Source of the DNA: Gemmatimonadaceae bacterium
GTDB taxonomy: Bacteria; Gemmatimonadota; Gemmatimonadetes; Gemmatimonadales; Gemmatimonadaceae
Direction of reading: 5' to 3'
Assembly (NCBI GenBank): GCA_036003045.1
Contig: DASYSS010000017.1
Location: 248,001 to 312,000, forward strand
Length of the DNA: 64,000 bases
The notes under the pieces are model-generated. The model made no database searches and was not told where the DNA came from. It saw only the letters and a list, made by a program, of their open reading frames with translations. Of this stretch, positions 1 through 64,000 are shown in pieces. Within the stretch, counting starts at the first letter, position 1, and every line of letters starts with the position of its first letter. The translations under genes were made by a program, and so were the position numbers.

Positions 1-201
1 CTCTGTCGACCATCAGTAGTCGGCCGTACCCGTCGCTGACCCAGGCGCGAGCCGTCGCCGCGGGGTGGTCCGAGGCTGGCTGACCGGCCGTCGAACCACG
101 GGTCAGCGCTCCAGTCTGAATCTCGAATCTCGGGATGACGAGCATGGCAAGAACGTAGGCGCACTTGAAGCCAGCGCGACTGCGTTGCGCGGATCCGACT
201 T

Positions 202-217
202 TGTGAATAAATTCACA
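202..217. promoter_or_regulatory. CRP-type operator, TGTGA-N6-TCACA
   Basis: The 16 bases form a perfect inverted repeat, TGTGA-ATAAAT-TCACA, which is the exact consensus half-site arrangement of CRP-family regulators. It lies about 60 bp upstream of the cupredoxin lipoprotein start at 279. A Crp/Fnr-family regulator is encoded at 17992-18729 and keeps the Arg-Glu pair of the CRP recognition helix, so it is a candidate binder. I could not place clear -35/-10 boxes, so whether the site activates or represses is unknown. Confidence 0.7.
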
Positions 218-278
218 TTCCCAACGTACCGAAGTGCTCCACAACACGATCAGCTAGGCACCCCGGAGGTTCCCAGCA

Positions 279-779
279 ATGCGGTTCAGCGGATTGGTGC
301 TCCTCGCGAGCGCGGCTCTCGTCGGCGCTTGCGGCGGCGGCGAGAACAAGCCCAAGGATACGACAAGCGCCCCGGCCTCGGCCGCCACCCCACCGGCCAA
401 TCCGGCGCCGGCGGCTGGCGCACTGGCCAAGATTGCTCCGACGGGCAAGACGGTTGAAGTCAAGATGATTGGCGATGACAAAGGCTATCGTTTCGAGCCC
501 GCGGATCTCACGATCAAGAGCGGCGATGCGGTCAAGTTCGTCATGGTCGCCGGGGGACCGCACGACGTTCAGTTCGACCCCGCCACGACGCCGGCCGACT
601 CCAAGGCCCAGCTCGACGCGAACATGGACGGCAAAGTCGGCGAGCTGCACGGCCCGACGTTGATGAACCCGAACGAGGACTACATTGTCTCGTTCGGCGG
701 CGTAAAGCCCGGAAAGTACGAGTTCCACTGCACGCCACACATCGCCATGAACATGAAGGGCACGATCACCGTTCAGTAA
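279..779 (+). CDS. Cupredoxin (plastocyanin-like) lipoprotein
   Basis: A 166-residue blue-copper protein, presumably an electron carrier tethered on the outer face of a membrane. Residues 1-18 are a lipoprotein signal with lipobox LVGAC (Cys18). They are followed by an Ala/Pro/Thr-rich linker (about 25-50) and a cupredoxin domain (about 55-166). The type-1 copper ligands are visible in order: His95 (GGPHDV), Cys151, His154 (HCTPH), then Met157 or Met159. A GGAGG Shine-Dalgarno sits 8 nt before ATG 279. Transcription probably ends at the strong terminator at 806-834, so the gene looks monocistronic. Its consensus CRP-type operator suggests control by redox or carbon state. The redox partner cannot be told from sequence. 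Confidence 0.88.
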   Translation: MRFSGLVLLASAALVGACGGGENKPKDTTSAPASAATPPANPAPAAGALAKIAPTGKTVEVKMIGDDKGYRFEPADLTIKSGDAVKFVMVAGGPHDVQFDPATTPADSKAQLDANMDGKVGELHGPTLMNPNEDYIVSFGGVKPGKYEFHCTPHIAMNMKGTITVQ

Positions 780-805
780 CGCCAGGCGGTCGAGCACAGT
801 CAGAG

Positions 806-834
806 CGCGGGGCCTTCTGGCCCCGCGTTTTTTT
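806..834 (+). terminator. Rho-independent terminator after cupredoxin gene
   Basis: A perfect 9-bp stem (CGCGGGGCC / GGCCCCGCG) with loop TTCT is followed by seven T residues. It begins 26 nt after the cupredoxin stop codon. Confidence 0.93.
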
Positions 835-888
835 GCCGTCTAGCAGGCTCGGTAGCACCGGCCCAAGGGACATGACAGACTTCGATAC

Positions 889-2625
889 ATGATGCAGTCG
901 ACCGCCGAATTCTCGACGTCCCAGCATCGGAGCATTTCGCGCCAGGCGTGGCTCACAGCGCGCGCACGCAACGCGGTGAACCGTCCGGTGTTCATCGGCG
1001 CGGTCGCCATCAGCACATTCGTGGCGGTCTTGGTGTCCCTCGTGATCACGCCGTTTCAGTCGCGGCGGTCGACGACACCGCTGACCGCGCGCGCGCCGCG
1101 GCCGGATACCGCGCTGTACGCTTCCGCAGTGACACACGCTCGTGGGCGCCTCGCGTCAGTCGAGTCGGCGCTAGCCCAGGCCCGCTCTGCGGCCGTATCG
1201 CAGCCACGCGGGCTTCCCGCGCTCAATCCGGCCAATCTCGTCGCGAGGGACTCTTTGGCCGCGGCGGCAGGGAATCTTGATGCGTTGCTCACCAGGATCG
1301 AGACCGCGCCAGTGATCGCCGCGTACCGGGCCCTGGCGCAGTCTCCACCTCTCGCTCGTCAGCAGCGAGTAAAAGCGCTCCTCGATTCGCTCAACGAGAT
1401 CGAGCGAGAACGGGATGCATTCGGATTGCCGGGAGGCGGAGACGCGCAAGCGGCCGCGCTCGCGGCGCGGGCGACGGGCGTCGGACAGTCGATCGAGGCG
1501 ATCGGCCGCGCTACGAGAGATTCGCTTCGACAATTGACGGCGGGGCTCGGCGTTGCCAGCGAAGAACAGCTGACGGCCACCGCTCCGACGACGGACACCG
1601 TGGGCTGGGTCGGCGAGCGCGATTCGGCGCAATCGATGGTCGTCGACGCGGAGACGGCGCTCGTGAACGCGCGACGACGCGCCGACGACTACGACCGGGA
1701 TGCCGCCCGTTCGCGCGCTGCCGCCCAGGTGAGCGCGCCGCCCGTGGCGCTCCTCGGCGCCGCGCTCGTCATCGGGATCGTACTCGGATTTGGCGCGGCT
1801 TTCTTCGGCGAGATGCGGAACCCGCGCATCAGTGACGACCACGAGGTCGAGCGAGCCACCGGTGTCAGAGTCCTCGCGACCGCGGCCCGGAGACAGCGCG
1901 ACCCGAACCGCGACCGGCGTCTCGCGGACCGAATGGCGCCGCCGTACTTCGACCCAAGAGCACCGAGCTACCAGTTGACGTATCTGCACGTCGTGCGCGC
2001 GGGGGCGACGCGGCTGTCGCTGGCGATCACGGGTGCGGACACAGGAATTGCCGCGGTCGTCGCCATGAACGTCGCCGCGATCGCGGCCGATGAGGCCCGC
2101 AGCACGATTCTGATCGATACTGACGCGACCGTGTTGCCGGTGGCGGCCGCTCTGCGTTGCCACGCCGAGCCGGGAATCGCGGACATCCTTCGCTCGCACA
2201 TCGACTGGGCGGAGGTGACGACACAGACCATGGCCGGACGGAGTCGCACGATCGACGTCATTCCGAGCGGTATCTCGCCGACGCCGCTCGATCCAACGGC
2301 GCTCGTCGCCCTGTTTCGCCAGGAGGCGATGCGCCTGGCGCGTCACTACGAGGCGATCGTCGTCGTCGCAAGCCTCGAACATGTGACAGCGGGCCTGGGA
2401 GGAGCGCTTCCCGTTCCCGACGTCATCGTGTGCGCGCGCGTGGGACACACACGACTCGCCGATCTGCGCGCGGCGCTGGACGGAGTTCGAAACGGAGGCG
2501 GCACACCGATCGGCGTCGTTCTCTGGGACTCGGTTCCGCCTCCGACGTTGAGCGCGGAGCGGGTCGAAACGAGTCCTCGACCGCTGCAAACGGCGGAGAT
2601 GCAGACGCTGACGCGCGGCCGGTGA
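889..2625 (+). CDS. Wzz/BY-kinase-like polysaccharide chain-length protein, degenerate P-loop
   Basis: 578 residues with the layout of bacterial tyrosine-kinase/chain-length regulators of exopolysaccharide export. There is a cytoplasmic N-terminus, TM1 at about 33-55, a long Ala/Arg/Asp-rich periplasmic helical region (about 60-280) and TM2 at about 286-306. A cytoplasmic P-loop-ATPase-like domain follows (about 370-550). The Walker A position reads TGADTGIA (381-388) and lacks the Lys-Ser/Thr needed for nucleotide. The A-prime motif ILIDTDA (407-413) is retained, while the Walker B position (AIVVVAS, 489-495) has lost its Asp. There is no Tyr-rich tail. This points to a pseudokinase that may act as a scaffold for polymer export. 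No glycosyltransferase or Wza-like gene is adjacent, so the partner polymer is unknown. No Shine-Dalgarno is evident at ATG 889 (ATG 892 is possible). Confidence 0.68.
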   Translation: MMQSTAEFSTSQHRSISRQAWLTARARNAVNRPVFIGAVAISTFVAVLVSLVITPFQSRRSTTPLTARAPRPDTALYASAVTHARGRLASVESALAQARSAAVSQPRGLPALNPANLVARDSLAAAAGNLDALLTRIETAPVIAAYRALAQSPPLARQQRVKALLDSLNEIERERDAFGLPGGGDAQAAALAARATGVGQSIEAIGRATRDSLRQLTAGLGVASEEQLTATAPTTDTVGWVGERDSAQSMVVDAETALVNARRRADDYDRDAARSRAAAQVSAPPVALLGAALVIGIVLGFGAAFFGEMRNPRISDDHEVERATGVRVLATAARRQRDPNRDRRLADRMAPPYFDPRAPSYQLTYLHVVRAGATRLSLAITGADTGIAAVVAMNVAAIAADEARSTILIDTDATVLPVAAALRCHAEPGIADILRSHIDWAEVTTQTMAGRSRTIDVIPSGISPTPLDPTALVALFRQEAMRLARHYEAIVVVASLEHVTAGLGGALPVPDVIVCARVGHTRLADLRAALDGVRNGGGTPIGVVLWDSVPPPTLSAERVETSPRPLQTAEMQTLTRGR

Positions 2626-2653
2626 GTCGATCCGTTGCGATGGCTTCCTGGCG

Positions 2654-3109
2654 GTGCTCGTCGCGGCTAGCATCCCCTCCGTGTGGGCCGATACCGTCTT
2701 GAGCGCCGAACGCCAGTACGTCGCGCGACTGCTCGCGTGGGCAGCCCTATCCATCATCGCGGCGACCGCAATCGCCGTGGTACTGGCCGCGCGACACATA
2801 AAGTCTCCGGTGCTCAAGCACTTCGCGGTGCAACTAGGCGGGTGGGGGTTCGTGCTGGGTCTCGTCGGCGCGATGGCGTGGCACGGGTTGCACCTACGCG
2901 ATCTGGCCGGCGCGACTCGACTCGAGCGTGCAACATGGATGCGTGTCGGGTTCGACGTCGGCGTCATCGGGATGGGAGCGGTACTGGCTGCGTCGTCCCG
3001 CTGGTTCGGCCGCAATATGGCGGGAATGGGCGCCGGGGCAGGTCTGGCGGTGCAAGGCGCTGCGCTGCTGGTGATCGACCTTCAACTCGTTTCCGCCGTC
3101 TCGAGATGA
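2654..3109 (+). CDS. Small multi-pass membrane protein, function unknown
   Basis: About 151 residues with four predicted hydrophobic segments: about 25-46, 58-75, 100-115 and 125-148. I recognise no catalytic motif. The WxxH-containing stretch between TM2 and TM3 resembles small uncharacterised membrane families. The start is uncertain: GTG 2654 gives the longest form, and in-frame GTG 2681 (142 residues) is equally plausible because neither has a clear Shine-Dalgarno. It lies 28 nt after the BY-kinase-like gene and 6 nt before the msrC-like gene, so the three may be co-transcribed. Confidence 0.6.
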   Translation: MLVAASIPSVWADTVLSAERQYVARLLAWAALSIIAATAIAVVLAARHIKSPVLKHFAVQLGGWGFVLGLVGAMAWHGLHLRDLAGATRLERATWMRVGFDVGVIGMGAVLAASSRWFGRNMAGMGAGAGLAVQGAALLVIDLQLVSAVSR

Positions 3110-3115
3110 GCTTCG

Positions 3116-3610
3116 ATGATTGAAGGGGTGATGGATCTGCGGCACGAGCCGCGTGACCGCGCGTACGCGCTCCTCCACTCCCAGATGCTCGGCGTGCTTG
3201 CCGGTCTGGACGACGACATCACCGGGATGGCGACGCTGGCTTCCCTGCTCCACTTCTCGTTCGGGCATCTTTGGACGGGCTTCTATCGAGTCGTCGGTCC
3301 CGAGTTGCTGCGGGTCGGACCCTATCAGGGCACGCTCGGTTGCCTCGAGATCGCCTTCGGTCGGGGCGTCTGCGGCACGTCGGCCGCGGAGCGGCGGACG
3401 GTGATCGTTCCGGACGTGTCACGATTTCCCGGACACATCACGTGCGATGCGCGATCCAAGTCGGAGATTGTCGTCCCCGTGTTCGACCGGGCCGGATCGC
3501 TCATCGCGGTGTTGGACATCGATTCTGAACGTCGCGCGACATTCGACCAGTCCGACGCGGACGGCCTCGAGCGCATCGTTCGCTGGTTCGCCGGCGAAGG
3601 TCGCGGTTGA
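3116..3610 (+). CDS. msrC: Free methionine-(R)-sulfoxide reductase (GAF-fold)
   Basis: 164 residues forming a single GAF-like domain of the fRMsr family, which reduces free methionine-R-sulfoxide in the cytosol using thioredoxin-type electrons. The three family cysteines are present as Cys76, Cys86 and Cys110. Their spacing (10, then 24) is the same as in E. coli MsrC (84/94/118). Motifs GVCGTSA, FPGHITCDA and SEIVVPV match the family. The length is normal. ATG 3116 follows the previous stop by 6 nt; the in-frame ATG 3131 is an alternative. The role is oxidative-damage repair. Confidence 0.9.
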   Translation: MIEGVMDLRHEPRDRAYALLHSQMLGVLAGLDDDITGMATLASLLHFSFGHLWTGFYRVVGPELLRVGPYQGTLGCLEIAFGRGVCGTSAAERRTVIVPDVSRFPGHITCDARSKSEIVVPVFDRAGSLIAVLDIDSERRATFDQSDADGLERIVRWFAGEGRG

Positions 3611-3645
3611 CGCCCCCATAGCCGACGTGTAGGCTGATCTTGGCC

Positions 3646-4272
3646 ATGACCAGTCCGGGTTATTCCGATCGTGTGAACCACGCCTTGGCGTTCGCGGCCA
3701 AACATCACGATCAGCAGGTGCGCAAAGGGACGCGCGCCCCCTATGGGACACATCCGGCGAACGTCGCGATCATTCTGACGCGATACGAGCGAGACGACGT
3801 CTCGGTCGTCGCCGGAATTCTCTTTCAGGTCGTCGAAGATTCCGTCCGTCAGGGCAACTCGCGAGAAATGCTCGATCAACGCGTGGCCGCCAAGTTCGGG
3901 CGGCCGGCGCTCGAACTCGACCTTGCGGTCGTCGAGCGACGCATCGACGACGACGGGGTCGAGCTTTCGCCGGACGAGCGTCGCGACGACGCGCTCGCGC
4001 GATTGGCCGACGCGAGCGAGGCGGCGCGCTGGATCTCCGCTGCGCACGTCTTGCACGAGGCGGGCACTTTGCTGGCCGACCTTCGCCGCACGATCGATCC
4101 CGGCACCGTTTGGACGCGTTTTTCGGGTGGCCCGCAGGAAACGGTTCGCGGCTATCGCCGCACGGTCGATCGGCTCCGCGAATTGGGTTTCCGCGGCGAA
4201 ATCATGACCGAGCTCGAGGATGTCGTGGTCGCGCTCGAATCGGCTTCGCGAGATCAGCCGGTCGGCTTTTGA
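3646..4272 (+). CDS. RelA/SpoT-type HD-fold protein with lost metal ligands
   Basis: About 208 residues aligned by eye with the (p)ppGpp-hydrolase HD fold. The first His region is kept (YGTHPANVA, about residues 32-40). The eponymous His-Asp of the usual LLHDVVED motif is replaced by Phe-Gln (GILFQVVED). The later Asp of the usual ADRLHN-type motif is a His (SAAHVLHEAG). So the metal site looks destroyed while the fold is preserved, which suggests a binding or regulatory role rather than hydrolysis. The start is ATG 3646; TTG 3640 in frame is less likely. It converges on ispG with only 4 nt between stop codons. No synthetase domain is present. Confidence 0.6.
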   Translation: MTSPGYSDRVNHALAFAAKHHDQQVRKGTRAPYGTHPANVAIILTRYERDDVSVVAGILFQVVEDSVRQGNSREMLDQRVAAKFGRPALELDLAVVERRIDDDGVELSPDERRDDALARLADASEAARWISAAHVLHEAGTLLADLRRTIDPGTVWTRFSGGPQETVRGYRRTVDRLRELGFRGEIMTELEDVVVALESASRDQPVGF

Positions 4273-4276
4273 CGGC

Positions 4277-5521
4277 TCATCGTGTGGCCGTGGCCGGTTC
4301 GCGATAGCGCGCCGCGACGTAGTCCTCGAGAATCTTTAGAAAATCCTGAACGATCCCGTCGCCTTTGAGCGTCGTGAAGAGCTGCCCGTCGACGTAGACG
4401 GGGGCTTTCGGTTCCTCGAAGGTTCCGGGGAGTGAGATGCCGATGTTCGCGTGCTTGGACTCGCCCGGTCCGTTGACGACGCAGCCCATCACGGCGACCC
4501 GCAGCTCCTCGACGCCCGCGTGCCGCTCGCGCCAGACCGGCATCTGCTCGCGGATGTAGGTCTGAATGTCTTCGGCCATGTGTTGAAAGAACGTCGACGT
4601 GGTACGCCCACAGCCCGGACACGCCGTTACCTGTGGCGCGAAGCTTCGCAGGCCGAGCGACTGCAGGATTTGCTGCGCCACGAGGACTTCCTCGGTGCGG
4701 TCGCCGTTGGGCCGTGGCGTCAGCGAAACGCGAATGGTGTCGCCGATTCCCTCGGCGAGAAGGATCGAAAGCCCTGCCGTGCTGGCGACGACCCCCTTGG
4801 TGCCCATTCCGGCTTCGGTAAGCCCGAGGTGCAGCGGATAGTCGCAGCGCCCGGCAAGGCGCCGATACACCTCGACGAGGTCCTGCACCCCTGAAACCTT
4901 TGCGGAAATGATGATGCGGTCGTGCCCCAATCCGACTTGCTCCGCCAACTCCGCCGAGCGCAGTGCGCTCGCCAGCATGGCGTCGATGTAGACGTCGCGC
5001 GCGTCGCGAGGCGATTGAGCGCGCGCGTTTTCGTCCATCATCGTCGTCAACAGATCCTGATCCAGCGATCCCCAGTTGACGCCGATTCGAACGGGCCTGG
5101 CGTTGTCGACCGCGATCTGAACGATCGTGCGAAAATTCTCGTCGCGTCGTTTCCCGCCGACATTGCCGGGGTTGATGCGATACTTGGCGAGTACCGCCGC
5201 GCAGGCGGGGTACTTCGCGAGCAGCAGATGCCCGTTGTAGTGAAAATCCCCGACGATAGGCACGACGACGCCCGCGTCGGCCACGCGCTGAGCAAGCTCG
5301 GGGACCGCCGCCGCCGCCGGCTCGTTGTTCACCGTCACCCGGACCAGCTGCGAACCGGCCCGCGCGAGGGCAATCACCTGCTCCGCCGTTTGCGCGGCGT
5401 CGGCGGTATCGGTGTTCGTCATCGACTGCACGACCACGGGCGCGGCGGATCCGACCTGCACGCCGTCGATCCACGTGCTGACGGTCGGTCGCCGATTCGA
5501 CTGGGAAGGAGAGGGTGCCAA
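4277..5521 (-). CDS. ispG: 4-hydroxy-3-methylbut-2-enyl diphosphate synthase
   Basis: 414 residues. IspG (GcpE) converts methylerythritol cyclodiphosphate to HMBPP in the non-mevalonate isoprenoid pathway, using a [4Fe-4S] cluster. The N-terminal TIM barrel starts with the family signature [11 protein letters not shown] (about 29-39). The cluster cysteines are visible as Cys301 and Cys304 (ACPGCGR) and Cys347 (GCVVNGPGE), with the fourth ligand Glu354. It is the compact form without the insert domain of plant-type enzymes. The start codon is TTG 5521; no ATG occurs before the conserved QSMTNT motif, so TTG is required. It converges on the HD-fold gene. No other MEP-pathway gene is in the window. 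Confidence 0.94.
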
Positions 5522-5597
5522 GGTATCGGTCTCGATTTACGACGCCGAAAGATACGCCGCGGCCAGGGGCCGGAGACCGACGGTTCGCGGGTGCTGC

Positions 5598-5626
5598 TTG
5601 ACCGCGGTTTCTGGTACTACTACTTT
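5598..5626 (+). promoter_or_regulatory. Probable sigma-70 promoter of the first cold-shock gene
   Basis: TTGACC (5598-5603), a 17-bp spacer and TACTTT (5621-5626). This predicts a start near 5633 and a leader of about 100 nt before the ATG at 5732. Long leaders are usual for cold-shock mRNAs. Confidence 0.5.
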
Positions 5627-5731
5627 GGCCGTCGCCTGAAACCGGGGCGTCCGCGGGTGTCGGATGACGGGATCGGGTTTTACCACCCGCGCAACACGGT
5701 GTTGTAGCGGACGGACCTCAGGGAGTAGAAC

Positions 5732-5947
5732 ATGCGCACGACGGGAAAGGTGAAGTGGTTCAACGACGCCAAGGGGTTTGGGTTCATCACGCCAGACGGC
5801 GGAGACAAGGACTGCTTCGTCCACTACAGCTCCATCCAGGGGAACGGGTTCAAGACGTTGGCAGAGGGTGAACCCGTTGAGTTCGACCTCGTCCAAGGCC
5901 AGAAAGGACCGGCCGCGGAGAATGTCAGCAAGATCGTGGCTCGTTAG
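5732..5947 (+). CDS. Cold-shock protein, CspA family
   Basis: A 71-residue single cold-shock domain: a five-stranded beta-barrel that binds single-stranded RNA/DNA and acts as an RNA chaperone. RNP1 reads KGFGFI (14-19) and RNP2 reads CFVHY (about 28-32), after the [10 protein letters not shown] opening. CAGGGAG lies 7-8 nt before ATG 5732. It has its own predicted promoter and a strong terminator, so it is a stand-alone transcript. A close paralogue lies at 20454-20663. Confidence 0.95.
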
Positions 5948-5964
5948 AAAAATCGAAACAGACG

Positions 5965-6007
5965 ACGGCGGGGCGCCTCTCGGTTGAGAAGCGCCCCGCC
6001 GTTTTTT
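5965..6007 (+). terminator. Rho-independent terminator of cold-shock gene
   Basis: A 12-bp perfect outer stem (5965-5976 with 5991-6002) extends through a one-pair mismatch into a 4-bp inner stem TCTC/GAGA with loop GGTT. It is followed by six T residues. It begins 17 nt after the cold-shock stop codon. Confidence 0.93.
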
Positions 6008-6043
6008 GTCGGACGCCCGTGAGCGCGCTCACACGGAGTTTCC

Positions 6044-6427
6044 TCAACGGCCCGCCGGCGGCCGACCGCGCCGAGGAGGGACCGTTGCCTCGGCCGCATC
6101 GGCAATCAGCGAGTCGATAGATGCCACGAAGCCGGCGCGATCGAATCGTAGCTCGAGCTCACCGAGAAGGGCGATTGGCTGGCCATCGTCGGCGGCCAAC
6201 AAGCGGATCGCGAGCGCCGACGCCGGTTCGAGCGGGATTCCCACGCTGCGTACCAGTCGAGCCACGAGCGCCACGTGGTAGATCCCCAAGTGGGATATGC
6301 GGCGAGCGGTACCCTGTCCGACCGACTCGACACCAGGGAGCTCGAATCTGGTGAGCAGATTCTCGACCCAGCGCTGCTCGACACCAGCTACATGTCTGGC
6401 TATTTCAAGATGATAGACTCTTGACAG
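6044..6427 (-). CDS. MerR-like helix-turn-helix DNA-binding protein, CTG start
   Basis: 127 residues when read from CTG 6427. No ATG, GTG or TTG lies between the upstream in-frame stop (6452-6454) and the conserved-looking N-terminus (VYHLEIARHV...). CTG 6427 is preceded by GGAG (6435-6438) with a 7-nt spacer, an ideal Shine-Dalgarno. Starting at the next candidate, TTG 6289, would remove the first half of the HTH. Residues about 5-80 look like a MerR/excisionase winged helix (YHLEIARH, VENLLTRFELPGVE, GIYHVALVARL). The C-terminus ends in a basic RRGRPP tail like an AT-hook. It lies alone between the first cold-shock gene and argH. Its targets are unknown. Confidence 0.55.
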   Translation of the reverse strand: MSRVYHLEIARHVAGVEQRWVENLLTRFELPGVESVGQGTARRISHLGIYHVALVARLVRSVGIPLEPASALAIRLLAADDGQPIALLGELELRFDRAGFVASIDSLIADAAEATVPPRRGRPPAGR

Positions 6428-6496
6428 ATTGTTGCTCCAACAAGAGTAGCTTTAGCGCCCACATTGCCAGATACTCCACTCGAATCGGAGTATATA

Positions 6497-6540
6497 TAAA
6501 TTCGAACGCGACGGCAATCTCCTGGATGGCCGTCGCGTTC
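6497..6540 (-). terminator. Probable terminator of the argG-argH arm
   Basis: A perfect 12-bp inverted repeat (6504-6515 with 6529-6540, arms GAACGCGACGGC / GCCGTCGCGTTC) begins 20 nt after the argH stop on the minus strand. It is followed on that strand by AT-rich sequence (GAATTTATATA) rather than a clean T-run, so efficiency may be moderate. Confidence 0.6.
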
Positions 6541-6560
6541 TGTTCGTTCGCCCACGCTAT

Positions 6561-7958
6561 CTACAGCGACCGCTGCGCCGCCTCCAGCTGGGCGCGGACG
6601 GCAGCTGGACCCGTACCGCCATCCACCTCGCGCCACTCGACGGATCGCGTCGGCGACAGCGCCTCGAACACATCGCCGTCGAACGACGTGTGGGCTTCAG
6701 CGAACGCGGCGAGCGGCAACTCGTCCAGTCCGCAGCGCTCGTCTTCGCAACGGCGAATCAGCCGTCCGACGGCCCGATGTGCGTCGCGGAACGTCACGCC
6801 TTTCCGCACCAAATAATCCGCGAGATCCGTCGCCATCATCGCCGTCGAGAGCGCGCCGCGCATCCGCTGCGTGTTGAACTCGCACTCTTCGAGCGCGCCG
6901 GCAACCGCGGGCAGCACGAGCAACAATGTGTCGACGGCATCGAACAGCACGCGCTTGTCGTCCTGCAAATCCTTGTTGTAGCTGCTCGGCAATCCTTTGA
7001 GCGTCGCGACGAGCGTGGTGAGATCGCCGAGCACGCGCGCCGCCGTGCCGCGCGCCAACTCGAGCGCGTCCGGGTTGCGCTTCTGCGGCATCATGCTCGA
7101 CCCGGACGTGAAGCGATCACCGAACTGCACGAATCCGAATTCGCTCGATCCATAGATGATGAGATCCTCGGCGAGCCGGGACAGATGCGTCCCGATCATC
7201 GTCGCGGCGAACAACAACTCGGCGACGAAATCACGATCGCTCACCGCGTCGATCGAGTTCTGCGAGATCGCGCTGAAGCCAAGGCTCTGCTTGAGCAGCA
7301 CGCGCGATACCGGGTAGGCCGACCCCGCCGCTGCACCGGAGCCGAGCGGCAGCACGGCGGACGCTCGCGACGCCGAACGCACACGGGCGCGATCGCGGTG
7401 CAGCGGCCAGAAATGCGACAACAGCCAGTGCGCCGCCGAGACCGGAATCGCGCGCTGCATGTGCGTGTACGACGGCATGAGCGCGGTTTCCAGGCCGTGT
7501 GCCTGATCGATCATCGTTTGCTGAAGGCGCTTGAGCGCGGCGTCGAGCGCCTTCGCCGCCTCCATCGCCCACAGACGCGTCGCCGTCGCGACCTGATCGT
7601 TCCGGCTTCGTCCGGTGTGCAGCTTCGACGCGGGCTCCCCGATTTCTTCGTGAAGCAGCCGGTCGATCAACGTGTGTACGTCTTCGTCGCTCGGCGCCGG
7701 CGCTTCCCCGCCCTGCAATCGCGCGGCGACCCGGTCGAGACCGTGCTCGATCTCATTGCTCTCGTCGAGCGTCAGGACACCCGCGTGATACAGCGCGACG
7801 GCCCAGGCCTTCGACAACCGCACGTCATGCGGCCAGAGGCGAAAGTCGACGCCGATCGATGAATTCAGCGCGTCAAACTCGCTGGCGACGTCCGCCGAAA
7901 AGCGTCCGCCCCAGAGTTTGTGCGCGGGTCCCGGCACCACGGTCGACGCGGTCGTCAC
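6561..7958 (-). CDS. argH: Argininosuccinate lyase
   Basis: 465 residues, the usual length. It cleaves argininosuccinate to arginine and fumarate, the last step of arginine synthesis. The fumarase/aspartase superfamily signature GSSMMPQKRNPD is present (about residues 287-298) with the catalytic Ser loop. TGRSRNDQVATATRL near residue 118 is typical ASL. It starts with GTG 7958, overlapping the argG stop by 4 bp (GTGA), so it is translationally coupled to argG. A hairpin follows the stop at 6504-6540. Confidence 0.97.
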   Translation of the reverse strand: MTTASTVVPGPAHKLWGGRFSADVASEFDALNSSIGVDFRLWPHDVRLSKAWAVALYHAGVLTLDESNEIEHGLDRVAARLQGGEAPAPSDEDVHTLIDRLLHEEIGEPASKLHTGRSRNDQVATATRLWAMEAAKALDAALKRLQQTMIDQAHGLETALMPSYTHMQRAIPVSAAHWLLSHFWPLHRDRARVRSASRASAVLPLGSGAAAGSAYPVSRVLLKQSLGFSAISQNSIDAVSDRDFVAELLFAATMIGTHLSRLAEDLIIYGSSEFGFVQFGDRFTSGSSMMPQKRNPDALELARGTAARVLGDLTTLVATLKGLPSSYNKDLQDDKRVLFDAVDTLLLVLPAVAGALEECEFNTQRMRGALSTAMMATDLADYLVRKGVTFRDAHRAVGRLIRRCEDERCGLDELPLAAFAEAHTSFDGDVFEALSPTRSVEWREVDGGTGPAAVRAQLEAAQRSL

Positions 7959-9220
7959 GCGATCTGCAGCGCCGGCTCGGCCGGCGTATCGATCGGGGAC
8001 GGCGTCGCGGTCGACGCCATCTCCTGGTCCTTGATTGCTCGAACGCGAGCCGGCAGCGCGAACAGCCGAATGAATCCGGCCGCGTCGCTCTGCTGGTAGA
8101 CGTCGTCCTCGCCGAACGTGACGAAGCGCTCGTCATACAGCGCGTGCTCGCTCTCGCGGCCGACGACGGCCGTCGAGCCCTTGTAAAGCCGCAGCGTCAC
8201 CGAACCCGTGACACGCTCCTGCGTGACGCCGACGAACGCGTCATAGGCCTCACGCTCCGTGGTCCACCATCGGCCCTCGTACACGAGATCAGCGTAGCGC
8301 GGCGCGATGAGATCCTTCGCGGCGAGCGTACGCCGATCGAGCACGAGCTGCTCGAGCTCGGAGTGCGCCGTGTACAACAGCGATCCGCCCGGCGTCTCGT
8401 ACACGCCGCGAGATTTCATGCCGACGAGCCGATCCTCGACGAGGTCGACGACGCCGCACCCATGCTTGCCGCCGACGGCGTTCAGTTCGGCAATGAGATC
8501 GACAGGGCCGAAACGAACGCCGTTGATGGAGACGGGAGTGCCGCATTCGAACCCGATCGTCACCGTCTCCGGCGTGTCCGGAGCGTTGGTGACCGTCTGG
8601 GTCAGCATGAGGAGATCGTCGGGCGGCGCAGCGTTCGGATCCTCGAGCACGCCGCCTTCGTGCGACAAGTGCCAGAGGTTCGCGTCGCGCGAATAGATCT
8701 TCTGCCGCGTGGCCGCGACGGGAATGCCGTGCAGCTCGGCGTACGCGATCGCGTCCTCGCGGCTCCGGATGTTCCACTCGCGCCACGGCGCGATGACGGG
8801 GAGATCGGGCGCGAAGGCCGCGTACGTCAGCTCGAAGCGAACCTGGTCATTTCCCTTGCCTGTGCAGCCGTGGGCGAGCGCGTCGGCCCCGACACGCCGC
8901 GCGACTTCGACTTGTCGGCGCGCGATCAGCGGCCGCGCCATCGACGTGCCGAGGAGGTATTTACGATTATAGATCGCGCCCGCGCGAAGGGTCGGAAAAA
9001 TGAACGATTCGACGAACTCCTCGCGGAGGTCTTCGACGTAGCAGGCGTCGGCGCCCGACGCGAGCGCCTTGGCGCGCACTCCGCCAAGCTCGTCGCTGCC
9101 CTGCCCGATGTCGGCGGCAACGCAGATGACTTTGGCTCCGGCGTAATGCTCCTTGAGCCACGGGACAATGATCGAAGTATCGAGGCCGCCGGAGTACGCG
9201 AGGACAATTGTTCTGGGCAT
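7955..9220 (-). CDS. argG: Argininosuccinate synthase
   Basis: 421 residues. It condenses citrulline and aspartate with ATP to argininosuccinate. The N-terminal PP-loop reads LAYSGGLDTS (about 6-15). ATG 9220 is chosen because AGGAG lies 9 nt upstream and MPRTIVLAYSGG is the usual family start; an upstream extension would run through the ArgR boxes. It overlaps argH by 4 bp. Expression is probably arginine-repressed through the boxes at 9246-9274. Ornithine carbamoyltransferase, which makes the citrulline substrate, is not in the window. Confidence 0.96.
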   Translation of the reverse strand: MPRTIVLAYSGGLDTSIIVPWLKEHYAGAKVICVAADIGQGSDELGGVRAKALASGADACYVEDLREEFVESFIFPTLRAGAIYNRKYLLGTSMARPLIARRQVEVARRVGADALAHGCTGKGNDQVRFELTYAAFAPDLPVIAPWREWNIRSREDAIAYAELHGIPVAATRQKIYSRDANLWHLSHEGGVLEDPNAAPPDDLLMLTQTVTNAPDTPETVTIGFECGTPVSINGVRFGPVDLIAELNAVGGKHGCGVVDLVEDRLVGMKSRGVYETPGGSLLYTAHSELEQLVLDRRTLAAKDLIAPRYADLVYEGRWWTTEREAYDAFVGVTQERVTGSVTLRLYKGSTAVVGRESEHALYDERFVTFGEDDVYQQSDAAGFIRLFALPARVRAIKDQEMASTATPSPIDTPAEPALQIA

Positions 9221-9245
9221 TGACGCCGCTCCTGTCTGTGCAATG

Positions 9246-9274
9246 TTATGCATTCAAACAGAATATTAATTCAT
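9246..9274. promoter_or_regulatory. ArgR boxes upstream of argG
   Basis: AGAATATTAATTCA (9260-9273) fits the ARG-box pattern TGNATWWWWATNCA with one mismatch. It is flanked by a weaker half-matching box TGCATTCAAACAGA (9249-9262). The pair lies 29-53 nt upstream of the argG start. argR itself is the next gene upstream. Confidence 0.65.
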
Positions 9275-9315
9275 GGGCGACCGTCAGGTCAATGCTCAGC
9301 TGCGGCCGGCCGACC

Positions 9316-9774
9316 CTATTTTCGGCCAGCCAACGACACCAGCCGCTTGGTGAGGGTCTCCCGGGCCTGGGCGGAGCGGCAGACGATGAGAATCGTGTTC
9401 TCCCCGGCGAGGGTGCCGATGATCTCGGGCCAACCCTGGGCGTCGACGGCCTCAGAGATCGGCTGGGCGCCTCCCGCGAGAGTGTGGAGGACGATCAGCT
9501 CGCCGACTCCGTCGATCCTTGAGAAGAGCTGCGGTAAGAGCCCATCGAGGGATGGTTTAGCCTCGTCGGCGACCATTTCCGGCAGCATGTACCTTGCGCC
9601 GTCGTCCCCGGGTGCGCGGACGACACCAAGATCACGCAAGTCTCGCGATAGTGTCGCCTGTGTGACGCTCCATCCTTCTGCCGAAAGTAGTCGTCTCAGA
9701 TCCTCCTGATTGGCGATCCGATGGCTACCAATGAGGCGCAGGACAGTGCCCTGCCGGTCTTGCTTCTTAGTCAT
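9316..9774 (-). CDS. argR: Arginine repressor
   Basis: 152 residues, the standard length. The N-terminal winged HTH (about 1-70) contains NQEDLRRLL and SVTQATLSRDLRDLGVVR, the canonical ArgR recognition-helix region. The C-terminal domain (about 80-150) includes VLHTLAGGAQPISEAVDAQGWPEIIGTLAGENTI, with the GT(L/I)AG(D/E)(D/N)T arginine-binding motif. It lies between the two divergent arms of the arginine regulon, where it can repress both. The ARG box at 9852-9865 sits 78 nt upstream of its ATG, so autoregulation is likely. Confidence 0.96.
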   Translation of the reverse strand: MTKKQDRQGTVLRLIGSHRIANQEDLRRLLSAEGWSVTQATLSRDLRDLGVVRAPGDDGARYMLPEMVADEAKPSLDGLLPQLFSRIDGVGELIVLHTLAGGAQPISEAVDAQGWPEIIGTLAGENTILIVCRSAQARETLTKRLVSLAGRK

Positions 9775-9836
9775 CCCAAAGGTGCCGACACAACGCTGAA
9801 GCCACGGGATCGCACTCCGAAAGTCGGATCGGCGAG

Positions 9837-9865
9837 TTGACTGGTGGCGTGTGCATTATTATGCA
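9837..9865 (+). promoter_or_regulatory. argC promoter overlapped by a perfect ARG box
   Basis: TTGACT (9837-9842), a 17-bp spacer and TATGCA (9860-9865). The palindrome TGCAT-TATT-ATGCA at 9852-9865 matches the ARG-box consensus perfectly and covers the -10 element, so ArgR binding should block polymerase. The predicted transcription start falls at about 9872, on the GTG start codon of argC. Confidence 0.72.
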
Positions 9866-9871
9866 TTATGC

Positions 9872-10831
9872 GTGGACAAGATTCCAGTTGGTGTGCTCGG
9901 CGCCAGCGGATACGCTGGGCGCGAGCTCTGTGCACTGATTGAGGGACATCCCCGTCTCGAGCTGGCGTTCGCCACGGCGAATGAGCAGCGCGGTGCGACC
10001 GTGCGCATTCGCGGCCGCGAGTTGACCTACGTAAGTAGCGAGGATGCCCGGCTCGGCGATGCGGAGCTCGTGTTCAGCGCGCTGCCGCATGGCGCCTCGA
10101 AGGAATGGGTGGAACGCGTCCGTAGCGCGGGCGCGCGTGCCGTTGATCTATCGGCTGACCTTCGTCCTGGCAACGGGTGCGAAGGAATCGTCTATGGTCT
10201 CACGGAGCTGACTCGATCGTTGGTCGCGGGGGCGGAAGTCGTCGCGAACCCGGGGTGTTATCCGACGTCGATTCTCATCGCGCTCGCGCCATTGTTCGCC
10301 CGCAATCTCGTCGCCGACGGAGCGACGCTCGTCGCCAACTCGGCGAGCGGCGTGACCGGGGCGGGGAATTCCCCGAAGCGCGAACTGCTCTTCGCCGAGA
10401 TCTCCGAGGACTATCGGGCGTACGGTGTCGGCAACGAGCACCGGCATACGAAAGAGATGCGAGCGACGCTCGAGTCGTGGCAGACGAACGCGGAACTGGT
10501 CTTCACGCCGCACCTGCTGCCGGTGGCGCGGGGAATTCTGTCGACCATCACGGTTCCGCTTTCGCGAAAACTGGACGACCCGCTGTCACCGTGGCGCGAC
10601 GTCTACGCCGGCGAGCCCTTCATCGAGATCGCCCCGACACCGCCGTCGCTGCGCGAGGTGGCTCATCGCAACGTGGTTCGCATCTCGGCGACGCCGGTCG
10701 CGAACACGCGCGCGCCGATGCTGCTGGTCACATCCGCGATCGACAATCTGATGAAGGGCGCCGCGGGACAGGCGGTGCAAAACGCCAACCTCATGCTCGG
10801 TCTTGACGAGACCGCCGGGTTGCCGGCGTGA
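9872..10831 (+). CDS. argC: N-acetyl-gamma-glutamyl-phosphate reductase
   Basis: 319 residues. It reduces N-acetylglutamyl phosphate to the semialdehyde with NADPH, step 3 of ornithine synthesis. The Rossmann start VGVLGASGYAGREL and the catalytic cysteine motif NPGCYPTS are clear. GTG 9872 is preferred. The in-frame GTG 9851 would place the ARG box and -10 element inside the coding region, and VDKIPVGVLGASG fits the family N-terminus. There is no room for a Shine-Dalgarno, so the mRNA may be leaderless. The stop overlaps the argB start by 4 bp. Confidence 0.95.
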   Translation: MDKIPVGVLGASGYAGRELCALIEGHPRLELAFATANEQRGATVRIRGRELTYVSSEDARLGDAELVFSALPHGASKEWVERVRSAGARAVDLSADLRPGNGCEGIVYGLTELTRSLVAGAEVVANPGCYPTSILIALAPLFARNLVADGATLVANSASGVTGAGNSPKRELLFAEISEDYRAYGVGNEHRHTKEMRATLESWQTNAELVFTPHLLPVARGILSTITVPLSRKLDDPLSPWRDVYAGEPFIEIAPTPPSLREVAHRNVVRISATPVANTRAPMLLVTSAIDNLMKGAAGQAVQNANLMLGLDETAGLPA

Positions 10832-11592
10832 CGCGCGTCGTGAAGGTCGGCGGACGGCCGCAATCGGACCCGCGTTTGCCCGGCATCGTCGCGTCGTGCT
10901 GGAGCCGCGACGCGGGGAGCGTCGTGCTCGTGCACGGCGGCGGCGACGAGGTGTCGGCGCTCCAGTCGGCACTCGGGAGCGCCTCAACGTTCGTCGAAGG
11001 TCGTCGGGTGACGACCGCACAGGACATCGAGCTGGTGCGCATGGCGTTGTCCGGAAGCGCAAACAAGCGGCTCGTCGCCGGGCTCGTCGAATGCGGGATC
11101 GAGGCGGTCGGCCTTTCCGGAGAAGACGCGGGCTTGATCGCCGCCGCTCCAATGGATGCGCAGCGCCTTGGACACGTCGGCGTACCGAGAACGGTGAACG
11201 TCGCGTTCCTCAAGCATCTGTTGTCCGGCGGCTACATGCCCGTCATCTCGCCGGTGAGCCGCGACGCGAGCGGCACGCTCGGCGCCGCGCTCAACGTGAA
11301 CGGCGATGATGCGGCGGCCGCGATCGCGGCGGCGCTCGGCGCCGCCGAGTTGCTGCTCGTCGCGGACGTGCCGGGCGTGATGCGCGACGGCGGAGTCATT
11401 GCGTCGCTGACGCCCGGCGCCGCCCGCGCGCTCATCGCCGACGGCGTGGCCGCCGGCGGCATGCAGGCCAAGCTGGAGGCGGCGCTCAGCGCGCTGGCCG
11501 GCGGCGTCCCCCAAGTGCGGATTTCCGATCTCGTCGCCATCGACGATCCGGACCGTGGAACCCTGTTGCGCCGATTTGGAGAACTCTCGTGA
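10828..11592 (+). CDS. argB: Acetylglutamate kinase
   Basis: 254 residues of the amino-acid-kinase fold. It phosphorylates N-acetylglutamate. KVGG near the N-terminus, LVHGGGDEVS (about 32-41) and NVNGDDAAAAIA (about 156-167) are the substrate and nucleotide loops. It is short and lacks the N-terminal helix that lets hexameric, arginine-inhibited enzymes form, so feedback control probably acts elsewhere (inference). It starts with GTG 10828 inside the argC stop (GTGA) and overlaps argD by 4 bp. The neighbours exclude the related LysW-aminoadipate kinase. Confidence 0.92.
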   Translation: MTRVVKVGGRPQSDPRLPGIVASCWSRDAGSVVLVHGGGDEVSALQSALGSASTFVEGRRVTTAQDIELVRMALSGSANKRLVAGLVECGIEAVGLSGEDAGLIAAAPMDAQRLGHVGVPRTVNVAFLKHLLSGGYMPVISPVSRDASGTLGAALNVNGDDAAAAIAAALGAAELLLVADVPGVMRDGGVIASLTPGAARALIADGVAAGGMQAKLEAALSALAGGVPQVRISDLVAIDDPDRGTLLRRFGELS

Positions 11593-12761
11593 CGATTTCG
11601 ATTGAACCGACCACCAGCGCGCTGCTCGGCACCTACAAGCGTGCGCCCGCGCAGTTTGTGGACGGTGAAGGCGTCTATCTCATCGACGCCGACGGAAAAC
11701 GATATCTCGACTTCGTGAGCGGCATCGCCGTCAACGCGTTCGGCTATGGCGACACCGCGCTGAAACAGGCGATGCACGACGCGGCAAACGGCCTGATTCA
11801 CGTCTCGAACCTGTATTCCACGGCGCCGGGCGAGCGGCTGGCCGCGACGCTGGTCGAGAAGTCGTTCGCGTCCAAGGTGTTCTTGTGCAACTCAGGCGCG
11901 GAGGCGAACGAAGGCGCGTTCAAGTTCGCGCGGCGCTGGGCGCGGGGTAGGGGAGAGGCGAAACACGAGATCGTGGCGCTTCGCGGGAGCTTTCACGGGC
12001 GGCTGTTCGGCACGCTCGCGGCGACGGACCGCCCGGGATACCGGCATCCGTTCCGACCACTCGCCCCCGGGATCTCGATTGTCGAGCGCGACATCGAGGA
12101 TCTTCGCGTCGCGATCGATTCGGAAACCACCGCGGCGGTGATCCTCGAGCCCATCCAGGGCGAGGGCGGCGTGCGCGTGCTCGACGCGGGCTTCGTGCGC
12201 GAGGTGCGCGCGCTCACCCGTGAGCGCGACGTCCTTTTGATCTTCGACGAAATCCAGTGCGGTCTCGGCCGGACGGGGACACTCTTCGCTTACGAGCAAC
12301 TCGGCGTCGAGCCGGATCTTTTGACGCTCGCGAAGCCGATCGCCGGCGGATTGCCCATGGGCGCCGTGTTGATGACGGAGAACGTCGCGTCGACGATCAA
12401 GCCGGGCGATCACGGCACGACGTTCGGCGGCGGGCCCTTCGTGGCGAGCGTCGCCAATCACGTCATCGAGCGGATCTCCGACCCGGCGTTTCTCGACCGC
12501 GTCGCGCAAACGGGCGCGTGGTTCGGCAAGCAGCTCAACGACGTCGCGCGACGGAGCGGGCGAATCCGTGCGGTGCGCGGCCTCGGCTTCATGTGGGGGT
12601 TCGACGTGATGGGGACGGCGTCGCATGTCGTCAACCAGGCATTCGAGGCCGGGCTGCTCACGTGCACAGCCGGCGAATACACGATCCGCCTTCTCCCGCC
12701 GCTCGTCGCCACACGCGACGATCTGAGCGACGGCCTGCGGATTCTCGAAGAGATCCTGTGA
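11589..12761 (+). CDS. argD: Acetylornithine aminotransferase
   Basis: 390 residues. A class III PLP aminotransferase that converts N-acetylglutamate semialdehyde to N-acetylornithine. Visible motifs are NSGAEANE (PLP phosphate loop), RGSFHGR, LIFDEIQCGLGRTG (Asp for the PLP ring) and LAKPIAGGLPMGA with the Schiff-base Lys. Length and motif order are normal. It starts with GTG 11589 overlapping argB by 4 bp (GTGA) and ends overlapping the acetyltransferase start by 4 bp. Confidence 0.96.
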   Translation: MTISIEPTTSALLGTYKRAPAQFVDGEGVYLIDADGKRYLDFVSGIAVNAFGYGDTALKQAMHDAANGLIHVSNLYSTAPGERLAATLVEKSFASKVFLCNSGAEANEGAFKFARRWARGRGEAKHEIVALRGSFHGRLFGTLAATDRPGYRHPFRPLAPGISIVERDIEDLRVAIDSETTAAVILEPIQGEGGVRVLDAGFVREVRALTRERDVLLIFDEIQCGLGRTGTLFAYEQLGVEPDLLTLAKPIAGGLPMGAVLMTENVASTIKPGDHGTTFGGGPFVASVANHVIERISDPAFLDRVAQTGAWFGKQLNDVARRSGRIRAVRGLGFMWGFDVMGTASHVVNQAFEAGLLTCTAGEYTIRLLPPLVATRDDLSDGLRILEEIL

Positions 12762-13339
12762 AACAGTCGGGAGTCGTCGTCCGCCGCGCGCGCGTCGAGG
12801 ACGTCGAGCCGATCGTCCGGCTGATCGCCGCGTTCGCCGACGAGGCGCTCATGCTGCGTCGCACCCCGGAGATGGTGGAGCTGGCGATCGACGACTACGT
12901 CGTCGGCGTCGACCCGTGGGGCCGCGTCATCGCGTGCGGCGCGCTCAAGGAGTATTCGGCGTCGGTCGCGGAAGTCGCCGCGATCGCCGTGTCGCGCGAC
13001 GTGCATGGGCAGGGCGTCGGCCGGGCGATCGTGGCCGCCGTCGAGGCGCTGGCGATCAAGCGCGGGACGTTCGACGTGTTCGCGCTGACGTTGCAGCCCG
13101 CATTCTTTTCGGCCATCGGGTACCAGCGCGTCGATCGCGCGCGGTACCCGGAAAAGATTCGCCGCGACTGCCTGGCGTGCGCGCGCCGCTTCGCGTGCGA
13201 CGAATTCTGTTTCGCCAAGAATCTGCAAGTCGACGCGCCCATGGCCGCGCACGGACGCTCGCTCGGCGACGGATTCGGGCCAGCGGGATCGGGCGTAGTG
13301 ATCGCGCCCCGCCACGACGGACGTCGCCAAGTCGCCTGA
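12758..13339 (+). CDS. argA: Short-form N-acetylglutamate synthase (GNAT)
   Basis: 193 residues forming a single GNAT domain. Position as the fourth gene of argC-argB-argD suggests it acetylates glutamate to start the pathway. The acetyl-CoA loop reads SRDVHGQGVGRAI (about 84-96). A Cys-rich stretch follows, DCLACARRFACDEFC (CxxC-x5-C-x3-C), seen as a partial feature in short-form ArgA proteins. The start is GTG 12758 in the argD stop (GTGA). The full ArgA amino-acid-kinase domain is absent, as in the mycobacterial-type enzyme. Exact substrate is inferred from context. Confidence 0.8.
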   Translation: MKQSGVVVRRARVEDVEPIVRLIAAFADEALMLRRTPEMVELAIDDYVVGVDPWGRVIACGALKEYSASVAEVAAIAVSRDVHGQGVGRAIVAAVEALAIKRGTFDVFALTLQPAFFSAIGYQRVDRARYPEKIRRDCLACARRFACDEFCFAKNLQVDAPMAAHGRSLGDGFGPAGSGVVIAPRHDGRRQVA

Positions 13340-13373
13340 CCGGGCGGCGTGGCATCCGGTACATTTGTTGGGC

Positions 13374-13997
13374 ATGAAGCGCTCGCGCCGCCGCCCGCGC
13401 CTCGGGTTGTCCGAACTACACCGCGCGTTCGATGAAGCGCGATTTGGAGAGCAGCGCACGCTCAACCTCCGCGAATCGTTGCCGACCGTCGATACGGCGA
13501 CGACGCGAGTCGAGGCCTGGCTTCGCCAACAGCAGGTCGATCGGTCAGACGAGGTCCTGATCATCACCGGCCGAGGGAATAAGAGTGAGGACGGTTCCTC
13601 GCCGGTTCGCGCCGCGGTCGAACGACTGCTGTACACGCTTCGACGCCGCGGGGTCATCACGACGCACCGCGAACACAGTGCGGGGTCGTTCGTCGTCGAA
13701 CTGGCGCCGGTGTCGTCGCTCTGGGAATCGCCGCGACGAAACCGCGGCCGCGGAGTGGCGACGCCGGCTCCGCCGGCGCCTCCCTCTCTCGAGTCTCTCG
13801 ACGCCGATACGCGGACGATGCTACGCAATCTGGCGGAGCGCGCGCTCGAAGGCTTGGGCGTGCGGGACACGAGCGCGTTCGTACAAAGTGAAATGTTGAA
13901 GCAATTCGGCGCCATTGCCGCGACGGTCGGCGACGCGCCGGGCCGCGACGAGCGCTTCAAGCGCGCGGTACGCGCGGCGCTGGATCAGTACGAGTGA
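13374..13997 (+). CDS. Smr/MutS2-C-like domain protein, divergent
   Basis: 207 residues from ATG 13374 (TTG 13365 is an in-frame alternative). Residues about 28-105 resemble an Smr (small MutS-related) domain, but its usual LDLHG opening reads LNLRE and the usual HGKG/HGRG turn reads TGRGNKSEDG. Both conserved His residues are therefore missing and nuclease activity is doubtful. A Pro/Ala linker (about 118-130) leads to a helical C-terminal region. It follows argA by 34 nt and may be transcribed with the arginine genes by read-through. Its function is unknown. Confidence 0.6.
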   Translation: MKRSRRRPRLGLSELHRAFDEARFGEQRTLNLRESLPTVDTATTRVEAWLRQQQVDRSDEVLIITGRGNKSEDGSSPVRAAVERLLYTLRRRGVITTHREHSAGSFVVELAPVSSLWESPRRNRGRGVATPAPPAPPSLESLDADTRTMLRNLAERALEGLGVRDTSAFVQSEMLKQFGAIAATVGDAPGRDERFKRAVRAALDQYE

Positions 13998-14064
13998 CTC
14001 GCATGGTCATCGGACGCGCTGAGATCCTGATCGTCCACACCACAACTTCTCTGTAGCCGCCAAC

Positions 14065-16158
14065 GTGAAAAAATCCATCGCGCTGTTCATCGTGTTCCCC
14101 GCGTTGTCTTTGGGCGCACAACAACCGCTCGTCGGTTATACGCCGTCGGGATCGGCGCGCGAACGCGATCTGGAAGCGAGCGCGATCAAACGCCCCTCGC
14201 CGACCACCGCCGCCGCGAACTCCAAGGAGCTATCGAAGGAGACGCACGTCGCCGGCACGCCGGCGCAGGCACGCACGCGAGACTACGTCATCGCACAGAT
14301 GAAGTCGTGGGGGCTCGACACCGAGGTTCGATCCTACGACATCTGGATGCCTCAGCCGACGTCGGTGCATGTCGCGCGCGTGTCGCCGGATCCCAAGTCG
14401 TTCTCGCTGGCCGAGCCACCGGTCAAAGGCGATCCGACATCCGCACTCCCGCAATATCCGACGGTCAACGGCTACAGCGGGCAGGGCGACGCGACGGCCG
14501 ACGTCGTCTACGTCAACTACGGTCTCATCGAGGACTACGCGCAGCTCGATTCGATGGGCGTTTCGCTGAAGGGAAAAATCGCGATCGCCCGATACGGCCG
14601 TTCATTCCGGGGCATCAAGGCGCGCGAGGCGGAAAAGCACGGCGCGGTCGCGCTGCTCATCTACAGCGACCCGCAAGATGACGGTTTCGTCGCCGGCGAC
14701 GTGTATCCCGACGGCCCGATGCGAAACAGCAACGGCGTCCAACGCGGGAGCATCCTGAATCCAGACGGCGATCCCTCGACGCCTGGGTACGGAAGCACCG
14801 CCGGTGTTCCGCGTCTCACGCCCGACAAGATGGAGATCTCGCACATCCCGGTTGTGCCGATCGGGTACGGAAACGCCGGCGAGTTGCTGAAATACCTCAG
14901 GGGTCCAGGTGTGGCCCGCGGATGGCAAGGCGGCCTGGCGTTTCACTATCACGTGGGCCCCGGCCCCGTTCGCGCGCGTGTCGCCGTCAGCGACGATCGC
15001 GCGAGCAAGCCGATGAAACCGATTTTCGATACGTTTGGAATCATTCGCGGCAGCGAGTTCCCCAACGAGCTCGTGATCATCGGCGGGCACCGCGACGCGT
15101 GGGGGCCCGGAACCGCGGACAACGTCAGCGGGACGGTGAGCGTGCTCGAAGCTGCTCACGCGGTGGCCGAGGAGGTAAAGGCCGGCATGCGCCCGAAACG
15201 GACCATCGTGTTCGCGACTTGGGACGCCGAAGAGTGGGGATTGATCGGTTCGACGGAATTCGTCGAAGATGACTCGCTACGTCTCTCACGCGAGGCGGTG
15301 GCGTACTTCAATCAAGACGTCGCCGCGCAGGGGCCGCGATTCGGCGGTGGCGGATCGCCCGCGCTTCGGCCGATGCTGCGCGACGTCGCGCGGAGTGTGC
15401 CGGACCCCAACGGGAAGGGAAGCGTCTACGCCGAGTGGCGTCGAGCAGCGGCGATTCCCGACACGGCCGAACCGGCGATGGGCGATCCTGGCGGCGGATC
15501 GGACTTCGCGGGCTTCTACAATCACCTCGGAATTCCGATCGCCGAGTGGGGATTCGGCGGGCAGGGCGGCGTGTACCACTCGCAGTACGACGACTACGCG
15601 TGGATGACGAAGTTCGGCGATCCCGGATTTCTCTATCACGCCGCCGCGGGCCGGATCGCGGCGGCGATGGTACTCCGCATCGCCAACGCCGACGTGCTTC
15701 CGTACGACTACGTGGAGTTCGCGAAAACCATGCGGCGCTACCTGCCGCCGATTGACAAGACAGTCGCCGACCGTCACTGGAATGCTTCAACGACCGGGCT
15801 TCGCGGCGCGATCGACCATCTCGAGCGCGAGGCGAGCTCGTTTGCATCGGTGCGAGACTCGACGCTCGCCGGAGCGCCCAGTCGGGCCGCGATCGAGCAT
15901 GCGAATCAGGCGTTGATGCGCGTTGAACGCGCGCTGACGCGACCCGAAGGACTCCGTACTCGCCCCTGGTTCCGCAGCCTCATTTACGTGGCGGATGAAA
16001 ACAACGGCTACGCGAACATGCCGCTACCGTCGGTGAACGAGGCACTCCGCGCGAACGATGAGCGGCTCACGAAAGCCGAAATGGACGATCTGATGGCGCG
16101 CTTCGAGCGCGCGGCGCAGGCGGTGGCTGAAGCGAGAGACGCGCTGCGAAGCCGTTGA
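14065..16158 (+). CDS. Secreted M28 metallopeptidase (glutamate carboxypeptidase II-like)
   Basis: 697 residues. A signal peptide (1-18, cleavage near LGAQQ) is followed by a PA-domain insertion (about 110-280), the di-zinc M28 catalytic core (about 310-560) and a C-terminal TfR-dimerisation-like helical domain (about 570-697). Zinc ligands follow the family order: His343 and Asp353 (GGHRDAWGPGTADN), Glu389/Glu390 (WDAEEWG) and His505 (GVYHSQYDD). The domain order and length match the PSMA/NAALADase subfamily. It probably cleaves peptides or folyl/aspartyl-glutamates in the periplasm. It starts with GTG 14065. It converges on the hydrogenase-like gene. Confidence 0.92.
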   Translation: MKKSIALFIVFPALSLGAQQPLVGYTPSGSARERDLEASAIKRPSPTTAAANSKELSKETHVAGTPAQARTRDYVIAQMKSWGLDTEVRSYDIWMPQPTSVHVARVSPDPKSFSLAEPPVKGDPTSALPQYPTVNGYSGQGDATADVVYVNYGLIEDYAQLDSMGVSLKGKIAIARYGRSFRGIKAREAEKHGAVALLIYSDPQDDGFVAGDVYPDGPMRNSNGVQRGSILNPDGDPSTPGYGSTAGVPRLTPDKMEISHIPVVPIGYGNAGELLKYLRGPGVARGWQGGLAFHYHVGPGPVRARVAVSDDRASKPMKPIFDTFGIIRGSEFPNELVIIGGHRDAWGPGTADNVSGTVSVLEAAHAVAEEVKAGMRPKRTIVFATWDAEEWGLIGSTEFVEDDSLRLSREAVAYFNQDVAAQGPRFGGGGSPALRPMLRDVARSVPDPNGKGSVYAEWRRAAAIPDTAEPAMGDPGGGSDFAGFYNHLGIPIAEWGFGGQGGVYHSQYDDYAWMTKFGDPGFLYHAAAGRIAAAMVLRIANADVLPYDYVEFAKTMRRYLPPIDKTVADRHWNASTTGLRGAIDHLEREASSFASVRDSTLAGAPSRAAIEHANQALMRVERALTRPEGLRTRPWFRSLIYVADENNGYANMPLPSVNEALRANDERLTKAEMDDLMARFERAAQAVAEARDALRSR

Positions 16159-16171
16159 GGAGCCTAGCGCC

Positions 16172-17839
16172 TCACGGGAGCTGTCCGGTCGGCGCACTGG
16201 GAGTCTGCGCCGACCGCCCCGCGAAATAAGCGGCGCCGGCGACGAGCAGCAACGCCACCGCCGCGACGAGTATGTACACCACCGTTCGTGACTGACCACG
16301 CGATCGCGGAGCGGCGTCGACAGACTCGCTCCGCGGCGCGGTCGGTTGCGCGATAGGAGTCGAGGCGGGCGTGGGAGTAAAAATCGGAAGGCGTTCCGAG
16401 ACCGGCGGCGACATTCCGTCGAGATGAAGCTGGTCGATGTCCACGATCGCTGGCGGCTGCCCAGACTCGTCTGCGGGCAGCGCCCCCTCTCCATTCTCGA
16501 CGTGAGCTTCCACAGGCTGCACGGCCTCGCGCGCTGCGGAGGCCGACGCCTCGACCGGAGTCGACGACGACTGCTGTTCCGTCTCGACAGAGGGTGGCGC
16601 CGTTCCATTGGACGAGGACACCGTCGACGGCGATTCGGCGGCCACATCGGCCGGCGCGACATTCGGCACTCCGCTCGACGAATCCGGTGTGACGTAGCTC
16701 GAAGCGTCTCGTGTCGTCTCGTTCGCCGTGCTCGAGGCGGGGGGAACAACAGGATTTCCCTTGGGCGCTGACTGACGGCGACGCGCGACGTAGGCTCGCG
16801 GTAGCGCCTTTCCATCCCCGTGTCGCGCGGTCGGCACACTTCCGCTGATGGGTCGAGGAGGAGGAGCAGACGGCGGACGCGGCGTGCGCGGTTCGGTTAC
16901 CGTCGGCGTGGATCGGTGTCCCCTCGGCGGAGTTCCCGCCGTCGGGAGTGCGAGCGGTGACGAAGGCGTTCTCTTTCCCAGCACGACGTCGACCGGCGTG
17001 CGCGGTACGGCGGGAATCGGAAGATCGAGATCGAGCGGCGTTTGCTCTTCGACGACCGGCGCCGTCGACCGCGGCGGCTCCAGTGTCACGACAGCCACGC
17101 GCGCTTCTCGCGCCGGTGTTCCCGACACGGCACCGCTGCACAAGCAGCCGAGACGCGGCGCCACGTCCATCAACACCTGTTCGCCGGCGAGAAGATGCTG
17201 CGCGATCTCGCTCACGAAATCGTCCGACTCGACGTCGACGAGCGCGCGCGAAACGAGATCGGTCCACAGACGTTCGGCCGACGGCACGCCGCCCGGTTGA
17301 GAGAAGTAGCGTCGTCGATCAGGCGGAATGATCGACTCGAAAACGCGCGGCTGGTCGTCGAGCACGATCTGACGCTCGGCGAGCATTCCGATCAGCGTCT
17401 CCGGAGACATACGAATGTCGATCGATTCGTCGGTGGCGCCGGGGCAGCCGCCGACGTACGTGATGCGCACGCGAGTCGGATGCGATACGGCGCGGAGATA
17501 TCGCGCGAGCGCCACCGGCGGCGAGACGAGCGGCAACATGACGGGTCGAAGATCGCCGCCGGTCGTGAGCAAACGGTGCGCGACGATCGGACAGCTGCAC
17601 TGAATCGCCGGTCCGTGGCCGAAGCTCGGCAAACGCCGGAGGACCGCGGCGGCGACGAGCTCGTCACCCCAACTCGCTGGAACGACGCTCGCGTAGCCCG
17701 CCTGCAGGCACGCATGCGCGAGTTGAACGGCGGTGTACGGCGCGGCAGCGAGCAGCGCATCCGTGCCGAGGACGACCACCGGCACAGTCTGCGAAACGGT
17801 CGGTTCGGTTTGCTCGGGAGCAGCCGCCGCCAAATTCAT
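16172..17839 (-). CDS. Membrane-anchored [FeFe]-hydrogenase-like (H-cluster-fold) protein
   Basis: 555 residues. Residues about 18-250 follow the pattern of the [FeFe]-hydrogenase large-subunit C-terminal domain in three places. CSCP (Cys81, Cys83) stands where hydrogenases have TSCCP. GGCPGATDE (Cys132) stands where they have MPCxxKxxE. GCLCSG (Cys232, Cys234) stands where they have ACxxGC. Residues 250-515 are a long Pro/Ser/Thr-rich low-complexity linker, and about 520-540 is a single TM helix near the C-terminus. No N-terminal ferredoxin domain is present. The Cys set is altered, so a sensory or Fe-S-binding role is likelier than H2 catalysis. It is divergent from the Crp/Fnr gene at 17992. 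Maturase genes (hydE/F/G) are absent here. Family assignment is by eye. Confidence 0.55.
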   Translation of the reverse strand: MNLAAAAPEQTEPTVSQTVPVVVLGTDALLAAAPYTAVQLAHACLQAGYASVVPASWGDELVAAAVLRRLPSFGHGPAIQCSCPIVAHRLLTTGGDLRPVMLPLVSPPVALARYLRAVSHPTRVRITYVGGCPGATDESIDIRMSPETLIGMLAERQIVLDDQPRVFESIIPPDRRRYFSQPGGVPSAERLWTDLVSRALVDVESDDFVSEIAQHLLAGEQVLMDVAPRLGCLCSGAVSGTPAREARVAVVTLEPPRSTAPVVEEQTPLDLDLPIPAVPRTPVDVVLGKRTPSSPLALPTAGTPPRGHRSTPTVTEPRTPRPPSAPPPRPISGSVPTARHGDGKALPRAYVARRRQSAPKGNPVVPPASSTANETTRDASSYVTPDSSSGVPNVAPADVAAESPSTVSSSNGTAPPSVETEQQSSSTPVEASASAAREAVQPVEAHVENGEGALPADESGQPPAIVDIDQLHLDGMSPPVSERLPIFTPTPASTPIAQPTAPRSESVDAAPRSRGQSRTVVYILVAAVALLLVAGAAYFAGRSAQTPSAPTGQLP

Positions 17840-17991
17840 GTGGTGCGTGATCTGTAGCTAGTTCAGCTGAGAGGGATGGAGCGAGGCGCGCGCACTCCTT
17901 CGTCCAAACTTCAGAACGAAGATCGAAAAGCGGAGCCTGTCAAGAGCGGCCCAGACATTGCACCTCGCACAAATCGTTGCAGGCTGAGAGG

Positions 17992-18729
17992 ATGGTAGAG
18001 TTGGCGGACATGGATTTCGGGCGTGCGCGCCTCGAAAAGGAAGATCGCGACGCCCTCGCTGAATACGCGGCGCAGGCGTCATGGCCGGCGGGTTTCGGCA
18101 TCTATCAGCGCGGTGCGCCAGCCGATGGACTCTTTGTCGTTGCGCGAGGCCGAGTCGTGCTACGTAGTCGAGTACGTGCGTCGCGCGGATTCGTTCCGTG
18201 GGTCGCGGGTCCCGGTGAAACATTCGGTTCCGAGGGGCTTTCATCGACACGCCGCTACGCAACCGACGCTCGCGCGGACGAGGAGGCCGAGACCCTGTTT
18301 TTGAGCACGGCTCGCTTTCGTGCCTTCGTTCGCGAGCAGCCGCAGCACTCCTTGGCGCTCATCAGCCAGCTGCTGGCCGAACGAGCATCGTTGCTCGATC
18401 GCCTTCGCGAGCTGACCACGCTCAGCGTGGAGCAGCGCGTTGTGGCTACGCTGGTTCGTATGGCACGAGACGAGACGTTCGACCGCGAGGAAGGGCGCAT
18501 CGTTCTCTGTCCGGCGCGGTATCGCCTCTTGTGCGAGCTCGTCGGCGCGACCCGAGAATCGGTCTCGTTGGTGCTCGGCCGGTTGATCCACAGCGGGCTC
18601 GTCGAAAGGCGCGGCCAAATGCTTCTCGTCTCGCCGGCCGAGCAGCTCGCGGAACGCCTCGATAACGGCATCGAAACGGAATTGCCGATTTCGACCGTAG
18701 CCGAAGAGCAAGAACAGGCACTTCAGTAG
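17992..18729 (+). CDS. Crp/Fnr-family transcriptional regulator
   Basis: About 245 residues. A cyclic-nucleotide-binding-like beta-roll (about 25-115; YQRGAPADGLFVVARGRV, GPGETFGSEGL) is followed by a long dimerisation helix (about 125-150) and a winged HTH (about 165-215). The recognition helix reads TRESVSLVLGRL. Arg-Glu match the two CRP residues that read TGTGA, while the third contact (Arg185 in E. coli CRP) is Leu. There is no N-terminal Cys cluster, so it is not an Fnr-type O2 sensor. The start is uncertain: ATG 17992, TTG 17977 or ATG 18010. It is divergent from the hydrogenase-like gene and shares a 150-bp intergenic region with it. Confidence 0.85.
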   Translation: MVELADMDFGRARLEKEDRDALAEYAAQASWPAGFGIYQRGAPADGLFVVARGRVVLRSRVRASRGFVPWVAGPGETFGSEGLSSTRRYATDARADEEAETLFLSTARFRAFVREQPQHSLALISQLLAERASLLDRLRELTTLSVEQRVVATLVRMARDETFDREEGRIVLCPARYRLLCELVGATRESVSLVLGRLIHSGLVERRGQMLLVSPAEQLAERLDNGIETELPISTVAEEQEQALQ

Positions 18730-18831
18730 CACGCGCGGGCGGCCTTCAACGGGCCACCGCCCCGCCGGGTGTATATTCGACGCGCCCGCCGCCTAGGCTC
18801 GGCGCTCCCCCGCACAACTCCACACTCGCGC

Positions 18832-19728
18832 ATGATCGTTTTTGCGGCGTCGATGGCCGTCGTTTTTGTGGCCGGGTTCGCGTTTCGCGCCTGGCACCTG
18901 CGATCCATCGAGCGTCTTTCGACCGATCGACGCCCGCTTGGCGCCGATGGGATTGTCGTTGGCGCTGAGGGATTCACGCTCGCGCGGGCCGAGGCCCCCG
19001 CGGTGCTGCTGATCCATGGGGCGGGGGACACGCCGCAAACTCTTCGCTATCTCGGCGACGCTCTCTTCGCGAACGGATTCCATGTGGAAGCGCCTCTGCT
19101 TCCCGGTCACGGCCGAACGCTCGCGGCGTTCAGAAGAACGAGCGCGGACGACTGGATGAACGCCGTTCGATCGAGCTACAGCGCGCTTCAATGCGATCAC
19201 GACTGGGTCGCGATCGCCGGATTGTCCATGGGCGGCGCGCTGGCAATTCGGGTCGCGGCTGAGTCACCGCAACTTCCCGCGCTGTGTCTGATCGCGCCGT
19301 ACCTCGCTCTGCGAGAAGGGGCGGACCGGGCGGCGAGATTGTCCCACTGGTGGGGCCCAATCTTCCCCGTGGTGGAGTCGAGCGAGGGGTTCTCGGTGCT
19401 CGATCCGGCGGAGCGTGCGAAGAGTCTCGCATATGGAGTCTTCTCAGCCGCCGCTCTCCGCGCGTTGCGCGAGACAGTCCGCAAGGCGTATGACGCCCTG
19501 CCACGCGTGGCCGCCCCGACACTCTTCGTGCAATCACGCGAGGACAACCGCATAACGATCGAGGACGCGGAGCGGGCGTTCTCGAGGCTCGGAGCGCGCG
19601 AAAAAGTCCTGGAGTGGGTCAGCGGCGCGGCCCACGTCGTCACGGTCGACTACGGACGAGATCGCGTTTTCCGCCTGGTGTCCGACTGGCTGTTCGCGCA
19701 CAAACCGGCAGCCCTTCCGGATAAATAA
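18832..19728 (+). CDS. Membrane-anchored alpha/beta hydrolase (carboxylesterase-like)
   Basis: 298 residues. An N-terminal hydrophobic anchor (about 2-22) is followed by an alpha/beta-hydrolase fold. LLIHGAGDTP is the oxyanion-hole loop, LLPGHGRT the lid entry, GLSMGGAL the nucleophile elbow (catalytic Ser), QSREDNRI the Asp region, and SGAAHVVTVD the His. This fits Est30-type carboxylesterases or monoacylglycerol-lipase-like proteins. ATG 18832 is preferred over the in-frame GTG 18769, because TATATT just after 18769 looks like a -10 box. The substrate cannot be predicted. Confidence 0.83.
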   Translation: MIVFAASMAVVFVAGFAFRAWHLRSIERLSTDRRPLGADGIVVGAEGFTLARAEAPAVLLIHGAGDTPQTLRYLGDALFANGFHVEAPLLPGHGRTLAAFRRTSADDWMNAVRSSYSALQCDHDWVAIAGLSMGGALAIRVAAESPQLPALCLIAPYLALREGADRAARLSHWWGPIFPVVESSEGFSVLDPAERAKSLAYGVFSAAALRALRETVRKAYDALPRVAAPTLFVQSREDNRITIEDAERAFSRLGAREKVLEWVSGAAHVVTVDYGRDRVFRLVSDWLFAHKPAALPDK

Positions 19729-19988
19729 GGGAACCAAAGCACAGCGTCGCGGGTATGATAACACTACCCCAGGCCGCCGCGTAATCCATGGGGACCTTGG
19801 GAAACTCCCGGTGCCCTTTGGTGGTATCTAGTGGAGCTTGTCGCCGCATGTGTGATCTAGCCCAACGCGGCCGGTGTCCATCTGCTATAAATTGCTCTAT
19901 CTTATAGCGTTACGAGTGTAGGCAGTTACTTGGTCTCGGCGAACCGGCGCCGCCGTCTTCCGGTGCTGTTAGCTGTTGAGGAGGGCGC

Positions 19989-20198
19989 ATGCGAAAGCCA
20001 CGTCCAGCGACGTACAATCCCGCGCAAGCTTTGAATCTGATCGCGAACGACCGTACCGGTTCACCGCTGAGCTGTCCCTCGTGCTCAGGGCAGATCGAGC
20101 GTATTCCCGGGCAATTCCCACCACCGCCACGGTCGCAGGTCACGCTGAAGTGCCGCACGTGCGGCCGAGTCGCCCGTTACATCGCGGGGGCGGCCTAA
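19989..20198 (+). CDS. Zinc-ribbon mini-protein, function unknown
   Basis: 69 residues with two CxxC pairs (CPSC at about 29-32, CRTC at about 54-57), enough for one zinc ribbon. The N-terminus is basic and the segment between the pairs is Pro-rich. GAGGAGG ends 5 nt before ATG 19989, a near-perfect Shine-Dalgarno, which makes the gene convincing despite its size. It lies 255 nt upstream of the second cold-shock gene on the same strand. A nucleic-acid-binding role is likely but unproven. Confidence 0.75.
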   Translation: MRKPRPATYNPAQALNLIANDRTGSPLSCPSCSGQIERIPGQFPPPPRSQVTLKCRTCGRVARYIAGAA

Positions 20199-20453
20199 GT
20201 TTTCGGTTGTCGAGCGACGCTCAACCACCATCTGGTTCGGCAGTTGCCCCGGTTCCGGCCGCTCCCTCATCGCGAACTTTTTTTCTAGCTTCGGCCGGCG
20301 GGCCGAAGCCGCGCCTTGCACAAAACTTGCGCGCGTTTTCCAGAACCGGCCTGAGGTCCGCGAGCGGATCCCTACCCACCGGTTCGAACGACGCCGTTCG
20401 CGTTTTCGGGACGCCCGGGTTCATCACTACAGTTTTTGAAAGGGGAACGTGCA

Positions 20454-20663
20454 ATGCCACGTCTGACTGGCACCGTGAAGTGGTTCAACGACGCAAAGGG
20501 GTACGGTTTCATTTCGCGAGAAGGGGGGCCGGACGTCTTCGTTCACTTCAGCGCAATTCAAGGCGCTGGATTCAAATCGCTCGCCGAAGGCGACCGGGTC
20601 GAGTTCGAGATCGTCCAAGGACAGAAGGGGCCGCAAGCGGCTGACGTGACCAAGGCGTCTTAG
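20454..20663 (+). CDS. Cold-shock protein, CspA family (second copy)
   Basis: A 69-residue cold-shock domain. RNP1 reads KGYGFI and RNP2 reads VFVHF, after [10 protein letters not shown]. It closely resembles the copy at 5732 (GFK[ST]LAEG, QGQKGP are shared). ATG 20454 is chosen, with AAGGGGA about 8 nt upstream; an in-frame GTG would add six non-conserved residues. The 255-nt upstream region holds a perfect 9-bp hairpin (20288-20309) and may be a structured leader. A strong bidirectional terminator follows. Confidence 0.94.
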
Positions 20664-20697
20664 TCGATACCGGCAACACCCCACAAACCAGCTGTAA

Positions 20698-20730
20698 AAA
20701 AGGGCGCCCCGTCGTTCGACGGGGCGCTTT
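20698..20730. terminator. Bidirectional terminator between cold-shock gene and nagZ
   Basis: A perfect 10-bp stem (20704-20713 with 20718-20727) with loop GTTC. It is preceded by six A residues and followed by three T residues. On the minus strand the A-run becomes a T-run, so the element terminates nagZ well and the cold-shock gene adequately. Confidence 0.88.
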
Positions 20731-20753
20731 AGCTTCGGCCTGCTATCGTGCCG

Positions 20754-22634
20754 CTACGGATGCACCACGACAGACCGGTCTAGCCCGGTGCCGAAGCGCA
20801 ATAATGGCGGAATGGTGATGGGCAGCCGCCCGCCGATTGGCGTGAGACCAAGGAGAGCGCGGGCGGCGGCCGCCTGCGACACGGGGAATCCTCCCCAGCC
20901 CACAACATAGGTGGACGCGGCCGGCACTTGCTGGAGGAGATAGGGATTACCGAACGCGACGACGATCGTGCGCGGATGGCGCTCGACCAAATTGCGCATG
21001 AATTGCGCGATCGGCTCAGGCGCGTTCGGGTTCGACACGTTGGTGCCGGTCGACAGATAAGAACTGACGATGGTCACGTCCGACGAATCCGCCGCGGCGA
21101 ACAGTCGCTCGAAATTCGTGGACGGATCGTCGGGGTTCACGAGCTCAGTTCGGACGTTCGCCGAACGGCGAAGCTCGGCGTTGAACGTCGCACCCGCCGG
21201 CAGGTCCGTTCGAGATGCGATCGTAATCGACAGAAGCCGCCCCGGCTGCTGGGCTCCCGCACGAGGGAGCGGGACGAGCGACAACGAATCCTTCGCCAGC
21301 GTGACCGACCGCTGCGCTGCCAGGGCCGCAACCGCCAAATGGGCGCTGTCGCCGACGATCGCCCGCACACTGTCGAGGTTCACGACGCGCTGGCGTTCCA
21401 GCCCAAGTTGCCGCTTGATCTCCAGAACGCGGCGCACCGATGAATCGACCCGAGCTTGCGTGAATCGTCCTTGGTTGACGCCCTCGACGACGGCGTCGAT
21501 CGCGCCCGGCACGTCGCTGGGCATGAGCAGGATGTCGGCGCCGGCCGCGAGCGCGAGCTTGCACGCCTCGCCGATGCTCAGTGCGTTGCGAATCGTGCCG
21601 TAGTTACCCGTCGCCGTCGGGCCCGTGGATCCGCCCGCGACCGTCACGCGCGAAAGAACTCCGCTCATGTCCATCGCGTCGGTCACGAGCAGCCCCTTGA
21701 AGCCTAGCTGCCTGCGCAAAAGCCCGGTCATGATCGCCGGGTTGAGGGTCGCGGGAACGGACGCCGTATCGAGCGCGGGGATGATCCCGTGGAACGTCAT
21801 GATCCCCTGAACGCCGGCGGCGACCGCGCGCTCGAATGGAACGAGCTCCACGGAATCGATGCGCGCGCGACTCGCGTGCACGGTCGTGATCGTGAGGTGC
21901 GAGTTCTCGTCGGTGTCGCCGTGCCCCGGGAAATGCTTGCCGGTCGCGAGCATCCCGTGTTCCTGCACGCCGTGAATGAAGGACGCGCCCATCGCGGCCA
22001 CGAGGTGCGGGTCTTCGCCGAACGACCGCATTCCAATGACCGGATTTGCGGGGTTGTTGTTGACGTCGAGGACCGGCGCGAACGCGATGTGGACGCCGAG
22101 CGCGCGTCCCTCGAGCGCGGTGATGCGGCCTTCTTGGTAGGCGAGCGACGTATCGCGCGTCGCACCGATTCCCATCTGGTACGGGAACATCGTCCCGCCG
22201 CCGAGATAGATGTCGTTCGGCAGGAAGTAGCCGCCGCGCTGCCGGAAAGCGACGCCCGTCTCGTAGTCGGCCCCGATGACCAGCGGAAGTCGGCTCAGCC
22301 GCTGCATCGCGTTGAGCTTGACCGCCGTCTCGATCGGAGAACCGATCGACATGATGAAGCCGCCGACGTGCTCTCGCGTGATGAGCTGCTCGACACGCGT
22401 CCAGCCGACGCTCGTGGTGGGCGTGTAGTCGCCGAAGAGTTGAGGCCAGACGAGCTGCGCCGCCTTGTCGCGCGGAGACATCGTCGCGATGACCGAGTCG
22501 GCCCAGTCGGAACCACGCGAAGGCGTCGGCCCGCGCGCCGGATTCGCCGCGGTCGTGCACGCGCCGAGCAGCAGCGCCGCTCCCGCGACGAGGAGGCGGG
22601 CCGCGCGTACGCCGGCGACGGCCGACGCTCTCAC
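20754..22634 (-). CDS. nagZ: Lipoprotein beta-N-acetylglucosaminidase-like GH3 enzyme
   Basis: 626 residues. A lipoprotein signal (lipobox LLLGAC near residue 24) is followed by a GH3 catalytic barrel (about 40-390) and a GH3 C-terminal alpha/beta-sandwich domain (about 410-620). GKHFPGHGDTDENSH carries the catalytic His-Asp dyad of NagZ-type enzymes and TDAMDMSGV carries the Asp nucleophile. It is much longer than cytosolic E. coli NagZ (about 340) because of the second domain and export signal. It probably removes GlcNAc from muropeptides or chitin-like sugars in the periplasm. GTG 22634 overlaps the yggX stop by 4 bp; the long upstream open frame is non-coding. Confidence 0.9.
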   Translation of the reverse strand: MRASAVAGVRAARLLVAGAALLLGACTTAANPARGPTPSRGSDWADSVIATMSPRDKAAQLVWPQLFGDYTPTTSVGWTRVEQLITREHVGGFIMSIGSPIETAVKLNAMQRLSRLPLVIGADYETGVAFRQRGGYFLPNDIYLGGGTMFPYQMGIGATRDTSLAYQEGRITALEGRALGVHIAFAPVLDVNNNPANPVIGMRSFGEDPHLVAAMGASFIHGVQEHGMLATGKHFPGHGDTDENSHLTITTVHASRARIDSVELVPFERAVAAGVQGIMTFHGIIPALDTASVPATLNPAIMTGLLRRQLGFKGLLVTDAMDMSGVLSRVTVAGGSTGPTATGNYGTIRNALSIGEACKLALAAGADILLMPSDVPGAIDAVVEGVNQGRFTQARVDSSVRRVLEIKRQLGLERQRVVNLDSVRAIVGDSAHLAVAALAAQRSVTLAKDSLSLVPLPRAGAQQPGRLLSITIASRTDLPAGATFNAELRRSANVRTELVNPDDPSTNFERLFAAADSSDVTIVSSYLSTGTNVSNPNAPEPIAQFMRNLVERHPRTIVVAFGNPYLLQQVPAASTYVVGWGGFPVSQAAAARALLGLTPIGGRLPITIPPLLRFGTGLDRSVVVHP

Positions 22635-22909
22635 CACTGAATGGTGCCCTTTTTCGACGTATCGACCTCTTCTTCCGCGCCCGACTTGAAGAGAAAGCCC
22701 TGCATGTTCTGCTTCAGAAAATTGCGCGCCTGTGGGTCCATGACATTCAACCCGTAGTGATTGATCAGCATCGTCTGCTGGCGCAGCCACAGCGCCCAGC
22801 AGTCCTGACAGATCTGCTCGACGATGCGCTGACCGATGGCACCTGGAAACGGCGGCCGGTCGAACGCGGGCTTCTGCAGCCCGCAACGAACACACGTGAT
22901 CTCGGACAT
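22631..22909 (-). CDS. yggX: YggX-family Fe(II)-trafficking/oxidative protection protein
   Basis: 92 residues, family length. Typical motifs are PPFPGAIGQRI, QTMLINHYGLN, DPQARNFL and MQGFLF. YggX-family proteins protect Fe-S clusters from oxidative damage and are linked to iron handling. Unusually it has two CxxC pairs (Cys6/Cys9 and Cys34/Cys37), whereas E. coli YggX keeps one N-terminal Cys. This suggests a structural zinc or iron site. It is the first gene of a two-gene unit, translationally coupled to nagZ. Confidence 0.9.
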   Translation of the reverse strand: MSEITCVRCGLQKPAFDRPPFPGAIGQRIVEQICQDCWALWLRQQTMLINHYGLNVMDPQARNFLKQNMQGFLFKSGAEEEVDTSKKGTIQW

Positions 22910-23062
22910 GAAACGGGGCTGGGGCTCGGGATTTCGAAAATCTAGCCTGCGTTGAGACTCGACTGCGCCTAAACGAGCGCGGGCGACCCACAGGGGGCCG
23001 CCCGAATTCTACGACACTCTTGGACGCCGGCCTCGACCGGGCATCCGAACAGCCCGCCCAGA

Positions 23063-23812
23063 CTACTCGCGAGCGTAGTCCACTTTGGCCAGGCGGAAGA
23101 ACTGAAGAAGGCGGATGTACACCCAGCCGATGTCGAACTCGAACCAGCGCGCCGCGAAGCGTGCAGATTTTGGATCGGCGTGGTGGTTGTTGTGGAGCTC
23201 CTCGCCGCCGAGCCAGATGGCGATCGGGGTAATGTTCCGGCTCTCGTCTTTCACCTGGAAGTTGCGATACCCGAGAGCGTGGCCAACGCCGTTGACGATG
23301 CCGGCGGCCCAGAAGGGAATCCACATCATCTGCACGGCCCACACGAGCGGCCCGACGAAAAAGCCGAACAAGTACACATCGAGGCCGAGCATGATGACGA
23401 TGCCCAGCCAGTTCAGGCGGCTGAGCAGGGCGCGCTCGATCCAATCGTTCGGCGTGCCCTTGCCGTACTTCTCCAGCATTCCGGGTTGGCGAATGGCCCG
23501 CCGGTAGTAGAAGGCGCCCTTGAAGACGATGTTGCGAAGACCTTCGAGGAGGGGGCTGTGCGGGTCGCCTTCGCGGTCGGCGAAGGCGTGGTGCTTACGA
23601 TGGCAGGCGACCCACTCCTTGGTGACGATCGCGGTGGTGAGCCAGAGCCAGAGGCGCATGGGAAGCGCCGCGATGTAATGAAGACGCACACCGCGATGGG
23701 TCTGCGAACGATGCAGGAAGAGCGTGACACACACATTCGTGAGGTGTCCGGCGACGATGATGAAGACGACAGGCATCCACCATCGCGCGGCCCACACGCC
23801 GAAACCGGGCAT
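23063..23812 (-). CDS. Membrane fatty acid desaturase (delta-9 acyl type)
   Basis: 249 residues. The three histidine boxes that bind the di-iron centre are present in order: HRSQTHR, HRKHHAF and ELHNNHH. Four hydrophobic segments lie around them. The layout matches the short bacterial acyl-CoA/acyl-lipid desaturases that add a cis double bond to adjust membrane fluidity. ATG 23812 is chosen over the longer open frame because GGAG lies 5 nt upstream and a hydrophobic segment begins directly after it. No adjacent electron-donor gene (ferredoxin or cytochrome b5 reductase) is seen. Confidence 0.92.
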   Translation of the reverse strand: MPGFGVWAARWWMPVVFIIVAGHLTNVCVTLFLHRSQTHRGVRLHYIAALPMRLWLWLTTAIVTKEWVACHRKHHAFADREGDPHSPLLEGLRNIVFKGAFYYRRAIRQPGMLEKYGKGTPNDWIERALLSRLNWLGIVIMLGLDVYLFGFFVGPLVWAVQMMWIPFWAAGIVNGVGHALGYRNFQVKDESRNITPIAIWLGGEELHNNHHADPKSARFAARWFEFDIGWVYIRLLQFFRLAKVDYARE

Positions 23813-23911
23813 TGCGACTCCGAATTCTGGGAACGAGAACGAGCAGACCGTTAAATTTAAGCCGATAACGCGGTCCCTGCCATCAAAGACGACCACGTCA
23901 CGCTCTCGACA

Positions 23912-25963
23912 CTAGCGGCGATCGGGCGTTGGGGGAATAGGGGGAACTACCCCGCCGCTCGTGGACGCTGGCCGGACATCGGCCGGGGGGACATCGCCCC
24001 AGACGTCGTTGGACGCGTTGAAATCCGGCACGCTCTGGTCGGGCCAAAGACGAACGCCGACGACCGGGCGCTGGACCACGATCGTCGCGACGTAGCGATC
24101 GCCGCGCGACCAGATCTCGACCGGAAAGCGCACGTCTTGAGTCGTGAGGTCATTGAACTTGAGCCGCATCGTCACTGGAAACGGTATCGTCGTCACGCGA
24201 CGCAAGTGGACTTCGGCCACATTCTCGCCCTTCGACTGTCGCATCGTCACGCCGTCGACCGCGATGTCGAGCACGTCGGTTTCGTAGAAGAACGCGTTCC
24301 AGAACCACGACAGATCGTGCCCCGACACGTTTTCGACGGTGCGAAAAAAATCTCCGGGCGTCGGATGTCTGAACGCCCAGCGTCGCACGTATTCGCGCAT
24401 TGCTCGATCCATCGTCTCGCGGCCGATGACGTCGTTGCGCAAGGCGAGGAGCACGGCTCCGGGCTTCCGATACCCGACCGCCTCGAACCCCTCCGCGTCG
24501 ATCCGATCCGGCGGCGTCATGAGTGGCGCTTGGCGGCCGTTTTCAACCGACGCGCGCCAAGCGGCGAAATCGACCGGAAACGCGTCCGTGCCGGGCGAAC
24601 GACGCTCGCTGGAAAACGCATTCTGGTACGTGTCGATGCCTTCGTCCATCCACGTGTACCGTCGCTCGTTCGACCCGACGATCATCGGGAACCACTCGTG
24701 CCCTTGCTCGTGATCGATCGCGGAGAACGTAGACGCCGAATTGGCGCCGCCGTATCCAACCATCACGAGCATCGGGTACTCCATTCCATGCACGGGGCCC
24801 GCGACGCTCGTCGCCTGCGGATACGGATACCGCATCCACAACCCCGAGTAGGTGCGAATCGACCACTGGGTCTGTTCGGCGGCCGATTCCCATCCTCGAC
24901 CGGCCTTCGGAAACTGATACAGCGCCTGGGTGAGAACGCCGTCCCAGCCCACCGCGTCCCACCGGAAATCGGGCGCCGCGGCCCATGCCGCGTCGCGCAC
25001 ATGCTCAGCGCGGAACCACCATGTCTTCGTGCCCGGCACGGGGCGATGTCGCGCCGCCGCGGCCTCGTCCGCGGTGATGACTTGCACGACCGTCGCGGAT
25101 CCACCGGCGCGATCCAGACGATCGATCTGCGCGGGCGTGAGAACCGCCGCGCGATTCTGAAGCACTCCGCTTCCGGCGACGACGTAGCCGGCGGGCACGG
25201 TGACCGAGTAGTCGATGTTGCCGTACTCGAGGTAGAACTCGCCTTGACCGAGGTAGGGATCGGTGTTCCAGCCGCGCACGTCGTCGTACACGACCATTCG
25301 AGGAAACCACTGACCAATCTCGTAGAGCGAGCTGTCGCGGCCCATGCGATCCGATCCCAGAACCGGCACCTCGAACGAGTACTGCATGCCGATGGTCGCG
25401 ACGCCGCCGCGGGGAAGCAGCGGCGACTCCAGCTCCACCTCCATCATCGTATCGTCGATGCGTCCAACGGCCGTCCGGCCGTTCACCTCGATCCCGGTAA
25501 TGTTGTATCCGCCGCGAAAGCCGCCGGCGCCGACCCGCGAGTCCGAAGAGAAGAGCGCGGCACCTTTGCTCGTCGTGCGATACAGGTTCTGGTCGAGCTG
25601 CACCCAGACGTAGCGCAGCGTGTCGGGCGAGTTGTTCGTGTAGCGAATGCTGACTGATCCGCGGACGCTCTTTGCGGCAGTGTCGAGCGTGGCGACGATC
25701 GTGTAGTCCGCGCGCTGCTGCCAATACGAGGGTCCGGGCGCGCCGTTCGATCCGCGATATTCGTTCGGTCCGGGCCAGTCCATGCGACCGAGCCGATGGA
25801 ACGGATCGGCATCGACCGTGATGATCGGACGCGTGGGGGTCGCCGCCGTCTCAGTGAGATGGCCGGCAAGGGAATCGATGCGCACCGGCACGAGCACGGG
25901 CGCGCCGCGGCCGAGGCAGGCTGACGAAGCGACGAGGACGGCAAATCCAATCAGGCGGTACAC
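23912..25963 (-). CDS. Secreted M1-family metallopeptidase
   Basis: 683 residues with an N-terminal export signal (about 1-18, possibly lipoprotein at the Cys of SSAC). The N-terminal beta domain (about 60-280) precedes a thermolysin-like catalytic domain. Zinc ligands are His418 and His422 with general base Glu419 (HEQGH), and Glu441 (WMDEG). GMEYPML occupies the position of the substrate-binding GxMEN loop. GTG 25963 is chosen because GGAGG lies 8 nt upstream; the open frame before it is non-coding. A paralogue with the same layout lies at 40707-42767. It probably releases N-terminal residues from peptides in the periplasm. Confidence 0.9.
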   Translation of the reverse strand: MYRLIGFAVLVASSACLGRGAPVLVPVRIDSLAGHLTETAATPTRPIITVDADPFHRLGRMDWPGPNEYRGSNGAPGPSYWQQRADYTIVATLDTAAKSVRGSVSIRYTNNSPDTLRYVWVQLDQNLYRTTSKGAALFSSDSRVGAGGFRGGYNITGIEVNGRTAVGRIDDTMMEVELESPLLPRGGVATIGMQYSFEVPVLGSDRMGRDSSLYEIGQWFPRMVVYDDVRGWNTDPYLGQGEFYLEYGNIDYSVTVPAGYVVAGSGVLQNRAAVLTPAQIDRLDRAGGSATVVQVITADEAAAARHRPVPGTKTWWFRAEHVRDAAWAAAPDFRWDAVGWDGVLTQALYQFPKAGRGWESAAEQTQWSIRTYSGLWMRYPYPQATSVAGPVHGMEYPMLVMVGYGGANSASTFSAIDHEQGHEWFPMIVGSNERRYTWMDEGIDTYQNAFSSERRSPGTDAFPVDFAAWRASVENGRQAPLMTPPDRIDAEGFEAVGYRKPGAVLLALRNDVIGRETMDRAMREYVRRWAFRHPTPGDFFRTVENVSGHDLSWFWNAFFYETDVLDIAVDGVTMRQSKGENVAEVHLRRVTTIPFPVTMRLKFNDLTTQDVRFPVEIWSRGDRYVATIVVQRPVVGVRLWPDQSVPDFNASNDVWGDVPPADVRPASTSGGVVPPIPPTPDRR

Positions 25964-26070
25964 GCGGAATTCCTCCCCCTCCAAACGCCGACGATGGACC
26001 GTGCTACGCGCCCGCACACCGGAAAACGAGCTTGCGCCCGTTCCCGAGCGGGAGTAGCTCTGAGACACCG

Positions 26071-27213
26071 ATGACCACCAGGCCCCCCCGCACGCGCGAG
26101 GCCGTTGCGCCGACGAGCGACGAAGCTCCCGCTCAGCGCGCAAGCGAGGCCGGGACCGCGCGGTATCGTGAACGGTTCGCGCCGCGGTTCGCGTCGGACT
26201 ACTTCCGCGCGGCGCCCTTCGACGCGACGGTCTCCTCGATCGGGATCGGCACGTATCTCGGCGAGCCGACCGCCGCCGACGACGCCGCATACGTTGATTC
26301 TGTCGAGCATGGCGTGCGCTCCGGGGTCAATTTGATCGACACGGCGCTGAACTACCGCGGCCAACGGTCAGAGCGCGCCGTCGGCGCCGCGCTTCGGCGC
26401 CTGACGGCGGGGCCGGGCGCGGGCGACGTGTCGCGTGACGAGGTCGTTGTCTGCTCGAAGGGCGGATATATCCCACTGGACGGAGAACCGCCAGCGTCGC
26501 GCGACGAGTACCTCGCCTACGTCAAACGCGAATTCATCGACACCGAGATCTTGCGTCCGACGGAGATCGTGGGCGGCGGCCACAGCCTCGCCCCACGGTT
26601 CATCCGATTCTGTGTCGCCAAGAGTCGGCAGAACCTCGGCGTCCGCTGCATCGACGTGTACTACCTACACAACCCGGAGCAGCAGGCGGCCGCCGTCGGT
26701 CGCGACGAACTGCAGGCGAGAATCCGCGCGGCATTTCTCATTCTCGAGGACGCGGCGGCGCGCGGCGAGATCGGCGCGTACGGCTGCGCGACGTGGAACG
26801 GTCTCCGCTCGACGCCGGACGCGGCGGACCATCTCGAGCTCGAGGCGTTGGTTGGACTGGCGCGCGACGCGGGCGGAAAGGACCACCATTTTCGCGCGGT
26901 GCAAATGCCGATCAGCCTCGCGATGCCCGAGGCGATCCGCGCTCCGACGCAAACGGTGCGAGGGAACGCGCTTCCGGCGGCCGAGGCCGCAGCCGCGCTC
27001 GGCTTGATGGTCGTCGGTAGCGCAACGCTGATGCAGGGCAAACTCACCGCGGGATTGCCGGCCGCGGTGGCGGAAGCGTTTCCGACGCTGGAGACCGACG
27101 CGCAACGCTCCATCGCTTTCGTGAGATCGATTCCCGGCGTGACGTCGGCGCTCGTCGGAATGAAGCGGGCGGAGCACGTCGACGAGAATCTGAAAGCCGC
27201 AGAAACGCGCTAG
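26071..27213 (+). CDS. Aldo/keto reductase
   Basis: 380 residues with an AKR TIM barrel from about 50. The tetrad is visible: Asp90 and Tyr95 (DTALNY), Lys130 (CSKGGY) and the His in YYLHNPEQ. A 40-residue Arg/Ala-rich N-terminal extension and an insertion after the Lys make it longer than typical AKRs (about 320). The substrate is unknown; similar proteins oxidise sugars or aldehydes with NADP(H). ATG 26071 is the first start that does not depend on the divergent promoter region. Its stop codon overlaps the stop of the TolB-like gene (shared CTAG). Confidence 0.88.
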   Translation: MTTRPPRTREAVAPTSDEAPAQRASEAGTARYRERFAPRFASDYFRAAPFDATVSSIGIGTYLGEPTAADDAAYVDSVEHGVRSGVNLIDTALNYRGQRSERAVGAALRRLTAGPGAGDVSRDEVVVCSKGGYIPLDGEPPASRDEYLAYVKREFIDTEILRPTEIVGGGHSLAPRFIRFCVAKSRQNLGVRCIDVYYLHNPEQQAAAVGRDELQARIRAAFLILEDAAARGEIGAYGCATWNGLRSTPDAADHLELEALVGLARDAGGKDHHFRAVQMPISLAMPEAIRAPTQTVRGNALPAAEAAAALGLMVVGSATLMQGKLTAGLPAAVAEAFPTLETDAQRSIAFVRSIPGVTSALVGMKRAEHVDENLKAAETR

Positions 27214-28295
27214 GGTTTCCAGTCGGCGAGAAAGAGGTTCAACTCGCCTTCCCGAGAGGAGCGCCCCGACGCCCAGACGAGCTTCGTGCCGTCCGGGCTG
27301 AACTGCGGAAAGCCGTCGAACTCGACGTGGTGCGTCACCTGCTCCAGCCCACTGCCGTCGTCATTCACAAGATACAATTCGAAATCTCGGCTCTTGGGAT
27401 TCTTATAGTTGGACGAGAAGATGATCTTGCGTCCGTCGGGCGTGAAATACGGGGCGAAGTTCGCGCCGCCGAGGTTCGTGATCTGGTGCTGACTCGAGCC
27501 GTCGGCGTTCATGACCCAGATCTCCATCCGGTTCGGCCGGACCAGTCGCTGCCGCAGCAGCTCGCGGTACGACGTGAGCGCGGTGTCGGTCGGATGCCAG
27601 GCGCGGTACACAATCCGTTTCCCGTCGGGCGAGAAGAACGGGCCGCCGTCGTAGCCGGGCTGCGTCGTGAGCCGCTTCAGGTCGGTGCCGTCGACGCGCA
27701 TCGTGTAGATATCGAGATCGCCGTCCTTGAGCGACGTGAAAACGATCGTCTGTCCGTCGGGTGAAAGCGTTCCCTCGGCGGTGTAGACGCCGTAGTTGGT
27801 GAGGCGCCGCAACTGCGACCCATCGGGATTCGCGACATAGATATCGTACGGATCGAGGCCCCAAACGTAGCCCTTCGACGGATCCGGCTTTGGCGGACAC
27901 GCTGTGTCGGCGGCGTGCGTCGACGCGAAGAAGATCCGGCGGTCGCCGTCGTAGAAGTAACCGCACGTCGTCTTGCCGAATCCGGTCGAGACCCGGTGCA
28001 CACCGCTACCGTCGACGTTCATGACGTACTGCTGGTCGCACGTACGGCCGTCACGCGTCGATTGGAAGATCAACCGCCGGCCGTCGCGGCTGAAATACGC
28101 CTCGGCGTTTTCGCCGCCGAAAGTCAGTTGCCGAATCCTGGCGAAGTGTCTCTCGCCGGGTTCAGGGGCCGGGCCGGTCGGGCGGGTTGCCACGGCGGTC
28201 GTCGACGCGGCGCTGCTCGAAACGCCGCCCGAATGAGCACAAGAAGAAACCGCCGCCGCGAAGATCGCGGCGGCGGTCACGATTTCCATTCGCAT
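27210..28295 (-). CDS. TolB-like beta-propeller lipoprotein
   Basis: 361 residues. A lipoprotein-type signal (VSSC near residue 19) is followed by at least five WD40-like/PD40 repeats recognisable by [FL]SPDG/TPDG turns: YFSRDGRR, TLSPDGQT, FFSPDGKR, YFTPDGRK and QFSPDGTK. Such periplasmic propellers act as protein-interaction modules. The fold is clear but no Pal/TolA genes are nearby, so it is not TolB itself. It starts 9 nt after the S41 protease stop, suggesting co-transcription. Confidence 0.85.
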   Translation of the reverse strand: MRMEIVTAAAIFAAAVSSCAHSGGVSSSAASTTAVATRPTGPAPEPGERHFARIRQLTFGGENAEAYFSRDGRRLIFQSTRDGRTCDQQYVMNVDGSGVHRVSTGFGKTTCGYFYDGDRRIFFASTHAADTACPPKPDPSKGYVWGLDPYDIYVANPDGSQLRRLTNYGVYTAEGTLSPDGQTIVFTSLKDGDLDIYTMRVDGTDLKRLTTQPGYDGGPFFSPDGKRIVYRAWHPTDTALTSYRELLRQRLVRPNRMEIWVMNADGSSQHQITNLGGANFAPYFTPDGRKIIFSSNYKNPKSRDFELYLVNDDGSGLEQVTHHVEFDGFPQFSPDGTKLVWASGRSSREGELNLFLADWKP

Positions 28296-28304
28296 GTCTA
28301 AAAC

Positions 28305-29921
28305 TTACGGCTTTTTCGCAGGCGGGACAGAGCTCTTGGCCGACAGCGGCTCGCCGGCGAGGGCGAACAGCTCACGCTGCGAGCCGCCCTTGTCGATCAG
28401 CTCCAGCGCCTTGCGCAGCGCGGCGTCGTACGGGAGGTCGCGCCGTTTGGCCAACGAGTCACCCGCCGCGAAATGGGCGATACGCTGCTCGAGCAAGCGG
28501 CTCACGTACCGGTTCGCGCCATCGTACGTCTTCCGGTCCGCCGTGACGCCCTTGGCCTGCAAGCGCGTATAGAACTCATTGAGCCACGCCGGCTGCACCG
28601 TGAACGTCGCTCCGGCAGTCTTCGACAACTGCATGGCGTAGTCGTCGAGCACCGTGCGCGCATCCTGACCCTTGGGCGCAATCGCCTTCGCGAACGTCTG
28701 TTCCGGCGTCGTGAGCGTGTCGTCCGCCACGATGACGTCCGGCGTGATTCCACCGCCGCCGTACACGGTGCGGCCCGCGTCGGATTTGTACGCCGGACGG
28801 TTCTTCTTCGTCGCGTTCGTCTCGTTCGTGTCAGGCGTGTCCTCGACGAATTGGCCGTTCACGAACTTGCGCGGGCGTTGAATCGAGCGGCCGCTCGGCG
28901 TGAACCACTTTCCGGTCGTCAGCTTGAGCGCGTAGCCGCCGTCGAGATGGTCGTAGACACCCTGGACCAGACCCTTTCCGAAGCTCGTTTGTCCGACGAC
29001 GAGCGCGCGGTCGTGATCCTGAAGGGCGCCGGCGACGATCTCCGAAGCCGATGCCGTGCGATCATCCGTCATGACGACGAGCGGAATGCTCGGCGCCAGC
29101 GGCGCAGCTTTGGCCATCTCGATCTGAATCGGGCCCTCGCGTCCCTTCACGGAAGCGAGGAGCTGTCCCTGCGGCAGGAAGGTGTTCGCAACCTTCAAAC
29201 TTTGATCGAGGATGCCGCCCGGATCGCCGCGCAGGTCGAGGATGATGCCCCGCGCGCCCTGATCCTCCAACTTCTTGACCGCAGCCTGGATGTTGTCGGC
29301 CGCATTCTCGTTGAATTGCTGGAGCGGGATGTACCCGATCTTGTTGCCCAGGGTGATGATGTACGGAACGGCCGGCACGTTGATGATCGCGCGGGTGAAC
29401 GTTCCCGTGATCGCCGCGGCGACCCCCGGGCGAGCGAACGACACCTTCACCTTCGTGCCCGGCGTGCCGGTGAGCGAATCGGAGACCTGGTTGATGGTCC
29501 ATCCACGCGTCGAGACGGAGTCGACCCGGATGATGAAGTCGCCCTCGTGCACGCCGCCCGCTTCAGCCGGCGTGTTCGGATAGACCGTGACGACGCGAAC
29601 CGTCTTCGTATCAGCGTCGGGCTCGATGAGCATGCCGAGTCCGCCGTATCGACCCCCGGTCCGGCTGCTGAACTGTTTGAGGTCTTTTGGCGTTAGGAGC
29701 TCGCTATATGGGTCATTGAGCTCTTTGACGAGGCCGGCGGCCGCCTTTTCGTAGACGTCGGACGTGGGCAGCGTGTCGACGTAGCGGTCGTTGACCAACG
29801 TCATGACCTGGTCGAGCAACTCCGCGCCTTCGCGTTGCGAGCGCGCTTGCAGCAGGAACCCGCCGGCCACGACGGGGACGAGCAGTGCGCCGATGAAGGC
29901 GGCTTTACGGATGCGAGGCAT
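28305..29921 (-). CDS. S41-family C-terminal processing protease with PDZ domain
   Basis: 538 residues. An N-terminal signal anchor (about 8-26), a PDZ domain (about 95-170) and the S41 catalytic domain follow. The Ser-Lys dyad is Ser291 (TASASEIVAG) and Lys316 (TSFGKGLVQ), 25 residues apart as in CtpA/Prc. A C-terminal extension (about 390-538) of unknown role follows, with a Lys/Pro-rich tail. It probably processes or degrades envelope proteins in the periplasm. The TolB-like gene follows 9 nt downstream. Confidence 0.92.
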   Translation of the reverse strand: MPRIRKAAFIGALLVPVVAGGFLLQARSQREGAELLDQVMTLVNDRYVDTLPTSDVYEKAAAGLVKELNDPYSELLTPKDLKQFSSRTGGRYGGLGMLIEPDADTKTVRVVTVYPNTPAEAGGVHEGDFIIRVDSVSTRGWTINQVSDSLTGTPGTKVKVSFARPGVAAAITGTFTRAIINVPAVPYIITLGNKIGYIPLQQFNENAADNIQAAVKKLEDQGARGIILDLRGDPGGILDQSLKVANTFLPQGQLLASVKGREGPIQIEMAKAAPLAPSIPLVVMTDDRTASASEIVAGALQDHDRALVVGQTSFGKGLVQGVYDHLDGGYALKLTTGKWFTPSGRSIQRPRKFVNGQFVEDTPDTNETNATKKNRPAYKSDAGRTVYGGGGITPDVIVADDTLTTPEQTFAKAIAPKGQDARTVLDDYAMQLSKTAGATFTVQPAWLNEFYTRLQAKGVTADRKTYDGANRYVSRLLEQRIAHFAAGDSLAKRRDLPYDAALRKALELIDKGGSQRELFALAGEPLSAKSSVPPAKKP

Positions 29922-29990
29922 GCGTCGAGTCCAGCTTTAGGGTCTAGAAGGTATACTGCGGCCGGCAACTAGCCGTTGCGCGTTCCGCGC

Positions 29991-30191
29991 CTACTGCTCG
30001 ACGGCAGGCTCTTCCGGCAACTCGGCGGCGTTTCCGCCGTGACGGGTCCAAACCGTCTTCCAGGATAATGCCACGCCGGACCGAAACCGCTTTTTTGTGA
30101 GGCGGAATCCGTCGGGAGAAATCGCTACGGTGTATGCCTCACCGTCGATTTCGATCTCGCGCCGGATGGTCTTGTCGAGCTTGGTGGCCAT
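29991..30191 (-). CDS. Small basic protein, function unknown
   Basis: 66 residues from ATG 30191. The N-terminal half predicts a small beta-sheet (IRREIEIDGEAYTVAISPDGFRLT). It is followed by a basic segment (KKRFRSGVALSWKTVW) and an acidic tail. I do not recognise a named family. ATG 30191 is preferred over longer forms, because the upstream extension would run into the RepA-like gene and reads as shadow sequence. It lies between that gene (76 nt upstream) and the S41 protease. Confidence 0.6.
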   Translation of the reverse strand: MATKLDKTIRREIEIDGEAYTVAISPDGFRLTKKRFRSGVALSWKTVWTRHGGNAAELPEEPAVEQ

Positions 30192-30267
30192 AAGTGTATT
30201 GCAGATGGTACACGACGAACCCCGGAATCGTTCGCGCCGACCCCTGTTTCGGGCCCCCGGGGCGGGG

Positions 30268-31128
30268 CTATCCCGCTTCTGCCCGCTTCCCCGCAAGCAT
30301 GTAGTCGACGAACCAGTCTCTCTGTTGTTGACGAATGACCGCCTCGCGAATCACTCCAGCCTCCCGCAGGAGGTCGTGGGCCGGCTGGAGCACCCGCTGC
30401 AGGTGTGACGGATAGCGTTGTGTAAGTGGAAGTTGCTCCCGCAGGCGGTCGAGCGATACCCGCCAGGTCAGGATGTCAGCGGCCCTCGCCAGTTCGATGA
30501 GGCGGTATAGGCGCCTGGCGACCGGAGAGGCGAGTGCCAGATAACGGCCGACCGCGAGAGGGATGACGTGGCGCGCGGACACGTTCTGTCGCACAACGCC
30601 GGCGATTACGACGCGGGCCTCGCCGGGCTCGGCGCTGGGCGAGCCCGGGAACAGAACAAGCTGATCGCGCTCGCGAGAGCGTCGGCGCTCGATCGCGACG
30701 GAAGTCAGAAGCGTAAAGGTCGCGTCGGTGAGGCGGTCGACCGTGGCGTCGAAATAACTCCCTTCCGATTGCAACGTCGTTCGCTCGAGTCGGGTAAGCG
30801 CGCCGCGGAGCTGCTCGTAGGTGCGGCCGTCGGCTTGTCTCCCCATCGAGCGTAGGAAGGCGTGCAGCGTGAACGTGAGGACCCCGTCGGCCGGTTCACC
30901 GGCCTCCTGGAACCGATGCATCAGCTCGACGTAAACGTCCTGGTCGAACGTCCCGGGCAGGCGATCTCCGGGAGCGGTCAACACGCGCCATCGTCCGCCG
31001 TCCTCGGTGAGATAGGACAGCGAGGGTTCGTCCGGTGTGTCGCTCAGGCGAAAGACGGGAAACTCCTCGAGCGAACGGTCGAGGAGCACCGTCCGCGCTG
31101 GAGTTCGGCGCTTCGCCGGAAGCGTCAT
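30268..31128 (-). CDS. RepA-like replication initiator homologue
   Basis: 286 residues resembling plasmid replication-initiator protein A (the RPA winged-helix family). The features are SYLTEDGGRWRVL, GTFDQDVYVELMHRFQE, a TYEQLRGALTRLERT helix and two predicted winged-helix repeats with a C-terminal RDWFVDYML segment. ATG 31128 is used; the longer frame overlaps the SDR gene. No par genes, iterons or plasmid maintenance genes surround it, and neighbours are ordinary chromosomal genes. It is therefore a relic or a domesticated DNA-binding protein rather than evidence of a plasmid. Confidence 0.65.
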   Translation of the reverse strand: MTLPAKRRTPARTVLLDRSLEEFPVFRLSDTPDEPSLSYLTEDGGRWRVLTAPGDRLPGTFDQDVYVELMHRFQEAGEPADGVLTFTLHAFLRSMGRQADGRTYEQLRGALTRLERTTLQSEGSYFDATVDRLTDATFTLLTSVAIERRRSRERDQLVLFPGSPSAEPGEARVVIAGVVRQNVSARHVIPLAVGRYLALASPVARRLYRLIELARAADILTWRVSLDRLREQLPLTQRYPSHLQRVLQPAHDLLREAGVIREAVIRQQQRDWFVDYMLAGKRAEAG

Positions 31129-31153
31129 CGCGCGGCGAGCGAGGAGAAGAGCA

Positions 31154-31879
31154 TCACGCGATGGGGACCACGAGTCCCGAAATCGCGCTCGCGCGCGCGG
31201 AGCAGAGAAAGAGGACGACGTCGGCGACCTCTTCACGTTCGACGTACTTCACTTTGTCACCCATGTCGCGGACGTTGGTCGCCGTGCGAATGGACGAGGG
31301 CGCAACCGCGTTGGCGCGAATACCGTTCGGCCGCTCCTCCGCAGCGATAGCGCGCATCAAAGCGACGACTCCACTCTTGGCGACGGCATACGCGGACGTA
31401 CGCGCGCCGGTAGACCCCGGCAGCACAGCCTCGGACGCGAAGAAAACGATCGCCCCTTTACCGGCGCGAAGCATCGGCAACACCGCGCGCGCCGCCGTGA
31501 ACGCGGTGGTCAGATTGATGGCGATCTGACGATTCCAGACGTCGTCGGTACTCTCGGCGACGGGACCGCTCATTGCGAATCCGCCGGCCATGTGGACGAG
31601 AGCCTGAATCGCGTCGCCGTGTTGTTCGCGGATTCGAGCGACGACGGATTTCACGGCTGCGCCGTCGGTGAGGTCGCACGGATAGCCCGCCGCGCGAAAG
31701 CCATCGTCGGTCAGCTCACGGACCCGAGCATCGACGTGCTCCGCCGCTCGGTCGACCAACAAAAGCGAGGCACCCTGCTCGGCAAACGCTCGCGCGACCG
31801 CCTGACCCACCTGCCCGTCCGCGCCGACCCCCGTCAACAGAACCGTCGATCCGTCGAACGTGCGAGCTGAGTCGGGCAT
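31154..31879 (-). CDS. Short-chain dehydrogenase/reductase (SDR)
   Basis: 241 residues, normal SDR length. The nucleotide motif is TGVGADGQVGQAVA, a variant of TGxxxGxG. HMAGG stands at the NNAG position. The catalytic Ser lies in FFASEAVLPG and Tyr-Lys in SAYAVAKSG. NAVAPSSIRT follows as expected. It catalyses an NAD(P)-dependent alcohol/ketone conversion on an unknown substrate. It lies between a MerR regulator and the RepA-like gene on the same strand, and the MerR gene may control it. Confidence 0.9.
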   Translation of the reverse strand: MPDSARTFDGSTVLLTGVGADGQVGQAVARAFAEQGASLLLVDRAAEHVDARVRELTDDGFRAAGYPCDLTDGAAVKSVVARIREQHGDAIQALVHMAGGFAMSGPVAESTDDVWNRQIAINLTTAFTAARAVLPMLRAGKGAIVFFASEAVLPGSTGARTSAYAVAKSGVVALMRAIAAEERPNGIRANAVAPSSIRTATNVRDMGDKVKYVEREEVADVVLFLCSARASAISGLVVPIA

Positions 31880-31917
31880 TGGAGCGCGTCCTCGAGTGAA
31901 CCGGAGATGCCGCTCGC

Positions 31918-32472
31918 CTATCGAATGTCTTCGCGGCCCAACGCCGCACGAACGGCTTCACGCATCGCGACCAGCGCTTCGTCGCGCGAGGCCGGCGAGT
32001 TGTCGCGGACGTGGAGCTCCACGCCGTCGGCGACGGGCATTCTACGCCAACTCGCCGGGTTCTCCTCTTCGGAGACCGCGCCGCCTTTGCGCGTTTCGAC
32101 GGTGGCGCCGAGCGCGGCGGCCAGCGAGGTGGCGACCCGGCGCTCGAGCGCGTCGCCCGTGGCGTCCTCCATCTCTTTCTTGATCGAATCGAGCGTCGCG
32201 CCCTCGCGCTGTCGAATCTTGATCGCGACCAGTTGGAGGAAATGGCGGTAGTTGTAGGTGGCCGACGTTCCGGCGCCCTCCGGCCGGGAGAGCAGGCCGT
32301 TCGCGATGTAGAAGCGGATCGATCGAGCGCTCGGGGCCGCGCGGGCGGAGGCGTTGGTCGGCCGCACGCCGGCCGCGTCGACGAGCGCCGTCACGTGCGC
32401 CGCGAGTCCCCGGGCGTTCCATGGGGCGTGGCGTGCGTGAGCGCGGAGGAGCGTGATCGGCGAATCGGCCAT
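31918..32472 (-). CDS. MerR-family transcriptional regulator
   Basis: 184 residues. A winged-helix MerR-type DNA-binding domain occupies about 45-110 (RSIRFYIANGLLSRPEG, YNYRHFLQLVAIKIRQREGATLDSIKKEME). This lies further from the N-terminus than in typical MerR proteins. The N-terminal 40 residues are unrelated. The C-terminal part (about 115-184) has no Cys pattern for metal binding, so the effector is unknown. ATG 32472 is the first good start; the frame upstream is non-coding. It lies 38 nt before the SDR gene. Confidence 0.8.
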   Translation of the reverse strand: MADSPITLLRAHARHAPWNARGLAAHVTALVDAAGVRPTNASARAAPSARSIRFYIANGLLSRPEGAGTSATYNYRHFLQLVAIKIRQREGATLDSIKKEMEDATGDALERRVATSLAAALGATVETRKGGAVSEEENPASWRRMPVADGVELHVRDNSPASRDEALVAMREAVRAALGREDIR

Positions 32473-32589
32473 GAGGGCGGACGTGTGCAAGAAACCGAGG
32501 GGCAGACAAGGGGCGGTCGACCCGACCTCGTACAATAACTCAGGTGGCGTCCCAGGTTGAGGGGACAGGCCGCGGTCCGAGGCGAGGGC

Positions 32590-32640
32590 AAAACGAAAGC
32601 GCGGCAGCGGGACGTGCATGCCGTCGCCCCGCTGCCGCGC
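32590..32640 (-). terminator. Terminator of the histone-H1-like gene
   Basis: A perfect 13-bp stem (32599-32611 with 32628-32640) with a 16-nt loop lies 16 nt after the H1-like stop on the minus strand. It is followed there by TTTCGTTTT. Confidence 0.72.
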
Positions 32641-32655
32641 CACGTCGATGGACGG

Positions 32656-33249
32656 CTAACGCTTCTTTTTCTTGGCGCCCTTCTTCGCGGCTTTCTTCGA
32701 CGCCTTTTTCGCGGCCTTCTTGGCCTTCTTCGCGCTCTTCTTGGCGGCCTTCTTCGCGTTCTTCTTCGGGGCGGCCTTCATGGCCGCATTCTTCACGGGC
32801 TTCGCAGCGGGCTTCGCAGCGGGCTTCGCAGCGGGCTTCGCAGCGGCCTTCGCGGCAGGTTTCGGCGCGGGTTTCGGCGCGGGTTTCGGTGCCGCCTTCG
32901 CCGGTGGGGCGGCGGCCTTCTTGGCGGCCTTTTCCGGAGCGACAGCAGCGGGCGCGCTCGCCGGTGCGGGACGGGAGCGCGGCGGCTTCGCGGTACCGAA
33001 GACCTCCGCCTCTTCGTCCTCTTCGCCCACCTCGATCGTCGTCGCCTCTTCGTCGTCGTCGTCGACGTCGTCGGTGCTGTCCCACAAATCATCGCTTTCG
33101 TCTTTGTGGGTCATCCAACCCCCGTCTTCTTCGTCGTCGTCGTCGTACGACGCGCTGCCTCCTCCGCCGCCACCGTATCCCAAATCGTCGACGTCGTCGT
33201 CGCGATCAGAGAACTGGTATTTCCCGCGCACCTCGTCATCCAACGGCAT
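32656..33249 (-). CDS. Histone-H1-like protein with acidic N-domain and Lys/Ala-rich tail
   Basis: 197 residues. Residues 1-85 are strongly acidic (runs of Asp/Glu, a Gly6 stretch). Residues 95-197 are Ala/Lys/Pro-rich with repeated AAKPAAKP and KKAAKK units, like histone H1 tails and bacterial Hc1/AlgP-type proteins that compact or bridge DNA. AGGAGG sits 6 nt before ATG 33249, which fixes the start. The tail is encoded by 12-bp tandem repeats (32796-32843), so length can vary between strains. A promoter at 33379-33405 and a terminator at 32590-32640 make it monocistronic. Confidence 0.82.
   Translation of the reverse strand: MPLDDEVRGKYQFSDRDDDVDDLGYGGGGGGSASYDDDDEEDGGWMTHKDESDDLWDSTDDVDDDDEEATTIEVGEEDEEAEVFGTAKPPRSRPAPASAPAAVAPEKAAKKAAAPPAKAAPKPAPKPAPKPAAKAAAKPAAKPAAKPAAKPVKNAAMKAAPKKNAKKAAKKSAKKAKKAAKKASKKAAKKGAKKKKR
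32796..32843. repeat. 12-bp tandem repeat, four perfect copies
   Basis: The unit CGGGCTTCGCAG repeats four times without a mismatch, then decays. It encodes the (KPAA)n part of the H1-like tail. Confidence 0.9.
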
Positions 33250-33378
33250 GCACGCCTCCTGAGAGGTTGTTGTGATCAGAGAATTGGAATGACGGCCCCG
33301 GAAACCCGATGCCGGCCGTGCGTCCGAGTCGCCGCCGATGCGCTTGCGCGCCCACGAATCGGCCCGTCGCAACGCCTT

Positions 33379-33405
33379 AGTATACCTGACAAAGGGCGGC
33401 GTCAA
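33379..33405 (-). promoter_or_regulatory. Probable promoter of the H1-like gene
   Basis: On the minus strand TTGACG (33405-33400), a 15-bp spacer and TATACT (33384-33379). The spacer is shorter than ideal. It lies downstream of the mqnD stop and leaves a leader of roughly 120 nt. Confidence 0.45.
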
Positions 33406-33448
33406 GGAGACGCCGAGCCTCGCTCGGGCGCGCGAAGAGTCGGCGGCG

Positions 33449-34282
33449 CTAATCGACGAATTCGATCGCGACTGGTTTCGCGATGATTCCGGCTTCGACG
33501 CCGCGCTCCAGGAACTGGCGGACGGCACGCCGGCCCGCCTCCCCGTAGTCGAGCGTCCAGTCGTTCACGTACATCCCGACGAAGGCGTCGGCCTTGGACC
33601 GATCCAACCCTCTGGCGTACTGCATCGAGTGGTCGAGCGCCGCCGAGCGATGCTGCAACCCATATGCGATGCTGTCGCGAAGATGCCGCGAAATTTTGCG
33701 CGTCAGATCCTCGCCGAGGTCCTTTCGAACGACATTGCCGCCGAGCGGGAGCGGGAGTCCGGTCTCGCCGAACCACCATTCACCCAGATCCTGGACCAGG
33801 TGGAGGCCACGGTCGCCGAACGTGAGCTGGCCCTCGTGGATCAACAGGCCGACGTCAACGGCGCCGTCGACGACGGCATCCTCGATCTGATCGAAGGGCG
33901 TGACGACCGGTTCGAACTCGGGCTCGAAGAGACGCAGCGCGAGGTAGGCGCTCGTCATGAGGCCCGGAACGGCAATTCGCTTTCCGCGCAGCTCGGACCG
34001 GGACAGCGGTGAGCGAGCGACGAGGCGAGGGCCGTACCGATCCCCCATCGACGCGCCGTGGGGAAGCAGGGCGTACGCGTCGGCCAGGTAGGCGTACGCA
34101 TGGATCGACACCGCCGTGACTTCGAGCTCTCGGCGCAGCGCGCGCTGGTTGAGCGTCTCGATGTCCTGCAGTTGATGGACGTAGGTGAGGCCTTCCGTAT
34201 CGATCTTCCCCGATGCGAGCGCGTAGAACATGAACGCGTCGTCGGAGTCGGGGCTGTGGGCGACGTGGATCGTGGTGGTCAT
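33449..34282 (-). CDS. mqnD: 1,4-dihydroxy-6-naphthoate synthase (futalosine menaquinone pathway)
   Basis: 277 residues. MqnD converts cyclic dehypoxanthine futalosine to 1,4-dihydroxy-6-naphthoate in menaquinone synthesis. The N-terminal AHSPDSDDAFMFYAL is the family signature, and GKRIAVPGLMTSAYLALRL with DVGLLIHEGQLTF follow in order. Length is normal. It shares a 4-bp overlap (ATGA) with the zinc-ribbon/TPR gene upstream. mqnA, mqnB, mqnC and mqnE are not in the window, so the pathway is dispersed. Confidence 0.95.
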   Translation of the reverse strand: MTTTIHVAHSPDSDDAFMFYALASGKIDTEGLTYVHQLQDIETLNQRALRRELEVTAVSIHAYAYLADAYALLPHGASMGDRYGPRLVARSPLSRSELRGKRIAVPGLMTSAYLALRLFEPEFEPVVTPFDQIEDAVVDGAVDVGLLIHEGQLTFGDRGLHLVQDLGEWWFGETGLPLPLGGNVVRKDLGEDLTRKISRHLRDSIAYGLQHRSAALDHSMQYARGLDRSKADAFVGMYVNDWTLDYGEAGRRAVRQFLERGVEAGIIAKPVAIEFVD

Positions 34283-35064
34283 GGTCGCTTGGAGTCGAGC
34301 GCGATGGTGATGTCGTTTTCGTGCGTCGTGTATTCGGTGAGCTGCTTCGCGCGCTCGGCCGGTGCGGCGGCGACGAGCTTGTCGTGGAAGCTTTTTTCCG
34401 CAGCGGCGTCATGGCGCATTCGAGCCGCGTTACCGGCGAGAATGAGGCCCAGCAGGTGATTCGGATGTTGGGCGAGAATGGTGTCCGCCTGCGCGCGGGC
34501 GGTCGCCGAATCACCCGCCACAGCGGCAATACGTCCGAGGTCGTAGCGCTGATCGAGATTCAGCTTGCCGAGCATCTCGTAGGCTTGCATGGCCATGGGC
34601 GCGAAGATTTGCACGCTGTCGGCGCGGCCGCGCTCGTGCAGGCTCATCACGCGGTCGTAGAGACGCGCGGCGGCATCTTCGGGGGTCATGCTCGAGAGGT
34701 CCGGCGGTTGCCCGGGTGCTCCGGTGGCTGGCGCGGCCGCCTGAGTTTGCCCTGCATCATCACTCGCGCTTCGTCCGAATCGCTGGCCGGCGACGAGCGC
34801 GATCAACGCGACCAACGCGATCGCGGCAACTCCCCACGGCAGCGCCGACGAGAAGCTCCGTTCGTCGCGGGGCCCGTCCGATTGGCCGGCGGGCGTCCCG
34901 CACCGGTGGCAGAACCTCGCGCCGGGCGAGAGCTGCGTTCCGCACGCCGCGCACGCGACGCCGACGAGCGCCGCGCCGCACGCGGAGCAGAATCTCCCGT
35001 TCGCCGCGGCGCCGCACGACGGACAGGTCTGCGCGGCCGGCGTTACCGGAGGAGACTGATCCAT
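34279..35064 (-). CDS. Double zinc-ribbon membrane protein with TPR-like C-terminus
   Basis: 261 residues. Residues 14-59 hold two zinc ribbons (CPSC...CSAC and CAAC...CHRC). One TM helix follows (about 75-92), then a Gln/Ala/Pro linker and a helical TPR-like region (about 120-255; YDRVMSLHERGR, YDLGRIAAVAGDSATARAQADTIL, HPNHLLGLILAGN). The topology implies cytoplasmic ribbons and an extracytoplasmic TPR. Its role is unknown, perhaps as an assembly scaffold. It is translationally coupled to mqnD. ATG 35064 has no Shine-Dalgarno but a TAGCTT box lies 6 nt upstream, so a leaderless mRNA is possible. Confidence 0.78.
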   Translation of the reverse strand: MDQSPPVTPAAQTCPSCGAAANGRFCSACGAALVGVACAACGTQLSPGARFCHRCGTPAGQSDGPRDERSFSSALPWGVAAIALVALIALVAGQRFGRSASDDAGQTQAAAPATGAPGQPPDLSSMTPEDAAARLYDRVMSLHERGRADSVQIFAPMAMQAYEMLGKLNLDQRYDLGRIAAVAGDSATARAQADTILAQHPNHLLGLILAGNAARMRHDAAAEKSFHDKLVAAAPAERAKQLTEYTTHENDITIALDSKRP

Positions 35065-35283
35065 GCGATAAAGCTACACGACTGTTCCGGTGCCCCGCGA
35101 TTCCGACTTACAATCGAATCCGGGTTGCCTTAGCGTTGAGCCGACGCGTGAGCTTTTCGGCGCGCTTCTCCCACCCCCCGCCCAAGTCGCGAGGACGATC
35201 CGACGCCGCACTCCCGTTCCCTTACACCCGATACCGCCGGCGCGTCCATCAACGACATCCTCGAGCTGACGGAGAAGCTGGGT

Positions 35284-36564
35284 GTGCGCTTCATGCGTCT
35301 CCAGTTCACGGACATCCTCGGCATCAACAAGAACGTCGAGATCCCGTCGTCGCAGTTCGAGAAGGCGCTCGCGGGCGACATCATGTTCGACGGCTCGTCG
35401 ATCGAAGGGTTCGTACGGATCGAGGAGTCGGATATGCTGCTCGCGCCGGATCTCGACACGTTTCTGGTCTATCCGTGGGGCGAAAAGGACAAGCGGATCT
35501 GCCGGCTGATCTGCGACATTCACAGCCCGAGCGGCGAGCCATTCGCGGGCGATCCGCGCGGCCGGCTCAAGACCGTGCTGCGGAAGGCGAAGGGGATGGG
35601 GTTCACGATGAACGCGGGGATGGAAGCGGAGTTCTTCCTCTTTCGGCCCGACGCATCAGGCGGGGCCACGACCGCGACGCACGACGTCGGCGGCTATTTC
35701 GACCTCGCGCCGACCGACCTCGGCGAAGACGCGCGACGCGCGATGGTCGACACGCTCGAACAGATGGGGTTCGAGGTCGAGGCCGCGCATCACGAGGTGG
35801 CGCACGGGCAGCACGAGATCGATTTCCGATATGCGGACGCGCTCAAGACCGCCGACAACATCGCGACGTTCCGGTTCGTGGTGAAACACGTGGCGACACA
35901 ATTCGGGTTGCTCGCGTCGTTCATGCCGAAGCCGATCTTCGGGCAAAACGGCAGCGGAATGCACACGCACCAGTCGCTCTTTCGCGGCGGCCTGAACGCG
36001 TTCTGGGACGAGTCCGCGGAGTGGGAGCTCTCGAAGACCGCGCTGCACTACATCGGCGGGCTGCTGCGCCACGCGCGCGGGATGTGCGCGATCACCAATC
36101 CGCTGGTCAACTCGTACAAACGACTGGTGCCGGGATACGAAGCGCCGGTGAACGTCGCGTGGTCGATGCGGAATCGCTCGCCGTTGATCCGCGTTCCGGA
36201 TCGGCGTGAGGCCGGGACCAGGGTCGAGCTCCGAATGCCGGACCCGTCGGCGAATCCGTACCTCGCGCTCGCCGTCATGCTGGCGGCGGGCCTCGACGGA
36301 GTGGAGACGGAGGCCGACCATCGCGAGCCGGTGAACGAGAACATCTGGGAAATGAGCTTCCGCGAGAAGCGACGTCTACGCATCGACGACTTGCCGCACG
36401 ATCTCAACGAGGCGCTCGACGAACTGGAGAAAGACGACGTGATCGCGGATGCACTGGGCAAGCACATTGCGTCGCATTTCGTGGCCGCGAAGCGGCAGGA
36501 GTGGCGGGAGTACATCACGCAGGTGAGCGCGTGGGAGTTGGAGAGCTATTTGGCGAAGTATTAG
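35284..36564 (+). CDS. glnA: Glutamine synthetase, type I (GSI-alpha-like)
   Basis: 426 residues from GTG 35284. Makes glutamine from glutamate, ammonia and ATP. Motifs: FDGSSIEGF, MEAEFFLFR (metal-binding Glu), GQNGSGMHTHQS, RSPLIRVPDRREAGTRVELRMPDPSANPYLA. The adenylylation-loop Tyr of GSI-beta enzymes is absent (RLRIDDLPHDL instead), so it should not be controlled by GlnE. Anomaly: coding similarity continues upstream in frame (ASINDILELTEKLGV, from about 35242), as in normal GS N-termini, but no ATG/GTG/TTG exists there back to the stop at 35149. GTG 35284, with GGAG 9 nt before it, is the best start. A TACAAT -10-like box lies at 35109-35114. Confidence 0.93.
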   Translation: MRFMRLQFTDILGINKNVEIPSSQFEKALAGDIMFDGSSIEGFVRIEESDMLLAPDLDTFLVYPWGEKDKRICRLICDIHSPSGEPFAGDPRGRLKTVLRKAKGMGFTMNAGMEAEFFLFRPDASGGATTATHDVGGYFDLAPTDLGEDARRAMVDTLEQMGFEVEAAHHEVAHGQHEIDFRYADALKTADNIATFRFVVKHVATQFGLLASFMPKPIFGQNGSGMHTHQSLFRGGLNAFWDESAEWELSKTALHYIGGLLRHARGMCAITNPLVNSYKRLVPGYEAPVNVAWSMRNRSPLIRVPDRREAGTRVELRMPDPSANPYLALAVMLAAGLDGVETEADHREPVNENIWEMSFREKRRLRIDDLPHDLNEALDELEKDDVIADALGKHIASHFVAAKRQEWREYITQVSAWELESYLAKY

Positions 36565-36591
36565 GCGGCGTCGGCGGGTCGCGGGGACGGT

Positions 36592-37434
36592 ATGAAAATG
36601 CGAACGGGATTCGGGGCGCGCGAATTGGCGGCGTCACTCTCGGCGTTGGTCTGCTTGAATGCGCCGACGGTTGCGGCGCAGACTCGATCGATCGTGGGAA
36701 CGGTCGTCGCCGACTCGGCGCGCGGCCACCCGGTCGAAAGCGCGGAAGTGATGGCGCCGGCGCTCAATGTCAGCACACGCACCAACGCGAAAGGGGAGTT
36801 TCGCCTCGCGGGTCTAGCGCCGGGGCGACACATGGTCGTGGTGCGATTGATCGGATATCGCACGCTCACGGACACCATCGAGCTCGGCACGGACGCCGAC
36901 ACGCGCCATAACTTCGTGTTGAGTCAACGCGCCGTGCCGCTGGATTCGATGGTGGCCGAGGCCAAGCAGCCACGCGAATACATCTCCCCGAACTTGAACG
37001 GTTTTCTCGAGCGGATGCATAATCACGCCGGCGGCTATTTCATCGACGATTCGACGCTGCGGAAGAACGAGGACCATCATCTTCAAGACGTGGTGTTGTC
37101 GAGAATGGCCGGGATGCGGCTCATCCGGTGGTCCGGCGACGAGGCGTACATGGCTTCGTCCCGAATCGGCAGCGGCGCCGCTCTCCTCGGCAGCGGCGGC
37201 GGCAAGTCGAGCTTGAATCCGCTGCCCCGCGCGTGCTATTCGACCGTCTATCTCGACGGCATTCTGATTTACGATCTGGAGCGGATGGGACGCGACGTCA
37301 AACCTCCGGATCTCAGCAACATTCTCGTTTCAGATCTTGCGGGCGTGGAGTTTTATCCGGGACAGGCGTCGCTCCCCATACAATTCAAGTCAGGCCAATG
37401 CGGAACGTTGCTCCTGTGGACGCGGGAAAAGTAG
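36592..37434 (+). CDS. Secreted protein with carboxypeptidase-regulatory-like and TonB-plug-like parts
   Basis: 280 residues. A signal peptide (about 1-29, ending VAAQT) is followed by a CarboxypepD_reg-like beta-sandwich (about 32-110; IVGTVVADSARGHPVESAEV, TNAKGEFRLAGLAPGRH) and a C-terminal region (about 120-280) resembling TonB-receptor plug sequence. No 22-stranded barrel follows, so it is not a receptor. It may be a surface or periplasmic accessory protein. It follows glnA by 27 nt, and its end overlaps the GNAT gene by 37 nt. Confidence 0.75.
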   Translation: MKMRTGFGARELAASLSALVCLNAPTVAAQTRSIVGTVVADSARGHPVESAEVMAPALNVSTRTNAKGEFRLAGLAPGRHMVVVRLIGYRTLTDTIELGTDADTRHNFVLSQRAVPLDSMVAEAKQPREYISPNLNGFLERMHNHAGGYFIDDSTLRKNEDHHLQDVVLSRMAGMRLIRWSGDEAYMASSRIGSGAALLGSGGGKSSLNPLPRACYSTVYLDGILIYDLERMGRDVKPPDLSNILVSDLAGVEFYPGQASLPIQFKSGQCGTLLLWTREK

Positions 37435-37862
37435 ATACATCGGTTCGCGACGTCCGAGCTGAGGACGCGCAGTCGGTGGCGCGGCTGTGCTCCCAGCTCG
37501 GGTATCCAACGTCGGAGCCGGCGATGCCACGACGGCTCGCGCGTTTGCAAGCTGACCCGAATGCGCGCGCGTTGGTGGCGGATGCCGGCGACGGTCCCAT
37601 CGGTCTGGCGACCGTCCATCTTCGCCACACCCTCAATCACGAAACGCCGATCGCGCAGCTCACGTTGCTCGTCGTCGACGAAGCGCAGCGAGGACGCGGT
37701 GTCGGACGCACGCTGGTCCGGGCGGCGGAGCAGTGGGCGCGCTCGCGCGGATGCCATCGCATCGTCATCACGACGGGGTTGCAACGCGCCGACGCGCATG
37801 CATTCTACGAGCGGATAGGCTACCGCCACACCGGCCGGCGGTACGGGAAGGATTTCGACTGA
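37398..37862 (+). CDS. GNAT-family acetyltransferase
   Basis: 154 residues in a GNAT fold. The acetyl-CoA loop is LVVDEAQRGRGVGRTLVRAA and the C-terminal YERIGYRHTGRRYGKDF is typical. The substrate is unknown. The start at ATG 37398 lies inside the preceding gene (37-bp overlap); GTG 37416 is an alternative that shortens the overlap. The conserved fold begins near residue 12. Confidence 0.85.
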   Translation: MRNVAPVDAGKVDTSVRDVRAEDAQSVARLCSQLGYPTSEPAMPRRLARLQADPNARALVADAGDGPIGLATVHLRHTLNHETPIAQLTLLVVDEAQRGRGVGRTLVRAAEQWARSRGCHRIVITTGLQRADAHAFYERIGYRHTGRRYGKDFD

Positions 37863-37872
37863 GGAGGACGGA

Positions 37873-38709
37873 GTGCTCGCTGCATCGTCGCGCGTTGCGC
37901 TAGTCGCAATCGCCGCCCTCGGCATCGCGGCCGCGGCACAGGCGCCGCCGACGTACGAGGTGTACGCGGTTCGCTACGCGACGTTGCCGGGCTTCAAAGT
38001 CTCGGCCCTCATCAAGGGCGCCGATACGAGCCGGCGCTTGGACATCGCCATGATGGTGTGGGTGATCAAAGGCGGAGGGCGCACGATCCTCGTCGATGCG
38101 GGCTTTCATCGGGACGATTTCGTGAATCGCTGGCACCCGACCGATTTCAGTCCGCCGAGCGAGGCGATCGGAAAGTTGGGGATCAAGCCGGACGACGTAA
38201 CGGACGTGATCGTGAGCCACGTCCACTGGGACCACCTCGACGGCATCGATCTGTTTCCGCGCGCGAAGGTCTGGATTCAGCGCGAAGAATTCGAGCACCA
38301 TCTCGATTCAGCGGGCGTCGTGAAGGATCGAGCAATCGACGCCGGCGACGCGAAACTGCTTGCCGGCATCGCGCGCGAAGGTCGCGTGATCCTCGTCGAC
38401 GGCGACGGAAAAGAGATCATTCCGGGGATCACCGTCTACACGGGCGGCAAGCACACGTTCGCGTCGCAGTTCGCCACCGTGCCAACCGCGGCGGGCACGG
38501 TCGTTCTCGCCTCGGACAACGCGTATCTCTACGAGAATTTCGCGAGCCACCGTCCGATCGCGCAGACCCTGGACACGGCGTCGAATCTTCGTGCGCAGAG
38601 TCGAATGACGACTCTCGCGTCCGACCCACGGCTCATCGTGCCAGGGCACGATCCGGAAGTGTTCGCGCGATTTCCGACGCCGGGCAACGGCGTCGCGCTG
38701 ATTCACTGA
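37873..38709 (+). CDS. Secreted metallo-beta-lactamase-fold hydrolase (AHL-lactonase-like)
   Basis: 278 residues with a signal peptide (1-22). The di-zinc motif is H116-V-H118-W-D120-H121. Further ligands are the His of GGKHTFASQF, the Asp of ASDNAYLY and the His of PGHDP. The layout (long insertion before HxHxDH, Tyr after the Asp) resembles N-acyl-homoserine lactonases of the AiiA/AttM type, so quorum quenching or another lactone hydrolysis is plausible. Export to the periplasm is unusual for AiiA but common in relatives. GAGGAGG precedes GTG 37873, fixing the start. Confidence 0.85.
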   Translation: MLAASSRVALVAIAALGIAAAAQAPPTYEVYAVRYATLPGFKVSALIKGADTSRRLDIAMMVWVIKGGGRTILVDAGFHRDDFVNRWHPTDFSPPSEAIGKLGIKPDDVTDVIVSHVHWDHLDGIDLFPRAKVWIQREEFEHHLDSAGVVKDRAIDAGDAKLLAGIAREGRVILVDGDGKEIIPGITVYTGGKHTFASQFATVPTAAGTVVLASDNAYLYENFASHRPIAQTLDTASNLRAQSRMTTLASDPRLIVPGHDPEVFARFPTPGNGVALIH

Positions 38710-38716
38710 CCGCGCG

Positions 38717-40567
38717 TCAGGCCGGAGCCGGGTGCGTCGCGTGATTCGGCCGCTGCTCGGCCGGGCGCGGCGCGTGCTGATGCTCGACGTGGCCCAGATT
38801 GAACGCGGTGCTGAGGAGCGCGATGTGCGAGAACGCCTGCGGGAAGTTGCTCACCTGGCGGCGGAGTCGAGGATCGTACTCCTCGGCCAGAAGTCCGAGA
38901 TCGTTCCGCAGCCCGAGCAGGCGATGGAAGAGCTCATGTGCGTCGCCGCGGCGGCCAAGCAGGACGTAGTTGTCGGCGAGCCAAAAACTGCAGGCGACAA
39001 ACGCGCCTTCGCCCGGCGGTAAACCGTCGTCGGTGTGCTCGCTATCGTAACGCAGCACGAGGCCGTCGACCAACAGATGTTTTTCGACGAACGCCACGGT
39101 GCCAGCGACGCGCGGGTCGTCGGCGGGGAGGAATCCGACGAGCGGGATGACGAGGGTCGCCGCGTCGGCGAGGCGAGATTGATACGACTGCACGAACGCG
39201 CCAATGCTGTCGTCGTACGCGCGCCGACAGACCTCGTCGTGGATCGCGTCGCGCAGCGAGCGCCACCGGTCGAGCGGTCCGTCGAGGTTGAATTGTTCTG
39301 CGCTCTTGATGGCGCGGTCGAACGCGACCCACGCCATGACCTTCGAATGGGTGAAGTCCTGCGGCGCGCCGCGCACCTCCCAGATGCCCTGGTCGGGGCG
39401 TTGCCACATCTTCTCGAGCTGGGCGAGCAACGCCTTCTCGAAGGCCCAGGCCTCGGGGATCTCGGGCAACCCGCCGCGCCGCGCCTGGTGGAGCGCGTCC
39501 ATCACTTCGCCGTAGACGTCGAGCTGAAGTTGGTGATGGGCGGCGTTGCCGACGCGGACGGGTCGAGAGTTCTCATATCCCGGGAGCCAGGGTACCTCCC
39601 ATTCGTGGAGCATTCGCTCGCCGCTCAGCCCGTACATGATCTGCACGCGATCCGGGCTTCCCGCGGCGGCGCGGAGCAGCCAATCGCGCCATGCCGCGGC
39701 CTCGCGGAAATAGCCCGCGTCCATGAGCGCGAGCAGCGTCAGCGTGGCGTCGCGCAGCCAGCAGTAGCGGTAATCCCAGTTGCGAATACCGCCGATCTGT
39801 TCGGGAAGCGACGTGGTCGGGGCGGCGACGATTCCACCGGTGGGCCGGTACGTGAGCGCTTTGAGCGTGAGCAGGGAGCGGATGACCGCGTCGCGCCACT
39901 CGCCGGTGTATCGGCACTCGTTCGCCCACGTCGTCCAAAAGCGCTCCGTAAACTGGAGCGCGTGCTCGGCATCGACGGGCTTCGGCGGTGCGAGGTGCGA
40001 CGGCCCCCAAGTCATCACGAAGGAGACGCGCTCGCCGGCGGAAACGCTAAAGTCGCCGACCGTGGTGAGCCCTTCGCCGCGGACCGGCACCTCGCTCTTG
40101 AAGATGATCATGTCCGGGCCGGCGATGGCGCGGAGCGTCCCATCCTCGAGGCGGCTCACCCACGGGACGATGGATCCGTAGCCGAAGCGAAGAATGATCT
40201 GCGTCGTCATGGCCACGGATCCGCGCAGCCCGACCACCGTGCGGACGACGTTCGACTCGCCGTCGCGCAGCGGCATGAAGTCGACGACCATGACCGCTCC
40301 CTCCGCGGTCTCGAAGGTCGTCTCCAGGATCATCGTCGAGTCTCGATATTGGCGCCTGCTCTTCGCGTTCGAGTCGGCGGGCGTGATCTGCCAGCGTCCG
40401 TGCTCGGGGCCGCCAAGAAGCGCGGCGAAACAGGCGTGCGAGTCGAATCGCGGCCAACACAGCCAATCGATGGATCCGTCGCGGGAGACGAGCGCGGCGG
40501 TCTCGCAGTCGCCGATGAGTGCGTAATCCTCAATTCGTGCGGGCATTCCCCTAGTCGACCGTTCCAT
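38717..40567 (-). CDS. GH15-family glucoamylase/trehalase-like hydrolase
   Basis: 616 residues from ATG 40567; ATG 40546 (MPARIEDYALIGD) is also possible and closer to the family start. The N-terminal beta-sandwich (about 1-220) opens with IEDYALIGDCETAALVSRDGSIDWLCWPRFDS, the signature of this subfamily. The (alpha/alpha)6 catalytic barrel (about 240-590) carries GIRNWDYRYCWLRDA (acid region) and GEGAFVACSFWLADNY (base region). Members hydrolyse trehalose or isomaltose-type bonds. No signal peptide is present, so it acts in the cytosol. It converges on the lactonase-like gene with 7 nt between stops. Confidence 0.9.
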   Translation of the reverse strand: MERSTRGMPARIEDYALIGDCETAALVSRDGSIDWLCWPRFDSHACFAALLGGPEHGRWQITPADSNAKSRRQYRDSTMILETTFETAEGAVMVVDFMPLRDGESNVVRTVVGLRGSVAMTTQIILRFGYGSIVPWVSRLEDGTLRAIAGPDMIIFKSEVPVRGEGLTTVGDFSVSAGERVSFVMTWGPSHLAPPKPVDAEHALQFTERFWTTWANECRYTGEWRDAVIRSLLTLKALTYRPTGGIVAAPTTSLPEQIGGIRNWDYRYCWLRDATLTLLALMDAGYFREAAAWRDWLLRAAAGSPDRVQIMYGLSGERMLHEWEVPWLPGYENSRPVRVGNAAHHQLQLDVYGEVMDALHQARRGGLPEIPEAWAFEKALLAQLEKMWQRPDQGIWEVRGAPQDFTHSKVMAWVAFDRAIKSAEQFNLDGPLDRWRSLRDAIHDEVCRRAYDDSIGAFVQSYQSRLADAATLVIPLVGFLPADDPRVAGTVAFVEKHLLVDGLVLRYDSEHTDDGLPPGEGAFVACSFWLADNYVLLGRRGDAHELFHRLLGLRNDLGLLAEEYDPRLRRQVSNFPQAFSHIALLSTAFNLGHVEHQHAPRPAEQRPNHATHPAPA

Positions 40568-40706
40568 GCTGTCGAGACTGTAGATCAATTCGTGCCACGG
40601 GCTCCACGTTCTCCGAGACGAGCACAGCATTTCGCGCGCGAAGCAACGACATCACCGCCTCGACGAGCTCATCCCAGCGCCTGGCGCCGCGTTCCGAGGA
40701 GGGTGC

Positions 40707-42767
40707 CTAATTGGTGCACACCGGGCCGCGACCACCTCGCCCGCCCGTCACCCTCTGCGGCGGTTGGGGCGCGCGCGGCCAAACGTTGTCGCTCGCGTCG
40801 CGGTCGGGAAAGCGACAATGCGGGTCGAGGACGATCTTGGCGATCTTCCGCGGGCCCAGGTCGAGATCGGCGTTGAACGTCTTGCTGCCCGAGAACCACA
40901 CGTCGACCGGGTACGAGACGACCGCGGTATCGCCGGCAACGACGGCGTTGCGCATCCGGCGAATCTCTCCGCCGCCCGGTGCGAACTCCACCTTCAACAC
41001 CACGGGCGCGGGCATCTGGCCGTCTTGCCGAACGGTCACCGTTGTGCGAGCGCCTTTGGTCGTGACGCTCTGAATCGATTCGTCGACTGATTCCGTGGTA
41101 AACAGCCAATAGTACCAGAACCAGCCGAGATCCCTGTGGAGCGCGTTGCTCATGAAGAACGCGTAATCCCAGGGCGACGGATGCTTGAACCGCCACGCCT
41201 TGGCGTACTCGCTGTGTGCGCGCCAGACCGCGGTGTCGCCTACCATTCCGCCGAGCATCGAGAGCATGAGCGGCGCTTTGCCGTACGCTTGGAAGGAGTA
41301 CTGGGGGCCGCCGTAGTTCGCGTCCCACATGAGCGGTGCCTCGCGCTCGTCGCCGCTCGTCCGTCCGTACGACTGGCCACGGCCATCGAGATCGGGTTGC
41401 CGATGCTCGGCGTCGGCGGCCGAGAGAATGTTCATGTACTGATTGAACCCTTCGTCCATCCAGCCGTACCACGTCTCGTTCCCGCTCACCGTCATCGGCC
41501 ACCACTGGTGACCGGTCTCGTGGTCGGCGGGGCCGTCGTTCGACATGACCAGCATGGGGTACTCCATGCCGTTGTCGGGACCGTCGACCATCGTGTGCTG
41601 CGGGAAAGGATCCGGCATCCACAGCCTCGAATAAAACTCCAGTGCGTGACGCAGAATGGCACCGGCCTGGGTGTACGACGACGCGTGACCGGGCAGGTAG
41701 TAGAAGTTGACAGGAATCGCGCCACGGCCAGGAATGGTGGCTCGCGTTGCCTGCCAGACGAATTGCTTGGCCGTGGCCCAGGCAAAGTCATTCACCGTGT
41801 CGGCGACGAAATGCCAGACGAGGCGGTCACCCGACGCTGTCGCCTGACCGGGACCGACTTCGTTTGGTCCGACAACCGTGCGCGTGGAATCGGATTCGAG
41901 GACGTGCGATAGTCGCTCGCGCGCAGCCGGAGTGAGCACGCGGTCCGGATTCTGGAGAACCCCGGTCGCGCCGACGATCCAGCCTGCCGGGACGTCGAGG
42001 CTCACGTCGAACCGTCCGAAGTTGTTATAGAACTCCGAAGGCCCGAGATACGGGTCTGTGTCCCAGCCGCGCAAATCGTCGTACACGGCGACGCGCGGAT
42101 ACCACTGGGCGACTTGGTACAGCGTGTCGCCCCAGCGGAACGTCATGCGATGTCCCTGACCGGGGCCGCCGGCGAGCTTGTAGTGCCACTCGACGTCGAG
42201 CGTCGCGTTGGACCCGGGAGCGATCGGAGACGGGAGAACGATGCGCGCGGACGTCGTGTGAATACCGATCGCGATGGGTTCAGTCGGCGCGCCGCCACCG
42301 CGACCGCCACGACCGCCTCGGCCGGGCGCGGGTGCGTTGAGATCGACCGGTGCGCCGTTCACCGCCAACTTGGTTATGACGAAACCGTCAGTGTTCTCGG
42401 CGGGCACCGACGCGCCGCGGGGGACGTCGCCGCGAAAGATGTTCTGGTCGAGACGCATCTGAATTGACGACAGCGAGGAATCGCTCGCGTTGTGCAGCTT
42501 GATGGTCTCGCGGCCAGAGAGCGTGGACGTCGCGGGATCGAGACGGGCCGAGATCGTGTAATCCATCCACGTCTGCCAGTAGTTTCGCCCGGGCCGACCC
42601 GTGGAGTCGCGCGTGCCTTCGGCGAAGGCACGGCGAATCATGTTGGTGAGCGGGATGTCGCGACGGATTGCGCGTTCGGGTGCGCGCGTCGTGCTCTGTG
42701 CGCGAAGCGACGGCGCAGGAAAACACAGGGCCAGCGCCGCAGACGCGGCGATCCCAAAGCGAATCAT
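40707..42767 (-). CDS. Secreted M1-family metallopeptidase (second copy)
   Basis: 686 residues with a signal peptide (1-23, cleavage near RAQST). It shares the layout of the protein at 23912-25963. Zinc ligands are His416 and His420 with general base Glu417 (HETGH), and Glu439 (WMDEG). GMEYPML lies where the GxMEN loop is expected. A Gly/Arg-rich stretch (PGRGGRGGRGGG, about 147-158) and a matching GGRGGRG tail near the C-terminus are unusual additions. It probably acts as a periplasmic aminopeptidase. It lies downstream of the S9 peptidase on the same strand. Confidence 0.9.
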   Translation of the reverse strand: MIRFGIAASAALALCFPAPSLRAQSTTRAPERAIRRDIPLTNMIRRAFAEGTRDSTGRPGRNYWQTWMDYTISARLDPATSTLSGRETIKLHNASDSSLSSIQMRLDQNIFRGDVPRGASVPAENTDGFVITKLAVNGAPVDLNAPAPGRGGRGGRGGGAPTEPIAIGIHTTSARIVLPSPIAPGSNATLDVEWHYKLAGGPGQGHRMTFRWGDTLYQVAQWYPRVAVYDDLRGWDTDPYLGPSEFYNNFGRFDVSLDVPAGWIVGATGVLQNPDRVLTPAARERLSHVLESDSTRTVVGPNEVGPGQATASGDRLVWHFVADTVNDFAWATAKQFVWQATRATIPGRGAIPVNFYYLPGHASSYTQAGAILRHALEFYSRLWMPDPFPQHTMVDGPDNGMEYPMLVMSNDGPADHETGHQWWPMTVSGNETWYGWMDEGFNQYMNILSAADAEHRQPDLDGRGQSYGRTSGDEREAPLMWDANYGGPQYSFQAYGKAPLMLSMLGGMVGDTAVWRAHSEYAKAWRFKHPSPWDYAFFMSNALHRDLGWFWYYWLFTTESVDESIQSVTTKGARTTVTVRQDGQMPAPVVLKVEFAPGGGEIRRMRNAVVAGDTAVVSYPVDVWFSGSKTFNADLDLGPRKIAKIVLDPHCRFPDRDASDNVWPRAPQPPQRVTGGRGGRGPVCTN

Positions 42768-42806
42768 CGCAGCTCCAGTGACGGGAATGGCGGCCGCGCG
42801 GCGCCG

Positions 42807-45056
42807 CTACGGCGTTACCGGCGTTCCGGCCTGCTTCGGTCCCAACTCGTACTCTTTCGGCGGTTCGGCGCCGAGGAGGTTCTTCACGAAATAGTCCCAG
42901 CGTCGCCGCGTCATGTAGTTGGCTTCGGTGCCGTAGCCGTGCGCTTGGTTGGGCAGCATGAGCAGATCGAAATCCTTGTTGGCCTTGATCAGCGCGTCGG
43001 CCACGAGGAGCGTGTTGTTCGGCGGCACGTTGTTGTCGAGCGTACCATGCGCGAGGAGCAGCTTGCCTTTGAGATTCTTGGCGAGATTCTGGTTCGCGGC
43101 GTCTTCGTAATTATGGCCATCGTCGAGGCCTTCGTACCGCTCGCCCCAATCGTCCTCGTAGACGCGGTTGTCGTGGTTGCCGGATTCCGAGATGCCCACC
43201 TTGAAGAAATCGGGATACCGGAACATGGCGTCGGCGGTCGCGAAGCCGCCGCCGGAGTGACCGTAGATGCCCGCCTTGTCGATGTCGATCCATCGATAAC
43301 GCTGCGCGAGCTCGCGCATGCCGGCCACCTGATCGGGGAGGGTGTTGTCGCCCATGTTGCCGTAATAGGCATCGTGGAAGGCCTTGGAGCGCCACGGCGT
43401 TCCCATGCCATCGATCTCGACGACGATGAAGCCAAGGTCGGCGAGTGCCTGCGCGTCGCCGCGCGCCGGGTTGAAGGTGCGTCCGCCGACCGACCCGGTC
43501 TGCGGACCGGGGTAGATGTGGTTGATGATCGGGTACTTCTTTGTCGAATCCAGACTCACCGGCGTGTACATCAATCCGTAGATGTCCGTCTTGCCGTCGC
43601 GCGCTTTCAGTATGATCGGCGTGGGCGGCTTCCATCCGGTCGCGACGAGGCGCGAGATGTCGGCCTTCTCGACGGCGACGACGACCTTGCCGTTTAGGTC
43701 GCGCACCACGCTGGTCTGCGGCGTCGTGGGGGTGGAGTACGTGTCGAAGAGGTATTTGTTGTTCGGCGAAAGCGACACGTCGTGGTCGGCGTTCTCCGGC
43801 GTGAGGAGCGTGAGCCCCTTGCCGTCCATTCCGATCTTGTAGAAGTGCCGGAAGTACGGGTCGCGCCCCGCCTCTTTGCCGACGCCCGCGAAGTACAGCT
43901 CATGCTTCGGCTCATCGACGCGCACGAGTTGGGTGACGTTGCCGTCTCCGTTCGTGATCTGGTGTTTCAGCTGTCCCGTCGTGAGATCGTAGAGGTACAG
44001 CTGTCCCCAGTTGTCGCGCTCTGAAAACCAGATCACCTCGTTCGACGCCGGCAGCACGTGCCAGTTCACGCGTCCGTTGCCGGACTCGAACTGTGTCTTC
44101 GTCGATTCCTGAAGCACGTCGCGAATGGCGCCGGTGTTGGCGTCGGCGATTCGCAGAACCTCGTGCTTGTGATCGCGCGACGTGGAGACGAAGGCCAGAT
44201 GCGAGCCGTCGGGATACCACTCGACATCCGACCACGAGCCTCCCCGGCAAGCTACGTCGTCGCAGAGCGTCGAGCGGTGCTGGTCCGGCGGCATTTGGAG
44301 CCGCACGATGCGCGGCGTCGTGCCACTCAGGTCGATGAGCACACGCTGGATCATCGTGACGATGCTATCGCCCGGAAGCGGATACTTGAACGTGCGCAAG
44401 TCGGGGTGGCCGACCTTGGTGCTCACCAGATACATCTCGCCGACGTTGCGCTGATCCTGCTGGAAGGTGGCGATCTTCTTGGAATCGGGCGACCAAAGAA
44501 GAATTGCGCGGTCGCTGTTTTGCCATCCGGCGTTGTCGGTGGCGTAGCCGAAGTTCTTCACGCCGTCGGTCGTCAGCTGCGTTTCTCGCCCACTGGCGAC
44601 GTCGCGAATCCACAGATTCCAATCCCGGATGAACGCGCCTTTGGTCCCGTCGGGTGACATCGTCTCGGGCGGCCGGCCGCCGCGTCCTCGGCCACCACCG
44701 CCGCGGCCGGCGACTCCGCCGCGACCACGTCCGCCGGTCGTGTCCGGCGGGAAATCGATGCCGCAGTGAGCCGGCTCGTTGTCGCAGCGCGTTCGCGTGC
44801 CTTTCGCCGGGTCCACGAGGATGATCTGGGTGCCGGTCGGCGTCACGTCGCGGAACCAGAAACGCTCGTCGGGAAGGGGCAGCCACGTCGGACGGACCGC
44901 GGTTCCGAAGACGAGCGGGATGACGTTGTAGCTCATGGCCCGTTCCGCCCGCGCGTAGTCGGCGGCGGTGACGGCGCGCTGTTGCGCCAAAGTCGGGCGG
45001 GGAAGGGACAACGCGGCGGCGAGAGTCGCCGACACGGCAAGAACACGGGTTCGCAT
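42807..45056 (-). CDS. Secreted S9 prolyl-oligopeptidase-family peptidase (DPP IV-like)
   Basis: 749 residues. A signal peptide (1-24) is followed by a DPP-IV-type beta-propeller (about 90-490) and an alpha/beta-hydrolase catalytic domain (about 520-749). The triad is Ser601 (GHSGGGF), Asp in LDNNVPP and His in NQAHGYG. A Gly/Arg-rich insert (GGRGRGGVAGRGGGGRGRGG, about 108-127) echoes the one in the neighbouring M1 peptidase. It cleaves dipeptides (X-Pro/Ala) in the periplasm. ATG 45056 is chosen because GAGG lies 4-5 nt upstream. It ends 39 nt before the M1 gene on the same strand. Confidence 0.92.
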   Translation of the reverse strand: MRTRVLAVSATLAAALSLPRPTLAQQRAVTAADYARAERAMSYNVIPLVFGTAVRPTWLPLPDERFWFRDVTPTGTQIILVDPAKGTRTRCDNEPAHCGIDFPPDTTGGRGRGGVAGRGGGGRGRGGRPPETMSPDGTKGAFIRDWNLWIRDVASGRETQLTTDGVKNFGYATDNAGWQNSDRAILLWSPDSKKIATFQQDQRNVGEMYLVSTKVGHPDLRTFKYPLPGDSIVTMIQRVLIDLSGTTPRIVRLQMPPDQHRSTLCDDVACRGGSWSDVEWYPDGSHLAFVSTSRDHKHEVLRIADANTGAIRDVLQESTKTQFESGNGRVNWHVLPASNEVIWFSERDNWGQLYLYDLTTGQLKHQITNGDGNVTQLVRVDEPKHELYFAGVGKEAGRDPYFRHFYKIGMDGKGLTLLTPENADHDVSLSPNNKYLFDTYSTPTTPQTSVVRDLNGKVVVAVEKADISRLVATGWKPPTPIILKARDGKTDIYGLMYTPVSLDSTKKYPIINHIYPGPQTGSVGGRTFNPARGDAQALADLGFIVVEIDGMGTPWRSKAFHDAYYGNMGDNTLPDQVAGMRELAQRYRWIDIDKAGIYGHSGGGFATADAMFRYPDFFKVGISESGNHDNRVYEDDWGERYEGLDDGHNYEDAANQNLAKNLKGKLLLAHGTLDNNVPPNNTLLVADALIKANKDFDLLMLPNQAHGYGTEANYMTRRRWDYFVKNLLGAEPPKEYELGPKQAGTPVTP

Positions 45057-45141
45057 GGATCCTCGACGGAGTTTCAGCTCGCCGCTGAAATTGCCGTCGG
45101 GGTGACCGGCGGGCAACCACACCGCCGGTCACGCCACGCGA

Positions 45142-48093
45142 CTAGTGCACGACCACGCTCACCGCCGCCGCGATCTGGACGCCCGTCGTAAGCGAGCCCG
45201 TGAGGTCGAGCTCCGTGGTCGACGGCGTCAGCACGCCGGCGTTCGTGAGCGCGAGCCGGCTGAAGTTCAGAATGAGCGAGCCTCCCCGCACCTCGGACTG
45301 AAATCCGCTTCCGTTGCGCGCGACTCCGACGCTGCCGAGGCGAATGGATGAAATGTCGACCAGCGAGACATCAACCCCGTTCCCATTGGTGAGTGTGAGC
45401 GAGACGTTGCCGTTCCCATTTCCGTTCAAGTTGATCGTCGGCGACTCGATCGTGGTCGGAACGGGGCGCGGCGCGACATTCACCGAGAACGAGTTCGATC
45501 CGGTGGCGCCGTCCTTGTCGGTCACGGAGAGTGTGACGGTGTAGCTGCCGAGGGCGAGGAAAATGGAGGACCCGGTGATCGAGGCGCCCGACGCGTTGAA
45601 GGTGCCGGGCGTCGTCGCACCGTTGCCCCAGTCGATGAGAGTGTGCCACGCGGCGTCGTCGCCCGGATCGGTGAAGCCGCCGGCCGCGCTGACCGCGTCA
45701 CCGGAGAGAATCGACGTCGGTGTCGTCGCGCCGAAGGTGACGCTCGGCGTGACGTTCGCGACGACGACGGTTTGCATCGAGTTCCTTTCCCAACCGAACG
45801 CGTCGGCGACGGTGAGCGTCGCGGTGAACGATCCGTTATCGTGAAACGTGTGGTAGACGACCTTGCCGGACGTCTGGCCGCCGTCGCTGAAATGCCAAGT
45901 GTAGGTGAGCGCTTCGGCGCGGCCGAGGTCATCGCGGCCGAGGTCAGGATCCGTGCTGGCGGATGCGTCGAACTTGAGCGACGAACCCTCGTTCGTGGTG
46001 CCGCTCATGGAGAAGCTGGCGACCGGCCGATGATCCCCCGCTTCGACGGCATCCTGGTACGACGTCTGGAGAAGCGAGAGGAAGTTGTAGCCCGTGGACG
46101 TCTCGATCCTATCGACCGTCGTGAGGTACTTCTGCCAGGGATCGTTCCGCACGCCGGCGATGTTGGGCATGTTGACGGCGAGCACGGTGACACCGGCGAG
46201 ATCATCCCACGTCTGGATGTCGCCGAGCTTGAACGGGACGCCGTCAATGACCGGACCGATGAGCGCGATCTTCCACGTGCTGTCGGGAACCGCGACCTTG
46301 CCCTCGTTCTTCAAGAACGTGAGTTGGTGCGTCGCGCTGTAGAGCGGGCCGGTGATGATGTAGACCGCGCGCCCGGCTTCGGCGGAATCGGCGACGAAAT
46401 TCTCGAACTGCGCCCACACGCCCTGATTGAGATCGGCCTGCTGCGGGACGACGTTCGTGAGATAGAACGTCGTTGCGTTCTCCATGTTGGTCGTCGTGCG
46501 ATCGGCCGAGCGAGTCATGTGCCCGCGATCGAAGCCGCCGTTGGTGTAGTCCGACGTGAAGATCTGCTTGTCGGCCGGCAGGTTCGGATCGGCGGTGAAG
46601 CAGTTGCACCGGTTCTCGTTCCCGAACTGCCGGCTGTCGAGCTCGTACGAGACCCAGTTTGGCGTGCCGCGCGACTCGTTGTACGAGAGCACGTACTCCG
46701 GACGAGTGATGAGCAGGTCGTTCGGGTTCCCCCCCGCCGGTGTCGGATCGCCGAATTCGTCGTTCTTGGCATAGATCGACGGCGACGCACTGACGGGAAT
46801 CTCGACGGTGATGGACGTCGTCGACGACGGCAATCCCCCGGTGGTGAATTCGTCAGGGGTGCCGCCTCCCACGGGCGTTGCGGTGATCTTGAGCCGCGGC
46901 TTGTTTCCCGGGATCGCGGGCGGCGCGACGGCGTTGATGATGAACGCGCCGGGTGAGGGCGTGAGCACTGTGGCGATCGCCGGATCGAGCGCCTCGACGG
47001 TGAATGTCGCGGGCACGATCGTGCCGCCGCTGGACACGCGCGCGGTGAGAAAGATCTGAGCCTGGAAGCCGGGGACGATGCTCGTCGACGAGTAGCTCAC
47101 GTCGATGAAGTGGATCTCGGGCGTCGTCACGGTGACCTGAATGCCTGCGGTCACGGTGATGCTGTTGTCGACCGCGGTCGCCGTGATCGTGACGGGGTTT
47201 GGATCGGCGGCGACGCCCGTGATTTGGCCGGTTCCCGGATCAACGCTCGCAACCGCACTGTTGCTGGAGGACCAGGTTAGCGTCGCCGTCGGCACGGTTT
47301 GGTTATTCGCGTCCTGTGGCGTGGCGATGAATGTCGCGGTAGTTCCGGCGGTCAACGAGACGGTGGCCGGTCCCCCGATCGTGACGTGATCGAGGGGGCC
47401 GAGGGGCAGTTGCCCGGGGCACACGTGGACCGCGGTGGCGCTGTTTCTGGGGGTGAGGGGCTGGCTAACCCTGGTGAAATCGGCGCTCGGACTCGCCGTA
47501 TACGCGCAGCCGCTATCGTTTCGGCTGTCCGAAGTCGTGTTGGTCAGCGTCCTCGTCGTATCCGCGCAGGTCCCGGCGCCGTAACCAACGATATCGACGG
47601 CCGCGGGGCACGCGCCGGTGATCAGCGCCGTCGACGCGACGAGCGCCACCTTTGCGTTTGTGGCCGACATCGCAATGGTGCCCGTGGCATCGGGCGTCGG
47701 AAGCGCGGCGGCTTGGGCATTGGCGCCCGCCGCCTCTTGCACGAGGTAATAGCCGCCGGGCGGGATCGTTCCCGACAGGGTCGTGGCCGCCCAGGTGGTG
47801 CTGTTCGCCGAGGCGTACTGCACACTCCATCCAGTGACGGAGACGGCGACGCCGCCAGGATTGAACAACTCGATGAAGTCATTTTTCAGCGTCGCGCCGG
47901 AATTTCCGCCGCCGCCGTAGATCTGACTGATGACGATCGACGGCCGGCTCGCCGATTCGTCGCGTCGCGCCGAGCCGGGTCTGATCCCTGACGGGGCGAT
48001 CGGGTTTTCCGAGCAGGAAACAAGGCTGATGCCAAGGAGTAAGGCGATTGTATGACTCGCGGCGCGAGGTCGCATCTCGGGTGGGATCCTCAT
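45142..48093 (-). CDS. Secreted multidomain nuclease (LTD, Big, NUC1, PKD)
   Basis: 983 residues from ATG 48093 (ATG 48075 also possible). A lipoprotein-type signal (lipobox LVSC, Cys27). A lamin-tail domain (about 53-170; SQIYGGGGNSGATLKNDFIELFNPG). A bacterial Ig-like Big_2 domain (about 240-320; SSSNSAVASVDPGTGQITGVA). A DNA/RNA non-specific endonuclease domain (about 430-670) with DRGH near 524 and an Asn-rich metal-site stretch. PKD-like repeats (about 690-850; TYTWHFSDGG) and a beta-rich C-terminus follow. The role is surface-bound degradation of extracellular nucleic acid. Divergent from the M16 gene. Confidence 0.9.
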   Translation of the reverse strand: MRIPPEMRPRAASHTIALLLGISLVSCSENPIAPSGIRPGSARRDESASRPSIVISQIYGGGGNSGATLKNDFIELFNPGGVAVSVTGWSVQYASANSTTWAATTLSGTIPPGGYYLVQEAAGANAQAAALPTPDATGTIAMSATNAKVALVASTALITGACPAAVDIVGYGAGTCADTTRTLTNTTSDSRNDSGCAYTASPSADFTRVSQPLTPRNSATAVHVCPGQLPLGPLDHVTIGGPATVSLTAGTTATFIATPQDANNQTVPTATLTWSSSNSAVASVDPGTGQITGVAADPNPVTITATAVDNSITVTAGIQVTVTTPEIHFIDVSYSSTSIVPGFQAQIFLTARVSSGGTIVPATFTVEALDPAIATVLTPSPGAFIINAVAPPAIPGNKPRLKITATPVGGGTPDEFTTGGLPSSTTSITVEIPVSASPSIYAKNDEFGDPTPAGGNPNDLLITRPEYVLSYNESRGTPNWVSYELDSRQFGNENRCNCFTADPNLPADKQIFTSDYTNGGFDRGHMTRSADRTTTNMENATTFYLTNVVPQQADLNQGVWAQFENFVADSAEAGRAVYIITGPLYSATHQLTFLKNEGKVAVPDSTWKIALIGPVIDGVPFKLGDIQTWDDLAGVTVLAVNMPNIAGVRNDPWQKYLTTVDRIETSTGYNFLSLLQTSYQDAVEAGDHRPVASFSMSGTTNEGSSLKFDASASTDPDLGRDDLGRAEALTYTWHFSDGGQTSGKVVYHTFHDNGSFTATLTVADAFGWERNSMQTVVVANVTPSVTFGATTPTSILSGDAVSAAGGFTDPGDDAAWHTLIDWGNGATTPGTFNASGASITGSSIFLALGSYTVTLSVTDKDGATGSNSFSVNVAPRPVPTTIESPTINLNGNGNGNVSLTLTNGNGVDVSLVDISSIRLGSVGVARNGSGFQSEVRGGSLILNFSRLALTNAGVLTPSTTELDLTGSLTTGVQIAAAVSVVVH

Positions 48094-48224
48094 ATGAATT
48101 CGAAGCGGAGTTTGGCAGCGAATCTGCGTCGAATCGCCGACCAGCGGCGGAGAACCTACGCCAATCGCCGGGTTCGACAATAAGCACGGGCAACGAGAAC
48201 GCTTCGACCGGGTAACATTCGACC

Positions 48225-51098
48225 ATGTCCAACACCCACCCAGCTTTTCGCATTGTTACGGCCGCGCTCGTTTCATTCGCGGTCCCCGCTTTCGCGCCCG
48301 CCGGCGCACAACAGGCGAAAACGGCCACAGCTCCTTCCGCCGCGCCGTCCGCGTCTACGCCGCTGCCGACCGATCCAAAGGTCAAAGTCGGCTCGTTGCC
48401 GAACGGCATTCGCTACTACATCCGCGTCAACCACAAACCCGAGAAGCGCGCCGAACTGCGGCTCGTCGAGAACGCCGGGTCGGTGCTCGAGAACGAGAAC
48501 CAGCTCGGGCTCGCGCACTTCGTCGAGCACATGGCGTTCAACGGGACGACGCATTTCAACCACAACGATCTCGTGAAGTACCTGCAGTCCATAGGCGTAA
48601 GGTTCGGCGCCGATTTGAATGCGTACACGAGCTTCGACGAGACGGTGTACATCCTGCCCATTCCGACCGACACGGCGCGGATCGTGGACCAAGCGTTCAC
48701 GATCCTCGAGGACTGGGCGCGCGGACAGCTGTTCGATTCGAGCGAGGTCACCGACGAGCGCGGCGTCGTGCGCGAAGAGTGGCGCTTGGGCAAGGGCGCG
48801 AGCGATCGCATGCTACACCAGTGGCTCCCGATCGCCTTGCGCGGATCGCTCTACGCCGAGCGGCTGCCGATCGGCAACGAGCAGAGCATCATGACGGCGA
48901 CGCCGGCGCGCGTCCGCTCGTTCTACAAGACCTGGTATCGGCCGGACCTCCAGGCCGTGATCGCGGTCGGCGACTTCGATCCGGTGGCCATCGAGGCGTT
49001 GATCAAGAAGCACTTCAGCGGAATTCCCAAGGCGGTGAATCCGACGAAGCGGCCGACCATCACCGTGCCGCCCAACAAAGAGCCGTTGATCGCGGTCGCG
49101 TCGGACAAGGAAGCGCAGGGCTCCGACGTGAGTCTCATGTTCAAGCTGCCGCTCGAGAAAACAAAGACGGTCGGCGACTACCGGCGCGACCTGATGGAGC
49201 GTCTGTACCTGTCGATGCTCAACGCGCGGCTCGAGGAAATCTCGCAGAAGCCCGACGCCCCGTTCCTCGGTGGCGACGCATCGAAGGGGTCGTTCATCGG
49301 ACGCGAGAGCGACGCCTTCACCCTCGCGGCGAACGTCAAGAACGGCACGATCGACGTGGGGCTCCAAGCGCTGCTGCTCGAGGCGAAGCGGGTCGATGAA
49401 TTCGGGTTCCTGCAGAGCGAGCTGGATCGCGCGAAGCAGAACATGCTGCGCGGCTACGAGCGAGCCTACGCCGAGCGCGACAAGTCGCAGTCGGCTTCGT
49501 ACGTGCAGGAATACATCGACAACTACTTGAACGGCGAGCCGTTCCCGGGGATCGACTACGAGTACAAGCTCGTGCAGCAGCTCGTGCCGACGATCTCGCT
49601 GGCCGAAGTGAACAAGATGGCGAGCGCGTGGATCACGGACGAGAATCGCGTGATCATCGCGGAATCGCCTGCCAAGGACAGCGTGAAGGTGCCCACGGCG
49701 GCGGAGCTCAAGGCGGTATTCGAGCGAGCGGCGAAGACGCCGGTCGTCGCGTACACCGAGAATCTGTCGAGTGGTGCGCTCGTCGCGAACGATCCAACGC
49801 CAGGCAAGATCGTGGCAACGAAGACGATTCCGTCCGTGAGCGTCACTGACTGGACGCTGTCGAACGGCGCGCACGTGCTGGTGAAGCCGACGGACTTCAA
49901 GGACGACGAAGTGCTGTTCAGCGCGTCGGCGATGGGGGGCTCGTCGCTCGCGCCGGACTCGAACTTCATCTCGGCGGCGTTCGCGTCGAGCGTGGTGGGA
50001 CTCAGCGGCATCGGCGACTTCAGCGCGGTCGATCTGGGAAAGAAGCTCGCCGGAAAGGCAGCGGCGGTGAGCCCGTCGGTCAGCGAGACAGGTGAAGCGC
50101 TGAGCGGCCATGCGTCGCCGAAGGATCTGGAGACGCTCTTCCAGCTGGCGTATCTCGACTTCACGGCCCCCCGCCTCGATGAGTCGGCGTTCGCGGCGTG
50201 GAAGAACCAGGCGGCGGCGTTCTTCGCGGACAAAGGGAACGATCCGGACCAGGTGTTCGGCGACACGGTGAGCTGGACGATGTCGCAGCACAACTTCCGG
50301 GCGCGCCCGCTGACGGCGCCGGTGTTCGCCGAACTCGATCCGCACAAGTCGCTGTCGTTCTACAAGGATCGGTTCGCGGACGCGGGCAACTTCACGTTCC
50401 TGTTCGTCGGCAACGTGGACACGGTGACACTCAAGCCGCTCGTCGAGAAGTACCTCGCGTCGCTGCCGTCCACACACAAGAACGAGACATTCCGCGACAA
50501 CGGCGGGGCGCCGCCCAAGGGCGTCGTCGAGAAGGTGGTGCGCAAGGGCGTCGAGCCCAAGGCGAACACGCTCATCCAGTTCACCGGCGCGTGCACCTAT
50601 GCGCCCGAGACGCGCTTTGCGTTCCGCGCCCTCGTCGAGTATTTCCGAATCAAGCTCGACGAGACGCTTCGCGAAAAACTCGGCGGTACCTACAGCCCGA
50701 GCTTCGGCGGAGGCTGCGGCCGCATCCCGCGCCAGGAGTACGAGTTGAGCGTGCAGTTCAATTCGTCGCCGGAGAACGTCGAGATGCTCAGCAAGGCCGT
50801 CTTCGCAATGATCGACTCACTCAAAGCGAAGCCACCCTCGGCGACGGATCTGGCGAAGGTGAAGGAGCAGCTCACGCGTGCTCGCGAGGTGGAAGTGAAG
50901 CAGAACGCCTACTGGGTGGGCAACATCATGGCTCGCCAGCAGGCGGGGGAAGACATCGCGGGCCTGCTCAAGCCGTACGATCAGATGTTGGCCGGCCTCA
51001 CCGCCGGGCAGATTCAGGACGCCGCGAAGAAGTACTTCGACACGAACAATTACGCGCGGTTCGTGCTGTTGCCGGAGAACGCGAAGGTGAATCCGTAG
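48225..51098 (+). CDS. Secreted M16-family (pitrilysin) zinc peptidase
   Basis: 957 residues with a signal peptide (about 1-28, ending AGAQQ). Two M16 halves are present. The N-terminal half has the inverted zinc motif His98-F-V-Glu101-His102 (HFVEH) and the downstream Glu in ERGVVREEW. The C-terminal half (about 520-930) keeps the fold without the motif, as usual. Its length matches bacterial pitrilysin-like enzymes that digest short peptides. ATG 48225 lies 131 nt from the divergent nuclease gene. The M24 peptidase follows directly. Confidence 0.93.
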   Translation: MSNTHPAFRIVTAALVSFAVPAFAPAGAQQAKTATAPSAAPSASTPLPTDPKVKVGSLPNGIRYYIRVNHKPEKRAELRLVENAGSVLENENQLGLAHFVEHMAFNGTTHFNHNDLVKYLQSIGVRFGADLNAYTSFDETVYILPIPTDTARIVDQAFTILEDWARGQLFDSSEVTDERGVVREEWRLGKGASDRMLHQWLPIALRGSLYAERLPIGNEQSIMTATPARVRSFYKTWYRPDLQAVIAVGDFDPVAIEALIKKHFSGIPKAVNPTKRPTITVPPNKEPLIAVASDKEAQGSDVSLMFKLPLEKTKTVGDYRRDLMERLYLSMLNARLEEISQKPDAPFLGGDASKGSFIGRESDAFTLAANVKNGTIDVGLQALLLEAKRVDEFGFLQSELDRAKQNMLRGYERAYAERDKSQSASYVQEYIDNYLNGEPFPGIDYEYKLVQQLVPTISLAEVNKMASAWITDENRVIIAESPAKDSVKVPTAAELKAVFERAAKTPVVAYTENLSSGALVANDPTPGKIVATKTIPSVSVTDWTLSNGAHVLVKPTDFKDDEVLFSASAMGGSSLAPDSNFISAAFASSVVGLSGIGDFSAVDLGKKLAGKAAAVSPSVSETGEALSGHASPKDLETLFQLAYLDFTAPRLDESAFAAWKNQAAAFFADKGNDPDQVFGDTVSWTMSQHNFRARPLTAPVFAELDPHKSLSFYKDRFADAGNFTFLFVGNVDTVTLKPLVEKYLASLPSTHKNETFRDNGGAPPKGVVEKVVRKGVEPKANTLIQFTGACTYAPETRFAFRALVEYFRIKLDETLREKLGGTYSPSFGGGCGRIPRQEYELSVQFNSSPENVEMLSKAVFAMIDSLKAKPPSATDLAKVKEQLTRAREVEVKQNAYWVGNIMARQQAGEDIAGLLKPYDQMLAGLTAGQIQDAAKKYFDTNNYARFVLLPENAKVNP

Positions 51099-51100
51099 GG

Positions 51101-51123
51101 GCCGGTGGGCCGGTGGGCCGGTG
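51101..51123. repeat. 8-bp tandem repeat, almost three copies
   Basis: GCCGGTGG repeats 2.9 times in the short gap between the M16 and M24 peptidase genes. It would change the spacing of the two genes if it slipped. Confidence 0.8.
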
Positions 51124-51150
51124 AACAAACAACAGCGAAGAGGAACGACG

Positions 51151-52611
51151 ATGTTCCGACTGGGAATGGTGCGTGGCGCCGTCGCGATGCTTGTCGCGGC
51201 GGTGCCCGCGGCGGCGCAGATCGGTCAAGGTGAATTCTCGGCGCGGCGTGAGGCGTTGGCGAAGAAGATCGACAGCGGGTTCGTGATCGCGTTCGGTGGA
51301 CGGACGCCGATCACGGACTTCGGCCCGTTTCACCAACTGCCGGCCTTCCACTACCTGACGAACTTCGACGAGCCCGACGCGGCGATGGTGATGGTCGTGC
51401 GCCGCGGCGTCGGGACGACGACGCTGTTTCTCACGCCGGCCGACCCGCGCGCCGCGTTCTACTACGGTTGGCGGCCCGATTCAGCGTCGGTCGAAAAAAC
51501 GCTCGGGGTGCGAGCGCGGTCGTTCGCGGCGGTCGGAGCGGTCGCGGATTCGTTGGCCAGCGCCGGTCTTCCGCTCTACACGCTCGCCGATTTCGAGGAC
51601 GCCGATTTTTCGCGCGCGGACTCGCTCACGCGGGGACGCGTCTTCGTTCGATCGCTGGAGTCGAAGCACCCCGGTCTGGTCGCGAAGGACGCCGCAACGC
51701 TCGTCGACCAGCTTCGCGCGAAAAAAAGTGCCGCGGAGATCGCGCTGTTAAAAAAAGCGGCGGAGATCAGCTCCGAGGGCCACCGCGCGGCCATGACCGC
51801 GCCGATGCCGTCGCACGAATACGAGCTCCAGGCCGCGCTCGAATACACGTTCACCAAACTCGGGGGATCGCGTCCCGCGTACGGTTCGATCGTCGGCTCG
51901 GGATTGAACGGAACGCAGCTTCACTACATGAAGGACCGCGGCCAAACGAAGCCGGGCGACGTCGTCGTGATCGACGCTGCGACGGAGTACGAAGGCTACG
52001 CGGCGGACATCACGCGGACGATTCCGGTGAGCGGCACATATTCGCCCGAGCAGCGCGCGATGTACCAACTCGTCCGCGACGCGCAATCCGCGGCCGAGCG
52101 CAACGCGCGTCCAGGAAAGTCGGCGGCCGCCGCGCAGGATTCGTCCGTTGCCGTCCGCGCGCGCGGACTCGCGAAGCTGGGCTTGATCGAGAGCGAGGAC
52201 GCGACGTTCGATCCGCCGTGGCAGGCCAACTGCGAGCGCACGCCATCGATGTGCAAGCAGGGAATGCTGTGGATGATCCACGGCATCAGCCACGGGCTCG
52301 GCCTCGCGGTGCACGATCCCGCGCAATTCTCATATGGCGAGCGCGTCTATCAGCCTGGCGACGTGTTCACGATCGAGCCGGGGATTTACGTCAGCGCGCG
52401 CATGATCGACGCGCTGCCCGACACGCCGAAGAACCGGGCGTTCATCGCGAAGGTGAAGCCCGCGGTCGCCCGGTACGAAGGAACCGGCGTCCGGATCGAG
52501 GACGACTATCTGATCACGGACACCGGTCTCGAACGATTGAGCAACGCGCCACGCGAGATCGCGGAGATCGAGGCGCTGATGAAAAAGCGCACTCGGCCGG
52601 TCGTCCCCTAG
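51151..52611 (+). CDS. Secreted M24 Xaa-Pro aminopeptidase (PepP-like)
   Basis: 486 residues from ATG 51151, with GAGG 7 nt upstream (TTG/GTG forms from 51121 are less likely). A signal peptide ends near VPAAAQ. The N-terminal creatinase-like domain (about 25-165) precedes the pita-bread domain. Di-metal ligands are visible: Asp in VIDAATEYEGYAADITRT (two Asp), His in GISHGLGL, Glu in IEPGIY and Glu in GVRIEDDY. A Cys pair (CERTPSMC) sits in an insert, possibly a disulfide, in keeping with periplasmic location. It removes N-terminal residues before proline. Confidence 0.92.
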   Translation: MFRLGMVRGAVAMLVAAVPAAAQIGQGEFSARREALAKKIDSGFVIAFGGRTPITDFGPFHQLPAFHYLTNFDEPDAAMVMVVRRGVGTTTLFLTPADPRAAFYYGWRPDSASVEKTLGVRARSFAAVGAVADSLASAGLPLYTLADFEDADFSRADSLTRGRVFVRSLESKHPGLVAKDAATLVDQLRAKKSAAEIALLKKAAEISSEGHRAAMTAPMPSHEYELQAALEYTFTKLGGSRPAYGSIVGSGLNGTQLHYMKDRGQTKPGDVVVIDAATEYEGYAADITRTIPVSGTYSPEQRAMYQLVRDAQSAAERNARPGKSAAAAQDSSVAVRARGLAKLGLIESEDATFDPPWQANCERTPSMCKQGMLWMIHGISHGLGLAVHDPAQFSYGERVYQPGDVFTIEPGIYVSARMIDALPDTPKNRAFIAKVKPAVARYEGTGVRIEDDYLITDTGLERLSNAPREIAEIEALMKKRTRPVVP

Positions 52612-52626
52612 GCGGACGGTACTCGG

Positions 52627-53283
52627 TCAGAAAAGAATTCCGAACGTGACGGGGATCGACTGGATCGAGCTTCGCTTGATCAAGCCGCTACTCTGCGTGA
52701 ACACGTTCTGAATCCGTGCTTCGGCGAACGCTGACACGCGGCCGAACTTCGCCTCGATGCCGCCGCCGCCGTCGACGCCGAAGTTCGTGTTGGACAGCGT
52801 GCTTTGCGTTCCGCTTGCCCCGTTGACCAGGTCGCGCACGTTGAATGCGCCCATTCCTGCCATCACGAACGGACTGACCGGTCCGGGGACGAGGTGAATC
52901 TTGATCCCGGCGGTGCCTCCGAGAATCTGGCTCGTCCCTGGATTGCTCGTGCTGACCGAACCGACAGAGGAATTCGCGACCGCCGGTTTGTAGTCGAACC
53001 GATCGTAGGTGAACGCGAATCGCAGCGCCGGGAGGCCGGCCCCGAGAAAATTCACGAGCACGAAGCCTGTCCCGTTCACGCCGTTCTGAAGCGCGTCCTT
53101 TGCGTCGGAAACCGGCACGGTCACGCCGCCGCCGAACCCGACGCGAACCATCGGCTCACCACCTCCGCCCCCCCCGCCGCCGCCGCCGAACTGACAGAGA
53201 GCCGTAGCCGAGTTGGCGGCCAACGCAAGCACGATCGCCGCGACGCGAGCAAACGCGCGCCCACGGATCACTGAGTTCTGCAC
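52627..53283 (-). CDS. Outer-membrane beta-barrel-like protein
   Basis: 218 residues. A signal peptide (about 1-30) and a Gly-rich stretch (ten Gly) precede eight or so amphipathic strands. The C-terminus ends ...SIPVTFGILF with a terminal Phe, the usual barrel-assembly signal. It resembles small OmpA-like/opacity barrel proteins of unknown function. The Gly run is encoded by C-rich sequence near 53170-53188 and may be slippage-prone. It overlaps by 16 bp the truncated DUF1028 frame upstream. Confidence 0.75.
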   Translation of the reverse strand: MQNSVIRGRAFARVAAIVLALAANSATALCQFGGGGGGGGGGEPMVRVGFGGGVTVPVSDAKDALQNGVNGTGFVLVNFLGAGLPALRFAFTYDRFDYKPAVANSSVGSVSTSNPGTSQILGGTAGIKIHLVPGPVSPFVMAGMGAFNVRDLVNGASGTQSTLSNTNFGVDGGGGIEAKFGRVSAFAEARIQNVFTQSSGLIKRSSIQSIPVTFGILF

Positions 53284-53564
53284 GACTGCTCCTCGAAACG
53301 GGTGAGAAGGCCGACCATCCAGTCTAAAGCCGACGGCCGGGCACGCCAGACAGTTGCTACGGTGCGCGCGGAATTTGTCTTTGTGCGGCCGCCGACGGAG
53401 AACACACGTGATTGCACCACCCCACCGAGCTCACCAGTGGCGGGATCATAGGCGAGAATCGAGAATGTGTCGGTCGGCCACAGTTCGGGAGTAGGGGACG
53501 CGCGCCTTTGCGAGCTCTGCGATGCGGCAGGTTCAGCTAGTAGCGCGAGACTTGCGGCTGTCAT
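53268..53564 (-). pseudogene. Truncated 5-prime remnant of a DUF1028-family secreted protein
   Basis: An open frame of 98 residues starts at ATG 53564 with a signal peptide (MTAASLALLAEPAAS). It continues with TFSILAYDPATGELGGVVQSRVFSVGG, a good match to the start of the DUF1028 Ntn-hydrolase-like family. After that the sequence loses similarity and stops, whereas full members have about 220-300 residues. This fills most of the 335-nt gap between the barrel gene and sixA. It is likely a decayed gene; a short functional protein cannot be excluded. Confidence 0.55.
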
Positions 53565-53618
53565 GAAGCTTACGAGAATGCGTCTCGTGGCATCTCCAAT
53601 CGAGGAATGCGGCCGCCA

Positions 53619-54131
53619 ATGCACTTGCTGATCATTCGACATGCGATCGCCGAGGATCGCGACTCGTTCGCCAGCTCCGGCAAATCGGACGACGTCAGAC
53701 CGCTCACCGACGAAGGCCGCGCGAAGATGAAGCTCGGCGCGGAAGGAATTCGCGCGCTCGTGCCCGACATTTCTTTGCTGGCAGCGAGCCCTTTGACTCG
53801 CGCGCAGGAGACGGCCGACATCGTGGGCAAGGAGTACGGACTCGAAATCGGCGCGACGACGGACGCGCTTCGGCCGAGAGCGGCCTTCCCCGATTTCGTC
53901 ACCTGGCTCGCGGAGCAGGGGCACCAAGACGTCGTGGCGGTCGTCGGACACGAGCCGCATCTGAGCGCGTTGGCGACCTGGTTGATCTGCGGCGACAAGC
54001 AGTCGCGACTCGAATTGAAGAAGGGCGGTGCGTGCCTCATCGCCTTCGCCGGCGCGCCGAAGAAGGGCGGCGGCACGCTCGAGTGGGCGCTTCATCCGAG
54101 TCATCTGCGAGCGATCGCCAAACAAGGTTAA
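53619..54131 (+). CDS. sixA: Phosphohistidine phosphatase SixA
   Basis: 170 residues of the histidine-phosphatase (RHG) superfamily. RHAIAEDR carries the catalytic His, SPLTRAQETAD the second Arg and VVGHEPHLS the second His. It probably dephosphorylates phosphohistidine on HPt-type or PTS proteins. The start is ATG 53619; the in-frame ATG 53607 adds MRPP and has a Shine-Dalgarno that lies too close. It converges on the GH20 gene and the two stops overlap by 4 bp. Confidence 0.88.
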   Translation: MHLLIIRHAIAEDRDSFASSGKSDDVRPLTDEGRAKMKLGAEGIRALVPDISLLAASPLTRAQETADIVGKEYGLEIGATTDALRPRAAFPDFVTWLAEQGHQDVVAVVGHEPHLSALATWLICGDKQSRLELKKGGACLIAFAGAPKKGGGTLEWALHPSHLRAIAKQG

Positions 54132-55822
54132 GGTTTCGTCGGCGGCCGGTAATTCACGTCGAGCGATTGCAGACGCGCGAGCTCCGCGGGAAGCCGCGCC
54201 GAAAAATCGGCAAAGTCACGACGCGACTTCGGCGACCAGAGCACCTCGGCGAGCGCCGCCTCGCGCGGCAACGCCATGTACTCGACGTTTTTCGGACCTT
54301 CGATGTACTCGGTCCAGACCTGTCCCTGCGCGCCGAGGATGTGTGAGGTGAACTGCGGCTCGAGCTCGGCGGGAATCGGTTCGTAGGCGTAGACGGAATC
54401 GAGCGGTAGGAATCCGCCGATGGCCAGCGGCTCCGTGGCCTGGCTGCGCGACTGATAGTGGTCGAAGTACGTGTAGTCGCCCGGAGTCATGATCACGTCG
54501 TGGCCCGCGCGCGCGGCGGCGAGGCCGCCGGCGATTCCGCGCCACGACATCACGACGGCGTTCGGCGCGAGTCCTCCTTCGAGGATCTCGTCCCATCCGA
54601 CGAGCCGGCGCCCGTGCGCGGTGAGAAAGTGATCCATCTGCGTTGTGAACCAACTCTGCAACTCGTTTTCGGCGCGGAAATCCCGCGGGTTGTTGGGATC
54701 ATCGGGGGCGATGCCGAGCGCCTTGATCTTCGCTTGCGCGCGCGGGCTGGCCTTCCACTCCGGCTTGATGGCTTCATCGCCGCCGATGTGAATGAAGTCG
54801 CCCGGAAAGAGTCCCATGACTTCGGTGAGCACGTCCTGCATGAACGCGATGGTCGTGTCGGACGGATTCAGGATGTGCGGCGTGACTCCCCAACGATTCC
54901 AAACCGGAACAGAGTCGCCGAAGTTGCCCAGGCTCGGATATGCCGCGATCGCGGCTTGTGAGTGTCCGGGCATCTCGATCTCGGGCACGATTCGAACGAA
55001 TCGTTCGCGCGCGTACTCCACGATCTCTCGCACGTCATCCTGCGTGTAGAAGCCGCCGTGCGGCTTGTGGTCGTAGACGTCGAGCGTCGAATCGCGCTGC
55101 GCCTTACCGACGAGGGTCTGCGACCGCCACGCACCGACCGACGTGAGGCGCGGATACTTCTTGATCTCGATGCGCCACCCCTGGTCGTCGGTGAGGTGCC
55201 AGTGAAACGAGTTCATTCTGTGCAGCGCCAGCAGGTCGATGTACTTCTTCACGAACTCCTTCGGCATGAAGTGGCGTGAGACGTCGAGGTGCATGCCGCG
55301 CCAGGCGAATCTCGGGCGATCGACGATCGTGACGGCGGGGATCGTCCATTTCACGCCGGCGATCGGCGCGTCGCGGAAGATTTCAGGCGGGAGAAGCTGC
55401 CGGAGGGATTGCGTCGCGTAGAAGGCGCCCGCGGGAGCGGCGGAGGTGATCGTGATCACGCTCGGCGTCACGGCGAGCCGGTAGCCCTCTCGTCCCAAGC
55501 TCGTGTCGCGCGCGGTGTGGGCAAAGACGATCCGATTTCCCGTCTTCGATCCGCCGACGCCGACACGCAGGTCGAAGCCGGTGGCGGGCGCGATGTCGCG
55601 CACGAACCGGCGAGCGACGGCGCTGTCGTCGCGGTCGGTCCACAGCGCGGTGCGTGCGGTCAGCTGAAACGTCCCTCGCCCCAGAGAGACGGATGCCGGA
55701 CGAGGAATGATCGAGACATCGGTGGCGGTCTGCGCCGCGAGAACGGCGGGCGCCGCGCCAGCGAGGAGCAGCGCGAGGAGCAGCGCGAGGAGCAGCGCGA
55801 GAGGAATTCCGGCTGTTCTCAT
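54128..55822 (-). CDS. Secreted beta-N-acetylhexosaminidase (GH20)
   Basis: 564 residues. A signal peptide with an internal (LLLA)n repeat precedes a GH20b N-domain (about 35-155) and the GH20 TIM barrel (about 160-530). The catalytic pair Asp349-Glu350 lies in HIGGDEA. WHLTDDQGWRIEIKKYP and VPEIEMPGHSQAAI are further family motifs. It releases GlcNAc/GalNAc from chito-oligosaccharides or glycans in the periplasm and complements the GH3 NagZ at 20754. It starts at ATG 55822 (MRTAGIP). It converges on sixA. Confidence 0.93.
   Translation of the reverse strand: MRTAGIPLALLLALLLALLLAGAAPAVLAAQTATDVSIIPRPASVSLGRGTFQLTARTALWTDRDDSAVARRFVRDIAPATGFDLRVGVGGSKTGNRIVFAHTARDTSLGREGYRLAVTPSVITITSAAPAGAFYATQSLRQLLPPEIFRDAPIAGVKWTIPAVTIVDRPRFAWRGMHLDVSRHFMPKEFVKKYIDLLALHRMNSFHWHLTDDQGWRIEIKKYPRLTSVGAWRSQTLVGKAQRDSTLDVYDHKPHGGFYTQDDVREIVEYARERFVRIVPEIEMPGHSQAAIAAYPSLGNFGDSVPVWNRWGVTPHILNPSDTTIAFMQDVLTEVMGLFPGDFIHIGGDEAIKPEWKASPRAQAKIKALGIAPDDPNNPRDFRAENELQSWFTTQMDHFLTAHGRRLVGWDEILEGGLAPNAVVMSWRGIAGGLAAARAGHDVIMTPGDYTYFDHYQSRSQATEPLAIGGFLPLDSVYAYEPIPAELEPQFTSHILGAQGQVWTEYIEGPKNVEYMALPREAALAEVLWSPKSRRDFADFSARLPAELARLQSLDVNYRPPTKP
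55761..55807. repeat. 12-bp tandem repeat in the GH20 signal peptide
   Basis: The unit GCGAGGAGCAGC occurs three full times plus a partial copy. On the coding (minus) strand it encodes the repeated Leu-Leu-Leu-Ala of the signal peptide core. Confidence 0.88.
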
Positions 55823-55930
55823 GCGCGTCAAGATAGCTCGCCCCGGGCGCCAGCGAACCCGCCGACGGCATTGCCGCGCCCGAAGCGTCCGACCATGTTT
55901 GCGATGTCACAACTCTGCTCCGACGAGGAC

Positions 55931-56800
55931 ATGGAGAATCGAAGAAGCTTTCTCGCGACGCTCGGCGTCGCGGCGCTGAGTGTGTCGGCGCGACGCGCAC
56001 TAGGAGAGGGGATCGAGCGGCTCGCGGATTTCCCCGGGGCCCCCGCGACGCCGAAGAAGCTGGCCCGTGTCGGGATGGAGCTGTACACGGTTCGGAGCAA
56101 TGTGTCCGCCGACATGGCCGGCACGCTCGCCGCCCTGGCCAAGATCGGCTACAAGGAGGTCGAGTTCGCGGGCTACTACAACCACGCCGCGAGCGAAATC
56201 CGCGACATACTGAAGGCGAACGGCCTGACCGCGCCGTCCGCGCACGTCGGTATCGAAGCGATCGAGACCGGCGGCGCGCAGACGTTCGCCGACGCCAAAG
56301 TCATCGGGCACGAGTTCATCACGGTGGCGTCGCTGCCGCGCGGACCCAAGACGACGGCCGACGACTGGAAGCAGGTCGCGGCGCGATTCAACAAGGCCGG
56401 CGAGGCATGCAAGTCCGCCGGGTTCCGCTTCGCGTTTCACAACCACAACGACATCGTAAAAAAGACCGGCGACGTGCTGCCGATCGAGATCCTGATGAAG
56501 GAGACCGATCCGGCGCTCGTGTCGTACGAGATGGACATCTATTGGGCAGTGAACGGCGGCGCCGACCCGCTCCAACTTCTTGCCGCCTATCCCGGGCGGT
56601 TCTCGATGTTCCACGCGAAGGATTCGATGGGACCGCCCGACCACAAGATGGCGGACGTCGGCGCGGGCGTGATCGACTTCAAGACCATCTTCGCGAAGGG
56701 CAAGGGCGTCGAGCACTACTTCGTCGAGCACGACAATCCGCCCGACCCGATGGCGAGCGCCGCGGCCAGCTACAAGTATCTCTCGAATCTGGAATTCTAG
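55931..56800 (+). CDS. Tat-exported sugar phosphate isomerase/epimerase-like TIM-barrel protein
   Basis: 289 residues. A twin-arginine signal (NRRSFLATLGVAAL, Arg4-Arg5) precedes an AP_endonuc_2-type TIM barrel (about 40-289). Motifs include IGYKEVEFAGYY, FAFHNHNDIV, YEMDIYWAVNGGADP, MFHAKDS and HYFVEHDNP, with Glu/Asp/His metal ligands. Relatives include sugar isomerases and enzymes acting on 3-keto-glycosides, and the neighbours favour the latter (inference). ATG 55931 is used; ATG 55895 is an in-frame alternative. The next gene starts in its stop codon. Confidence 0.85.
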   Translation: MENRRSFLATLGVAALSVSARRALGEGIERLADFPGAPATPKKLARVGMELYTVRSNVSADMAGTLAALAKIGYKEVEFAGYYNHAASEIRDILKANGLTAPSAHVGIEAIETGGAQTFADAKVIGHEFITVASLPRGPKTTADDWKQVAARFNKAGEACKSAGFRFAFHNHNDIVKKTGDVLPIEILMKETDPALVSYEMDIYWAVNGGADPLQLLAAYPGRFSMFHAKDSMGPPDHKMADVGAGVIDFKTIFAKGKGVEHYFVEHDNPPDPMASAAASYKYLSNLEF

Positions 56801-58587
56801 TGTTCGAGCACCGCGTACCGCGTTTGAGCCCGGGCACGCGCGCGATCGCCGCGTTGCAGCTCGCCGTGCTGCTGATCGCTCCGCTCGGAGTGCCGCCGCT
56901 CCTCGCGGCGAAAGCGCCGCCCGGTGTTCGCCGACCAGCGGCGACGCCGGCGGATCTGCGGCGAATCGCGGCGGCATACTACGATTCCGTGAAGGTGAGC
57001 TATCCGGTGGCGTCGAGCGGCCAGGCACTGCACACGTGGGACGATCGTCTCACCGACTACCGGCCCGAAGCGATCGACGCACGGCGCGCGTACGTCCGGC
57101 GACTGCTCGCCCAAGTCCGCGCAATCGACACGGCGACGTGGAGCCGCGACGACCAAGTCGACTGGGTGCTGTTTCGGTCGCAGCTCGAGGCGGCGGAGTT
57201 CTACAACCGCGTGCAGGACGCCGAGCACGCCGATCCGCAGACGTACGTCAATGAAATCTCGAACGGAATCTTCTCGCTTCTGACGAAGGATTACGCGCCG
57301 GCCCGACAACGCGCGCTCGCGGCGACCGCGCGGCTTCGCGCGACGCCGGCGATGCTTCGTCAGGGCGAAGCGAATCTCACCAAGCCCGTCTCACTCTACG
57401 CCAAGCTGGCGATCGACGCCGCGCGCGGCGGAGACGAGCTGTACACCGAGAGTCTGATGACGTTGGCGAAGGATCTCTCGCCGTCAGAACGATCGGCGCT
57501 CGTTTCGTCGCGAGACTCCGCGATCGCCGCGCTCCACGCGTATGCCGATTGGCTCGCCGCGCGCGCGAAGTCGATGCCGCCCTGGCGCGCGATGGGAACG
57601 GCGAACTACGAGTACATGCTCCACCACATCTATCTGTTGCCGCTGAACGCCGACCAGCTCACGACGATCGGCCAGACGGAGCTTGCCCGGTATCGTTCGC
57701 TCGAAGCGATGCTCCCCGATCCGCGCCTCGCCAATCCGGATCCTTCCCGAGCGCCGCGCATCCCAACAAATCAAGCGGATTTTCTCAAAACGTACCAAGC
57801 GCGCGAGAAGGAAGTCATCGACTTCATCAACGCCAAAAAGCTGGTGACGTTGCCCCCGTATCTCGGGCCGTTCTACATACGCCAGCTGCCCGAGGCGTTC
57901 AAGCCGACGAGTCCGGGCGGTTTCATGAATGCGCCGGGCCTCTATGACAAGGATCCGTCGGGCTTCTACTTCATTCCGACGTACGATCCGAAGAGCAAGA
58001 ACTTCTACATTCGAGCCGCGATCGAAGATCCGCGGCCGCTGATCGTCCACGAGGGTTTGCCCGGACACTTCGTCCAGATCAGCATCTCGAACCACGTCTC
58101 CGACGAGATCAGACGCCAACAGGGCGACGGCGTCTTCGCCGAGGGGTGGGCGCTCTATCTCGAGGAGGTCGCGCTCCACGAGGGTCTGATCGCGCAGAAC
58201 ACCGGCGGTCACGGCCAAGTGCTTCGTCTTTCGCGTTATCGCGCCGCGCGCGTGGGCGTCGACGCGAATTTGCACACCGGCAAATGGACCTTCGAGCAGG
58301 CCGTGCAGTATTTCATGAACGAAGGCGGCCTCGATCGCGAGGCGGCCGAGGGTGAAGCGGCGGGTGCCGCTTCGCAACCGACGCAGAAAATGACGTACAT
58401 CGTCGGGAAGCTCGGCTTCATGCGATTGCTCGGCCGTTACCGCGACGCGCACCCGAATGATTTTCGGCTCGGCGCGTTCCACGATCAGGTCATTTCCTAC
58501 GGAACGCTGCCACAGTCGGTAGTCGAGTGGCTGATGTTCAACGATCCCACCGCGGTGAAGCAGGCAACCAGACAGGATACTCCCTAG
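56800..58587 (+). CDS. Secreted DUF885-family metallohydrolase
   Basis: 595 residues from GTG 56800, which overlaps the previous stop by one base (TAGTG). A hydrophobic export signal (about 13-32) precedes a mostly helical DUF885 domain. HEGLPGH (His417-Glu418...His423) and GWALYLEEVALHEG form a gluzincin-like metal site. DUF885 members are putative peptidases or esterases. Its insertion inside a sugar-oxidation-like gene set is unexpected, and co-transcription is implied by the tight spacing (0 nt to the GMC gene). Confidence 0.82.
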   Translation: MFEHRVPRLSPGTRAIAALQLAVLLIAPLGVPPLLAAKAPPGVRRPAATPADLRRIAAAYYDSVKVSYPVASSGQALHTWDDRLTDYRPEAIDARRAYVRRLLAQVRAIDTATWSRDDQVDWVLFRSQLEAAEFYNRVQDAEHADPQTYVNEISNGIFSLLTKDYAPARQRALAATARLRATPAMLRQGEANLTKPVSLYAKLAIDAARGGDELYTESLMTLAKDLSPSERSALVSSRDSAIAALHAYADWLAARAKSMPPWRAMGTANYEYMLHHIYLLPLNADQLTTIGQTELARYRSLEAMLPDPRLANPDPSRAPRIPTNQADFLKTYQAREKEVIDFINAKKLVTLPPYLGPFYIRQLPEAFKPTSPGGFMNAPGLYDKDPSGFYFIPTYDPKSKNFYIRAAIEDPRPLIVHEGLPGHFVQISISNHVSDEIRRQQGDGVFAEGWALYLEEVALHEGLIAQNTGGHGQVLRLSRYRAARVGVDANLHTGKWTFEQAVQYFMNEGGLDREAAEGEAAGAASQPTQKMTYIVGKLGFMRLLGRYRDAHPNDFRLGAFHDQVISYGTLPQSVVEWLMFNDPTAVKQATRQDTP

Positions 58588-60270
58588 ATGCGACAACGAC
58601 CGGTCTACGACGTCGCGATCATCGGCTCGGGGGCGGGCGGCGGCATGGCCGCCTACGTCCTGACGAAGGCCGGAGCGCGCGTGGTCATGCTCGAAGCGGG
58701 CCCGCGCTGGTTCGCGTCGAAAGACTCGAAGATGCTCGTGCCCAACTACGCGACGCCGCACCGGGGCGCGTCGATCCACGGGCGTCCGTTCGGCGAGTTC
58801 GATGCGTGCGACGGCGGTTGGGAAATCGACGGCGAGCCGTACACGAAAGCGCCCGGCACGCAGTTCAGCTGGTGGCGCGCGCGCATGCTGGGCGGCCGCA
58901 CGAATCACTGGGGCCGGATCTCCCTGCGCTTTGGCCCCGACGACTTCCGGCGCAAATCGCTCGACGGGCTCGGCGACGACTGGCCCATCAGCTACGACGA
59001 CGTGAAGCCCTACTATGACAACGTCGATCAGTTCATCGGTCTGTACGGCACGAACGAAGGCCTCCGCAACGCGCCGGACGGCATCTTCATGCCGCCGCCG
59101 AAGCCGCGGTGTCACGAGCTGTTGGTGAAGAAAGCGTCGGACAAGCTGAACGTCACGTGCATCCCGGCGCGGCTGTCGATCATCACGAAGCCGCTGAACG
59201 GACGGATGGCCTGTCACTATTGCGGCCAGTGCAACCGCGGCTGTCAGGTGAAGGCCAACTTCTCGAGCGGCGACGTCCTCATCGCGCCGGCGCTCGAGAC
59301 GGGGAAGCTGACACTCATCACGAACGCGATGGCGCGCGAGGTGACGGTCGGGGCAGACGGATTGGCGAACGGCGTGTCGTACATCGACAAGAACACGAAC
59401 ACCGACGAACACGTCAACGCCAAAGTCGTCGTGCTCGCGGCGAGCGCGATGGAAACCGCGCGACTACTGCTCAACTCCAAGTCGAGCCAACACCCGAACG
59501 GGCTGGCCAACTCGAGCGGCGTCGTCGGCAAGTATCTCACGGACACCACCGGCGCGGGCGTGTCGGGACACATCCCCGCGCTCGAGGACCACATCCCGCA
59601 CAACCACGACGGCGTGGGCGGGATGCACGTCTACATGCCGTGGTGGCTCGACAATTCGAAGCTGGATTTCCCGCGCGGCTACCATATAGAAGTGTACGGC
59701 GGAGCCGGACAGCCGGGCGCCGGATCGGGCGCCGGAATCCAGCGGCTCAACGGGGGGGGCTACGGCAAACAGCTCAAGGCCGACTACCGCAAGTACTACG
59801 GCGCCTCGATTGGGTTCGACGGCCGCGGCGAGATGATCCCCAACGAGAACTCGTACTGCGAGCTCGATCCGACGATGGTCGACCGCTTCGGAATACCCGT
59901 GCTTCGCTTCCACTGGAAGTTCACCGACTACGAGATCAACCAGGCGAAGCACATGCAGGAGACTTTCCGCGCGTTGATCGTGGCGATGGGCGGCACGCCG
60001 TCGTCGCCGATGCCGTCGCGCGAACGGAACTACGGTCTCGCCGACGGCGGGACGATCATCCACGAGCTCGGTGGCGCGCGCATGGGTGCCGACCCGGCGA
60101 CGTCCGTGGTGAACGCCAACTGCCAAGCGCACGACGTGAAGAATCTCTTCGTCGCCGACGGTGCGCCGTTCGTGTCGCAGGCGGACAAGAATCCCACGTG
60201 GACCATTCTCGCGTTGTCATGGCGCACCAGCGAATACATCGCGCAGCAACGCGCAGCGGGGGCGATATGA
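58588..60270 (+). CDS. GMC-family dehydrogenase with Fe-S motif (glucoside 3-dehydrogenase-like large subunit)
   Basis: 560 residues. FAD-binding starts with IIGSGAGGGMAAYVL (about 11-25). GMC C-terminal motifs (IIHELGGARMGADP, NPTWTILALSWR) complete the fold. A Cys cluster CHYCGQCNRGC (Cys209, 212, 215, 219) is absent from ordinary GMC oxidases but typical of glucoside 3-dehydrogenases that carry an iron-sulfur cluster. There is no signal peptide, so it probably reaches the periplasm bound to its Tat-exported small subunit, encoded next with a 4-bp overlap. It oxidises sugar C3 to a ketone and passes electrons to a cytochrome (family knowledge). Confidence 0.85.
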   Translation: MRQRPVYDVAIIGSGAGGGMAAYVLTKAGARVVMLEAGPRWFASKDSKMLVPNYATPHRGASIHGRPFGEFDACDGGWEIDGEPYTKAPGTQFSWWRARMLGGRTNHWGRISLRFGPDDFRRKSLDGLGDDWPISYDDVKPYYDNVDQFIGLYGTNEGLRNAPDGIFMPPPKPRCHELLVKKASDKLNVTCIPARLSIITKPLNGRMACHYCGQCNRGCQVKANFSSGDVLIAPALETGKLTLITNAMAREVTVGADGLANGVSYIDKNTNTDEHVNAKVVVLAASAMETARLLLNSKSSQHPNGLANSSGVVGKYLTDTTGAGVSGHIPALEDHIPHNHDGVGGMHVYMPWWLDNSKLDFPRGYHIEVYGGAGQPGAGSGAGIQRLNGGGYGKQLKADYRKYYGASIGFDGRGEMIPNENSYCELDPTMVDRFGIPVLRFHWKFTDYEINQAKHMQETFRALIVAMGGTPSSPMPSRERNYGLADGGTIIHELGGARMGADPATSVVNANCQAHDVKNLFVADGAPFVSQADKNPTWTILALSWRTSEYIAQQRAAGAI

Positions 60271-60953
60271 GCACGACGAACGACGATCGCGAGCTCGAGA
60301 CCGCGAGTCCGGCCTCGACCGACGCGACGATTTCGCGCCGGCGCATGCTGCAAGTGCTCGGCGCGGTCCCAGTCGCGGCGGCGTTGAGCCCGGCGACGGC
60401 GCTCGAGCAGGTCACCTCACAAACTCAGGCCGCTGCGGCCGTGCAGGCGGCCGCGCCTCGCTTCTTCACGCAGCACGAGTGGAGGACCCTCCGCGTACTC
60501 GTGGACTACATCATTCCACGCGACGACGTCTCTGGGAGCGCGACCGACGCGAAAGTCCCCGAGTACATGGACTATCTGCTCGCCGAAAAGGACGCCAATC
60601 CGGCGACGCAGGTCGCGATGCGCGGCGGCCTCGCGTGGATCGACACCGAGTCGGAGAAGCGGTTCGCGAAAACCTTCGTCGCCGCAACTGATCAGCAGCG
60701 GCGGCAGATCCTCGACGACATCGCGTTTCCGCAGAAGGCGCCGCCCGGCGTGTCGCATGGCGTCGCGTTCTTCAATCGGCTGCGCGACATGACCGCCTCC
60801 GGGTTCTACTCGAGCGCGTTGGGGTGGAAGGACCTTCAATACATCGGCAATGTGTTCAACCCGGGCTACGACGGCTGCCCGCCCGCCGCGCTCGAGAAGC
60901 TCGGTGTGACCTACGACCTGATGACCACACGTGTAAGTCCCGAGCAAAAATGA
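60267..60953 (+). CDS. Tat-exported dehydrogenase small subunit (gluconate 2-dehydrogenase subunit 3 family)
   Basis: 228 residues. A long n-region and twin-arginine signal SRRRMLQVLGA (about 23-33) precede the subunit-3 domain (about 65-228; WRTLRVLVDYIIPRDD, YNPGYDGCP-like end). Such subunits pair with GMC flavoproteins and carry them through the Tat pore. ATG 60267 overlaps the large-subunit stop by 4 bp (ATGA), and its own stop overlaps the next start by 4 bp. The electron-accepting cytochrome c usually found with it is not in the window. Confidence 0.88.
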   Translation: MSTTNDDRELETASPASTDATISRRRMLQVLGAVPVAAALSPATALEQVTSQTQAAAAVQAAAPRFFTQHEWRTLRVLVDYIIPRDDVSGSATDAKVPEYMDYLLAEKDANPATQVAMRGGLAWIDTESEKRFAKTFVAATDQQRRQILDDIAFPQKAPPGVSHGVAFFNRLRDMTASGFYSSALGWKDLQYIGNVFNPGYDGCPPAALEKLGVTYDLMTTRVSPEQK

Positions 60954-62215
60954 GCCCCCAAAAAACAGACGCGAAGCCGGGAAAGCGACTCGGCGTCGCG
61001 TTCATTGGAAGCGGATTCAACGCGCGCTTCCACCTGCAAGCCTTTCGTGCCGTGCGCGATGCGGACGTCCTCGGCGTCTGGAGTCCCCACAAAAAGAACG
61101 CCGCCTCGGCCGCGCAGTTCGCGCGCGATCTCGACGTCGGTAACGCGAAGCCGTACGCGTCGGTAACCGAAATGGTCGCCGATCCCGCGATCGACGCGAT
61201 TTGGCTCACGGGTCCCAATCAGGCGCGAGTAGAGAACGTCGAGGAGCTCGTCGACGCGATCGAGCGCGGAAAAGGCACGCTCGCCGGAATCGCCTGCGAA
61301 AAGCCGCTGGCGCGGAACGTCGCCGAGGCGATCGAGGTTCGCGATCTCGTGAAGCGCACGGGGATCAAGCACGGCTATCTCGAAAACCAAGTCTTCGCGC
61401 CGCAGGTCGAGACGGGGCGTGACCTGCTCTGGGCGCGCGGTGCGGCGACGACAGGCCGGCCGTATCTCGCGCGTGCCGCCGAGGAACACAGCGGCCCGCA
61501 CATGCCCTGGTTCTGGCGCGGCGCGCTTCAAGGCGGCGGGGTGTTGAACGACATGATGTGCCACTCGGCGCTCGTCGTGAGGCATCTGCTCACGAAGCCT
61601 GGCGCGCCGCTGTCGACGGTGAAGCCCGTGCGCGTCACCGCGCACATCGCGAGCCTCAAATGGACTCGCCCGACCTACGTGAAGCAGCTCACCAACACAT
61701 TCGGCCGCGACGTGAATTACGCCAAGGAACCCGCCGAAGATTTCGCGAGCACAACGATCGAATTCGAGACGGACGACGGCTACACGGTGATCGGCGAGGC
61801 GTCGACCTCGTGGAGCTTCGTCGGCGCAGGGTTGCGACTCTCGGCCGAGCTGCTCGGACCGGAATACTCGATGGCCTGGAACACGCTCGACAGCGGGCTC
61901 AAGCTCTTCTTCTCACGCGCCGTGCAAGGAAAGGCCGGCGAGGATCTGGTCGAAAAGCAGAACGCGGAAATCGGCCAGATGCCGGTCGTCGCGAACGAGG
62001 CGGCGGCGTACGGCTACGAAGCGGAGGATCGCCACTTCGTGCGTGTATTCCTCGGCAAGGAAAAGCCGAAGCTCACGTTGGACGACGGGCTCGACGTGGT
62101 GAAGATCTTGATGACCGCGTATCAGAGCGCCGAGGAGCGGCGGACGCTCTCGTTTCCCCCGCTCGGACTGGACGCGTTCGTTCCGGCGGTGGCGCAGGGC
62201 ATTTGGCACCCATGA
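60950..62215 (+). CDS. Gfo/Idh/MocA-family oxidoreductase (cytosolic)
   Basis: 421 residues. The Rossmann start reads LGVAFIGSGFNARFHLQAF and the family CEKPLARN motif carries the active-site Lys. GVLNDMMCHSALVVRHLL lies at the sugar-binding site. No export signal is present. It probably acts NAD(P)-dependently on a sugar or keto-sugar. ATG 60950 overlaps the small-subunit gene by 4 bp, tying it to the dehydrogenase operon. A 160-nt gap follows. Confidence 0.87.
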   Translation: MSPQKTDAKPGKRLGVAFIGSGFNARFHLQAFRAVRDADVLGVWSPHKKNAASAAQFARDLDVGNAKPYASVTEMVADPAIDAIWLTGPNQARVENVEELVDAIERGKGTLAGIACEKPLARNVAEAIEVRDLVKRTGIKHGYLENQVFAPQVETGRDLLWARGAATTGRPYLARAAEEHSGPHMPWFWRGALQGGGVLNDMMCHSALVVRHLLTKPGAPLSTVKPVRVTAHIASLKWTRPTYVKQLTNTFGRDVNYAKEPAEDFASTTIEFETDDGYTVIGEASTSWSFVGAGLRLSAELLGPEYSMAWNTLDSGLKLFFSRAVQGKAGEDLVEKQNAEIGQMPVVANEAAAYGYEAEDRHFVRVFLGKEKPKLTLDDGLDVVKILMTAYQSAEERRTLSFPPLGLDAFVPAVAQGIWHP

Positions 62216-62375
62216 CCGAGAGCTACTGCTGGAACTAGCAATTCCCGCCGTGATCTTGCTGCGGGGCGCCCCCAAGAGGTTTCTTACCATTCGCATCCGC
62301 GCAGTGCATTAATAAACCACCCGGACGCCGCTCTACAACGGACATCAACCCCCCCCCAACTTCGCGGGATCGAGA

Positions 62376-63971
62376 ATGTCAAAGCCCGACGATCAGATCA
62401 CACGTCGCGAGTTCATGGCTGACGCAGGCAAAGCTGTGCTGGGCGCCGCCATCACCGTCAATGCACCGATGATCGTGCCGAGGCACGTCCTGGGCGGGCC
62501 CGGATATCGGGCGCCGAGCGACGTCGTGAACTTCGCCGTCGTCGGCTTCGGCGGAATGGGCTCGGGCAACGCGCAGGAACTGGCGAAGACGGAAAATCTT
62601 TGTGCCGTCTGCGACGTGGACCTGAACTTCTCAGCGACGAACGTCACGAGCAAACTGCGTCCGAACCGCGAAGGCGTGGTCAGTCCGGCGGCGACGAAGC
62701 TCAAAGACCAATTCGACAAGGCGGCGAAGTACTACGACTTCCGCGAGATGCTCGAGAAGGAGAAGGGCATCGACGGGATCGTCGTCGCGACGCCCGACCA
62801 CAACCATGCGGTCGTCGCGAAGGCTGCGATGGACTTGGGCAAGCACGTGTACGTCCAGAAACCGCTGACATGGTCGGTCCACGAAGCGCGCGTGCTTCGG
62901 CAGACCGCGCTCGCGAATCCGAAGCTCGTCACCCAGATGGGGAATCAGGGCCACTCGAGCGAAGGCGCGCGCCTGATCAACGAATGGATTCAGGCCGGCG
63001 TCATCGGCCCGGTGCGCGAGGTGCACGTCTGGACCAACCGTCCGCTTGGCTACTGGCCGCAGCCCGTTCCGCGACCGCAGGCGCCGAACCTGATCATGCA
63101 GGCGGGTTCGACCTCGTTCGGAACGTCGTGGAACCAAGGGCGAGTGAACCGCACGCTCGCCGAAGGAATGGGCGCCGGCTCGTATCCGATTCCCGAGGGA
63201 GTCCACTGGGATATCTACCTGGGTCCCGTGGCGGAAGACATTCCATATCACCCGATCTACCACCCGTTCAATTGGCGCGGCTGGACGGACTTCGGGATGG
63301 GCGCGCTCGGCGACATGGGAGCGCACCTGATCGACCATCCGTTCTGGGCGCTCAATCTGGAATATCCGACGAGCATCGAAGCGACGTCCACGCCGTGGGG
63401 CACGATGACGATCCCCGGCGATCCGACCGCGCCGGCTGGTTCGCCGGCGTCACGCAGCAAACAAAAGCCGGTGTCGTATCCAGCCGCGACGAACGTGCAC
63501 TACCAGTTCGCGGCTCGAGGGTCGATGCCGCCGGTGAAGCTCTTCTGGACGGACGGTGGTCTCTATCCGCCGCGCCCCGACGTGCTGCCTGACGACGTGA
63601 CTCTCGTGTCGGAGGGCGGCGTAATCTTCGTCGGTGAGAAGGGCATTCTCATCAACGACACGTACGGGTCGAACCCGCGCTGCTATCCGGCTGGCCTCAT
63701 GGAAGTCGCGGCGAAGGTTCCGAAGACGATGCCGCGCATCACGTGGAGCCACGAGCTCAACTGGGCGAAGGCGATTCGCGGCGAAACGAAAGCGAGCTCG
63801 CCGTTCGAATACTCGGCACTGCTGACCGAGACGATGCTCCTCGGAGTGGCCGCGCTCCACGCGGGGCAGGGGAAGAAGGTCATCTACGACTCGGCGAAGA
63901 GCGAATTCACGAACGCGCCGGATGCAAACCAATATCTCACGCGCGAATACCGCGCGGGGTGGGCGATTTGA
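62376..63971 (+). CDS. Tat-exported Gfo/Idh/MocA-family oxidoreductase
   Basis: 531 residues. A Tat signal [18 protein letters not shown] (Arg10-Arg11) precedes a Rossmann domain ([18 protein letters not shown]) and the catalytic motif VQKPLTWS. A long C-terminal alpha/beta domain follows ([15 protein letters not shown]). Exported members often hold NAD(P) tightly and act on glycosides or keto-sugars in the periplasm. GGGATCGAGA precedes ATG 62376. The 160-nt gap upstream may hold a separate promoter. The longer C-terminal half is typical of the exported subgroup. Confidence 0.88.
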
Positions 63972-63973
63972 CG

Positions 63974-64000
63974 ATGCGAGCGAAGACGTTCGTGGGCAGC
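63974..64000 (+). CDS. Possible start of a further gene, cut by the window end
   Basis: ATG 63974 opens a frame that runs to the window edge (nine codons, MRAKTFVGS). It begins 2 nt after the stop codon of the preceding oxidoreductase gene. Too little is present to assign anything. Confidence 0.3.

Follow-up and report, generated by a model that had tools for sequence, protein, structure and literature searches.

A hydrogenase-like, tail-anchored protein encoded beside a divergent CRP-family gene in Gemmatimonadaceae: a candidate H2-blind Fe-S sensor

The sensory [FeFe]-hydrogenases of groups C and D (HydS, represented by TmHydS and TamHydS) lack Cys299, the proton-transfer cysteine of group A (PMC8163306), and carry a real H-cluster as well as [4Fe-4S] clusters at the N-terminus and another at the C-terminus (PMC13104023). 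Nar1, which is hydrogenase-like and does without maturases, has kept the [4Fe-4S]H site, and its clusters are O2-labile (PMC12621388). The protein described here, called FHL below (hydrogenase-like, tail-anchored), is encoded in a 64,000-nucleotide stretch (the window) of a contig (DASYSS010000017.1) from a soil-dwelling member of the Gemmatimonadaceae. FHL resembles the group C/D HydS in the signal-transduction setting of its H-domain and in the absence of the group A Cys299, but lacks their H-cluster and both their N-terminal and C-terminal [4Fe-4S] clusters. Like eukaryotic Nar1/NARFL/CIAO3, it is hydrogenase-like and maturase-less with the [4Fe-4S]H site kept; however, FHL has one site and a transmembrane (TM) tail, whereas Nar1 acts in the CIA pathway and carries a second [4Fe-4S] site as well as a Trp targeting signal at its C-terminus. 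FHL adds a new variant to the hydrogenase-like proteins already known to lack the cofactor, and can be viewed as a bacterial counterpart of Nar1, in which the hydrogenase fold survives without its cofactor; a literature search of incomplete coverage found no published description of it.

The FHL gene lies on the minus strand of the window (16172–17839; 555 amino acids), at the coordinates given by an earlier sequence-only reading. The frame is open and has conserved relatives, and its substitutions against two of them (50/31/141 and 67/39/146 at codon positions 1/2/3) are concentrated at third positions, which shows it to be a real gene; a plus-strand ORF (17042–17857) was dropped in favor of this frame on the same codon-position evidence. 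An H-cluster-type domain begins at about residue 15 and ends at about residue 256 (17072–17797, minus strand), leaving no ferredoxin domain. It is followed by a low-complexity linker of 260 residues (257–516; 16292–17071, minus strand), recognized from its composition (Pro 18%, Ser 13%, Ala 12%) and by comparison with relatives, and by a C-terminal TM helix (residues about 519–541, or 519–537 on a tighter delimitation; the longer span is 16217–16285, minus strand), identified from the sequence, with a 14-residue tail beyond it; linker, helix and missing ferredoxin domain had all been recognized in the earlier reading. Identity to the nearest relative is 75% in the domain and 37% in the linker plus tail. 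Amid the otherwise variable linker, the motif LPRAYVARRR (residues 346–355; 16775–16804, minus strand) is kept in many relatives and is a possible docking motif. The Arg-rich flank before the TM helix suggests that the N-terminal domain is cytoplasmic. The helix is found in most FHL relatives and is missing from several; in the FHL of L006, L059, L062, L072 and L077 it is followed by an extra long tail with a charged, coiled-coil-like end (RRARLDSIERAQRRLDSLQR in L006).

Sequence profiles recognize the domain at the borderline. The Pfam family PF02906 (Fe_hyd_lg_C) matched residues 21–136 only by hmmscan (E 5e-4; 20.2 bits, with the curated gathering cut-off at 22.1), and in a whole-genome scan, in which FHL was the sole PF02906 match of its genome, the score was 21.9 bits, or 22.6 with neighboring stretches in frame. 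An NCBIfam search with FHL gave no match, and neither phmmer with the protein nor hmmsearch with a 9-row profile gave a significant match among PDB sequences; the fold assignment therefore rests on a structural model. The AlphaFold2 model, built from a nine-row alignment of Gemmatimonadota relatives (pLDDT 83.7; pTM 0.81), was placed by Foldseek with [FeFe]-hydrogenases (CbA5H, E 7.9e-9), and its overlay on HydA1 by VIA-align matched across the whole domain (Z 14.6, 230 residues, 4.1 A). We consider this fold evidence decisive for assigning the modeled domain to the [FeFe]-hydrogenase H-domain fold. Despite the same fold (230 residues, Z 14), FHL differs from HydA1 and CpI in having only 10–16% identity to them, no accessory clusters, a different third motif and no maturases for the catalytic cofactor.

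The cysteines of FHL are Cys81, Cys83, Cys132, Cys232 and Cys234 plus one other, Cys44, with none after residue 234. Across 43 distinct FHL relatives, all from one Gemmatimonadota family, Cys83 (17591–17593, minus strand), Cys132 (17444–17446, minus strand) and the Cys232-x-Cys234 pair (17138–17146, minus strand) are invariant (43/43). The sequence-only reading had listed Cys81 in the H-cluster-type set as well: its position, two residues before Cys83, was right, but only 39/43 relatives keep it, and it was dropped as a cluster ligand. Aligned via a bridging homolog, the histidine-kinase-type HydS L052, the four invariant cysteines fall on the TSCCP, MPC and Cx3C motifs of solved hydrogenases, that is, on C300, C355 and the C499/C503 region of CpI, which we take to be the matching H-cluster ligands. 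Ligand positions are kept, whereas canonical motifs and spacing are not: the third motif is CxC, shorter than the canonical Cx3C, which bears out the altered cysteine set noted earlier, and GxCPGA stands in place of MPCxxK. On this alignment, the identification of Cys83, Cys132, Cys232 and Cys234 as putative equivalents of the four H-cluster [4Fe-4S] ligands is well supported, and FHL is predicted, with good confidence, to bind one [4Fe-4S] cluster.

A profile search of the phylum gave matches in 115 of 395 Gemmatimonadota genomes, those within its own family being FHL proteins, and a scan of genome contigs with the window protein alone gave Gemmatimonadota matches only. The nearest H-domain homologs (E about 1e-30) are Gemmatimonadota ferredoxin-HydS-FeS-GGDEF proteins (L046, L048, L049, L055 and others). 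Such proteins occur in three sister families (f2, f7 and f9), where those read are about 590 amino acids long and combine two ferredoxin motifs, the H-domain, an FeS motif and GGDEF; a more distant family (f11) has ferredoxin-HydS-FeS-histidine kinases. FHL and the GGDEF-type proteins have in common an ERRRxxSxxGG/DRRRxxSxPGG motif, the same four-cysteine site (or, in the latter, its joint loss) and genomes without HydG (12 tested for the GGDEF type). Unlike FHL, the GGDEF-type proteins have an N-terminal pair of ferredoxin clusters, an FeS motif at the C-terminus, a GGDEF output domain and CxxC as third motif, and they have no linker–TM tail.

The four H-site cysteines are all present in 17, all absent in 27 and reduced to one in 5 of 49 GGDEF-type homologs, with two or three never remaining; this count covers correctly read sequences, and L046 (which has all four) and L145 were not scored as losses. 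Being kept or lost together, the four behave as one cluster site. About half of the GGDEF-type proteins (L046–L051, L054–L057 and L106–L144 of f2, f7 and f9) lack every one of the four cysteines and keep the domain and GGDEF. In the tree, which separates at least two such losses, the FHL proteins group in a single clade with SH-aLRT 99, next to that of the GGDEF type (83), with histidine-kinase-type HydS as outgroup; the FHL stem is very long, at 2.0 changes per column. Descent of the FHL H-domain from an ancestor shared with sensory HydS-like proteins is well supported, and FHL represents a sensory hydrogenase of this kind that has been stripped down. The simplest reading of the order of events, though not proven, is that maturation was lost first, and the ferredoxin and output domains afterwards. 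The proteins trace the conversion of a hydrogen-sensing domain, from a HydS histidine kinase with a maturase in one family, through maturase-less GGDEF forms in three, some with the cluster site erased, to the single-cluster, membrane-tethered remnant in the family of FHL.

The genome encoding FHL (98.5% complete) has no HydG over the cut-off, and its candidates for HydF are GTPase paralogs, all under the cut-off. No HydG over the cut-off was found in 16 FHL genomes or the 12 GGDEF-type genomes; among the genomes tested, only one, with a histidine-kinase-type HydS, has such a HydG, and a second genome of this type has fragments. Since HydG is missing from every genome tested with the FHL or the GGDEF-type form, an H-cluster cannot be made there. 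The HydG and HydF results and the altered motifs bear out the earlier argument against H2 catalysis.

The divergent Crp/Fnr gene noted in the sequence-only reading is real: a CRP/FNR-family regulator, assigned by Pfam and orthologs, is encoded on the plus strand at 17992–18729 (ATG start; TTG at 17977 is an alternative). A comparison of 13 orthologs shows no conserved Cys, so this is not an FNR-type Fe-S regulator, and any sensing chemistry would sit in FHL. Among 148 genomes of the family, FHL occurs in 42, the CRP ortholog in 60 and both in 26 (Fisher p 0.0014, with genomes treated without correction for kinship), and the two genes are adjacent and divergent in 26/26 genomes having both. However, FHL occurs without the CRP ortholog in 16/42 genomes and CRP without FHL in 34/60, so the pair is not obligate; of the redox- or gas-sensing pair proposed earlier, the genetic linkage is confirmed as real and conserved.

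The two genes sit in a block that recurs across genera, in the order Smr, M28 peptidase, FHL, divergent CRP, ThiF-rhodanese or rhodanese, and alpha/beta hydrolase. Genomes with CRP only mostly keep this block, CRP standing directly after the peptidase, which indicates that FHL either entered or dropped out of a CRP locus able to exist without it. Where CRP has been lost (L008, L061, L071 and L074), ThiF-rhodanese or rhodanese is the direct divergent neighbor of FHL. ThiF-rhodanese also occurs in the same block of FHL-less genomes (L095–L097, L099 and L104); it is therefore a syntenic neighbor, and was dropped as a specific FHL partner.

Between the divergent genes, aligned loci conserve a box, GCAATGTCTGGGCCGCTC (17944–17961, minus strand), which is a candidate CRP-type operator. 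Right behind it stands a T[T/G]GAC hexamer in 12/13 aligned loci, here TTGACA (17938–17943, minus strand), the putative -35 element of the FHL promoter, followed at a spacing of 17 bp in 12/12 loci by a -10-like hexamer of the form T...TT, here TTCGTT (17915–17920, minus strand), whose final two places are TT in 12/12. In FHL-less genomes, the core of the box lies upstream of CRP without TTGACA (0–2 mismatches in 6/12; rare or absent in shuffled sequences), which indicates that the box belongs to CRP and that the FHL promoter abuts it. At the box position upstream of CRP in L094 is a perfect 18-bp palindrome with CRP-site geometry, ATGTCCGGGCCCGGACAT, which by its sequence is a promising candidate for the ancestral operator of CRP. 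By the -35/-10 spacing, the palindrome center of the box would lie near -41.5 of the FHL promoter; class II CRP activators bind near -41.5. Of the two half-sites, just one is conserved, so the case for CRP control of FHL through the box is no more than suggestive. When the box plus TTGACA was sought with up to three mismatches in six genomes, five had this promoter only and the sixth had one extra three-mismatch match; the box as a mark of a wider regulon was dropped, being essentially confined to this promoter.

We propose, with about an even chance of being right, that FHL is a tail-anchored, H2-blind [4Fe-4S] redox- or gas-sensing protein, probably under CRP control. Its H-domain would use Cys83, Cys132, Cys232 and Cys234 to hold a single Fe-S cluster, [4Fe-4S] being the most likely type, where an H-cluster has its [4Fe-4S] half; with no maturases, the di-iron half would never form. 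The ancestor's ferredoxin domain, its FeS domain at the C-terminus and its GGDEF output would have been lost, and a disordered linker with a single TM helix would have taken their place, keeping the cluster domain on the cytoplasmic side of the inner membrane. FHL would be transcribed from the conserved sigma-70-type promoter, and since its -35 abuts a box common to the CRP promoter, its expression would probably be set by the neighboring CRP. We infer redox or gas sensing in that a change in the oxidation state of the cluster, or its loss (by O2, NO or the membrane redox state), could alter partner engagement by the domain or by LPRAYVARRR. Several observations weigh against this reading: FHL has no output domain, so signaling needs a further partner; FHL and CRP often occur apart; the TM helix is missing in several relatives and only half of the box is conserved; the cysteines of CxC are more closely spaced than those of Cx3C in the solved hydrogenases used for the alignment; and the rhodanese, ThiF-rhodanese or thioredoxin near some relatives would fit sulfur or Fe-S handling equally well. 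More doubtful is the fuller scenario of a new class of membrane-tethered Fe-S sensor in one Gemmatimonadota family, which would have arisen by two-step stripping of an H2 sensor (H-cluster maturation, then ferredoxin and output), with the leftover cubane site coupled to a dedicated CRP by the shared promoter and the signal relayed through the linker motif. The small domain (about 256 residues, one cluster) would be a simple system for asking what sensing the cubane half of an H-cluster is capable of by itself.

The chief rival, which we consider unlikely, is that FHL is a Nar1/CIAO3-like membrane factor for Fe-S or sulfur trafficking that delivers a labile cluster to clients. Nar1 offers the precedent of a maturase-less, hydrogenase-like protein (PMC12621388), rhodanese-type proteins occupy the same syntenic block and directly adjoin FHL where CRP is lost, and one FHL paralog group adjoins a thioredoxin. 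However, FHL has no second four-cysteine [4Fe-4S] site such as that of Nar1, Cys44 being the only further cysteine; ThiF-rhodanese, as noted, does not depend on FHL; and cluster transfer by FHL is hypothetical. It is less likely again that the cysteine site is structural or holds another metal (e.g., Zn), with the domain serving as a protein-binding scaffold or local CRP anti-regulator. Some GGDEF-type homologs keep the domain with none of the four cysteines, which indicates that a cluster is not essential for the fold to work, and the very long branch to FHL would also suit such a change of role, but the four cysteines are kept in every FHL relative. Lower still we rank the reading in which FHL, tethered to the membrane, serves in electron transfer or as a redox relay through its single cluster: one [4Fe-4S]-type site and a membrane anchor would be consistent with it, but FHL has no quinone, flavin or second-cluster domain, the tether is long and flexible, and the neighboring genes encode regulators, peptidases and hydrolases rather than respiratory proteins. 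We give practically no credence to an active hydrogenase or H2 sensor carrying a full H-cluster, which the H-domain fold and four cubane ligands would allow, given that HydG is missing from its own and the related genomes tested and HydF is matched only by GTPase paralogs under the cut-off, and given CxC and SxPGG motifs unlike those of hydrogenases, and the absent ferredoxin clusters.

Elsewhere in the phylum, G001 encodes a HydG over the cut-off (G001:C176:12045-13442) that shares its contig with a HydS gene and lies about 2.7 kb downstream of it, and given this HydG, the ferredoxin-HydS-FeS-histidine kinases L052 and L053 (f11) may be true H2 sensors. FHL paralogs have other neighbors: in L059 (4759–9874) and L072 (4233–9378), the paralog lies in a same-strand run with Thioredoxin_9, an RskA-type anti-sigma factor and an ECF sigma factor, and in L009 and L062 it is adjoined, in the same orientation, by a gene for an AidB-like acyl-CoA dehydrogenase.
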